A stretch of 37,170 nt of DNA from a virus. Numbering within the stretch: position 1 is the stretch's first letter; every line of letters starts with the position of its first letter. The position numbers and the translations under genes were made by a program. Location: positions 1 to 37,170 of IMG/VR virus record IMGVR_UViG_3300027973_000108; one strand, written 5' to 3'. Shown one piece after another: positions 1-37,170 of this stretch. The notes under the pieces are model-generated. The model saw only the letters and a program-made list of their open reading frames with translations. It ran no database searches and had not been told where the DNA came from.

Positions 1-2
1 AC

Positions 3-257
3 GTAATAAATGCTGATTCTGTTAAAAAATATGGAGTACAAACATTTAATGCTTTTAATAATAAAAAATATTCAATGGGTGGACCCGTAACAAGAATGCC
101 TTACTCAGCAGGAGGACTAGCATCATCAGCTAACTCTTTATATAATATTAATGTTACACTTAACGGATCAGATCTTGATGCAAATGATGTAGCAAGAGCA
201 ATTCATAGAGAAATGAAAATGCGTGAGATAGCTTCTGGAAGGAGTAGACAAGTATGA
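3..257 (+). CDS. Tail tape-measure protein, C-terminal end (partial)
   Basis: The reading frame is open from base 3 at the window edge to the TGA at 255-257, so only about 84 C-terminal residues are present; an internal ATG at 75 is probably not the start. The end has the usual tape-measure tail: a Gly/Ser-rich stretch, then a beta-strand-like YNINVTLNGSDLDANDVA segment and a charged helix. This pattern is common at the C-terminus of siphovirus tape-measure proteins, which set tail length and are carried inside the tail tube. The next gene, a distal-tail-like protein, starts in an ATGA overlap, which fits the tape measure to distal tail order of siphoviruses. The assignment rests on this short tail and on gene order. 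Confidence 0.65.
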   Translation, partial: VINADSVKKYGVQTFNAFNNKKYSMGGPVTRMPYSAGGLASSANSLYNINVTLNGSDLDANDVARAIHREMKMREIASGRSRQV

Positions 258-727
258 GTTCGTCAACAATGCCTAGAGGATCCATCCTTCAAATTCAAGG
301 ATATGATGCGTCTGCTAATGGGGGAGATGGCACATTAAAATATAATAAGGTTTCTGAGCACAACAGGTCGCAATTTGATATAAGCAATGAGCGTATAGAA
401 AAAACACAAAGAATGGCAAATGGAACATTAAGAAAATTTTTTGTTGCTGACAAAAAGACATTTACTTTATCCTGGGACATGCTTCCCTCATATAGAACAT
501 TTACAGCAGATAAAGCCTGGGGTGCAGAAGACCTAAGAACATTTTATAATAGCGCAGAAGGACAATCTTCATTTAATATTAGAGTAAACCTAGCAAAAGA
601 TGGAACAAATCAAGAGCTAGCAAACTATGAGCAGTATACAGTAGTTTTTGCAAACTGTAATTTTGCTGTTCTAAAAAGAGGCATGCAGCCATTTTGGAAT
701 GTATCAGTAACAATGGTACAGGTGTAA
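254..727 (+). CDS. Distal tail / minor tail protein
   Basis: 157 residues, starting with the ATG of an ATGA overlap with the tape-measure gene, so translation is probably coupled. The protein is soluble and beta-rich, with a conserved-looking middle (residues about 60-110: TFTLSWDMLPSY, then an Asp-Leu-Arg-Thr-Phe-Tyr segment) and a C-terminal strand ending in FWNVSVTMVQV. This resembles small tail proteins located between tape measure and hub in actinobacterial siphoviruses, where they form the ring connecting tube to tip. No catalytic motif is visible. Function is inferred mainly from position and fold style. Confidence 0.6.
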   Translation: MSSSTMPRGSILQIQGYDASANGGDGTLKYNKVSEHNRSQFDISNERIEKTQRMANGTLRKFFVADKKTFTLSWDMLPSYRTFTADKAWGAEDLRTFYNSAEGQSSFNIRVNLAKDGTNQELANYEQYTVVFANCNFAVLKRGMQPFWNVSVTMVQV

Positions 728-728
728 A

Positions 729-2753
729 ATGATAAATGCTTCAACTAGCCTAAAGAACACTCTTTATAACAATACTAGTATTAAGATAAGCGCTGGGTGT
801 AATATTGAATATAATATGAATAGCATGCTAGACAACATTTCTGCAGTAAATAATATTCCAGATTCATCCTACACTGGACAAATAGTTAACCTAGTAAATC
901 AGCCATCTTGGCCATCAGGAAGACCTAATCCATATAAAAAATTATTTCCAGTAGACTCTTTAATAAAACCATTCCGTCCAATTAATTCTGGCATAAAGTA
1001 TTTTATTTTAGCAGATGCAGATACATATACAAATTCATTTTCATCATACAGGTCTGTCAAGTACCCTGAAACGCAGCCAAGAATATACTATCCAGGAGTG
1101 GAAACATTTTATAAGTATTGGGTTACACCAATAAACACTGGTGCGAACCTAACAATAAACTATGCAACATCTGGAATTAAATATGCACTTACAAATAAAA
1201 TAGTTTTAAAGTTTGAGAAAAATCATACATTACCATCGACATATACATTGGTTATAACAAAGTCTGACAACACTCAAGTAACTATTGCAAATGGACTTGC
1301 GGTCCCTACTGACGGTAATATCGTACTTCATTATAACGGATCAACATGGTCTGCCACCGAGCCAGCCACATTCTCTTCTCCACTTTCAATTAAATCAATT
1401 ACATTAACAACTCCAAGCGCAGGTGTTGGAAAAATAATTGGAGTGATAGAGATTTCAGCAAGGTGGATAAAAGATATATCAGAAGACGTTCTTTCTTTTA
1501 CAATAAACAAGGAGTCTTCAGCTTCTTCAGAAGATATTCTTCCAGTAGGAAAGGTAACTGCCAACTCTTTAAATTTAAATTTAGCAAAGTATAATCAGTC
1601 TAATCCAGAATATGTCTCATACAATAGAGACGTAGCACTAGCAAGTTCTCTTAGCTATATATATAAAAATGTTGTATTGAGTCCATATTTTAAGATATAC
1701 CATACTGGAGGCTTATTATCAGACGGCTCAGAAAAATATGATAAGGTATTTCAAGGACAATACTATATAGATAGCTGGGACATAGATAACTATGGAGAGT
1801 CTACAATAACAGCTTTAGATAACACAAAGTATTTAATGGAGACCATAGCCCCAGACATCTTGTGCGAATATTACCCAGCCACAGCAGTACTAAGAAGATT
1901 GCTAGACTCAGTTGGATTTACAAATTATTCTTTTAACTTAACTTCAGAGACAGACTCATCAATACCCCTTATTAATTACTTCTGGACAGACGGAAGCAAA
2001 ACTGTATGGGAACATATACAAGAGCTTTGCAGAGATATACAGATGAATGCAGTTATTGACGAAAATAATATATTGCAGTTCTACAGTAGAAATTACATGT
2101 ATTCAAGAACTGAAAAAAACTGGAACTTTTTTTATGAGAAAAGTGAAACTAATTTGCCAAACATTGTTGACTTCAATCAAAAAGATATAGCGTCAGCAAA
2201 CCAGGTTAAGATTCTTTGGTCTACTCCAATATCTTCAAGTTACATGGGAGGGTCTGGGCCACTATGGCAATCTCCAACATCTTATTTGATCGCAGGCGGA
2301 TTAAAGGAAACATTAACAGCTTCAAGTAATAAGATATACCTAGATCTTAGCACACCAGATAACTATAGTAAGTTTCAATCTGGGTTTAACTTTAATGGAT
2401 ACTTCATGATAGATTCAGAGATTATAGAGTTTGATGCAATAGGCTATCAATATATTCCAAAAAATTTAACACCTTCAACAATTTATGATGCATTAGCAGA
2501 GACAAACGTTTCAAATAATGGATCAAACTTTATAAATATTTGGATAGAAAATTCTGCCGATGTAAATAAATATAGAAATTTTTCAAAGGTAGGAGCATCT
2601 GGAATAAACTCAGAAATATATTTTAAACCAAATGGTGTTTATAGAGTTAAAACAAGAGGTGCACTAGGAACAACAGCTGCAGCACATAATGCCAGTGGAG
2701 TTCCATCAACAGAATATTTTTGGACTGGATCGTTGGTAAGTCAAAATGCGTGA
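729..2753 (+). CDS. Minor tail protein, baseplate hub-like N-terminal part
   Basis: 674 residues, starting one base after the previous stop. The N-terminal half is beta-rich with many Asn/Ser/Thr. Residues about 330-470 contain a hub-like segment (YYIDSWDIDNYGESTITALDN, here split as WDIDNYGESTITALDN, followed by a helix around YYPATAVLRRLLDSVG and WEHIQELCRDIQMNAVIDE), the pattern seen in gp27-type and other siphovirus hub proteins that are built around tail-tip beta-barrels. The C-terminus is Gly/Ala-rich and ends in an 8-base overlap with the next gene. That gene carries the sort of C-terminal domain one would expect at the end of a hub, so the two may together make one tail-tip hub. No enzyme motif is visible. 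Confidence 0.6.
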   Translation: MINASTSLKNTLYNNTSIKISAGCNIEYNMNSMLDNISAVNNIPDSSYTGQIVNLVNQPSWPSGRPNPYKKLFPVDSLIKPFRPINSGIKYFILADADTYTNSFSSYRSVKYPETQPRIYYPGVETFYKYWVTPINTGANLTINYATSGIKYALTNKIVLKFEKNHTLPSTYTLVITKSDNTQVTIANGLAVPTDGNIVLHYNGSTWSATEPATFSSPLSIKSITLTTPSAGVGKIIGVIEISARWIKDISEDVLSFTINKESSASSEDILPVGKVTANSLNLNLAKYNQSNPEYVSYNRDVALASSLSYIYKNVVLSPYFKIYHTGGLLSDGSEKYDKVFQGQYYIDSWDIDNYGESTITALDNTKYLMETIAPDILCEYYPATAVLRRLLDSVGFTNYSFNLTSETDSSIPLINYFWTDGSKTVWEHIQELCRDIQMNAVIDENNILQFYSRNYMYSRTEKNWNFFYEKSETNLPNIVDFNQKDIASANQVKILWSTPISSSYMGGSGPLWQSPTSYLIAGGLKETLTASSNKIYLDLSTPDNYSKFQSGFNFNGYFMIDSEIIEFDAIGYQYIPKNLTPSTIYDALAETNVSNNGSNFINIWIENSADVNKYRNFSKVGASGINSEIYFKPNGVYRVKTRGALGTTAAAHNASGVPSTEYFWTGSLVSQNA

Positions 2754-4455
2754 CATATTCCCAGTAGGAGGAACATATGCTCCGCTATCATTTATTACAA
2801 ACTTGGTAATAAAACCCTTATCCTACACTTCAGTAGAAATAAATGTTGATACATATAACTGGTCAGTTGAGCCGACGTCATACAGCATCTACATACAAAA
2901 AAAGATATCATCTGGCGGAGTTTTTATAAATGACCCCAACTCACCAGAAGTTGTATTGACCAAAACAGTTGATCCATTTATTATTGATAATTTAACAATG
3001 GGCGCAGTATATGATTTTCAAGTAGTTCCATATTTAAATTCAAGCATGGGATACGGAGTGCAGCAACAAAATTATACAATGCCTACAGAAGGCATCTCGA
3101 TACAGACTCTATCCTCAAAACCAAAAGATTTTAAGGTTGCAAAATCCTACATGGCCCTTTCTGTTACAGAGCAAGACTATTTGGCAAAAAGGTACGCCAT
3201 AGCACACAGAGAATTCCCAGCGATTGTTGTTCCTTCAACAAAAACTGTTTCTAAGACAAACGGAAACGAATACAATATTGGATATTTTTCTTATGGAACA
3301 AGTTTAGTCTTAGACAACATGGTTGATAATCCTAAACAAATGGGAGGTCTGGGTTTTTTTGTAGACAACTTAGGCCAAACTGGATATTATGTTATTATTG
3401 AATCCACATCATCTTCCGCAGCACTAGATAAAAAATCTGTAAGGATTGTTAAGTTTGTTGGAAACAAAATAAAACCTTTAAAAGAAATAGGTACAAGAAC
3501 AGAGTCCACGGTAGAGGGAATATACGGAGGACGAATTTATAATATTGATGTTAAGGTAAAAATACAAAACAGAGTTGTAAATATTGATGCGTATGTTAAC
3601 GGATACAAAATTAGCTATCAGGATTCAACCGCAAGACAGAGCGGTGCAGTGGCACTTCCAGAAACATCTATTCTTGCACCAACAAATAGAGTGGCAGTGT
3701 TGTGCGGAAGAGGCGAGGTCGCATTTGATTATGTATACGGGAATGAGCTCAAAGACTATCAGTATGCAGACTCATCTTTTGATTTAAATTTTTATCAAGG
3801 TCAATTTGGAAATGATTTAGTTAATACATCTTTTGGGGATCTATCCTATATGTCAAATTATTCACAAGATGAAATATCTCTTGCAAATAAAAAATTAACT
3901 GCCCTTGACGAATTTGGAACGGTTGTAAGAGAGATATTAAAGGTTGATATAAAATACGACTCAAGGCCATCTTACCCAATTAAATGGAGTACTGGTATAA
4001 ATAAATATGCAAATATCATTGGTCAAAAAGTTTCTAATTTTGGAGCACAGGCATTTATATTAAATAATACTTCAACTAGCATACCAATTTCTAATGGGCT
4101 AGAAGCCAGCCTATATATATATGGTAATACTCTAGGAAGCTCTGGCGATCTTGAATACAAGACAGATGGGCTAAATGAATATACAACAGTTGAGCCAATT
4201 ATTTTTCAATCCACCTGGCTTCAAAATGAGGCTGACGTAAAAAGTTTAGCAACATGGATTAAAGGTAATGTTGTAAATAAAGGCAAGCTAGTTACAATGT
4301 CAATATTTGGAAATCCACTAGTATCAGTAGGGGATATTGTTGGAATAAAGTACTCTTACTACGGACTAGCAGGAACTGAAAACTTTATAGTTACAAATGT
4401 AACACACTCCTATTCCAGCGGATTGGAGACACAAATTACCTGTAGAACTTTATAG
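2746..4455 (+). CDS. Tail-tip protein with Fn3-like and lectin-like domains
   Basis: 569 residues, starting at an ATG inside the last codons of the upstream gene (8-base overlap). Residues about 15-115 look like a fibronectin type III module (SYTSVEINVDTYNW, then GAVYDFQVVPYLNSS). Residues about 170-330 have the strand pattern of a concanavalin A/LamG-like jelly roll, a common carbohydrate-binding fold in tail proteins. The last 45 residues (SVGDIVGIKYSYYG, then FIVTNVTHSYSSGLETQITC) resemble the terminal beta domain of siphovirus hub and tail-lysin proteins. Probably part of the tail tip, binding host surface glycans. Domain calls are by pattern only. Confidence 0.55.
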   Translation: MRDIFPVGGTYAPLSFITNLVIKPLSYTSVEINVDTYNWSVEPTSYSIYIQKKISSGGVFINDPNSPEVVLTKTVDPFIIDNLTMGAVYDFQVVPYLNSSMGYGVQQQNYTMPTEGISIQTLSSKPKDFKVAKSYMALSVTEQDYLAKRYAIAHREFPAIVVPSTKTVSKTNGNEYNIGYFSYGTSLVLDNMVDNPKQMGGLGFFVDNLGQTGYYVIIESTSSSAALDKKSVRIVKFVGNKIKPLKEIGTRTESTVEGIYGGRIYNIDVKVKIQNRVVNIDAYVNGYKISYQDSTARQSGAVALPETSILAPTNRVAVLCGRGEVAFDYVYGNELKDYQYADSSFDLNFYQGQFGNDLVNTSFGDLSYMSNYSQDEISLANKKLTALDEFGTVVREILKVDIKYDSRPSYPIKWSTGINKYANIIGQKVSNFGAQAFILNNTSTSIPISNGLEASLYIYGNTLGSSGDLEYKTDGLNEYTTVEPIIFQSTWLQNEADVKSLATWIKGNVVNKGKLVTMSIFGNPLVSVGDIVGIKYSYYGLAGTENFIVTNVTHSYSSGLETQITCRTL

Positions 4456-4460
4456 TTAAA

Positions 4461-4469
4461 TGGTATAAT
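4461..4469 (+). promoter_or_regulatory. Extended -10 promoter giving a leaderless mRNA
   Basis: The sequence TGGTATAAT gives a perfect -10 hexamer (4464-4469) with the TG of an extended -10. No good -35 is seen 16-18 bases upstream. The expected transcription start, about 7 bases after the hexamer, falls on the A of the ATG at 4476. There is no room for a Shine-Dalgarno site, so the fibre gene is probably read as a leaderless transcript. Confidence 0.6.
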
Positions 4470-4475
4470 AAAAAT

Positions 4476-5294
4476 ATGGCAAAATCAAAAAGAATAGACG
4501 TTAAAGATCTAACAAGAGGTGCAATAATTGCACTTCCAGCGGATCACCCTGATGCCATACACTTACATCCAAATGATTATATTTCAATCAAAGCGGGCTC
4601 TATTGATTATTCAAGATATTTAAATTCAAATCCATATTCATTTATTGTTACTCCAAATACTCTTGAAAATGTAGATATTATACAGGGCCCTCCAACATTA
4701 ATAGACGAAATGTTAGATATACCATCGTTAGCAGATATTGAAAGTGTTGTGTATGAGCCATACTATGACCCAATAAGCAAAAGACAAAAGGTTAGGGCTT
4801 TAATTAAAATAAGAAACTCTAGCGATAATCCAACAAATATTGCTGGAGTTGATGCAAGAATATTTAATCCAAGTACAGTTGTAGCAGTTGTCTCTCAGGC
4901 CGACCCAGCAACAGAAAAAGTTGTCACACAGTCTGTTCAATTTGTTACTCCAAGTCCAGGAATACCGCAGGTTACATTTAAAAGAGATGGCACAAGTATG
5001 TCTTGGGGCTGGAACAATGTGTCTGGTCTAGGATCCTACTCTTCAGTATCGTATGAATGGATTGTTAGTGCTTCAAATTCATCTTCAGGAGCAGCGCTTA
5101 ACAGTGGTACAATATCATATACAAGTTCTGCTAATCGTCAAATAGGAACAAATGGAGTTATGAGAACGTATAGGGTTAGCTCCAGAGACGGCAATGTTAC
5201 AGCCACATCTTCCCCAAGGTGGCTAAGGGTAAGAGCAGTAGTTGTTGGAACTAATGGGACAACATATAGATCTGGATATTCTACGCCAATATAA
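4476..5294 (+). CDS. Tail fibre-like virion protein (C-terminal domain shared with the 8330 gene)
   Basis: 272 residues. The first 130 residues are a mixed domain I do not recognise (acidic helices around residues 65-90, then an YYDPISKRQKVRALIKI strand pair). From about residue 165 to the end is a Trp/Ser/Gly-rich beta domain (MSWGWNN, then SYTSSANRQI, GTNGTTYRSGYSTPI) that matches, motif for motif, the C-terminus of the large fibre encoded at 8330-10765. The shared domain suggests a common tip or attachment role for both proteins. The start is fixed by the promoter immediately upstream; there is no ribosome-binding site. The gene sits between tail-tip genes and fibre genes. Confidence 0.55.
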   Translation: MAKSKRIDVKDLTRGAIIALPADHPDAIHLHPNDYISIKAGSIDYSRYLNSNPYSFIVTPNTLENVDIIQGPPTLIDEMLDIPSLADIESVVYEPYYDPISKRQKVRALIKIRNSSDNPTNIAGVDARIFNPSTVVAVVSQADPATEKVVTQSVQFVTPSPGIPQVTFKRDGTSMSWGWNNVSGLGSYSSVSYEWIVSASNSSSGAALNSGTISYTSSANRQIGTNGVMRTYRVSSRDGNVTATSSPRWLRVRAVVVGTNGTTYRSGYSTPI

Positions 5295-5304
5295 GAGGAG
5301 AGTT

Positions 5305-6375
5305 ATGATAACAAAATTTGGAAAAAGATTTTTAACAAATCAGATTGCTGGCAATGTGCCCAATTTGAATAAAGACATAGCAATAGGTATAGACCTTTCT
5401 GCGGAATCTGAGGGGGACACAAGACTTGGTTTTGAGTTCTACAGAGTTCCAGTTTCATTCGGTACAGTAGATATCCAGACTGTTTCTAATAACAGCACCT
5501 ACTCTGTAATATTTAAATCAACAATACCACAGGATGTAGAAGGACACATTAATGAAATTGGTATATATCCATCTACAAGGTCATCAATTAACAATTTTGA
5601 CAGCAAGTTTATAACAGACTTTTCAACATATACCGATTGGACGGACGCAGAAGGATTTAAGGCAGACTACCTTACAAACAATGTAAGAATTGGAAATAAC
5701 ATTTTAATAATGCAGTCTAATGGAAATGTTGCTAATGAATATAAATCTGATATTGTAAATCTTGATTTATCAGGATACAGCACAAATGATACAATTAAGT
5801 TAGCATATTTTAAGCAAGACAATAATCTATCTTCAATTAAGATTAGATTCTATAGCTCAAATACCCAGTATTTTGAAACAACAATAACGCCAAGCTCAGG
5901 AACTGGAAACAGAATGACCGCAGACATATCAATGGCAGATGTGTTTAATGGTGCAACCACAGTAGCTCCAGACAAATCTTCAATTAATAAAATTGGAATA
6001 GTTATAACGCCATCTGGTAATGATGCTACATATGTTGGATTTGATGGACTAAGAATTAATGATGAAGATACCTTTGATCCAATATTTGGATTAATCAGTA
6101 GATCAAGAGTTGTAACAAATACCACAGTGTCTGGGGTAAGTGGTCAGAGCACGGTTACCGTTGGCTCCACTAAAGATTTATTTATAGGTCAGCTAGTTGC
6201 TGGTACTGGAATTGCAGAAGGAGCATTAATTACTTCAATTGTAAACAACATTGTAACTCTATCTTTGGCAAACTCTGGTTCTGTTTCTGGTACTGGAAAC
6301 TTCTATGGAATTAAAAAAACCGCTGGAAGATCTTTAGATATTGAGTATAAGATAGATTTGGATTGGAACATCTAG
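5305..6375 (+). CDS. Minor tail / tail fibre protein
   Basis: 356 residues from the ATG at 5305, chosen over an earlier in-frame start at 5242 because a GAGGAG Shine-Dalgarno lies just before it and the earlier start would bury the end of the upstream gene. The N-terminus (MITKFGKRFLTNQIAGNVP) and the following GIDLSAESEGDTRLGFEFYRVPV segment resemble tail-attached adaptor regions in actinophage minor tail proteins. A middle jelly-roll-like stretch (about residues 95-260) has the look of a carbohydrate-binding domain. Residues about 270-330 contain a VTVGSTKDLFIGQLVAGTGI-type repeat frequent in fibres. No enzymatic motif. One base separates its stop from the next start. Confidence 0.55.
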   Translation: MITKFGKRFLTNQIAGNVPNLNKDIAIGIDLSAESEGDTRLGFEFYRVPVSFGTVDIQTVSNNSTYSVIFKSTIPQDVEGHINEIGIYPSTRSSINNFDSKFITDFSTYTDWTDAEGFKADYLTNNVRIGNNILIMQSNGNVANEYKSDIVNLDLSGYSTNDTIKLAYFKQDNNLSSIKIRFYSSNTQYFETTITPSSGTGNRMTADISMADVFNGATTVAPDKSSINKIGIVITPSGNDATYVGFDGLRINDEDTFDPIFGLISRSRVVTNTTVSGVSGQSTVTVGSTKDLFIGQLVAGTGIAEGALITSIVNNIVTLSLANSGSVSGTGNFYGIKKTAGRSLDIEYKIDLDWNI

Positions 6376-6376
6376 C

Positions 6377-8326
6377 ATGGCCTATGAGGATCTGTTAAAA
6401 GACAATTCCGTTGCTGTAGAAAACGGAAATTATTTTATTGTAACGGTAACAGATCTTGAGTTAAACGAAAACTACCCAATACAATTTAGATGGAAATACC
6501 AAGATGGTGGTTACGGATTATGGTCTGTATCAAAACTACTTACAACTCCAGGAGAAACTTTGCCTGGAAGCCCAAACTTGTCGTTAACAGATGTTGTTGG
6601 CGGAGACGGATTTATTCAAATAACATGGAACGGAAATGATAAATCTGGAAGACCAGTTACCGATATTGATAGAGTTGATATATTTATAGATGGATCGCCA
6701 TTTGATGGAACTAAGCCAGCGGGTAGTTTTAAAACTGCTGGCACACAAACAATTGTAGCCCCAAGCGGACAATATGCTGTTGCACTATATGCAATTTCAA
6801 ATTATGGAAACAAGTCAGCAGTAAGTGATGCTCAAAGTGTTTTAGTTGTTAAATCTGGACAAAGTATTTTAAATCCAGAAAACCCTACAGTACCAGCAGT
6901 AAAGTCTGGTCTTGCCTCAGTAATTGTTGAATGGGACGGAAAGAAAAATGATGGGGCAGGTGGATCTGTTGATTTTACGTCAGGATCATTTGCTGGAGCA
7001 AAAATATTTATTGGTACATCTCCAACATTTACACCAACAGATAACAACTGGGTTCATACTTTAAACTTTGCAAATGGATCAAATAAGGCTTCAATTGGCG
7101 TAGGTACAGTAATTGATAAATCCTCTGGCGCTACTCTACAATACAATACCCCATACTATGTAAAAATGGATACAGTAAATGCAATCGGTACAGCAAACGG
7201 ACAACCAGTTTCTGCATCTAATAACCCAGTAAGCGTATCAAAGTTGCCAGCAAGTGAAATTAGTACAGGAATATTAACAGCCGACGCTTCAGTTACAGCA
7301 GGAGTTAGTGGTGGACAAAGAGTTGTTATATCAGGAAGCTCTTCTCCATTTATTATTTATGGAACTGACGGTACAACAAAGCTATTAGAGTATACAGCAA
7401 GCGGAACTGCTGGAACATTAGCAATTAAAGGCTCTGGAACATTTACTGGAACTCTAGATATAGGTTCTGGCAATGACATATTTAAAGCAGATCCTTCTGT
7501 AGGAATCTGGCTTGGTAATTCTAATTTTTTAACAGCTCCATTTGCAGTAAGTAAAAGTGGATATCTAACAGCAACATATGGTGAAATTGGCGGATGGCAA
7601 ATTGCTGGTTCATATTTACAAAACATTCAAGGCACACTTAAGATAAATAGCGGAACAGATCCATCTATTTATTTAGGACCTGCCTCTGGCGCACACATAA
7701 GACTATCACCAGACTCAATAACACATTATAATGGTGGGTCCCCAAGCAATAAATTTACATTAACAACATCAAATGGAAACATATCTTTAGCTGGAGACAT
7801 TACTGCAGGTTCTAATATTACTGGTGCAAAAATTACTGGTAGCGATATTGATGGATCTAAAATACAATCTAGCGGAACTTCACCAAGTGGGTATACTGGA
7901 ACTTTAACTATAGATAGCGGATACATAAAGCATACAACTGGAATATATTTAGATTCCCCATTTTTCGCTGTGACAACAGGTGGAATAAATATGACAGTTA
8001 ATAATGAAGGATATTTTTATCTCGCAGGAGACGGGTCTGTTATCTTGGGCCAGGGAAATGCAATAGGAGACCTACAGATTAGAACTGTTACATCAAACAC
8101 CGCAGAAGGCTGGGAGAGAGGATTTCATTTATCTGGAATAGATGACTTTCCTTTAAATTCTACCGCGAGAGGTAGTTATCCATTTTATAGAACAGTTTAT
8201 CATGATATAGCTGGAAAACTAATGAGCGGAAGAGCTTTGCTTTATGGCAGCTCTGGAACTTCGGCAGCAATTAATGCAGAAGTTCCTAGTGGTAGAGTTG
8301 GAGATTTGTACTTTAGTACAAGTTGA
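6377..8326 (+). CDS. Large tail fibre with fibronectin type III modules
   Basis: 649 residues. The first 65 residues end in an FRWKYQDGGYGLWS segment typical of Fn3-type strands; two Fn3-like modules follow (about 70-165 and 170-290; ITWNGNDKSGRPVTDIDRVDIF is visible here as ITWNGNDKSGRPVTD). From about residue 300 the sequence becomes a Gly/Ser/Thr repeat of strands in a beta-helix or intertwined-fibre style (TFTGTLDIGSGND; GDITAGSNITGAKITGSDID), ending in a more globular tip. This architecture fits a trimeric tail fibre that contacts the host. The gene ends 3 bases before the next fibre. Confidence 0.65.
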   Translation: MAYEDLLKDNSVAVENGNYFIVTVTDLELNENYPIQFRWKYQDGGYGLWSVSKLLTTPGETLPGSPNLSLTDVVGGDGFIQITWNGNDKSGRPVTDIDRVDIFIDGSPFDGTKPAGSFKTAGTQTIVAPSGQYAVALYAISNYGNKSAVSDAQSVLVVKSGQSILNPENPTVPAVKSGLASVIVEWDGKKNDGAGGSVDFTSGSFAGAKIFIGTSPTFTPTDNNWVHTLNFANGSNKASIGVGTVIDKSSGATLQYNTPYYVKMDTVNAIGTANGQPVSASNNPVSVSKLPASEISTGILTADASVTAGVSGGQRVVISGSSSPFIIYGTDGTTKLLEYTASGTAGTLAIKGSGTFTGTLDIGSGNDIFKADPSVGIWLGNSNFLTAPFAVSKSGYLTATYGEIGGWQIAGSYLQNIQGTLKINSGTDPSIYLGPASGAHIRLSPDSITHYNGGSPSNKFTLTTSNGNISLAGDITAGSNITGAKITGSDIDGSKIQSSGTSPSGYTGTLTIDSGYIKHTTGIYLDSPFFAVTTGGINMTVNNEGYFYLAGDGSVILGQGNAIGDLQIRTVTSNTAEGWERGFHLSGIDDFPLNSTARGSYPFYRTVYHDIAGKLMSGRALLYGSSGTSAAINAEVPSGRVGDLYFSTS

Positions 8327-8329
8327 TAT

Positions 8330-10765
8330 ATGACTGTATGGAATAAAACTGGGAGCTCTACCTGGACAAAAATCAATTCTATTTTTAATAAAACTGGATC
8401 TTCTTCTTGGACTGAAATTATTAGCGTGTGGGTTAAAACCGCATCTAACGCATGGACAAAAGTTTTTGCCAGAGTTTCTGTGCCAGCAAACACAGTGCCA
8501 CCAGCAATTAGCGGAAGCGCAAAGCTTTATGGCACACTAAGTGGAACGCTTGGAACTTGGACCGCACCTAATGGAACCAACTCTTATGCTAGACAATGGC
8601 AAAGCGCATCAAATAGTAATGGCGTAGAAGGAATATTTGGAACATCACAAACCTCTGGTCAGACCTCATCAACATACACAACAACCGACGCAGTAGACGG
8701 AAGGTGGGTTAGACTTAGAGTTACCGCAACAAATTTAAGCGGAGACTCAGTAGCATTTTCAGATTCAGTTTTAATAACAAAGTATGCACCAGTAGCCCTA
8801 ACGATACCAGTAATTAGTGGAGCTCCAGCTGTTAATTCAACATTAACAGCATTAACAACAGTTGGCACATATTGGAAAAATACAACAACAAATGCTGGTG
8901 ACACATCCCCAACTACATTTTCTTATAGATGGTACTGGGGAGATACAGGGGATAATATAGGGTCAGACGCTTCTACATATTTTGTATCGTCCACCGACAT
9001 AAATCATACAATAAGAGTAGACGTAACTGCTAAAAATACTGGTGGAGAAACTATGTCCACTAGTGCTCAAACAGCTACAGTAGGTCAACAAATAGGTATA
9101 TCAAATGTTACATTTACGGATTCAAATGGAAACAATGGATTTAACAATAGAGGAAATTTAGTAACAGCAACACCAACAAGACTATCATGGAAGGTTTCTG
9201 GGATAAACTCCTCAACAACATTTAGAGTAAGATATAGAGTATTAAATAATCAAACTGGAGCGTATTGGAATCCAGATACGCAGGCAGTTGCTGCAGCATC
9301 TGCAGCATGGATTGTTTATTCAGATGATTACTATGGTACTGGAAATATAAGTAATGTTGCCATATCGGGCTCGGATGCCTATCTGTATGATGTTTTCTCT
9401 ATCCCAGAAATATTTAATGGATCAACATATGGAGGTGGAATTTCAAGATGGACATGGGAATATGAATTAAGCGCTGTAATAGGTGGAACTAGATATTACT
9501 GGTCTTTTGGAGATACAGTTTCCACTAGCTTCTCATCTGACTGGTGGGATATTGACCCAACTTCTTTGGGCACTATTACCGCTACACCAACATCTGGAGG
9601 CCCAGGAACATCTGTAACTTTTTCAGGAACAATTGCTAGCTATCCTGCATCATTAAGCTCTTACCCATATGCATATAGAATTGTTTATGGTGATGGAAAT
9701 AATAGTGGTTGGCAGTATCCATCATATGGAGTATCTAATCCAACATATAGCTTTTCAAATACTTATAACTCGACAGGGTCATATACCGCTTATGTAGAAA
9801 CAATACCAAATTACTCATACAATACAGCATCAGTATCAATTCAAAATGTCTTAACAGCGCCATCTATTTATAATGTAACTGCTGGTGATTCTAGTGGACA
9901 ACCAGTGTCAGTTTACTTTACTGGAGGGTCTGGTCCTTTTTATCAAATGTACTGGACTACTGGAGTTGCACCAACATTCGCAGTGACACCAGATGCTTCT
10001 GGATCATCAAATCCATTAACTGATAATACTGGACCTACTTCCCCTAGCACTGCTTGGTATGCATATGTTAGATCCGTTGCTTCAGTTGGTGAAACAAGCG
10101 TGGGCCCTTCAGCATTAGCAAGCGCTTGGAGCGCTGGATATCAGTTTACTGTTACTCAAGCTCCAATTATTCCTACCATATCTGGACTTAACGCAACTTC
10201 AATAGGTACTACTAGTGCAACAATTTCTTGGTCTTCTACAAATCAATCGTCATACAGCATAAGCGGAGGCCCAACATTTTTAACTGGTACCACTTCTAAA
10301 TCAGTAGTTTTAGGTGGTTTATCTTCAAGTACTTTTTATTATATTACAGTAACGGTAACATCTAGTAGCGGTCACACAGCTCAGGCTAGCGTTGGGTTTA
10401 ATACAGCATCTTCTTTTGTTACTCCATCTATTTCTTTAAACACTAATCCACCATACTTCTTTAGATCTGGTTCAACATTTAACTGGGGATGGGACAACGC
10501 TTCTTGGAGTGGAAGTACTTCTGGAAACCCTAGCTACCCATGGAGAATTCGTTCTGGAAGCTCTGGTGGAACCATTATTGCCAGCGGAACTAGGTCATAT
10601 ACAACTTCAAATAGAAATATTAATGGTATTCCTTGGAACTATAGAATAGGAACAACAGACGGAGATACGCCCACAACCACCGCAGGTAGATGGGGAAGCT
10701 ATCAGGCAACAATATTGGGTACTAATGGACAGACATACTCAACATCGTACTCAGCAAGCGTATAA
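8330..10765 (+). CDS. Very large modular tail fibre (Ig-like, PKD-like, Fn3-like)
   Basis: 811 residues. In order: three 15-residue Trp repeats (residues 3-47), two Ig-like modules of the bacterial PxISG...W...TYT type (about 48-150 and 150-250), a less clear beta region, a PKD-like domain (about 420-510, with YRIVYGDG), an Fn3-like domain (about 610-695), and a C-terminal domain (about 700-811; NWGWDN, RSYTTSNRNI, GTNGQTYSTSYSASV) shared with the gene at 4476. Composition is Ser/Thr/Gly-rich with almost no Cys. The likely role is adhesion to the host envelope or its surface glycans. It is the last big structural gene before the small coiled-coil genes. Confidence 0.65.
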   Translation: MTVWNKTGSSTWTKINSIFNKTGSSSWTEIISVWVKTASNAWTKVFARVSVPANTVPPAISGSAKLYGTLSGTLGTWTAPNGTNSYARQWQSASNSNGVEGIFGTSQTSGQTSSTYTTTDAVDGRWVRLRVTATNLSGDSVAFSDSVLITKYAPVALTIPVISGAPAVNSTLTALTTVGTYWKNTTTNAGDTSPTTFSYRWYWGDTGDNIGSDASTYFVSSTDINHTIRVDVTAKNTGGETMSTSAQTATVGQQIGISNVTFTDSNGNNGFNNRGNLVTATPTRLSWKVSGINSSTTFRVRYRVLNNQTGAYWNPDTQAVAAASAAWIVYSDDYYGTGNISNVAISGSDAYLYDVFSIPEIFNGSTYGGGISRWTWEYELSAVIGGTRYYWSFGDTVSTSFSSDWWDIDPTSLGTITATPTSGGPGTSVTFSGTIASYPASLSSYPYAYRIVYGDGNNSGWQYPSYGVSNPTYSFSNTYNSTGSYTAYVETIPNYSYNTASVSIQNVLTAPSIYNVTAGDSSGQPVSVYFTGGSGPFYQMYWTTGVAPTFAVTPDASGSSNPLTDNTGPTSPSTAWYAYVRSVASVGETSVGPSALASAWSAGYQFTVTQAPIIPTISGLNATSIGTTSATISWSSTNQSSYSISGGPTFLTGTTSKSVVLGGLSSSTFYYITVTVTSSSGHTAQASVGFNTASSFVTPSISLNTNPPYFFRSGSTFNWGWDNASWSGSTSGNPSYPWRIRSGSSGGTIIASGTRSYTTSNRNINGIPWNYRIGTTDGDTPTTTAGRWGSYQATILGTNGQTYSTSYSASV
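8336..8470 (+). repeat. Three tandem 45-base (15-residue) Trp repeats at the start of the large fibre
   Basis: Three consecutive units of 15 residues align as V-W-N-K-T-G-S-S-T-W-T-K-I, I-F-N-K-T-G-S-S-S-W-T-E-I and V-W-V-K-T-A-S-N-A-W-T-K-V. Aromatic residues recur at positions 4, 19, 34 and Trp at 12, 27, 42. Such short Trp-containing repeats are common at the base of phage fibres. The DNA copies have diverged, so this is an old repeat. Confidence 0.8.
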
Positions 10766-10772
10766 AACTATC

Positions 10773-10800
10773 TTTACAAAATAACTAAAAATGATATAAT
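10773..10800 (+). promoter_or_regulatory. Sigma70-type promoter for the 73-residue gene
   Basis: TTTACA (10773-10778) and TATAAT (10795-10800) with a 16-base spacer, plus a TG two bases before the -10 (TGATATAAT). The predicted start near 10807 leaves a 20-base leader containing an AAGAAAGG ribosome-binding site before the ATG at 10827. Confidence 0.7.
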
Positions 10801-10826
10801 GGAACAAGTACAAGAAAGGTAAATTA

Positions 10827-11048
10827 ATGACAAGCCCTGATTTAAATAATGAACAAAAAATAGCAATAATTAATGCCCATATTATGGAATTAAAAGCCGA
10901 ACAATACAGTCACGAAATTAGAAAAGTAGAACTAGAAACAATATCAAGCACGGATAATGAAATTTATTCAAATATTGTTAGAATAATTGGAGACTATAAT
11001 TTACAAATTTCTACTCTAGAGTCTTTAAAATCTAACTTGCCAGCATGA
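10827..11048 (+). CDS. Small coiled-coil protein A (paralogue of the next gene)
   Basis: 73 residues, helical and charged, with heptad-like spacing and no Cys or membrane segment. The N-terminal half (LNNEQKIAIINAHIMELKAEQY) aligns with the next gene (LTKEEKAQIISSHIKNLNYTKY), so the two are tandem duplicates. Each has its own promoter. The role is unknown; position between fibres and other virion proteins suggests a fibre assembly helper or a minor virion component. The ATG is preceded by a reasonable AAGAAAGG site. Confidence 0.6.
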   Translation: MTSPDLNNEQKIAIINAHIMELKAEQYSHEIRKVELETISSTDNEIYSNIVRIIGDYNLQISTLESLKSNLPA

Positions 11049-11064
11049 ATTTAAATGCTATAAT
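11037..11064 (+). promoter_or_regulatory. Sigma70-type promoter for the 75-residue gene
   Basis: TTGCCA (11037-11042), a 16-base spacer and TGC-TATAAT (hexamer 11059-11064). The -35 overlaps the end of the upstream coding sequence. A strong AAAAGGAGG ribosome-binding site follows before the ATG at 11080. Confidence 0.75.
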
Positions 11065-11079
11065 ATAAAAGGAGGAAAA

Positions 11080-11307
11080 ATGACTATTAACTTAACAAAA
11101 GAAGAAAAGGCTCAGATTATATCTTCGCATATCAAAAATTTAAATTATACAAAATATAATTTAGAAATTGATATTATTCAGGAAAATGCTAGGTCCACCC
11201 CATCAGCAAGTGCATTAACTAATTTTAATACACAAATAGATGAGGTTGACGATCAAATAGCAGCACTTCAAACACAACTAACAGCAGTTAATGCTTTAAC
11301 GGAATAG
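11080..11307 (+). CDS. Small coiled-coil protein B (paralogue of the previous gene)
   Basis: 75 residues, with a strong GGAGG ribosome-binding site. The sequence is almost all helix: an N-terminal segment shared with protein A, a short Ser/Pro-rich break (STPSASA) and a second helix with heptads (IDEVDDQIAALQTQLTAVNAL). It likely forms a helical hairpin or a coiled-coil oligomer. A dedicated promoter and strong translation signal suggest that much protein is made. I do not recognise the family. Confidence 0.65.
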   Translation: MTINLTKEEKAQIISSHIKNLNYTKYNLEIDIIQENARSTPSASALTNFNTQIDEVDDQIAALQTQLTAVNALTE

Positions 11308-11314
11308 AGATAAA

Positions 11315-11494
11315 TTGGAAAAAGCAGAACTAGTAATAACAGCACTACAACAGCGTATAGGGGAAATTGTATCTAATTATGAAACTCAGATTGCAGTATT
11401 ACGTGCAGAAATTACTCAACTTATTGATGAAAAGCAGGAGCATGAAAAGTCTATTCAAGAGTACTCAGACTCACTTAGTAACCTCTCCAACTAA
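11315..11494 (+). CDS. 59-residue coiled-coil protein with TTG start, possibly frameshifted into the next frame
   Basis: A TTG at 11315, seven bases after the previous stop, opens a 59-codon frame ending at TAA 11492-11494. The product is a single long helix with heptad spacing (ALQQRIGEIVSNYETQIAVL, then RAEITQLIDEKQEHEKSI). It is the third coiled-coil gene in a row. The downstream gene lies in the +1 frame and overlaps by 53 bases. At 11474 the codon CTT is followed by A; a +1 slip there would join this coiled coil to the downstream domain. Whether it is a separate gene, a frameshifted N-terminus, or one gene broken by an indel cannot be decided here. Confidence 0.55.
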   Translation: MEKAELVITALQQRIGEIVSNYETQIAVLRAEITQLIDEKQEHEKSIQEYSDSLSNLSN

Positions 11495-11840
11495 TTTCCC
11501 TTCTGGGATTGCGGTTAAGACAGACAAGGCCACTTACTGGATTAAAGACAATAAGAGGTACAAGTTGATTTCTGATAGAGCTTCTAAGTCTTGGGCATTC
11601 ACAACAGTGAATGCAACAGAGGAATCTCTATCATTAATTAAGCTAGCTGGAAAGCTGGGGTTTAGGGATGGTGCCTTGATAAAAAACATAGCAGATGGTA
11701 GAATGTATTTAATATCTCAAAATAAAAAGAGGCATATTGTAGACCCAGACTCGTTTAACAAATACGGTTTAGATAGATCAAAAGCCATAGAGGTAAGCGA
11801 AGCGGAATCAAATGCTCATGATCTAGGAGAAAGCTTATAA
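11442..11840 (+). CDS. Virion-associated protein with a GxLIKxxxGxxYLIxxxKKRHI-type domain
   Basis: 132 residues from the ATG at 11442; a longer in-frame opening to 11367 would run far into the coiled-coil gene. The CAGGAG before this ATG sits only about 2 bases away, a poor spacing. The body has two related half-repeats: residues about 20-60 (YWIKDNKRYKLISD) and 75-130 (GALIKNIADGRMYLI, KKRHIVDPDSFNKYG, then VSEAESNAHDLGESL). This repeat occurs in bacterial surface proteins and phage tail-associated proteins, often beside hydrolases or fibres. It may be a cell-wall or virion binding module. It may form one protein with the coiled coil upstream. Confidence 0.5.
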   Translation: MKSLFKSTQTHLVTSPTNFPSGIAVKTDKATYWIKDNKRYKLISDRASKSWAFTTVNATEESLSLIKLAGKLGFRDGALIKNIADGRMYLISQNKKRHIVDPDSFNKYGLDRSKAIEVSEAESNAHDLGESL

Positions 11841-12274
11841 TGGCAGAGACATGGAAATCGGTAACTTTTAACGAAGGCGCCCCACTAGATCCTAATGATT
11901 TAAATCAATTACAAACTAATCTGACAAATGTATTTAACACATCAAAGTCATTACTAAATGCTACAAAAGATTCTAGTGGAACAAATAGGGTTGCCATAAT
12001 TGACTCAAATACAGAAACTGTACCATTAAGCGGTAAGGCAAACGTACCATCGGCTGCGTATGCAGTTACATTTAGCTCTTCTTTTAGCCCTGCTGTAGAT
12101 ATATCATTTACAGCTTCTGTGGGGGAGGCCTTAACTTCAAAAATGGGAACGGTCTCAGTTTCAGCAGTAGTATCACCAAATACATTAAACGGAAAAATAT
12201 ACGTAACAACTAGTCTTGCGTATGCTGGATCTATTAAAATTAACTGGATTGCAGCACAACTAAAAGACATCTAG
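11840..12274 (+). CDS. Putative virion protein (fibre-like, 144 residues)
   Basis: Starts in a TAATG overlap. The N-terminus (WKSVTFNEGAPLDPNDLNQL) is of a type often seen in small tail-fibre or head-fibre proteins: a short strand, then an Asp-Leu-Asn-containing helix. The rest is beta-rich with Ser/Thr/Val strands and ends in IKINWIAAQLKDI. No Cys and no enzyme motif. It closes the tail operon; a strong promoter follows immediately after its stop. Confidence 0.5.
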   Translation: MAETWKSVTFNEGAPLDPNDLNQLQTNLTNVFNTSKSLLNATKDSSGTNRVAIIDSNTETVPLSGKANVPSAAYAVTFSSSFSPAVDISFTASVGEALTSKMGTVSVSAVVSPNTLNGKIYVTTSLAYAGSIKINWIAAQLKDI

Positions 12275-12277
12275 TAA

Positions 12278-12305
12278 TTGACAGTATTTAACAATATGCT
12301 ACAAT
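12278..12305 (+). promoter_or_regulatory. Near-consensus sigma70 promoter at the start of the replication region
   Basis: A consensus -35 TTGACA (12278-12283), a 16-base spacer and an extended -10 TGC-TACAAT (hexamer 12300-12305). It lies 4 bases after the end of the tail operon and drives rightward into the metallophosphoesterase and replication genes. This is the best -35/-10 pair in the first half of the window, together with the one at 31981. Confidence 0.8.
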
Positions 12306-12318
12306 TTATGTAGCAAGT

Positions 12319-12343
12319 AAAGTCACGACAACGTGACTTTTTT
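12319..12343 (+). terminator. Rho-independent terminator-like hairpin directly after the promoter
   Basis: AAAGTCACG (12319-12327), loop ACAA, CGTGACTTT (12332-12340), with six T (12338-12343), of which the first three also close the stem. The perfect 9-bp stem and T tract fit an intrinsic terminator. It begins only about 8 bases after the predicted start of the promoter at 12278, so it could end tail-operon transcription, attenuate the new transcript, or cap its 5' end. Confidence 0.75.
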
Positions 12344-12360
12344 AATTTAAGGAATAATGA

Positions 12361-13176
12361 ATGTCTAACGACTTAAAATGGATGCTATCGTCAGATCAGC
12401 AGTTTCCGTATCAGGATGACAAAATGATCGAGCTTTGGTTTAAAGTAATGAAGTGGTTCAAGCCAGACGTGGTAGACTATTTAGGCGATACGGATGATCA
12501 AGCTTGCTATAGCAAGTACACCGAAGGCAAGCCAACTGAGTTTTTAAAGGCATATAAAAATGATGATGTAGTAAATGATTTAGAGTTAATGATGAAAGAT
12601 ATGAGAATTGAAGCAAGCGGTGCAAGAGAATTTTACACTAAGACAAGAAAGATGTTGCCAAAAGCTCAATTATTTTCTGCATTAGGAAATCATGACATTA
12701 GAATATTTGATTACCTTGGAAAAAAGATTCCAGAGTATGCAAAACACGTAACCCCAGAAGCTTTATGGAGCTTAGACTCATTGGGATACGATTATATTTA
12801 TTATGACAGCCTTCCTAAGAAAAGATTTGGAGACATTCACGTTCATCATGGACTGTCTATCTCTGCTACTGGAGCAGTGAGAAAAGACATGGAGGATATG
12901 CAAGTTTCTTTAATTAGAGGACACTCGCACAGAATTGCTTCTCATATGGTTACTTATGAGCTTAGAAATAATGGCAAAGGCGAAACTTTAAGAGGATATG
13001 AAATTGGTCACATGTGTGACGAAAAGGGTCCAGGCATGAAGTATACGCAGCACCATGATTGGCAAAAAGGATTTGCTATTGCTCATATTGAAAATGGAAA
13101 GTATCCACATGTTCAGATGATTCACGTATCTCCAAATTATACATGCATGGTCGATGGAAAGATTTTCAGCTTATAA
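12361..13176 (+). CDS. Calcineurin-like metallophosphoesterase
   Basis: 271 residues with the metallophosphoesterase motif series: SDQQ at about residue 10, GDTDD near 41, GNHD at 107-110, HVHHG near 160 and GHSH near 187. The first block has Asp-Gln-Gln instead of the usual Asp-x-His, a variation that may alter the metal site. The family hydrolyses phosphomono- or diesters with two metal ions; phage members are often linked to nucleic acid processing, but the substrate is not readable here. It follows a strong promoter and a hairpin, with a GGA ribosome-binding element before the ATG. It is the first gene of the replication operon. Confidence 0.8.
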   Translation: MSNDLKWMLSSDQQFPYQDDKMIELWFKVMKWFKPDVVDYLGDTDDQACYSKYTEGKPTEFLKAYKNDDVVNDLELMMKDMRIEASGAREFYTKTRKMLPKAQLFSALGNHDIRIFDYLGKKIPEYAKHVTPEALWSLDSLGYDYIYYDSLPKKRFGDIHVHHGLSISATGAVRKDMEDMQVSLIRGHSHRIASHMVTYELRNNGKGETLRGYEIGHMCDEKGPGMKYTQHHDWQKGFAIAHIENGKYPHVQMIHVSPNYTCMVDGKIFSL

Positions 13177-13361
13177 TGTGGTGCGCTAAATGTAATGGAA
13201 GAGTTTTTGTTGATAGAGTGTTTTCTCAAAAATTACATGTTGAGCTTTTCTGCATGCTCTGCGGAAAAAGATGGATGATAAACAAAGAGACAAGTAGGTT
13301 TGGTAGATGGCTAGAGGCAAAGGACAAGAATCTCGCAAAAAGTTTCTTTATTTCTTCTTAA
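13176..13361 (+). CDS. Small zinc-ribbon protein
   Basis: 61 residues from the ATG at 13176, which overlaps the previous stop as TAATG; an upstream in-frame ATG at 13143 lies inside the phosphoesterase gene. Two Cys pairs, CAKC near residue 3 and CMLC near residue 26, make a likely zinc ribbon, followed by a basic, aromatic C-terminus. Such proteins often bind nucleic acid or partner proteins; the target is unknown. It overlaps the next gene by 55 bases. Confidence 0.6.
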   Translation: MWCAKCNGRVFVDRVFSQKLHVELFCMLCGKRWMINKETSRFGRWLEAKDKNLAKSFFISS

Positions 13362-13786
13362 ATAATAAACTTCATAAGGTTATTAGATCATCTAGAGCAA
13401 AAGATGAATTAGTAGCTTGGTGTTATTTAGATAAAAAAAGAGTTCTTTATTCTTTTCATGATGCCGAAAAGAATATGGAAAAGGCATACACCATGAAGCA
13501 AGCGGGGGATATATTAGGCAGGCATAAGGTAACCATAGAAGAATATATTTTGCAGGGTAAGATTAGCCAGCCTCAAAGAATTTATCCAATAGGAAACCCA
13601 GAAAGTAAGTGGTATAAGTTTATGTTTAGTGAATCTAATATAGTTAAGATACACGAATACATATTAGAAGCGGGATACACTAAAAATGTTCCATCTAAAG
13701 CAGAGATAAGAGCACTTCTCAAAAACAACTTAATATTGTATACTAAGACAGAAGGCGGATATGTACCAGTCTGGAAGGCGGATTAG
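13307..13786 (+). CDS. DNA-binding protein with MerR/excisionase-like winged helix
   Basis: 159 residues. The basic N-terminus (MARGKGQESRKK) is followed by a helix-turn-helix segment near residues 62-85 (YTMKQAGDILGRHKVTIEEY) and then a wing-like strand and a further helix (SESNIVKIHEYI). This resembles the MerR-type winged helix used by excisionases and phage regulators. It could be a transcription regulator or an accessory replication protein. The start overlaps the zinc-ribbon gene by 55 bases, so the exact N-terminus is less certain. Confidence 0.6.
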   Translation: MARGKGQESRKKFLYFFLNNKLHKVIRSSRAKDELVAWCYLDKKRVLYSFHDAEKNMEKAYTMKQAGDILGRHKVTIEEYILQGKISQPQRIYPIGNPESKWYKFMFSESNIVKIHEYILEAGYTKNVPSKAEIRALLKNNLILYTKTEGGYVPVWKAD

Positions 13787-13896
13787 TGTCTAATAGATTT
13801 GTTGTATGTGAATTTTGTAGCAAGGAAATAGAAGTACGTTGGGGAATATTTGCAAGCGATACTATTCAAAGACATATGAGGGCGGAGCATAAGTAA
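13786..13896 (+). CDS. 36-residue C2H2-type zinc finger protein
   Basis: A GTG start overlaps the previous TAG by one base, and the stop overlaps the next ATG as TAATG, so it sits exactly between two coupled genes. The product has a CEFC pair at residues 8-11 and an HMRAEH pair near the end (His-x4-His), giving a compact C2H2-type finger. C2H2 fingers do occur in bacteria and phages and usually bind DNA. The precise overlaps at both ends and the conserved spacing of the metal ligands make this a convincing gene despite its size. Confidence 0.6.
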   Translation: MSNRFVVCEFCSKEIEVRWGIFASDTIQRHMRAEHK

Positions 13897-14102
13897 TGGC
13901 AGAAACAAGAGTAAAGATTGACCTTTCATTTACCAGAAACCTTGGTAATTTTGAAAGCATAAAGATAGGTATTGGCATTGAGGATGATGTTCGCACTGGG
14001 GAAAATGTTGACACAGCCACGGAACGTATATATAAATTTGTTGAAGATAAGCTAATTCAAAAAACGCAAGAAGTTGAGGAAGAGCTCAAGCGTGGCAAAT
14101 AG
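13896..14102 (+). CDS. Small acidic protein of unknown function
   Basis: 68 residues, starting in a TAATG overlap. The N-terminal half looks like two beta strands (VKIDLSFTRNLGNFESIKIG) and the C-terminal half is a charged helix (IYKFVEDKLIQKTQEVEEEL). The family is not recognised. Its setting, between zinc-finger genes and the helicase genes, suggests a replication or early regulatory accessory role. Confidence 0.5.
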   Translation: MAETRVKIDLSFTRNLGNFESIKIGIGIEDDVRTGENVDTATERIYKFVEDKLIQKTQEVEEELKRGK

Positions 14103-14409
14103 TAAAGAGACATATATTCTTTTAAGCATGTATCAAAATATGTATCAAGAAAAATATGGCAAGACTCCATTTCTTAATAAATATAGAGAAAAGTGGGCTA
14201 TGCAAGATGTCATTGATAGTGTAGGATATAGTCGTGCAAAAGAATTATTGGAATACTATTTTATGACTGGCAAGCATGGTCATCCAATTCAATTCTTCTT
14301 TTTTAACTTTGATAAAATTGATATAATGCAAAGAGAAATTGCAAAAGATAAGAAAAATAGAAAGGCTTTACAAGAAGCCACAAAGAGATTAGTTGAGGGT
14401 GAAGAGTGA
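14092..14409 (+). CDS. Small helical protein, candidate helicase loader
   Basis: 105 residues from the GTG at 14092, which has a GAGGAAG site upstream; an in-frame TTG at 14074 would add six residues. The protein is helical, with aromatic stretches (YILLSMYQNMYQEKYGKTPF; HPIQFFFFNFDKID) and a Lys/Glu-rich end. It immediately precedes the replicative helicase and its stop overlaps the helicase start (GTGA). Small helical proteins in this position are often helicase loaders, but no defining motif is visible, so that role is inferred from place alone. Confidence 0.5.
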   Translation: MANSKETYILLSMYQNMYQEKYGKTPFLNKYREKWAMQDVIDSVGYSRAKELLEYYFMTGKHGHPIQFFFFNFDKIDIMQREIAKDKKNRKALQEATKRLVEGEE

Positions 14410-15644
14410 ATACAGAGGCAACAGTAATATCAGCAGTTTGTAAAAATAAAGATATAAGCACATTACTTGCAGACAATGTTGATGATCTATTTACCTCTCA
14501 TAAAGATGTTTGGGATGGATTAAAGTCTTACTACTACAAATTTAAAGCAGTTCCAGAAATTGGAATCCTTCAAGAAAAGTTTAAGGACTTTGACCCAGAC
14601 ATAAATATTAAAGCTGAGACTGGTTACTATTTAGATAAATTAAAAAATGAATATTTATCTTCTAGGTTAAAATCAATTATGCTACAAGGAGGCGCAGCCC
14701 TCAAAGAGGATGCAGCATCTAGAGTATTATCAGAAATGCAAAGCAAGCTTGCTGGTCTTTCTAGATTTACAAATAACGTAAGAGATCTAGATGTAACAGA
14801 TTTAGATGCAGCAGAGCGACACTTCACATCAGTAAAAGATAGATCCGCAGCAATGGGCGGAAGTCCTGGAATTAAAACTGGATTTCAAGCAATTGATATG
14901 GCGTATCCAACTGGTATGGCACCAGGACATTTAATTGTTGCAATTGGTTGGCCAGGAAAGGGTAAGACATGGTTTACATCGTATCTTGCATGTAAGGCTT
15001 GGGAACAAGGATTTAAGCCAATGATTATTTCTCTAGAGATGTCACCAGAAAATATGCGTGACCGTATTTACACAATGCTAGGTTCTGGATTATTTAAAGC
15101 CAGCGATTTATCTAAGGGAGACATTAATATTGATGACTTTAAATCATGGGGTCAAAAAAAGTTTGAAGGTAAAAATAGTTTTGTTTTAGTCTCAAATGAA
15201 GGAGCTGGAGATGTGACCCCAGCGACCATTCAGGGTAAGATAGATCAACATAAGCCAGACTTAGTTATCTTAGACTACCATCAGCTATTTAACGACAATA
15301 AGCGATCTAACTCTGAAGTAGAAAGAAACAGAAACGTATCTCGTGAATTTAAGTTGTTGGCTGTTACAAACAACATACCAGTAATCGATATTACCGCAGC
15401 AACAGCTGACGACATATCTGATCAAGATAACCCACCAATGATGTCTCAGGTTGCTTGGTCAAAAGCAATTGAATACGATGCCGATATGGCCATGGCAGTA
15501 CACAGGCACCCAGGAACAAATTTAATTGAAATAGTTTCAAGAAAAAACCGCCATGGAAATGAGTTTGCATTTTATCTAGATTGGGATATCAACAGAGGTA
15601 TTATTAAAGAATTGTACGACTATGTACCAGCACAAACAAATTAA
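14406..15644 (+). CDS. dnaB: DnaB-like replicative DNA helicase
   Basis: 412 residues, GTG start within a GTGA overlap. An N-terminal helical domain (about 1-130) is followed by a RecA-type ATPase. Walker A is GWPGKGKTW at about residues 180-188, then the DnaB motif IISLEMSPENMRDRI, and Walker B is LVILDYHQLF near 284. The MAMAVHRHPG and SRKNRHG segments fit the C-terminal motifs. It unwinds DNA at the phage fork as a ring hexamer. Length is slightly below bacterial DnaB (about 450-470). Neighbours are the putative loader and the primase, as expected. Arg codons are often CGT here, unlike the AGA-rich genes around it. Confidence 0.9.
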   Translation: MNTEATVISAVCKNKDISTLLADNVDDLFTSHKDVWDGLKSYYYKFKAVPEIGILQEKFKDFDPDINIKAETGYYLDKLKNEYLSSRLKSIMLQGGAALKEDAASRVLSEMQSKLAGLSRFTNNVRDLDVTDLDAAERHFTSVKDRSAAMGGSPGIKTGFQAIDMAYPTGMAPGHLIVAIGWPGKGKTWFTSYLACKAWEQGFKPMIISLEMSPENMRDRIYTMLGSGLFKASDLSKGDINIDDFKSWGQKKFEGKNSFVLVSNEGAGDVTPATIQGKIDQHKPDLVILDYHQLFNDNKRSNSEVERNRNVSREFKLLAVTNNIPVIDITAATADDISDQDNPPMMSQVAWSKAIEYDADMAMAVHRHPGTNLIEIVSRKNRHGNEFAFYLDWDINRGIIKELYDYVPAQTN

Positions 15645-15924
15645 AAGATTTAATATAGACGTAGAGTTTAATGATGATTCTGATATGATTAGACTTAAAA
15701 ATCAATACGAAAACATGCTAACTCATCAAATGAGGGATAAAGGATATTCAAGAGTACTTGACATAGACACTGCATTTTCGGTAGAATTTACAGGACAAAC
15801 GTGGAGATTCTTAATGACACTTCATGGCGTATATACAGGAAGGAGAAAAGCATGGGAATCAGAGGGACTGGTACAGGGCAAGCTAATGCCACGCAGTATG
15901 CACCCAAACACATTAAGTCAGTAA
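15622..15924 (+). CDS. Conserved-looking 100-residue protein between helicase and primase
   Basis: The ATG at 15622 lies 23 bases before the helicase stop, and the gene overlaps the primase start by 73 bases. The protein has a basic N-terminus, a helix with charged residues (MIRLKNQYENMLTHQMRDKG) and a C-terminal strand region (VEFTGQTWRFLMTLHGVYTG). No known motif. Its lodging inside the helicase-primase unit suggests a replication accessory role. The overlaps are long, but codon use and composition look like neighbouring genes. Confidence 0.55.
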   Translation: MYQHKQIKRFNIDVEFNDDSDMIRLKNQYENMLTHQMRDKGYSRVLDIDTAFSVEFTGQTWRFLMTLHGVYTGRRKAWESEGLVQGKLMPRSMHPNTLSQ

Positions 15925-16850
15925 TAAAAGAAATAGGCTTAAGGATCATCAGCGAGTCTAATAGCAATCTAGTTATATACTGTCCATTTCATAACAATAC
16001 CCATAGCCCAAGTTTCTATATAAGTGAAGAGAATGGAGCCTGGCTTTGTTTTAATCCATCGTGTGGAGAAACTGGTAACATAATTCAACTGGTTAAAAGA
16101 ATTGCAAATAAAAATGATTTTGAAGCTATTAGATTAATTACCTCAAAGGAATCACAAGTTTTAGATAACTTTGACGAAGCACTAAATGAAATGTTTGAAG
16201 ACAAACCAGACTTTATAGAGTTTGATCAAAGTAAATTAGATGATCTATCGCTAGAGTTAACCTTAAATAAATCAGCCAGAGATTATTTTGAATCTCGTGG
16301 AATAAATCAAGAGTCAATGAATCATTTTAAATTAGGGTACTCTGAGTCTCAGGGAATGGTTATTGTCCCAGTACACAGTCCAGATGGAACTCCAGTGGGC
16401 TTAGTAGGCAGATCAATATCTGAAAAGAAATTTAAAAATAGTACAAACCTTCCTAAAAACAAAACACTATTTAATATACATAGGGCAAAAAGAATTGGCG
16501 ATCAAGTTATCATTGTTGAATCTAGTTTTGATGCAATAAGAATACATCAATCTGGCTTCCCTAATGTTATTGCAACTCTAGGCGGTCACATATCCACAGA
16601 TAATTTAAAATTATTAAATAGACATTTCAATAAAATAATTATAATGACAGATTCAGATCAGGCTGGTAGAGAATTAGGAGTTTCAATTTCTAATAAATTA
16701 AAGAACAAAGACATCTTGTGGGCATCTTATTCTTATGGTAAGATATACCCTCATGATGCAAAAGATGCAGGAGACATGACTGAAGAAGAAATTAAACATT
16801 GTATTAACAATGCAGTTTCTGATATAGAATACAAATCCTGGAGCTTGTGA
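15852..16850 (+). CDS. dnaG: DnaG-type DNA primase
   Basis: 332 residues from the ATG at 15852, which has AGGAGA six bases upstream; a longer in-frame start at 15801 lacks this. An N-terminal zinc motif (CPFH at about residue 43, CFNPSC near 66) matches the CHC2 finger of primases. The TOPRIM domain has a Glu motif (IIVESSFDAI near 221) and a DxD motif (MTDSDQAGRE near 264). It makes RNA primers at the fork with the adjacent helicase. It is shorter than bacterial DnaG (about 580 residues), lacking the C-terminal helicase-interaction domain, as is common in phages. Confidence 0.88.
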   Translation: MGIRGTGTGQANATQYAPKHIKSVIKEIGLRIISESNSNLVIYCPFHNNTHSPSFYISEENGAWLCFNPSCGETGNIIQLVKRIANKNDFEAIRLITSKESQVLDNFDEALNEMFEDKPDFIEFDQSKLDDLSLELTLNKSARDYFESRGINQESMNHFKLGYSESQGMVIVPVHSPDGTPVGLVGRSISEKKFKNSTNLPKNKTLFNIHRAKRIGDQVIIVESSFDAIRIHQSGFPNVIATLGGHISTDNLKLLNRHFNKIIIMTDSDQAGRELGVSISNKLKNKDILWASYSYGKIYPHDAKDAGDMTEEEIKHCINNAVSDIEYKSWSL

Positions 16851-16856
16851 TATAAT
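16848..16856 (+). promoter_or_regulatory. Extended -10 promoter upstream of the ssDNA-binding protein gene
   Basis: TGA-TATAAT with the hexamer at 16851-16856, overlapping the primase stop codon. No good -35. A leader of about 43 bases carries a small hairpin (GATGG 16866-16870 with CCATC 16878-16882) and an AGAAAAGGA ribosome-binding site. Confidence 0.55.
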
Positions 16857-16905
16857 AAAGTAACAGATGGATTTATACCATCAACTATAGAGAAAAGGAA
16901 ATAAA

Positions 16906-17580
16906 ATGGGTCTAGTAAAAGGATTAAAAGATTTAAATAAAGTTATGGACAAACCGCAATCATCTGGCGGAGACGGCACAAAAGCTCGTTGGGTAAAATT
17001 AGATGATTTAGAAAGTGTAAAGATTAGATTTCTTCAGGAATTAGATCCTGACTCCCCACATTATAATGAAAAAAATGGTTTAGGTTTTATTGCAGTAGAG
17101 CATACAAACCCAAGAGACTATAAGCGCAAAGCATTATGCACAATTGATGACCAAGGAAAATGCTGGGGTTGCGAACAACACCGTAAGGATTATAAGGCAG
17201 GATGGAAGGGACGTTCTCGTCTCTATATCAATGTCCTAGTAGATGATGGCAAAGAAGAACCATATGTTGCTATTTTGTCTCAGGGAAGTAGCGGAAAGAC
17301 TATTACCCCAACACTAATTGAATATGCTGGAGAAATGGGAAGCATTTCAAATCTAGTGTGGCGCATTAAGCGTACAGGCACAAAAACAGACACAAGCTAC
17401 ACATCAATTCCTTTAGCAAAAGACGAATCTCCTTTTGATTTTTCTAGCATGGAATTGTACGAATTAGAAAAGGTTGCAGTCCGTGACCTACCCTACACGG
17501 AACAAGACTCCTTTTTTAACGGAGAAGGTAATGAAGGCGGAGAAGAACAGCCTTCAGGATCAGGTAGCGTAGAGTGGTAA
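16906..17580 (+). CDS. ssb: Single-stranded DNA-binding protein (phage type)
   Basis: 224 residues. A zinc-binding Cys/His group lies at about residues 77-92 (ALCTIDDQGKCWGCEQH), inside an OB-like region (RLYINVLVDDGKEEPYVAIL), and the last 20 residues are acidic and Gly/Ser-rich, ending GSVEW. This resembles the T4 gp32-like ssDNA-binding proteins of phages: a zinc-containing OB core plus an acidic tail that contacts replication proteins. A separate promoter suggests it is made in large amounts. Arg codons are mainly CGT, in contrast to AGA elsewhere, which would fit high expression. Confidence 0.75.
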   Translation: MGLVKGLKDLNKVMDKPQSSGGDGTKARWVKLDDLESVKIRFLQELDPDSPHYNEKNGLGFIAVEHTNPRDYKRKALCTIDDQGKCWGCEQHRKDYKAGWKGRSRLYINVLVDDGKEEPYVAILSQGSSGKTITPTLIEYAGEMGSISNLVWRIKRTGTKTDTSYTSIPLAKDESPFDFSSMELYELEKVAVRDLPYTEQDSFFNGEGNEGGEEQPSGSGSVEW

Positions 17581-17583
17581 AAG

Positions 17584-17605
17584 GTGGGGCGGGAAACCGC
17601 CCCAC
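17584..17605 (+). other. Perfect 9-bp hairpin with GAAA tetraloop between ssb and a tRNA
   Basis: GTGGGGCGG (17584-17592), loop GAAA, CCGCCCCAC (17597-17605). The GC-rich stem has no T tract after it, so it is not a typical intrinsic terminator. It may protect the 3' end of the ssb message or mark the 5' processing boundary of the tRNA that starts 3 bases later. Confidence 0.7.
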
Positions 17606-17608
17606 TCT

Positions 17609-17681
17609 GCCAGGGTAGCCCAGTGGTAGAGGCGATAGACTTAAAATTTATAAAGCGTGGGTTCGAACCCCACCCTTGGTA
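17609..17681 (+). tRNA. tRNA with UAA anticodon (Leu by anticodon), short variable loop
   Basis: Cloverleaf folded by hand: acceptor 17609-17615 with 17674-17680 (G1-U72 and G5-U68 wobbles), D stem with a C-A mismatch, anticodon stem ATAGA/TTTAT with loop CTTAAAA (anticodon TAA, 17642-17644), 5-base variable loop, perfect T stem GTGGG/CCCAC, discriminator A. CCA is not encoded. UAA reads the Leu codon UUA, common in this phage. Leu tRNAs normally have a long variable arm; this one does not, which is unusual. No promoter is obvious, so it may be processed from the ssb or polymerase transcript. Confidence 0.8.
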
Positions 17682-17707
17682 CATGAGAAAAGAAAAGGCG
17701 GAATAAC

Positions 17708-20700
17708 ATGAGCTTTGCACACTTACACGTACATAGCTATTACTCTTTAATGGATGGATTAAATTCACCAGAAGAACTATGTCAAGCAGCATTGGATGCT
17801 GGGCAGACATCAATTGCAATAACAGATCACGGAACCCTATCTTCACATAGAGAAATGCAAATTGCTGCAAAGAAACTTGGGATAAAACCAATACTTGGAG
17901 TAGAGGCATACATCTCTCCAACAGATAGATTTGATAGATCTTCAAAGACAGATAAATCTATTCAGGCTTACAACCACATTATCCTATTGGCAAAAAATAA
18001 AAAGGGATTAAAAAATATTAATACTCTACAAGAGCTTGCTTGGAACGAAGGCTTTTATCACAAGCCAAGAATTGATAGGGAAATTTTAAATGATTATAGC
18101 GAAGGTATTATCGTACTCAGCGGATGTCTTAATGGACTCATTAGTAAGGCTATCGATAGAGGTAACATGGAGGAAGCAGAACTTCTTCTCAAAGGCTTTA
18201 AACAAACTTTTGGACAAGATTTTTACGTGGAAGTGCAATCACATAACCCTGCGGAGATCAACTCTGCCCTTTTAGAATTAGCAGACAAGCTTGGAATTAA
18301 GTCGGTGGCAACTGGTGATGCTCACTTTGCTAAAGGTGAAGATAAGGTATTAGAAGAAGCCATGCTAATCCTTTCCACATCTCCTAAATCTGATAAAGAT
18401 GCAGACTTTGAGATGTCTAGGAATATGAATAATATGTTAGATAGATTTAATTATCTTTATCCTGACCGTAGAATTTCATTTCAGGACTATAATTTATTTA
18501 TTCAATCACGCTCTGAAATTGAGGCGGACTTCAACAAGGCTGGGATTACCCGTATAGATATATATGAGAATACTATAGAGATAGCCAATAAAATTGGAGA
18601 ATACGATTTTAACGTAGGACTAGACCTACTCCCAGTACCTAAGACGGATGCTGACGATAAACTGTCTCAAATGGCCTTAGAAGGCCTTAAAAGGCTATCT
18701 CTAGACCAAGACAAGGTCTATATTGATAGATTAGAAGAAGAGTTATCTATAATTAAAGATAAATCATTTGCCTCATATTTCTTAGTGGTGGCAGACATGA
18801 TTAATTGGGCCAAAGACAATAATATCATGGTGGGTCCTGGCCGAGGCTCTGCAGCTGGATCATTAGTTTGTTATTCATTAGGAATTACAGATGTTGATCC
18901 AATTGAATACGATCTATTGTTTTTCCGATTCATTAACCCAGAGCGTAACGACTTCCCAGATATTGATACAGATTTTGAAGATCGCCGTCGCAAAGAGGTT
19001 AAAGACTATCTTAAAAAGAAATTTAAGCACGTAGCATCTATTTCAACATACACTTACTTTAAAGACAAGGGTGTAATTAGAGATGCTGCTCGTGTATTTA
19101 TGGTGCCATTACAGGATGTAAATCGTGCAATGAAATCAATTGATACGTTTGAAGATTTTATGGAGTCTCCTAACACAAAAGAATTTAGAATGAAATATCC
19201 TGAAGTTGTATGGCTTGCTGAAAGACTGCGTGGAAAAATTAGAAGCGTTGGGGTTCACGCTGCTGGAGTTGTTGTTGCAAAAGATGATTTAAGAAATTTT
19301 GCTCCCATTGAGTCTCGTGAAGATGCACAGGATAAAGTTTCTGGAAGAATACCAGTCGTTGCATACGATATGGATACGGTAGCAGATATCGGATTAATTA
19401 AACTAGATGCACTTGGACTAAAGACACTTTCTGTAATTTCAGACACATTAAAAGCAATTAAAGAAAGACACAATAAAGAAATTATATTATCTGATCTACC
19501 ATTTGACGACCTAGATGTTTATAAAACATTAAGCGAAGGATATACCAAGGGAGTCTTTCAGGCTGAAGCTACACCTTATACAAACCTATTAATTAAAATG
19601 GGTGTAGATAAATTTGAAGATCTTGCTGCGTCGAATGCTTTGGTACGCCCAGGAGCTATGAATACAGTAGGAGCCTCTTACATTAAACGTAAACACGGTG
19701 ACGAGGCAGTAAAATTTATTCACCCAATTATGAAGCCTTTCACCGAGAACACATATGGTGTTATCATATATCAAGAGCAAGTTATGCAAGCCTGCGTTCA
19801 TTTAGGTGGGATGTCTTGGTCAGAGGCTGACAAGGTCCGCAAGATTATTGGAAAGAAGAAAGATGCAAAAGAATTCGACAAGTTCAAGGATCGCTTTATT
19901 GATGGCGCTTCAAAACACATTTCTAAGAAGCAAGCCGAAACGCTTTGGCATACTTTTGAAGCTCACGCAGGTTACTCTTTTAATCGTTCTCACGCTGTTG
20001 CTTATTCCATGCTTAGTTATTATACGGCTTGGCTTAAGCATTATTACCCGCTTGAATTTATTTTTTCAATTCTTAAAAACGAAAACGATAAAGACAAAAG
20101 AACAGAATATTTGATTGAGGCTAAAAGATTAAATCTTAAAGTTTTATTGCCTCATATCAATGAATCTGAGTTGTATTTTTCTCTTAAAGATAATGCAATT
20201 CAATTCGGACTAGCCGAAGTTAAATTTATTTCGGATAGCATAGCTAACAAAATAATAGAAAAGAGACCATATGGGAATTATTCGGAATTTATCCAAAAGG
20301 CGTCTACCAAGGGCAGTGGGATTAACAGCAGGGCTATTTCTGCTCTTAATAACATTGGTGGGGCTGCTTTTGAGGATAATCAGCGTAGTGGCAAAGAAAA
20401 AGAAAACTACTACGAGTACTTAGGTATACCAACATTTAATATAGACTTGCCACCAAGAATTAAAGCTCAGGCAAGACCAATTCAAGAATTTGACGACCTC
20501 GGATCATTTCCAGTATTTGGAATGGTAAAGAGCATAAAAAGAGGAACTGGTTGGGCTAGAGTAGAACTAGTTGACGAAACTGGATCAATTGGGTTATTTC
20601 ACAATGAACAAACTCAAATTGAAACAGGACAGATGTATTTTATTCTTGTTGGAGATAACAGAATTGCAAGATATATTAAGGTTAATGAAATGGACCCAAA

Positions 20701-20974
20701 CGGATCTGATTTATTTGTAGATTACCTTTACAGAAAAGAATACGATATGGAAGACGATGAAATGATGGTAATTAATTTTAGCCCATATAAAACAAAAGCT
20801 GGCAAGACTATGGCACACATCGTTATGACAAACAAAAATAAAGAGTTGCAACGTGCAATTGCCTTTCCAACAATGTATTCAAAAGTGGTTGGCAAAATGC
20901 GTGAAGGAATGAAATGCAGACCAGTTCTTTCTCAATTAGAGGATGGAACGTTAATGATAAAGGAAATAAAATGA
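17708..20974 (+). CDS. dnaE: DNA polymerase III alpha subunit
   Basis: 1088 residues. The N-terminal PHP domain has HLHVHS at residues 5-10 and ITDHG near 38-42. The polymerase core shows VGPGRGSAAGS near 375, the catalytic pair in FPDIDTDFEDRR near 416-427, and a further Asp in the AYDMDTVADIG segment near 555. A helix-hairpin-helix region and an OB-fold (FGMVKSIKRGTGWARVELVD) close the protein. It is a little shorter than cellular DnaE (about 1160), with the C-terminal tau-binding part reduced. It is the phage replicative polymerase. It has an AAGGCGG-type ribosome-binding site. Its stop overlaps the next start as ATGA. Confidence 0.95.
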   Translation: MSFAHLHVHSYYSLMDGLNSPEELCQAALDAGQTSIAITDHGTLSSHREMQIAAKKLGIKPILGVEAYISPTDRFDRSSKTDKSIQAYNHIILLAKNKKGLKNINTLQELAWNEGFYHKPRIDREILNDYSEGIIVLSGCLNGLISKAIDRGNMEEAELLLKGFKQTFGQDFYVEVQSHNPAEINSALLELADKLGIKSVATGDAHFAKGEDKVLEEAMLILSTSPKSDKDADFEMSRNMNNMLDRFNYLYPDRRISFQDYNLFIQSRSEIEADFNKAGITRIDIYENTIEIANKIGEYDFNVGLDLLPVPKTDADDKLSQMALEGLKRLSLDQDKVYIDRLEEELSIIKDKSFASYFLVVADMINWAKDNNIMVGPGRGSAAGSLVCYSLGITDVDPIEYDLLFFRFINPERNDFPDIDTDFEDRRRKEVKDYLKKKFKHVASISTYTYFKDKGVIRDAARVFMVPLQDVNRAMKSIDTFEDFMESPNTKEFRMKYPEVVWLAERLRGKIRSVGVHAAGVVVAKDDLRNFAPIESREDAQDKVSGRIPVVAYDMDTVADIGLIKLDALGLKTLSVISDTLKAIKERHNKEIILSDLPFDDLDVYKTLSEGYTKGVFQAEATPYTNLLIKMGVDKFEDLAASNALVRPGAMNTVGASYIKRKHGDEAVKFIHPIMKPFTENTYGVIIYQEQVMQACVHLGGMSWSEADKVRKIIGKKKDAKEFDKFKDRFIDGASKHISKKQAETLWHTFEAHAGYSFNRSHAVAYSMLSYYTAWLKHYYPLEFIFSILKNENDKDKRTEYLIEAKRLNLKVLLPHINESELYFSLKDNAIQFGLAEVKFISDSIANKIIEKRPYGNYSEFIQKASTKGSGINSRAISALNNIGGAAFEDNQRSGKEKENYYEYLGIPTFNIDLPPRIKAQARPIQEFDDLGSFPVFGMVKSIKRGTGWARVELVDETGSIGLFHNEQTQIETGQMYFILVGDNRIARYIKVNEMDPNGSDLFVDYLYRKEYDMEDDEMMVINFSPYKTKAGKTMAHIVMTNKNKELQRAIAFPTMYSKVVGKMREGMKCRPVLSQLEDGTLMIKEIK

Positions 20975-21210
20975 ATAAAACACCATCTGAAGTATACCAA
21001 GCAATGAGTGCTACTAATATTTTAGTTGCAATACTGCAATCTCAAAAGACTATATCTATTCCGCTAAGTATATTCCTTGAGGCGTCACAGCAAGACCAGG
21101 AGCTAAGTGTTGAATATGATGAAGAAAGCTCTTCATTTTTATTTGAACTGAAGGAGAAGGATGAGCGACAAGATGATCAAAAGAATGTTGAGCCAAATTC
21201 AAATGAATAA
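20971..21210 (+). CDS. Small acidic protein of unknown function
   Basis: 79 residues from the ATG at 20971 in an ATGA overlap with dnaE; an upstream in-frame start at 20914 would lie inside dnaE. The first half is helical (EVYQAMSATNILVAILQSQK), the second half is acidic with Glu/Asp runs. The family is not recognised. Translation is probably coupled to the polymerase, so a polymerase accessory role is possible. It overlaps the MazG-like gene by 50 bases. Confidence 0.5.
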   Translation: MNKTPSEVYQAMSATNILVAILQSQKTISIPLSIFLEASQQDQELSVEYDEESSSFLFELKEKDERQDDQKNVEPNSNE

Positions 21211-21544
21211 CCTAGTTACAGATTATGGCCTAGACGCTTTAGCAGCAGTGCTTCATGAAAATGCTAAAGAAAAAGGATTTTGGGATGGTCAATATTCTCA
21301 TGACAAAATTGGAAATAAGCTTGCTTTGGTACATTCAGAAGTTACAGAGGTTCTGGAGGCTATCAGAAAAGAAAAAGGCTCAGAGGAAATTGTAGAGGAA
21401 ATAGCAGATACAATTATTAGAATTCTAGACGTATATGCAGCAATGAAAAATGAAGATCAAATAATGCACAGTTTGGATGAAGTGTTGCAAAACAAAATCA
21501 ATAAAAATAAAACAAGACCAGCCCTTCACGGCAATTTATTTTAA
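21161..21544 (+). CDS. MazG-like nucleotide pyrophosphohydrolase
   Basis: 127 residues with an AAGGAG ribosome-binding site inside the upstream gene. The core reads KLALVHSEVTEVLEAIRK followed by EEIVEEIADTIIRILDVYA: the E-x2-E ... E-x2-D metal-binding pattern of all-alpha MazG-type NTP pyrophosphohydrolases. These enzymes cleave NTPs or dNTPs to monophosphates; phage versions adjust nucleotide pools or remove alarmones. Gene place between polymerase and recA fits a nucleotide-pool role. Confidence 0.75.
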   Translation: MSDKMIKRMLSQIQMNNLVTDYGLDALAAVLHENAKEKGFWDGQYSHDKIGNKLALVHSEVTEVLEAIRKEKGSEEIVEEIADTIIRILDVYAAMKNEDQIMHSLDEVLQNKINKNKTRPALHGNLF

Positions 21545-21553
21545 TGCTATAAT
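21525..21553 (+). promoter_or_regulatory. Promoter for recA
   Basis: TTCACG (21525-21530), a 17-base spacer and TGC-TATAAT (hexamer 21548-21553). The -35 is weak but the extended -10 is perfect. The leader is about 16 bases with an AGAAAGAAA purine stretch before the ATG at 21576. Confidence 0.65.
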
Positions 21554-21575
21554 GAACCAATAGAGAAAGAAAACA

Positions 21576-22580
21576 ATGACAATTTTAATAGATGATATAT
21601 TAGCAAAACTAGATTCAAAAACAAGAGCAAGAGTTCAATCAGCGCAGAATGTTATTGTTGAAAAACAAAAAACTCCAAGCATTGGATTAAATATGGCTCT
21701 TCGTGGTGGACTGGGTTATGGTAGACAGGCTCTTGTGTGGGGCAATAAGTCTGCTGGAAAATCTTCTTTTTGCTTACAAATGATAGCGATTGCTCAAAAA
21801 GAAGGAAAGACTTGTGCATGGATTGATTCCGAAGCTTCCTACGATCAGTCTTGGGCAGAAAAACTAGGAGTAGACTCTTCTTCCCTTATTTACTCTACAG
21901 CAAAAACTGTTAACGACATGGTTGATGTTGGTGTAAAGCTTATGGAAGCAGGCGTAGATATGATTGTTGTTGATTCTATATCTGCACTATTGCCAGGAAT
22001 TTATTTTGAAAAAGATGGAAATGAAATGAAAGATTTGCAAGATACAAAGCAAATCGGCGCTGAAGCAAAGGATATGACTCACGCAGTCAAAATGTTAAAT
22101 TATGCAAACAAAAACACATTACTTGTTCTCATCTCACAACAACGAAATCAATTTGGATCTATGCATGCTAGTCACATTCCCACAGGTGGCATGGCAGTCA
22201 AGTTCTTTTCTTCCACAGTCATTAAACTTTGGTCATCTGAAGCTGAGGCTAATGCTATTAAGGCTGGCATTAAAGTTGGCGATAAAATTATCGAACAAAG
22301 AGTTGGAAGACCCGTTAACTGGATTATTGATTACAACAAGCTCGGCCCCCCAAATTTATCAGGACAATACGATTTTTATTACCAAGGGGAAACTCTTGGT
22401 GTAGATTCAATAGGAGAAACTCTAGATGTTGCAGAAATGACAGGGGTTGTTGAAAAAGGTGGAGCTTGGTATACTGTTAATGGAGAAAGACTACAGGGCC
22501 GTGCAAAAGCAGTACAGTATCTTAAAGATAACCCAAAAGTTGTGGCTAAGCTAAAAGAGGATATAGATGCAAAATTCTGA
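21576..22580 (+). CDS. recA: RecA-like recombinase
   Basis: 334 residues. Walker A is GNKSAGKSS at about residues 55-63, a catalytic Glu follows in WIDSEASYD near 90, Walker B is MIVVDSIS near 129, and the LISQQRNQFG segment near 185 matches the Gln-containing switch of RecA. The family coats ssDNA and carries out strand exchange; in phages it supports recombination-dependent replication and repair. Size matches bacterial RecA. It has its own promoter, and its end overlaps the 2OG oxygenase gene by 14 bases. Confidence 0.9.
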   Translation: MTILIDDILAKLDSKTRARVQSAQNVIVEKQKTPSIGLNMALRGGLGYGRQALVWGNKSAGKSSFCLQMIAIAQKEGKTCAWIDSEASYDQSWAEKLGVDSSSLIYSTAKTVNDMVDVGVKLMEAGVDMIVVDSISALLPGIYFEKDGNEMKDLQDTKQIGAEAKDMTHAVKMLNYANKNTLLVLISQQRNQFGSMHASHIPTGGMAVKFFSSTVIKLWSSEAEANAIKAGIKVGDKIIEQRVGRPVNWIIDYNKLGPPNLSGQYDFYYQGETLGVDSIGETLDVAEMTGVVEKGGAWYTVNGERLQGRAKAVQYLKDNPKVVAKLKEDIDAKF

Positions 22581-23487
22581 TGTGCTAAATGATATAAAGC
22601 TTTATAAAATTTCAGAAGCTGTTATTTTATACAAAAATGTAATTAAAAATGTAGAAGATATTTTATCTTTTTTTAAAGATGCAGAGCTTTACAAAGAAGA
22701 CACCTACATGATGAAAAAGTTTTATAAATGGGGACAATATGGTATAGAGACTGAAATTGATTCTGCAACCTTTCATAATTTTTCTCCAGAATTTTTTAAC
22801 CCAGAAGACCCAGAACAAGTAAAACAAAAAAACTCTTTAGAGAGAATGATGAATGCATATAGGTTTGTAAAAAATGATTTTATGGCTAAATATGGTAGCA
22901 AAGACATTTGGCCTAGCAATTATAAAAAAGTAAATCTTTTTAACGAATTTCCTAGTACAAAAATTGCATTTTTAAAGTACAATAAAGAAAATGTTCGGAC
23001 TATTAATAGCAAGAAGGTTAATATTAATTTTACAGCTTTTCATAGTGATTATTTTGATCAGGACATGGACACGCCTGGAAAAAAATTAATATTTACAGTT
23101 ATGTTGTATTTAAATGATGATTATAGCAATGGAGAAATTTGTTTTTGGGACGGTGAAAAAATTGTAGGATACAAACCAAAAGCTGGTGACATTATTGCAT
23201 TCCCATCTTGTGAGCCATTTTATCATGGAGTTTTAGATATGCACAACGCTGACAGGTATACAATAAGAATGAACTATTTTGTAGAGACAGACGGGTCAAA
23301 AGAATTTAAGTCTGGTGAGTTTGAGCCATCTTTAAATTTAACAAATTATAAAGTTTCATACGCATGGGGTAAAGATAACGTTATGACAATAACAAGCCCA
23401 GAGCTTGCAAAAAGTAGTTTTGTAAAACCTCCTACAATATTAGATGAGAGTAAAATGGAAAGGATGGATATAGATGCCAAATCTTAA
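22567..23487 (+). CDS. 2-oxoglutarate/Fe(II)-dependent oxygenase (prolyl 4-hydroxylase-like)
   Basis: 306 residues. The iron-binding facial triad is visible: His-x-Asp in FHSDYFDQD near residue 158, the distal His in FYHGVLDMHN near 219, and the 2-oxoglutarate-binding Arg in RYTIRMNYF about 11-15 residues later. The strand ending KLIFTVMLYLNDDYSNGEI is typical of P4H-like enzymes. The family hydroxylates proteins, nucleic acids or small molecules; phage substrates are mostly unknown. The start lies in the end of recA (14-base overlap), so expression is coupled to it. Candidate substrates include a phage structural protein or a modified base. Confidence 0.8.
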   Translation: MQNSDVLNDIKLYKISEAVILYKNVIKNVEDILSFFKDAELYKEDTYMMKKFYKWGQYGIETEIDSATFHNFSPEFFNPEDPEQVKQKNSLERMMNAYRFVKNDFMAKYGSKDIWPSNYKKVNLFNEFPSTKIAFLKYNKENVRTINSKKVNINFTAFHSDYFDQDMDTPGKKLIFTVMLYLNDDYSNGEICFWDGEKIVGYKPKAGDIIAFPSCEPFYHGVLDMHNADRYTIRMNYFVETDGSKEFKSGEFEPSLNLTNYKVSYAWGKDNVMTITSPELAKSSFVKPPTILDESKMERMDIDAKS

Positions 23488-23662
23488 TGAATTTTTTCAC
23501 AAGCCAGAAGTTTTACACAATATAGAGCTTGAAAAAATAAATGGAATTAAACCATGTTCAAAGTGCAACAAGGATTCAGAGGAAGCGTTTTGGGATCCTG
23601 CAACACTAACAATGAGCTGGAGATGCCCAGAAGGCCACGATAATCAGTACAAGGTTTCATGA
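23474..23662 (+). CDS. Small zinc-ribbon protein
   Basis: 62 residues, overlapping the oxygenase gene by 14 bases. The Cys pair CSKC (near residues 28-31) and the downstream CPEGH (near 51-55) form a likely C-x2-C / C-x3-H zinc site. The rest is short and has no membrane segment. A nucleic-acid or protein adaptor role is possible. It is coupled to the next gene by an ATGA overlap. Confidence 0.55.
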   Translation: MPNLNEFFHKPEVLHNIELEKINGIKPCSKCNKDSEEAFWDPATLTMSWRCPEGHDNQYKVS

Positions 23663-23973
23663 TGTCAGAAAGATCTGAAGTGAAGAGAGATGGCGCTAAG
23701 GCACAAAAAAATAGTGGTCGTGGTGAATATCAAAAAGGTGATGCTAAATGGAACCAATTCCTTGTAGACTATAAGGAGGCATCTTCATCATTTACTCTAA
23801 ACAAGACGGTATGGTCCAAGATATGTACCGACACCTTTAAAGTAAACAGGGACATGCATCCAGCTTTAAAAATTATTATCGGTACAGACTCTAAAGTTAG
23901 GTTGGGTATAATTGAATGGTCTATTTTAGAAGAGTTAATTAATTGCTGGGAGGAAAATAATGGGAAACAATAA
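23659..23973 (+). CDS. Putative Holliday-junction resolvase / endonuclease-like protein
   Basis: 104 residues. The pattern DGAKAQKNSGRGEYQKGDAKW, followed by LVDYKEASSSF, echoes the small archaeal/phage resolvases of the PD-(D/E)xK fold: an Arg/Lys-rich N-terminus, a Gly-Asp, then a strand with a D-x-K pair (here VDYK, where VExK is usual). The C-terminal half (VWSKICTDTFKVNRDMHPAL, IIIGTDSKVRLGIIEW) fits the remaining core. With the RuvC-like gene at 25641 this would be a second junction nuclease. The call is tentative. Confidence 0.45.
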   Translation: MMSERSEVKRDGAKAQKNSGRGEYQKGDAKWNQFLVDYKEASSSFTLNKTVWSKICTDTFKVNRDMHPALKIIIGTDSKVRLGIIEWSILEELINCWEENNGKQ

Positions 23974-24091
23974 TAAAATACCTTTTAACGAAACAGTTAT
24001 AAAGAATGGTAGAATTATTAGGCTAAGAAAAGATGGGTCAGTAAAAGCAGATCTTGGCCCATATGGGAAAAAGGAGAAACCCAAAAAATGA
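23960..24091 (+). CDS. 43-residue basic protein
   Basis: An ATG at 23960 behind a GGGAGGAAAA ribosome-binding site opens a 43-codon frame ending at TGA 24089-24091. The product is basic, with an IKNGRIIRLRKDGS strand pair and a Lys-rich tail (GKKEKPKK). It overlaps both neighbours and shares an ATGA with the next gene. The strong ribosome-binding site makes it a real gene; the function is unknown, nucleic-acid binding is possible from charge. Confidence 0.55.
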   Translation: MGNNNKIPFNETVIKNGRIIRLRKDGSVKADLGPYGKKEKPKK

Positions 24092-24192
24092 TTAAATTCC
24101 TTTTTGGAGTATTGCTTGGATTTTCAATAGCATACCCATTGGGCTTGTGGGCTGGATACTATACTGATTGGATAAATAGAGATGGAAAATAA
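24088..24192 (+). CDS. 34-residue single-pass membrane protein
   Basis: Starts in an ATGA overlap and ends inside the next start region. One hydrophobic segment (residues about 4-25: FLFGVLLGFSIAYPLGLWAG) follows a short basic N-terminus; the tail is polar (YTDWINRDGK). Too short for a signal-cleaved protein; a membrane peptide is likely. It is one of two micro-membrane genes within 450 bases in a replication/recombination block. Possible roles include membrane anchoring or toxicity to the host; a holin role would be unusual at this place. Confidence 0.5.
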   Translation: MIKFLFGVLLGFSIAYPLGLWAGYYTDWINRDGK

Positions 24193-24529
24193 AAATGATT
24201 CAAAAAATACTTTAGAGTTAATCAGTGATATTACAGAGTTCAATGATCTCCATGAATTTATGAAAGACGAGCATCTGGACAAGGCGCTTGCCGTTGTGGT
24301 TAAGCTACTCATGAACCCAGATGTACCATCCGCAAAATCTCCAATGCTTATAATGGAGCTTCAAGCAATGTCTACTAAATTTGCTGTGCTTGCTTCATAT
24401 TATTCAACTATTGCAAAAGATAAAGCAGGAACTGAAAATAATAATAAAAAGAATATTTATTACTCTTTAAAGGAATCCATCGACAAACTTGTAGATGCAC
24501 TTAAGTATGTCGTTAGATACAACTCATGA
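24182..24529 (+). CDS. Helical protein of unknown function (115 residues)
   Basis: Overlaps the preceding gene by 11 bases. The protein is all-alpha by eye: acidic helix (TLELISDITEFNDLHEFMKD), a second helix (DKALAVVVKLLMNP), a Pro break, then a long helix (MLIMELQAMSTKFAVLASYY) and a C-terminal helix (KESIDKLVDALKYVVRY). No catalytic motif. It resembles small phage proteins often seen beside Cas4-like exonucleases, suggesting a recombination accessory role, but I do not recognise the family. Confidence 0.5.
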   Translation: MENKNDSKNTLELISDITEFNDLHEFMKDEHLDKALAVVVKLLMNPDVPSAKSPMLIMELQAMSTKFAVLASYYSTIAKDKAGTENNNKKNIYYSLKESIDKLVDALKYVVRYNS

Positions 24530-24603
24530 ACTGGATACAAGCTGCAATTATATTTGGTCCCGCTTTTATCCTACTAGTATTTTTTTGGAATGATATTACA
24601 TAA
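24526..24603 (+). CDS. 25-residue membrane peptide
   Basis: An ATGA overlap at its start and a TAATG overlap at its end tie this 25-codon frame to both neighbours. Nearly the whole product is one hydrophobic helix (AAIIFGPAFILLVFFW). The tight fit between two overlapping genes supports that it is translated. Role unknown. Confidence 0.45.
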   Translation: MNWIQAAIIFGPAFILLVFFWNDIT

Positions 24604-25379
24604 TGGGTAGAGACATAGTAAAAAACCTTAAATTTAAAAAGCATCCTGGAAAATTCGACCCAGAAGTATTTGCAAGAATGCTTGATGATGCATACCTGTC
24701 AACAAAAAGAGAAGATGCAATTACAACAAAAACTTCATTTAGCCCAAGCTCTTTGGGGTACGGCCACGGAAATTGTCCAAGATATTGGTATCTAGCATTT
24801 AGCGGAGTAATGTTTATTAATGATAATGATTCAATTGCTATTGCTAATATGTCCCAAGGGACACAGGCTCATGAAAGACTACAAAATTTAATTAAGACAA
24901 TGCCTAATTTTGTTTCTGAGGAGCAAGAAATTAAAAATGAATACCCACCAATTAGAGGCTTCATTGATCTGGTTATGGAGTGGGATGGCGAAAAAGTAAT
25001 TGGAGAAATTAAAACTGCTAAGCAAGAGGTTTGGGATACCCGCCAAGCAGAAATGAAATCTTCAGCAAACCACATGCTACAATTGCTTACATACATGAAG
25101 CTAACTGATGCCAAAGAAGGATTCTTTTTATACGAAAATAAAAACACACAAGAAGTAGTTATTATTCCAGTTGCTATGAATGAAAGAAACAAAAAGATTA
25201 TTGACGATACATTTACATGGATGTGTGAGGTTTGGGATAACTTTCAAGAAGGAGATCTTCCAATGAGATCTTTTACAAAATCAACATCTTCTTGTAAGTA
25301 CTGCCCAGCAAAAGATGCATGCTGGTCGATGGAAACTGGCACTGTACAGATTGAAAAGTTTGAGGTCCCTAAAATATGA
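24603..25379 (+). CDS. Cas4-like PD-(D/E)xK exonuclease with Fe-S cluster cysteines
   Basis: 258 residues. Cys in GNCPRYWY near residue 58 and the group CKYCPAKDAC near 231-240 give four Cys of a 4Fe-4S cluster. The nuclease core shows RGFIDLVMEWD near 118 and GEIKTAK near 134 (Asp ... Glu-x-Lys), and a Gln in the following helix (MLQLLTYMKL). This is the RecB/Cas4-type fold found in phages as a 5'-3' exonuclease for recombination; it does not imply a CRISPR system. The start overlaps the preceding stop as TAATG, and its end overlaps the next gene as ATGA. Confidence 0.82.
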   Translation: MGRDIVKNLKFKKHPGKFDPEVFARMLDDAYLSTKREDAITTKTSFSPSSLGYGHGNCPRYWYLAFSGVMFINDNDSIAIANMSQGTQAHERLQNLIKTMPNFVSEEQEIKNEYPPIRGFIDLVMEWDGEKVIGEIKTAKQEVWDTRQAEMKSSANHMLQLLTYMKLTDAKEGFFLYENKNTQEVVIIPVAMNERNKKIIDDTFTWMCEVWDNFQEGDLPMRSFTKSTSSCKYCPAKDACWSMETGTVQIEKFEVPKI

Positions 25380-25654
25380 TTTGTTCAAACATAGAGTGTG
25401 CAAAAGATTTTGAGCCCAAAACACATAATCAAAAATATTGCAATGAGCAATGCTGTAGGGTTGCAACAAATCGTAAAATTATGGAAAAGTATTATGAAAA
25501 AAAAGCAATTAAAAATGGATCAGAAAGATCCTGCAAAAAATGCAAGATTAAGCTAAGCAGATACAATCAATTACCCGTATGCTCTACTTGCGAAAAAAAC
25601 ATAACTGATGAAAGCAAAAAAACTTTATGGAGTATACTAAGTGAACTTAGCTAG
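25376..25654 (+). CDS. Double zinc-finger-like protein
   Basis: 92 residues. Two Cys groups: CSNIEC...KYCNEQCC near residues 3-28 and CKKC...CSTC near 54-75. The first (C-x4-C ... C-x3-C) is a common small phage zinc finger; the second is a C-x2-C/C-x2-C ribbon. A basic helix lies between. It sits between the exonuclease and RuvC genes with overlaps on both sides, so a DNA-processing accessory role is likely. Confidence 0.6.
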   Translation: MICSNIECAKDFEPKTHNQKYCNEQCCRVATNRKIMEKYYEKKAIKNGSERSCKKCKIKLSRYNQLPVCSTCEKNITDESKKTLWSILSELS

Positions 25655-26207
25655 TCTAGCAAAAACTAAAGCCCATAGAGTGCTGGGCATAGACGCTTCA
25701 ACAAATTCAGTGGCCTTTTGTTTAATGGAGAATAACATTCCTTTAAAGTGGGGTAAAATAGAGCTAAAGGGCTCAGATATATATGAGAAGATATATGACG
25801 CAAAAGTAAAAATGCATGCAATGCTAGATCAATTAAAGTCTGATTATATTGTTGTAGAAGGAGCCATACTTGTCAGATCACCAGATGCTGTGATAAAATT
25901 ATCATATGTCTACGGTGTTGTTATTGCTGAACTTATGTCTACTGGCGCTTCCGTTATTACTATACCCCCTAGTTCTTGGCAAGCATATATTGGAAATAAG
26001 AACCCAACTAAAGATGAAAAAGCAGCAATAAGATTAAAAAGCCCAGGGTATGCAGACTCTTGGTACAAAAACCAATTAAGAAATATGAGAAAGCAAAGAA
26101 CTGTAGACTACTTTAACAAAAAGTATAGCCTATCTTTAAATGATTTTGATGTAGCAGATGCGTTTGGAATTGCTCATTATTCTAATGAGGTGTTAACAAA
26201 AAGATGA
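25641..26207 (+). CDS. ruvC: RuvC-like Holliday junction resolvase
   Basis: 188 residues, GTG start inside the previous gene. The RNase H-like fold is visible: GIDASTNS near residue 16, VVEGA near 72, and the acidic end motif FDVADAFGIA near 168-177. These give the four acidic residues (D, E, D, D) needed for two-metal catalysis. It resolves branched DNA, helping to debranch concatemers before packaging. It carries a Lys/Arg-rich insert (about 115-150: KNPTKDEKAAIRLKSPG and KNQLRNMRKQR) before the last motif, a feature of phage members. The stop overlaps the next start. Confidence 0.8.
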   Translation: MNLASLAKTKAHRVLGIDASTNSVAFCLMENNIPLKWGKIELKGSDIYEKIYDAKVKMHAMLDQLKSDYIVVEGAILVRSPDAVIKLSYVYGVVIAELMSTGASVITIPPSSWQAYIGNKNPTKDEKAAIRLKSPGYADSWYKNQLRNMRKQRTVDYFNKKYSLSLNDFDVADAFGIAHYSNEVLTKR

Positions 26208-26350
26208 AGCTCTACCAGAGCCAGCCATGGATGCATAGAAGATATGTTGTTCAAAAGAAAACAGTTACTGAAATTGCAAAAGAATGCAATGTTTCAGCAA
26301 TGACCATACAGAGATACCTAGAGCAGTTTGGATTAATTAAAAAACGATGA
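26204..26350 (+). CDS. 48-residue helix-turn-helix protein
   Basis: Linked to both neighbours by ATGA overlaps. After a basic start (MKLYQSQPWMHRRYVVQ), residues 18-46 form a clear helix-turn-helix (TVTEIAKECNVSAMTIQRYL) like those in site-specific recombinases, homing endonucleases and small regulators. Too small to be an enzyme. It could be a DNA-binding regulator or a terminase or replication accessory protein. Confidence 0.6.
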   Translation: MKLYQSQPWMHRRYVVQKKTVTEIAKECNVSAMTIQRYLEQFGLIKKR

Positions 26351-26991
26351 GCATACCAGTCCTGATAGTTCCAATATTAAATAGATATGATCTTCTAGAG
26401 TCTATGCTAGAATCAATTAATTATCCAATTGACAACATATTAATTATAGATAATGGCGGAGAATTTAAAACACAAAAAGAAAATGTTAAAGTTCTTAACA
26501 TGCCAGCAAATTTAGGACTGTCTGCTGCATGGAACCTAGGAATAAAATGCTACCCTGATTCTAAATATTGGCTATTTGCTTCTGCAGACACTATTTGGGG
26601 GGAGACAGCCTTACAAGAAATAGATATTCTTAGCGGACCAAATAAGTTAATACTTACAAACGACGCTTACGGATGTTTTTCTGTTGGCGAGAATGTAATA
26701 GATCAGGTTGGATTGTTCGACGAATACTTCTATCCTATTTACTTTGAGGACAATGATTTTCACGAAAGGGTTGCAAGATTTTGTCCTGAAAACACAATAA
26801 CTTCAACATCAATACAGACTGCACCAGAGTCTGGAAGTCAAACAATTAATAGTGATGATAAGCTTAAAAATAGAAACCATGAAACATTTTTGAATAACCA
26901 AGATTATTATGAGTATAAAAGAAATGGCAACTTTGAAAATCCAAAGCCATGGTCGTTATCTAGAAGAAGGGAACAGGAATGGCTACGATAG
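26347..26991 (+). CDS. Glycosyltransferase family 2-like protein
   Basis: 214 residues. GT-A features in order: VPILNRYDLLESMLESI at the N-terminus, ILIIDNGG near 31, PANLGLSAAWNLGI near 54-67 (the usual N-x-G-x-x-x-x-x-N), SADT near 79-82 as a DxD-like site, and FDEYFYPIYFEDNDFHERV near 127-145 with the catalytic-type Glu-Asp. The family transfers sugars from nucleotide donors. The next gene is a sugar nucleotidyltransferase-like enzyme overlapping by 13 bases, so the pair may make and use a donor sugar. The acceptor (DNA, virion or host glycan) is not known. Confidence 0.75.
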   Translation: MSIPVLIVPILNRYDLLESMLESINYPIDNILIIDNGGEFKTQKENVKVLNMPANLGLSAAWNLGIKCYPDSKYWLFASADTIWGETALQEIDILSGPNKLILTNDAYGCFSVGENVIDQVGLFDEYFYPIYFEDNDFHERVARFCPENTITSTSIQTAPESGSQTINSDDKLKNRNHETFLNNQDYYEYKRNGNFENPKPWSLSRRREQEWLR

Positions 26992-27641
26992 GAGTATTAC
27001 CAGCTTCAGGTAAAGCATCTAGAATAGGAGGAATACCTAAATTTTGTTTGCCTATATCAGATGAAAGGTCATTGATTCAATGGCATGTAGAGCAAATGCT
27101 AGAAATGTGTGACGAAGTTAGAATTTCTACACGATCAGAATGGGTTCCTATTATTCAGAATATGGATATGAATGTTAAAATAATGGTTCGTGAGCCTTCA
27201 ACTATGTCAGATGCAGTTAAGTATATGGTTGGAGATTATAATGATACAGTTCTTGTTGGGATGCCAGATACTTATATTTTAAATGCTCCAGGAAATATAT
27301 ACAAGGGTTTATTTAAAGAGGATACTGCAGACATTGTTCTAGGGATTTGGGAATGCGGAGAAAACTTAAAGGGCCGTGTAGGTCAGGTATTGGTATCTCA
27401 TGACAAAGTAATTGATTCCGAAGACAAGGTAGACAATTGTAATTACCCAGATATGTGGGGGACTATGCTATTCCGAAAGAATATGATAAGATATATAGAT
27501 ACCACATTAGATCATCCAGGAAAACAATTAAAAGAATGGATATCTAAAGGCGCTAATATTAAGGCGGTAAGACCAGGCGGACAGTATATGGATATTGGAA
27601 CGCTAAGAGGACTTAAACAGTTATACAAGGAGATGGAATAA
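26979..27641 (+). CDS. Sugar-phosphate nucleotidyltransferase-like protein
   Basis: 220 residues. The N-terminal signature LPASGKASRIGGIPKFCLPI matches the G-x-x-x-R-x(n)-PK pattern of NTP transferases such as glucose-1-phosphate thymidylyltransferase. The metal-binding Asp lies in VGMPDTY near 88-94, and a GQYMDIGT segment near 201-208 closes the fold. It would couple a sugar phosphate to a nucleotide and thereby feed the glycosyltransferase it overlaps. It is somewhat shorter than typical RmlA (about 290), lacking the extra C-terminal part. Confidence 0.75.
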   Translation: MATIGVLPASGKASRIGGIPKFCLPISDERSLIQWHVEQMLEMCDEVRISTRSEWVPIIQNMDMNVKIMVREPSTMSDAVKYMVGDYNDTVLVGMPDTYILNAPGNIYKGLFKEDTADIVLGIWECGENLKGRVGQVLVSHDKVIDSEDKVDNCNYPDMWGTMLFRKNMIRYIDTTLDHPGKQLKEWISKGANIKAVRPGGQYMDIGTLRGLKQLYKEME

Positions 27642-27979
27642 TGTTAAAGCCAGTATATAAAGATGTGTCTCAGTTTAATTGCAATGATTTATACTTAAGA
27701 TCAGTTGGAGCACCAGCAGGCAATAGCATATGGTCAGCATGTCATGAAATTGCACACATGTTAATTGAAAAGAATATATCGTATGGTAACTCAGCTTTAG
27801 AGCCTGCCAGAATATTTTCAACGGCGGACTCAACAGAACAATTAAAAGTTAGAATTGATGATAAGCTAAATAGAGTTAAGAATAATCAGGGATTTGCTGG
27901 AGATAATGATATTGATGACATGATTGGCTACTTAATCTTACTTAAAATTGCCAAGGAACTTGCTATTTCAGTCAACTAG
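27641..27979 (+). CDS. DUF1599/Nmad1-like protein (nucleotide modification associated)
   Basis: 112 residues, coupled by a TAATG overlap. The motif order resembles the DUF1599 / Nmad1 family: LIEKNISYGNSALEPARIFS, then RIDDKLNRVKN and DIDDMIGYLILLKIA. Family members are small all-alpha proteins frequent in phages and in gene sets for modified nucleotides; MazG-like NTP hydrolysis has been suggested. Next to a glycosyltransferase and a nucleotidyltransferase this hints at nucleotide or DNA modification. The family call is from memory of the motif pattern. Confidence 0.6.
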   Translation: MLKPVYKDVSQFNCNDLYLRSVGAPAGNSIWSACHEIAHMLIEKNISYGNSALEPARIFSTADSTEQLKVRIDDKLNRVKNNQGFAGDNDIDDMIGYLILLKIAKELAISVN

Positions 27980-27988
27980 AAGTATAAT
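27960..27988 (+). promoter_or_regulatory. Promoter for the terminase genes, leaderless
   Basis: TTGCTA (27960-27965), a 17-base spacer and TATAAT (27983-27988). The predicted start lies at about 27995-27997, at or next to the ATG at 27997, and no Shine-Dalgarno is present. The terminase message therefore seems to start leaderless. Confidence 0.7.
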
Positions 27989-27996
27989 TATTGTAT

Positions 27997-28533
27997 ATGG
28001 AAATTGAATTATCTGATCATTTTGATCGCATGAATAAGGTCGTCGCTGAGCTTTTAAAAGGCAATAATCCAACACAGATTGCTAGCCTAACTGGATTTAA
28101 AAGGGCTGATGTTGTGGAGCTTATAGATGAATGGAAGTCTGTTGTGTATAACGACAACAGTTCTAGAGAAAGAGCCAAGGAGGCTATCTCTGGGGCAGAC
28201 AAACACTATTCTATGCTTATCAAAGAGGCTTGGAAAACAGTAGAGGATGCGGATACCCAAGGACAGCTTAATGTAAAAGCTGGTGCCCTTAAGCTAATAG
28301 CGGATATTGAAACAAAAAGAATTACAATGCTAAGGGAAGTTGGTGTCCTTGATAATGCAGAGATGGCAGCCCACATAGCAGAAACAGAGTACAAGCAGGA
28401 TATATTAGTTAAGATTTTAAAAGAAGTTACTGCAACTTGTCCAAAATGTAAAATGGAAGTAGCAAAAAGACTTTCACAGATTAGTGGCATAGTTGAACCA
28501 ATAGAGATAATTGAGCAGGCGAATGAGTCTTGA
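27997..28533 (+). CDS. terS: Terminase small subunit
   Basis: 178 residues from the ATG at 27997, preferred over the TTG at 27991 because the promoter predicts a leaderless start there. The N-terminal helix-turn-helix (GNNPTQIASLTGFKRADVVELI, here within NPTQIASLTGFKRADVVEL) would bind the packaging site. A long helical middle (KEAWKTVEDADTQGQLNVKA; KLIADIETKRITML) fits oligomerisation, and the C-terminus carries a CPKC pair near 147-150. It lies directly before the large subunit, overlapping it by 11 bases. TerS recognises the phage DNA and stimulates TerL. Confidence 0.75.
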   Translation: MEIELSDHFDRMNKVVAELLKGNNPTQIASLTGFKRADVVELIDEWKSVVYNDNSSRERAKEAISGADKHYSMLIKEAWKTVEDADTQGQLNVKAGALKLIADIETKRITMLREVGVLDNAEMAAHIAETEYKQDILVKILKEVTATCPKCKMEVAKRLSQISGIVEPIEIIEQANES

Positions 28534-30316
28534 TTTTAATGATCTTATTGACATATTGGATGGTGAAGAGTTTGAAGAAAGACCAGTTGACCTCCGTGAG
28601 TTTGTTACCAGTCCAAATTATTTAGGTTTACCACCACTATCTGAACACCAGTATGCATTAATAGAAAAGTCTTCTCAAATATACAAAGAGTCTACTCTAA
28701 TAAAACTTTTTGGAGAAGATGAAGGAAAAAGAATGTTTAAGCAAACAGCTACCGAAGTGATTGCTCAATTAGGAAAAGGTTCTGGAAAAGATTACTGCTC
28801 CACTATTGCAGTGTCTTATATAGTTTATTTACTACTCTGCCTAAAAGATCCAGCCTCATACTATGGCAAGCCACCAGGAGATGCAATTGATATTTTAAAT
28901 ATTGCTATAAACGCACAACAGGCAAACAATGTTTTCTTTAAAGGATTTAAAACAAGAATTGAAAAATCTCCTTGGTTTACTGGTAAGTATTCAGATAAAG
29001 CTTCCGAAATGAAATTTGATAAGTCTATAACAGTGCACTCTGGACACTCAGAAAGAGAAGCTTGGGAAGGGTATAACGTAATTGTTGTAATCCTTGATGA
29101 GATCTCTGGGTTTGCCACAGAGAATACTACAGGACACGATCAGGCAAAAACAGCAGATGCTATATATGATATGTATCGTGCTTCAGTCGATTCAAGATTT
29201 CCAGACTTTGGAAAAGTGATATTACTATCTTTTCCAAGATTTAAAAATGATCCAATACAGAAATTTTACGATTCGGTTATATCTGAAAAAGAAATCGTAG
29301 TTCGTAGCCACAGATTTAAAATGGATGAGGACCTCCCAGAGGGTACAGAAGGAAATGAGTTTAGTGTAGAGTGGGAAGAAGATCATATAATTTCTTATAG
29401 CATTCCAAGAGTATATGCATTAAAAAGACCTACCTGGGAAATTAATCCAACACGAAGCATAGATGATTTTAAAGTTGCTTTTTATAAAAATTCTATGGAC
29501 GCTCTTGGAAGATTTGCTTGCATGCCATCAGATGCAGTAGACGCATTTTTTAAATCAAGAGAAAAAATTGAGGTTGCGTTTAATAATACAGCTTTAGCGC
29601 TAGATCAATTTGGTAGGTTTGAAAATTGGTTTGCGCCAGACCCAGACAAACATTATTTTATACATGTTGACCTTGCACAAAAACATGACCACTGTGCAGT
29701 TTCAATAGCACATGTTCAAAAGTGGGTCAATGTAAAATTAACAGACACCTACTCACAGCCAGCACCAATAGTAGAGGTCGATGCAGTCAGATACTGGACT
29801 CCGACACCAGATAAGTCTGTGGATTTTGCAGAAGTTAGAGACTATATATTGTCTCTAAGAACAAAAGGATTTAATATAAAGCTATGTACATTTGACAGAT
29901 GGAACTCTCACGATATGATGCAACAACTAAAACAATATGGCATCAATACAGAAATTCTATCTGTAGCTAAAAAACATTACGATGATATGGCTATGGTTGT
30001 TTTAGAAGAAAGATTGCGTGGTCCACACATACCATTGCTGATAGATGAACTTCTACAATTAAAAATTATGAGGGACAAGGTTGACCACCCAAGAAAGGGA
30101 TCAAAAGACTTGGCAGACGCAGTATGTGGATCGGTTTACAATGCAATTAGCGGAACAAGATTTGATACAAATCAAGAAATAAAGATACACACATATGAAT
30201 CAATGAGCTATGATAATGATTTTCAAAAAGAAGAAGAGTTTGTAACAAATATGATTAGGGCCCCTAAAATGCCAAACCACTTGTCAGAGTCTCTAGAAAG
30301 GATGACTATACTATGA
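28523..30316 (+). CDS. terL: Terminase large subunit (packaging ATPase-nuclease)
   Basis: 597 residues from the ATG at 28523; an upstream TTG at 28511 would add four residues. ATPase: a Walker A-like QLGKGSGKDY near residues 82-91 and Walker B VVILDEISGF near 188-197. Nuclease: Asp in FIHVDLAQKHDH near 378, Asp in CTFDRWNSHDM near 456 and Asp in KDLADAVCGS near 529. This is the standard two-domain motor that cuts and pumps DNA into the procapsid. The Walker A has K-G-S-G-K-D in place of the classical GKT/S, as is common in terminases. Its stop overlaps the next start as ATGA. Confidence 0.92.
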   Translation: MSLDFNDLIDILDGEEFEERPVDLREFVTSPNYLGLPPLSEHQYALIEKSSQIYKESTLIKLFGEDEGKRMFKQTATEVIAQLGKGSGKDYCSTIAVSYIVYLLLCLKDPASYYGKPPGDAIDILNIAINAQQANNVFFKGFKTRIEKSPWFTGKYSDKASEMKFDKSITVHSGHSEREAWEGYNVIVVILDEISGFATENTTGHDQAKTADAIYDMYRASVDSRFPDFGKVILLSFPRFKNDPIQKFYDSVISEKEIVVRSHRFKMDEDLPEGTEGNEFSVEWEEDHIISYSIPRVYALKRPTWEINPTRSIDDFKVAFYKNSMDALGRFACMPSDAVDAFFKSREKIEVAFNNTALALDQFGRFENWFAPDPDKHYFIHVDLAQKHDHCAVSIAHVQKWVNVKLTDTYSQPAPIVEVDAVRYWTPTPDKSVDFAEVRDYILSLRTKGFNIKLCTFDRWNSHDMMQQLKQYGINTEILSVAKKHYDDMAMVVLEERLRGPHIPLLIDELLQLKIMRDKVDHPRKGSKDLADAVCGSVYNAISGTRFDTNQEIKIHTYESMSYDNDFQKEEEFVTNMIRAPKMPNHLSESLERMTIL

Positions 30317-30561
30317 GCGAGTACCAAGAAAGAGCAAAAGAGTGCAAATGTTGCACCAAGCATGTTCCATTGCCAACTGTTCTGAAGGAATATAACAATA
30401 AAATTGTGTGTCCTACTACATTTTCAAATATCATTGAATATCAAAGAATATGGAACTCTATTGGAAAAAGGCCTCAAGGAAATATAAGAAAGCATTTTTC
30501 CGAGTACGTACAACAAATTGTAGAAGAATTTTTTATAAAGGAAAAAAGTGAAACTTTCTAG
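30313..30561 (+). CDS. Small Cys-rich protein
   Basis: 82 residues in an ATGA overlap with terL. The N-terminal group CKCC...(about 20 residues)...CPTT suggests a zinc site; the rest is helical and basic (IIEYQRIWNSIGKRP). HNH packaging nucleases often lie next to terminases, but no HNH motif is seen. Function unknown. Confidence 0.5.
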   Translation: MSEYQERAKECKCCTKHVPLPTVLKEYNNKIVCPTTFSNIIEYQRIWNSIGKRPQGNIRKHFSEYVQQIVEEFFIKEKSETF

Positions 30562-30599
30562 AAAAAATTTTTAGATAAATTTAATGAGATGGAGACGCA

Positions 30600-32042
30600 A
30601 TGATAATTTTAGGAATAAACGAAACATCCCACGACGCCTCAGTATCTTTAATTAAAGATGGAGAAATACTATTTGCGGGACACGCAGAAAGATACAGTAA
30701 ACAAAAAAATGACTGGTACGTCAACGATAGCCTAATTGAGAACGCTTTGTCTTACGGGGTACCTGATCGTATAGCCTACTATGAGAAACCCGCTCTAAAG
30801 GCATCTAGGCTATTTTTAAGGGGTGGTTCTGGTGACTGGAAACCTAGATTTAATTTGCCAGGAGTCCCTAGGAAATCTTTTAGCCACCACTACTCTCATG
30901 CAGCAGCTGGATACTATACCAGTACATTTAATGATGCAGTTATTGTAGTGCTAGATGCTATTGGAGAATACAATACATCTACAATATGGGTGGGTGAAAA
31001 TGAAAAGATTACTTTAAAATACAAGCAAAACTACCCAGTTAGCTTTGGGTTATTTTATTCATCATTTACTCAATTAATAGGATTAATGCCAAATCAAGAA
31101 GAATATATTATGATGGGAATGGCTGCATATGGAGATTGGACTAAGTATTACAAAAAGGTTAATAATTACTTCCCCTCATACACTAGCCAAAAATATAACT
31201 TTCACAAAGGAATTACTGACTGGGGGTGGGTTTCAGAACAAGATAAGTTTGATATTGCAGCAGCAGTACAAGTAGTGTACGAGCAAAGATTAAATGATTT
31301 TATGCGTATGGCAAAACATTTAACTGGTAAAAGTAATTTGGTATTTATGGGAGGATGTGCTTTAAATTCATCTGCAAATACATTACTATGGAATATATTT
31401 GCAGATGTTTGGATAATGCCCAATCCAGGTGATGCTGGATCATCACTAGGTGCAGCAGCAGCCTTATATGGTAAACATATTAATTGGAAAGGTCCTTACC
31501 TTGGCTACGACATGGGTGGAGAATATCCTGTAGATAAAATACTTGAAGAAATAAAAACTAATAAAATAGCGGCAGTTGCAACAGGTAGAGCAGAATACGG
31601 ACCAAGAGCTCTTGGTAACAGAAGCATTTTAGCTGACCCCAGGGACCCAGACATTAAAGATAAAGTTAATTTAATTAAACAAAGAGAACAATTTAGGCCA
31701 TTTGCCCCAGTAGTGCTTGAAGAGTTTGCAAGCGAATGGTTTGATATGAATTTTACGTCACCATATATGCAGTATACAGTTAAGTGTAAATACCCAGACA
31801 AGATACCTTCAGTTGTTCATAAAGACGGAACTTCTAGAGTTCAAACCGTAAACAAAGAGCAACACCCAGGTCTTCACATGCTTTTAAGAAAATGGTATTG
31901 GGATACTGGCTGCCCTGTTCTTTTAAATACAAGTTTAAATATAAAGGGGCAACCATTATTAAATGACATACAGGATGCTATTGACTGGCAAGTATATTAT
32001 AGTTATAATATAATAACTAGCAACAATAGCTTAGTTGGTTAA
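30600..32042 (+). CDS. Carbamoyltransferase (NodU/TobZ family)
   Basis: 480 residues. The HypF/YrdC-less NodU-type fold is visible: GINETSHDASVSLIKDG at the start, the HHYSHAAAGYYTS motif near 94-107 (metal and carbamoyl-adenylate site), VVLDAIGEYNT, EYIMMGMAAYGD near 169-180, GGCALNSS near 251, GDAGSSLGAAAALYG near 279, and RAEYGPRALGNRSILADPR near 329-347. The family uses carbamoyl phosphate and ATP to put a carbamoyl group on a hydroxyl of a sugar, antibiotic or nodulation factor. A short, weak purine stretch (GAGATGGAGA) precedes the ATG. The last 23 bases overlap a tRNA gene. In a phage this points to tailoring of a sugar or nucleoside. Confidence 0.88.
   Translation: MIILGINETSHDASVSLIKDGEILFAGHAERYSKQKNDWYVNDSLIENALSYGVPDRIAYYEKPALKASRLFLRGGSGDWKPRFNLPGVPRKSFSHHYSHAAAGYYTSTFNDAVIVVLDAIGEYNTSTIWVGENEKITLKYKQNYPVSFGLFYSSFTQLIGLMPNQEEYIMMGMAAYGDWTKYYKKVNNYFPSYTSQKYNFHKGITDWGWVSEQDKFDIAAAVQVVYEQRLNDFMRMAKHLTGKSNLVFMGGCALNSSANTLLWNIFADVWIMPNPGDAGSSLGAAAALYGKHINWKGPYLGYDMGGEYPVDKILEEIKTNKIAAVATGRAEYGPRALGNRSILADPRDPDIKDKVNLIKQREQFRPFAPVVLEEFASEWFDMNFTSPYMQYTVKCKYPDKIPSVVHKDGTSRVQTVNKEQHPGLHMLLRKWYWDTGCPVLLNTSLNIKGQPLLNDIQDAIDWQVYYSYNIITSNNSLVG
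31981..32009 (+). promoter_or_regulatory. Near-consensus promoter for the CAU tRNA, inside the carbamoyltransferase gene
   Basis: TTGACT (31981-31986), a 17-base spacer and TATAAT (32004-32009), with a second TATAAT at 32009-32014. The predicted start near 32016 is 4 bases before the mature tRNA 5' end at 32020. The promoter lies wholly within codons for the carbamoyltransferase C-terminus. Confidence 0.8.
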
Positions 32043-32093
32043 AGCCCCGAACTCATAATTCGGTAATCGTAGGTTCAAGTCCTACTTGTTGCA
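32020..32093 (+). tRNA. tRNA with CAU anticodon (Met, or Ile2 reading AUA)
   Basis: A textbook cloverleaf with perfect stems: acceptor GCAACAA/TTGTTGC, D stem GCTT/AAGC, anticodon stem CCGAA/TTCGG with loop CTCATAA (anticodon CAT, 32054-32056), variable loop TAATC, T stem GTAGG/CCTAC, discriminator A; CCA not encoded. It is not an initiator (pair 1-72 is G-C). AUA codons are frequent in this genome, so a lysidine-modified tRNA-Ile2 is as likely as elongator Met. It overlaps the 3' end of the carbamoyltransferase gene by 23 bases and has its own promoter. Confidence 0.92.
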
Positions 32094-32105
32094 CAAGGAG
32101 AAAAA

Positions 32106-32414
32106 ATGGAAGAAAATGAGTTCGAAAGAGATTTAGAGCACTATATAGAGATAGGTGCTGTAGAATTGTCTGGCATAGATGAATACGGTGAAATAATTTT
32201 TAAGATTACAGATAAGGCCGAATTTTTAGTCCCAGAGCTTTGGCAGGCACATAAAGACTATATAGATCAAACTCTATTGGATTTGTATGAAAAGGATTTA
32301 ATTTCCGTTGAATATAACGAAAACCTTGAAGCTACAATTACTTTGACAGAAGAGGCCAAAAAGATAGCAAAACAACATGGAATGATTGAGGTTGAAAATG
32401 AAGAAGATAGATAA
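32106..32414 (+). CDS. Acidic protein of unknown function (102 residues)
   Basis: Begins 12 bases after the tRNA with an AAGGAG ribosome-binding site. Acidic throughout (start MEENEFERDLEHYIEIGAVE), helical, with a strand pair in the middle (GEIIFKITDKAEF) and a helix-strand end (EATITLTEEAKKIAKQHGM), an arrangement like a winged-helix protein. A similar gene type is common in phages, but its function is not known to me. It overlaps the SGNH gene by 17 bases. Confidence 0.55.
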   Translation: MEENEFERDLEHYIEIGAVELSGIDEYGEIIFKITDKAEFLVPELWQAHKDYIDQTLLDLYEKDLISVEYNENLEATITLTEEAKKIAKQHGMIEVENEEDR

Positions 32415-33378
32415 GATTAAAATATTTGAAGAAAAGAATTTTACAAAGCTTTTTGATAAAGGCTTAGTCAGCTATGAGGAACCAAATACAAGTCTTTATA
32501 GAATGAAGCATGAGATAAAACTGGGAATAAAAGAAGACCTAGATTTTACATATAATTATAACTCATTAGGACTTAGATCTGATGAATTTAAAAAGGAGCA
32601 TCAGGGCAAACACATTTTATTTGCTGGGTGCTCTGAAACAGAAGGCATAGGAACTAAATTAGATAACCTTTGGGCGTATAGAGTTTATAAAAAAATAGAA
32701 GATGTAGAAAAATGTTCTGGTTTTTTCAACATAGGTGTCAGAGCTTTAACAATAGATTTGATAATTGGTCAGATTTTTTCTTATATAGAAGAATACGGAA
32801 AGCCAGATACCCTTTTTATAAATTACCCAGATTTTTATAGATACTACAAGTGGGATTCAGAAAAAGAACATTGGGTAGCCAGAGCAGGAATAGTGTCTGG
32901 TATAGGATACAACCCGATGGATAAATTTTATTTAAAGGATTTTAAATCTGCAGTAATTAATGAAAACAATTATATTTTAATAAAAGATTTAATCGATGAA
33001 AGTATTATTCAAAAAAGTCTTGTAGCCAATAGTTCGTACTTTGAACCAGAACACATGTATGAAGATAAATATTATGAGTCTGTAATACAGGGATTTAAGT
33101 ATTTTGAACTAATGGAAAAATTTTGTCGCATACTTAAAATAGATTTATTTTGGGGTACATGGGATAGATATTCTTCTGACAGTATACAAAACAGTAATTT
33201 GTTTGAAGATTATGTTAATATAGGAAAAATTAAAAGTTTTTATAAGTGGGCAGATGAGTCTGGATACACAACAAAGAGCCTTTCCTCTAGAGATTTTGGA
33301 CACTGTGGGCCATCATATCACGAATACTGGGCAGAACAAATGGTTGAGGCGTATATGGAGAAATTAAAAAACAAATGA
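32398..33378 (+). CDS. SGNH/GDSL-hydrolase-like protein 1
   Basis: 326 residues from the ATG at 32398; a TTG at 32386 is less likely. After a 70-residue lead-in, the first SGNH block is LFAGCSETEGIG near residues 74-85 (Ser of the G-x-S pair as nucleophile), then a FFNIGVRALTIDLIIGQI region like blocks II/III, and the last block DFGHCGPSYHEYWAEQM near 299-315 supplies Asp and His. SGNH enzymes are often O-acyl esterases or acyltransferases acting on glycans. It is paralogous to the gene at 34989. It overlaps the LLM gene as ATGA. Confidence 0.65.
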   Translation: MKKIDKIKIFEEKNFTKLFDKGLVSYEEPNTSLYRMKHEIKLGIKEDLDFTYNYNSLGLRSDEFKKEHQGKHILFAGCSETEGIGTKLDNLWAYRVYKKIEDVEKCSGFFNIGVRALTIDLIIGQIFSYIEEYGKPDTLFINYPDFYRYYKWDSEKEHWVARAGIVSGIGYNPMDKFYLKDFKSAVINENNYILIKDLIDESIIQKSLVANSSYFEPEHMYEDKYYESVIQGFKYFELMEKFCRILKIDLFWGTWDRYSSDSIQNSNLFEDYVNIGKIKSFYKWADESGYTTKSLSSRDFGHCGPSYHEYWAEQMVEAYMEKLKNK

Positions 33379-34202
33379 GATTCCACTGGATGCACCGATT
33401 TGATTTCGGAAATACAGAAAAAGAATTGATTTACATGGCGGAAACGCTAGAAAAATCAAAAGCCTATTCAGTCCTACTGACCTACTCCTTTGGATCACCA
33501 GACTTTGTCCCATTTTTGCCAAGCATGATTAAGTCAACAAAAAAACTTAAGTTTATGATGGCATTTAGGGCGTACACCCTTAGTCCAGAATATGCAATTA
33601 GAACATTTGAAACAATAAAAAATACGTATGGGAGCAGGCTTACTTTTAATTTAGTTGCTGGCAAGATGGTGGATCACGAAGAAAAAGTAGCTATTGAAAT
33701 GTATAACTTCGATAAATCCCTTATTGATACTGTTGGAAAAAGAATAGACCTAGCAGATAAATGGGCAGATAAATTTTTTAATTTTTACGCTAAAAAAAAT
33801 CTAAAGCCACCCATTTCTTATACGATTGCAAACTCTCCAATTACTCTTGATCTGGCTAATAAATGGACTGATTATGCTATTGTTCATGAGGGCAGGCTAG
33901 AAAAATCATTTAACGAATTAAAAAATACTAAAATAGTATTAACAATTGATCCTCTAATTAGAGAAACAAAAGAGGAGCTTGATCAAGATATAGAGTACCG
34001 CAAGCAGTCTTGGAGCACTAATTTGGGAGAAAAGCCAGTTGTGCTAGAAAAACAAAATCATTCAATTAAAGGTAATATGGAAGAAGTAAAGCAACAAATT
34101 ACTGAAATATATAATAAGTATGGGGTTGAAGATTTTATGATTGTTACAAGCCAAAAAGATATATCTAGCCTTTTAAAGCTTATGGAAGAGATGTCTGTTT
34201 AA
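33375..34202 (+). CDS. Luciferase-like flavin-dependent monooxygenase (LLM family)
   Basis: 275 residues in an ATGA overlap with the SGNH gene. The segment KKLKFMMAFRAYTLSPEYA (residues about 50-68), followed by RLTFNLVAGKMVDHE near 84-98, closely follows the SsuD/LLM pattern, LKF-(V/M)-(A)-R-P-x-x-x-SP then R-x-x-x-N-(L/V)-V-x-G. LLM enzymes form a TIM barrel that binds FMN or F420 and oxidises sulfonates, aldehydes or other organics. It is shorter than SsuD (about 380), and the flavin reductase partner is not in the window. I know of few phage examples; this is the least expected enzyme of the cassette. Confidence 0.7.
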   Translation: MRFHWMHRFDFGNTEKELIYMAETLEKSKAYSVLLTYSFGSPDFVPFLPSMIKSTKKLKFMMAFRAYTLSPEYAIRTFETIKNTYGSRLTFNLVAGKMVDHEEKVAIEMYNFDKSLIDTVGKRIDLADKWADKFFNFYAKKNLKPPISYTIANSPITLDLANKWTDYAIVHEGRLEKSFNELKNTKIVLTIDPLIRETKEELDQDIEYRKQSWSTNLGEKPVVLEKQNHSIKGNMEEVKQQITEIYNKYGVEDFMIVTSQKDISSLLKLMEEMSV

Positions 34203-34231
34203 TTGTAAAAAAGTCTAAGATTTGCTATAAT
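34203..34231 (+). promoter_or_regulatory. Promoter for hsp20
   Basis: TTGTAA (34203-34208), a 17-base spacer and TGC-TATAAT (hexamer 34226-34231), starting right after the LLM stop. The predicted start near 34238 gives a leader of about 52 bases. Confidence 0.7.
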
Positions 34232-34237
34232 AATATA

Positions 34238-34289
34238 TAGGTCGCCAAATGGGGCCTAAATTAACTTATTCGCTTGAAGGAGGAATAAT
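34238..34289 (+). promoter_or_regulatory. hsp20 leader with candidate RNA thermometer hairpin
   Basis: The leader holds a first hairpin (TAGGTC 34238-34243 with GGCCTA 34253-34258) and, at the ribosome-binding site, a stem of TTATTC (34266-34271) with GAATAA (34283-34288). That stem encloses the GAAGGAG Shine-Dalgarno, with two further weak pairs and a small loop inside. The AU-rich stem could hide the ribosome-binding site at low temperature and melt on warming, as known for many bacterial hsp20 leaders. Confidence 0.45.
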
Positions 34290-34697
34290 ATGGTAACAAA
34301 ACTTGCTATGGATTTTTTCAATGATCCATTTTTTATTGGATGGGATACAAATTTTGCAAAAATGCAATCTTCAAACTCTAACTATCCAATTTACGATCTA
34401 GTCAAATTCGATAATGGTGCCTACGGCATTAGCTTGGCAATTGCTGGATTCCAACGTGAAGACATCAGCATTTACATTGAAAATAATAATTTAGTAATTA
34501 AAGGTGAATTACACGGAGAACACTGGGATGGAGAATATATCCACGAAGGAATTGCCAAAAGAAATTTTGAAAGGTCATTTTCATTAGGAGAATATATGGA
34601 AGTTGATCTTGCCGAAATGAAAGATGGCATGCTTCACATACACATTAGTAAAAATGTCCCAGAAGAGAAAAAGCCTAAAACAATTAAAATAAAGTAA
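34290..34697 (+). CDS. hsp20: Small heat shock protein (HSP20/alpha-crystallin)
   Basis: 135 residues. The alpha-crystallin domain spans about residues 28-125: YPIYDLVKFDNGAYGISLAI, AGFQREDISI, LVIKGELHG, GEYIHEGIAKRNFERSF, SLGEYMEVDLAEMKDGMLHI and a C-terminal PKTIKIK tail. This is the IbpA-like chaperone that binds unfolding proteins; it is found in many aquatic phages, where it may help fold virion proteins or protect the stressed host. A strong GAAGGAGG site lies 6 bases before the ATG. Regulation by its own promoter and a possible leader thermometer. Confidence 0.9.
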   Translation: MVTKLAMDFFNDPFFIGWDTNFAKMQSSNSNYPIYDLVKFDNGAYGISLAIAGFQREDISIYIENNNLVIKGELHGEHWDGEYIHEGIAKRNFERSFSLGEYMEVDLAEMKDGMLHIHISKNVPEEKKPKTIKIK

Positions 34698-34699
34698 GA

Positions 34700-34705
34700 T
34701 ATAAT
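34700..34705 (+). promoter_or_regulatory. -10 element for the structured leader RNA
   Basis: TATAAT with no TG extension and no convincing -35, three bases after the hsp20 stop. The predicted start near 34711 coincides with the first stem of the structured leader. Alternatively, the leader is an intercistronic part of the hsp20 transcript. Confidence 0.5.
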
Positions 34706-34708
34706 AGA

Positions 34709-34802
34709 AGTCTGCACCCCGTCACTGGGGAGTCGCAGACTATTCGGGTCGCTACTCGAAGGATGGACCTGAGCATGTCCCCAAACTGCTCTTTAACAAA
34801 GG
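34709..34802 (+). ncRNA. Highly structured leader RNA, riboswitch-like, upstream of the FmdB-type gene
   Basis: About 94 bases, noncoding and more GC-rich than its surroundings. Stems: AGTCTGC (34709-34715)/GCAGACT (34735-34741) around CCCC (34717-34720)/GGGG (34727-34730); TTCGGG (34743-34748)/CTCGAA (34755-34760, one G-U); and GGAC (34765-34768)/GTCC (34777-34780), or instead GAGCA (34771-34775)/TGCTC (34787-34791). With the second option the loop TCCCC (34778-34782) can pair with GGGGA (34727-34731) as a pseudoknot. CTTT (34791-34794) may also pair with AAAG of the ribosome-binding site. The mutually exclusive pairings resemble a riboswitch. I could not match it to a known class. Confidence 0.6.
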
Positions 34803-34809
34803 ATTAAGA

Positions 34810-34992
34810 ATGCCAACATATGAATACTCATGTATAGAATGTGATTTTTCTAGAGAAGTAATCAGGCCTATTTCAGAGGCAGAAGCCACAGAGATTTGTG
34901 AAAGATGTGGATACAAGATGAACAAGGTTTACCATTCTTTTGGCATACAGTTTAAGGGTAATGGGTTTTATAAAACCGATCATTCGAAATGA
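34810..34992 (+). CDS. FmdB-type zinc ribbon protein
   Basis: 60 residues. MPTYEYSCIECD at the start and EICERCGYKM near 30-40 give the two C-x2-C knuckles of the FmdB/CxxC_CXXC zinc-ribbon family. The family is widespread in bacteria and phages, with members proposed as regulators but no settled function. The ribosome-binding site AAAGGA lies at the end of a structured leader RNA, suggesting that translation is controlled. It overlaps the second SGNH gene by ATGA. Confidence 0.75.
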   Translation: MPTYEYSCIECDFSREVIRPISEAEATEICERCGYKMNKVYHSFGIQFKGNGFYKTDHSK

Positions 34993-35861
34993 TAGAGTAT
35001 CTTAATCCAGATGATATTGCTAGGTTATTCATAAATGATTTTGTAGAATGTGAACCTGCAACTGCAAAATCAGAAAAAGATTTTATTGATATAGAATATA
35101 CACACAATAAGTTCAACTATAGAGGCGATGGTTTTGAAAAAAATAACAAGATGCTTTCACTTGGATGTTCAAATACCTACGGTAGCGGTCTACCATATGA
35201 AAGCGTTTGGCCATCATTATTGGCTAATAAATTAAATTTAGATTTTTCAAACTTGGCGCAGCCAGGAGACTCTGCTACTATTCAGATCATGAAGGCTTTT
35301 TATTACTTTGAAAAATTTGGAAATCCTGAAATTATAGTAGCATTATTTCCAATGTTTAGGCTTCCATTTGTAAAAACAGAAAACAAATTAAAAAGCATGG
35401 TAGAAAATGTTGACCTGGGATTAGGAAAAGTTAAAAAATATTCTAAAGCTCCACACAAACCTGAAAATGTTTTAACAAGAGAGTTTTCATTTTTTTATGA
35501 TAGCGTAATGATTGATATTTTAAGACAATATTGTCTATCTAACAACATAAAGTTAGTATGGTCAGTCTGGCATCCTCATTACCAAGACTCAGTATACAAT
35601 GAGGTAAATAAATTTTATCCTGATCGACATAAAGAATACTGTAATGTGGAGGCTTTTAATTGGACGGATAAAGAATCAAATGAATGGGATTTTTATGGAG
35701 ACTATAACGCATTAAGGTGTCACAATGAAGATCGCTCACAAGATCTATTCTACAGAGCAGCGGATAGACTTGACAAAAACTCTAAAACACATTGGGGAAC
35801 ACATGTCCACACACACATTGCAGAATCATTTTACAAGAAGATTAATAACAATCTGAAATAA
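34989..35861 (+). CDS. SGNH/GDSL-hydrolase-like protein 2
   Basis: 290 residues in an ATGA overlap. First block LSLGCSNTYGSGLPYESVW near residues 55-73, then LANKLNLDFSNLAQPGDSAT (block II/III-like, with Gly and Asn), a hydrophobic IIVALFPMFRLPF strand, and THWGTHVHTHIAESFYKK near 266-283 with His at the catalytic end. The block order matches the SGNH gene at 32398, also sharing the GxSxTxGxG start, so the two are distant paralogues. Proteins of this type may act on acylated sugars. No signal peptide. A promoter follows after its stop. Confidence 0.6.
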   Translation: MIEYLNPDDIARLFINDFVECEPATAKSEKDFIDIEYTHNKFNYRGDGFEKNNKMLSLGCSNTYGSGLPYESVWPSLLANKLNLDFSNLAQPGDSATIQIMKAFYYFEKFGNPEIIVALFPMFRLPFVKTENKLKSMVENVDLGLGKVKKYSKAPHKPENVLTREFSFFYDSVMIDILRQYCLSNNIKLVWSVWHPHYQDSVYNEVNKFYPDRHKEYCNVEAFNWTDKESNEWDFYGDYNALRCHNEDRSQDLFYRAADRLDKNSKTHWGTHVHTHIAESFYKKINNNLK

Positions 35862-35866
35862 CATTC

Positions 35867-35875
35867 TGGTATAAT
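35867..35875 (+). promoter_or_regulatory. Extended -10 promoter for the exported protein gene
   Basis: TGG-TATAAT with the hexamer at 35870-35875; no clear -35. The predicted start near 35882 lies inside the inverted repeat that follows. Confidence 0.6.
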
Positions 35876-35877
35876 TA

Positions 35878-35907
35878 CTAAGTAAGCAAAAATATTGTAT
35901 TACTTAG
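35878..35907 (+). repeat. 8-bp inverted repeat between promoter and ribosome-binding site
   Basis: CTAAGTAA (35878-35885) and TTACTTAG (35900-35907), spaced by 14 bases. It straddles the predicted transcription start and its right arm shares the first AG of the AGGAG ribosome-binding site (35906-35910). It may be an operator or a hairpin limiting translation. Confidence 0.6.
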
Positions 35908-35918
35908 GAGATCCCTAG

Positions 35919-37170
35919 TTGACTAGAAAGATTAAGTACTATCTAACCAGCCTTTTTATAATCGGCTGGCTTTTCCTTTTTGGTCCTAGTGTTGCGTATG
36001 GTGATGAAGTACCAGTACCCGCAGAGCAGGTAGTTGTAAGCCCTGCACAACAAGCGGTTAACACAGCACTCGCTACAGCAACGACAGAAGTTGCACAAGC
36101 CGTAGCGGCATCAGAGACAGCAACAGCCACGATAGCAATAGCAGTTCAAGCAGTCAATGCATCTAATACAGCAGTCACAGCAGCCAATACAGCAGTGGCC
36201 ACAGCAGCATCTGCAGTAGCAGAAGTGCCTTTGCTTACAGAAACAGCAACTAATTTAATTCAATCAGCACAAACATTAGTAGAATCAACTACAGCAACTA
36301 TAGCAACAGCAACTACTGCGGTAGCAGCAGTAACTCCCGCACGAACAGAGGCTCAAACACAATTAACTCAGGCAAACGTTGCAATCAATACCGCTCAAGA
36401 TGCGGTAAATGCATTAGCTGCAACAATTGGAGCATCAACAAATGTATTAGCAAATACAGATGACGCTGGTATTCGAATGAACCTTCCATTTAATTTACGT
36501 ATGGGAAACACTGTTTATAATAATGTGTATGTAGGTTCAAATGCAACTATTACTTTTGGTGTTAACGAAGGACAAAATTATTATTCAACACCAACTGCCC
36601 CTTCTATTTCTATAGCAGGATATGACTGGACCACATGGAGTAATGGCTCTGGCGTAACTTACTCAACAACTACTAATACCCTTTCTGTAGCATGGGATGT
36701 TCGTCCATATCCACAAATTACAGCTGATACACAGATGACGCAAATTAGATTTAATGCTGATGTAAATCCATCAGACGGTGCTTGGATAGCAGATATAAGT
36801 GTTACTGGGCCTATTCCAAATGGTGCTCGTTTTAATACTAGATCAAGCACTAACGGAACAATTACTCCTATTACTGATACAAATTCGGGACCTGGATTTA
36901 ATGGAACTATTAGTCAAGGTGCAACATTTACACCTACACCAGATCCTTCAACAGCAGCAATTCAAACAGCAATTGATACAGCTAATGCACAAATTACTAC
37001 ATTAAACTCAGCAATTACAGCAGTTGTAGCAGCAAATACAATAAATACAAATACAGTAATTGCACCAATAGCAACTGTTTCACAAAATACTTTGACCGCA
37101 TTATCAACAGCAGCTACATTATTAGCCACAAAATTAGCAGAGATAGCAGCAGATACTCCAGTTTATATTG
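35919..37170 (+). CDS. Exported Ala/Thr-rich protein with signal peptide (partial at 3' end)
   Basis: A TTG at 35919, 8 bases after AGGAG, opens a frame that stays open for 417 codons to the window end. The first 28 residues form a classic signal peptide: basic start (MTRKIKYY), hydrophobic core (LFIIGWLFLF) and a SVAYG-like cleavage site. Residues about 30-185 are Ala/Thr/Val-rich helix, likely coiled coil. Residues about 185-330 look like a beta sandwich beginning LPFNLRMGNTVYNNVYVGSN, similar to the NIDO-type LPF...G...Y...NG motif of surface proteins. A second Ala/Thr helix follows. Probably exported to the cell surface or medium, unlike other genes here. The end lies outside the window. 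Confidence 0.75.
   Translation, partial: MTRKIKYYLTSLFIIGWLFLFGPSVAYGDEVPVPAEQVVVSPAQQAVNTALATATTEVAQAVAASETATATIAIAVQAVNASNTAVTAANTAVATAASAVAEVPLLTETATNLIQSAQTLVESTTATIATATTAVAAVTPARTEAQTQLTQANVAINTAQDAVNALAATIGASTNVLANTDDAGIRMNLPFNLRMGNTVYNNVYVGSNATITFGVNEGQNYYSTPTAPSISIAGYDWTTWSNGSGVTYSTTTNTLSVAWDVRPYPQITADTQMTQIRFNADVNPSDGAWIADISVTGPIPNGARFNTRSSTNGTITPITDTNSGPGFNGTISQGATFTPTPDPSTAAIQTAIDTANAQITTLNSAITAVVAANTINTNTVIAPIATVSQNTLTALSTAATLLATKLAEIAADTPVYI
35947..35981 (+). other. Terminator-like hairpin inside the signal-peptide coding region
   Basis: CCAGCC (35947-35952), an 11-base AT-rich loop, GGCTGG (35964-35969), followed by a T-rich stretch with two CTTTT-type runs (35970-35981). The form is that of an intrinsic terminator, about 65 bases after the predicted transcription start. 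It lies within codons for the signal peptide, so it could attenuate this transcript or be a chance effect of hydrophobic codons. Confidence 0.45.

Follow-up and report, generated by a model that had tools for sequence, protein, structure and literature searches.

Upstream of its fmdB-like gene, the phage sequence analyzed here (37,170 nucleotides, hereafter the window) carries a leader that almost certainly, judging from the comparison of homologs, contains an H-type pseudoknot, and this pseudoknot belongs to a family that is uncatalogued in Rfam 15. We propose, with a probability of roughly 0.45, that the pseudoknot may function as an element protecting or insulating mRNA ends. More tentatively, the family could represent a portable mRNA end cap in tailed phages of many bacterial phyla, by which messages would survive host exonucleases.

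Organization of the leader and its relatives

The leader occupies a noncoding gap of 112 nt between an hsp20 gene and the fmdB-like ORF. The initial annotation had noted a noncoding gap of about 110 bases here, rightly, and had placed CCCC, GGGGA (34727-34731), GAGCA, TGCTC, GGAC, and GTCC, with their pairs, at the correct coordinates. The features of the locus are as follows.

34290 to 34697, plus strand: upstream hsp20 gene (PF00011, E = 5.4e-19)
34700 to 34705, plus strand: -10 promoter box TATAAT, 6 nt 5' of helix A
34710 to 34740, plus strand: module A, with outer helix GTCTGC (34710-34715)/GCAGAC (34735-34740), inner helix CCCC (34717-34720)/GGGG (34727-34730), loop GTCACT, and bulge AGTC
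34743 to 34760, plus strand: middle hairpin (optional), TTCGGGT (34743-34749)/ACTCGAA (34754-34760), loop CGCT
34765 to 34780, plus strand: pseudoknot stem 1, GGAC (34765-34768)/GTCC (34777-34780)
34769 to 34770, plus strand: pseudoknot loop 1, CU, invariant in an alignment whose rows were chosen by a descriptor requiring CU
34771 to 34791, plus strand: pseudoknot stem 2, GAGCA (34771-34775)/TGCTC (34787-34791); loop 2 is 34776 and loop 3 is CCAAAC (34781-34786)
34799 to 34803, plus strand: ribosome-binding site AAGGA, read from the sequence, about 8 nt 3' of the pseudoknot
34810 to 34992, plus strand: FmdB-type zinc-ribbon gene of 60 aa, served by the leader (PF09723, E = 2.8e-10; phrog_1076, E = 2.3e-6)

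The leader, about 100 nt long, thus runs from TATAAT through 6 nt, hairpin A, a covarying hairpin, and the pseudoknot to the start codon, and the pseudoknot itself (34765-34791) reads GGAC-CT-GAGCA-T-GTCC-CCAAAC-TGCTC. The hsp20 gene has a conserved leader of its own (34225-34289), in which TATAAT is followed by AGGTCGCCnnnnGGGGCCTAA and TTATTCGCTTGAAGGAGG; it is kept in L001, L005, and L300 and, with small changes, in L358.

At least 84 distinct leaders, counted among the matches listed by pattern searches such as that for module A, were built alike: TATAAT is followed after 6 nt by module A, then by the middle module and the pseudoknot, and finally by a ribosome-binding site and the start codon. 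The distance from TATAAT to the CTGC of module A was 6 nt in 83 of the 84 leaders and 7 nt in the remaining one, while that from the pseudoknot end to the start codon was 17 to 22 nt in most of them. Because the TATAAT spacing is fixed at 6 nt, the RNA is expected to start at the base of helix A, which would place the transcription start of the window leader at about 34711-34713. The genes downstream turned out to be unrelated, encoding SNase-type nucleases (10 of the 21 scanned), 2OG-Fe(II) oxygenases, luciferase-like proteins, and FmdB-type zinc ribbons. On the upstream side, many of the related leaders likewise lie 3' of the end of an hsp20-like gene, with its Lys-Ile-Lys-stop terminus visible.

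The middle module was a covarying hairpin, module B, both, or none; the hairpin is missing, for example, from L323 and L364. Module B (TCGGGGGAGACAGCGA ... AACTGG) was matched in at least 120 stretches of IMG/VR. In L001, L005, L127, L162, and IMG/VR loci, module B (GTCGGGGGAGACAGCGAC...AACTGG) resembles a second knot, having a GTCG/CGAC stem with varying outer pairs and a crossing CAG/CTG. L083, L084, L123, L156, L419, and L473 carry another kind of structured RNA, about 100 nt long and driven by a promoter (TATAAT...ATTCCG...ATAGAC), which has the same knot at its end and, mostly, no obvious gene close downstream.

In the 49 leaders lacking module B, 95% of the cells were paired and 9 of the 26 pairs were changed on both sides, a level reached in none of 500 shuffles. 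The two-sided changes fell in outer helix A pairs, 5 of the 7 middle-hairpin pairs, and two stem 1 pairs. The search pattern prescribed the inner CCCC/GGGG helix of module A; in leaders found via module B this helix is compensated, to TCTC/GAGA in L475 and to TCCC/GGGA in L416.

Both stems of the pseudoknot covary

Homologous leaders gathered via relatives of the downstream protein had GGAC/GTCC replaced by AGTC/GACT, ACAC/GTGT, or AGAG/CTCT, with GAGCA/TGCTC unchanged. Since stem 1 varies with its pairing kept while GAGCA/TGCTC is constant, the two helices form an H-type pseudoknot and not a switch. The two competing arrangements described by the initial annotation are thereby replaced by a single one, in which GGAC/GTCC and GAGCA/TGCTC form together as crossing stems, each with covariation.

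We searched IMG/VR with a pattern comprising stem 2 and the loops, with stem 1 left free (CTGAGCAN{3,20}AAACTGCTC), which matched at least 120 stretches. Among the matches listed, 121 of the 144 distinct ones had at least three Watson-Crick stem 1 pairs in the exact register, as compared with about 17 expected from a flank-swap control. In the reverse test, stem 1 and the CT and AAAC loops were fixed and stem 2 was left free; all five stem 2 pairs were formed in 172 of 179 sites, against 0 of 18 in the reversed-sequence control. Even where neither strand of stem 2 had its usual sequence (18 sites), 12 sites were fully paired, and the compensated variants included GGACA/TGTCC, AGACA/TGTCT, GGCCA/TGGCC, and GGGTA/TACCC.

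A scan with a pseudoknot descriptor gave 277 matches, compared with 11 in reversed and 15 in shuffled sequences. An alignment of 85 copies, whose rows were chosen by the descriptor (the unbiased tests being the two above), showed two-sided changes at all 4 stem 1 pairs and 4 of 6 stem 2 pairs and a covariation score of 0.551, versus 0.191 in shuffles. The consensus comprises a freely covarying stem 1 of 3 to 7 bp with a C-G closing pair, loop 1 CU, stem 2 RRNYA/URNYY, a loop 2 of one nucleotide, and a loop 3 ending in AAAC. Covariation in aligned homologs, on which the initial annotation had made its own proposal depend, was thus found in both pseudoknot stems and in the hairpins. By energy alone the window fold is unremarkable (-31.2 kcal/mol, z = -1.0, with 33 of 200 shuffles equally or more stable), and it is the comparative evidence that is decisive.

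Distribution of the pseudoknot

The pseudoknot alone was found in more than 300 distinct copies in phage and bacterial sequences; these counts are lower bounds from the matches listed, which are a non-random sample, and they are inflated by related contigs. The hosts of the phages concerned range over actinobacteria, cyanobacteria, proteobacteria, and firmicutes, and crAss-like phages are included as well. A phage contig carried one to six copies (30 contigs), and none was found with a backward control pattern. The pattern was also present in at least 86 stretches of bacterial genomes, in most of which stem 1 is kept. Cultured phages with matches (some of them weak and short, and not all confirmed stem by stem) were Roseobacter SIO1, Lentibacter ICBM1/2, Celeribacter P12053L, Lactobacillus phig1e, Streptococcus Javan271, Lactococcus GE1, thermophilic D6E, Synechococcus S-EIVl and S-H35, crAss-like cr7_1, Escherichia EcoM-GJ1, Mycobacterium Labelle, Arthrobacter Molivia, and Nostoc NMeng1. 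In cultured phages of many families, the knot had the same placement at mRNA ends as is described below.

At least three knots lie within a few kilobases of one another in L086, L097, L140, L149, L174, and L182, behind successive genes, including those of the DUF932 type; the last knot was often just 5' of a tRNA-Asp gene. The knot also occurs within CRISPR spacers, in 4 of 97 spacers of an Ignavibacteria genome (L272) and 1 of 10 of an Oscillatoriaceae sequence (L246), in the same orientation and at varying offsets, and in a CRISPR spacer context with a single repeat in Melioribacter (L213). Acquisition of such spacers from RNA via RT-Cas1 is unsupported: the Ignavibacteria genome had no RVT_1 match, and, for the cyanobacterium, the sole contig found with both that repeat type and Cas1 carries a Cas1 without RT.

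Placement at mRNA ends

We then determined where the copies outside leaders stand relative to genes. Among those with an upstream ORF of at least 80 aa (n = 199), 40 start 4 to 7 nt past the stop codon and about 80 at no more than 20 nt from it, the distribution of distances being peaked with a long tail. A sense stop codon within 20 nt was found for 101 of 241 copies, as opposed to 18 for the mirror-image antisense and 7.4 ± 2.9 for random positions, so the stop-adjacent placement is sense-specific. The upstream genes were diverse and included those for DUF932 (19 of 83), head, ssDNA-binding, and RNR proteins.

A tRNA gene on the same strand lay within 200 nt downstream of 21 copies, 18 of which were 3 to 14 nt from it, and a tRNA lay upstream of one copy only; many of the tRNA-adjacent copies are mutually related (tRNA-Asp in 12 of 21), and the independent events are fewer than the count. 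In L204, a contig of a Polynucleobacter MAG, each of two knots runs directly into a type III hammerhead ribozyme (7271-7325 and 7541-7595, minus strand; one scores under the Rfam gathering cutoff), the cleavage site of which we take to be 6 nt 3' of the knot. The knots stand 5' of the RNase P and hammerhead cuts, and these cuts would therefore leave 3' ends a few nucleotides behind a knot.

Two families of tiny ORFs were observed at knot-bearing loci. The first (L212, L214, L226, L250, L254, L257, and L208) comprises ORFs of about 20 aa with the pattern MKRFxIPRxAHCxEGCxxxS and a strong ribosome-binding site, most of which terminate at a UGA within the CTGAGCA of the knot; a terminator-like hairpin follows the ORF in at least L212 and L226. 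The second (L228, L244, L271, and L279) reads MRWMFPHATHCSACGSIRWS.

Comparison with Rfam

At the gathering threshold, only two tRNAs were found by Rfam 15 in the whole window. Positions 34600-34900 gave, at E ≤ 10, one partial sub-threshold match to RAGATH-7-assoc (16 bits, where 88.5 are needed), in agreement with the initial annotation, which had been unable to place the leader in a known class. It had suggested manA and wcaG as the first motifs to compare; neither of these models, nor those of preQ1 and SAM, matched the window leader even at E ≤ 10. Across 31 other knot-bearing loci, the only Rfam matches were to tRNA, DUF2800, and Hammerhead_3. The knot lies 0 to 1 nt from the 5' edge of DUF2800 RNA (RF02960) in L215 (5408-5592) and L224 (2824-3006), and adjoins it, by eye, in L233 and L251. 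The Rfam model of this RNA begins 3' of the knot and does not include it, which suggests that the model may lack its 5' domain. No earlier description of the pseudoknot was found in the open-licence literature, and a prior account elsewhere is possible.

Proposed function and alternatives

From the structure and the placement described above, we infer that the knot may protect against nucleases, acting as a portable, compact RNA barrier that would shield and insulate mRNA ends. A knot that follows a stop codon, or that stands just 5' of an RNase P cut (the tRNA 5' end) or a hammerhead cut, would guard the new 3' end from 3'-to-5' exonucleases. In a leader, helix A at +1 and the knot beside the ribosome-binding site may together shield the 5' region, and the leader structures may prevent outside sequences from pairing with the start site. 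A barrier role would require no ligand. We favor a structural barrier over a sensor because the knot is rigid and only 30 nt long, its stem sequence is free, its loops are constant, its host range is wide, and it is placed at mRNA ends. The case for protection is weaker for the leader copies, whose knots do not stand at a 3' end and which may put the same fold to another use. Beyond a small number of model phages, little is understood of how phage mRNAs decay and how their 3' ends form; a short, recognizable element backed by covariation may offer a general way into the question of how messages are protected or marked by phages, and the knot might also find use as a small tag for stabilizing RNA.

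A protein-binding site is an equally good reading of the conserved loop bases, and contact with the ribosome or a conserved protein is the main rival to end protection. The knot would then aid termination or recycling, or block re-initiation, at stop codons, and would set translation initiation in leaders. A knot 4 to 7 nt behind a stop codon is where a stop-paused ribosome would meet it, a leader knot 17 to 22 nt 5' of the start codon is at about the edge of the 30S footprint, and the CU and AAAC bases are constant. The same bases, however, are needed for the loop-groove contacts of an H-type knot, the stop-to-knot distances are long-tailed, and the copies before tRNAs and hammerheads have no immediate downstream initiation. 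We consider this reading unlikely, albeit more probable than the other alternatives.

Alternatively, the leader might chiefly be an independent small RNA consisting of module A and the knot, with its 3' end made by cleavage or termination past the knot and the gene downstream by chance. This reading agrees with the promoter box of its own at a fixed spacing, with the promoter-plus-knot units without an obvious close gene in L083, L084, and L123, and with the knots preceding RNase P and hammerhead sites. The ribosome-binding site and the tight distance to the start codon in most of the 84 leaders nevertheless indicate an mRNA leader, which makes a small RNA improbable. The reading as an ordinary intrinsic terminator, a G+C-rich hairpin followed by a U tract, was rejected, as a T5 run lies within 14 nt in only 11 of the 89 near-stop copies and the window leader has no T run.

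We regard as quite improbable the view of the initial annotation that the leader is a ligand-binding riboswitch or a protein-sensing translational switch for the FmdB-type gene. A conserved structure does adjoin the ribosome-binding site, and preQ1 and SAM riboswitches include H-type knots. Yet no Rfam riboswitch was matched at E ≤ 10, the downstream genes (nuclease, zinc ribbon, 2OG-Fe(II) oxygenase, and luciferase-like) share no common pathway, the middle module is swappable or absent, and the same knot stands behind many unrelated stop codons without any switch layout. The alternative pairings are also poorly kept, that of GGGGA with TCCCC in only 7 of 84 leaders, and the proposed pairing of CTTT with the AAAG of the ribosome-binding site shows weak conservation at most (the best hairpin averages 4.17 bp, versus 3.88 ± 0.09 in shuffles). 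Of the sensing leader, the part borne out is a cis element, structured and conserved, where the mRNA begins; the sensing itself is unsupported, since the pairs coexist and the downstream genes differ. A recoding pseudoknot (frameshift or readthrough) of the luteovirus or retrovirus kind, although similar in its compact geometry and in the short spacer after the stop codon, is very improbable, given that the frame past the stop is not kept (CTGAG phases of 36/33/20), the extensions are short (medians of 7, 3, and 4 codons in the three frames), and there is no reading frame that could be shifted at the copies in leaders or beside tRNAs.

Relation to known systems

The HDV-like theta ribozymes of phages adjoin tRNA genes and have been tied to transcript processing (PMC10879173), and the present knot is likewise a phage RNA element beside tRNA genes. 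In contrast to those ribozymes, it has no known cleavage activity and is too small, though it adjoins cleavage sites. In the flavivirus xrRNA, a compact RNA knot halts an exonuclease (PMC7603331, PMC7385498), and a similar working principle may apply here. The xrRNA acts through a ring-like fold against 5'-to-3' enzymes, whereas the element described here is a simple H-type knot for which the direction of the block is presumed.

Riboswitch knots of the preQ1-I and SAM types are likewise small H-type structures beside a ribosome-binding site; the present knot differs in having no Rfam match and no shared downstream pathway and in being abundant behind stop codons. The -1 frameshifting knots of luteoviruses (e.g., BWYV) are compact H-type knots with a short loop 1 starting with C, a loop 2 of one nucleotide, and an A-rich loop 3. 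This compact loop layout is the same as that of the present knot, in which, however, stem 2 is 5 to 6 bp long and which lies outside coding frames, with no frame kept. The leader pseudoknot of phage T4 gene 32 is also an H-type knot in a phage mRNA leader, 5' of the ribosome-binding site. That knot serves a single gene and a single autoregulatory protein, whereas the knot described here stands before or after unrelated genes in phages of many families.
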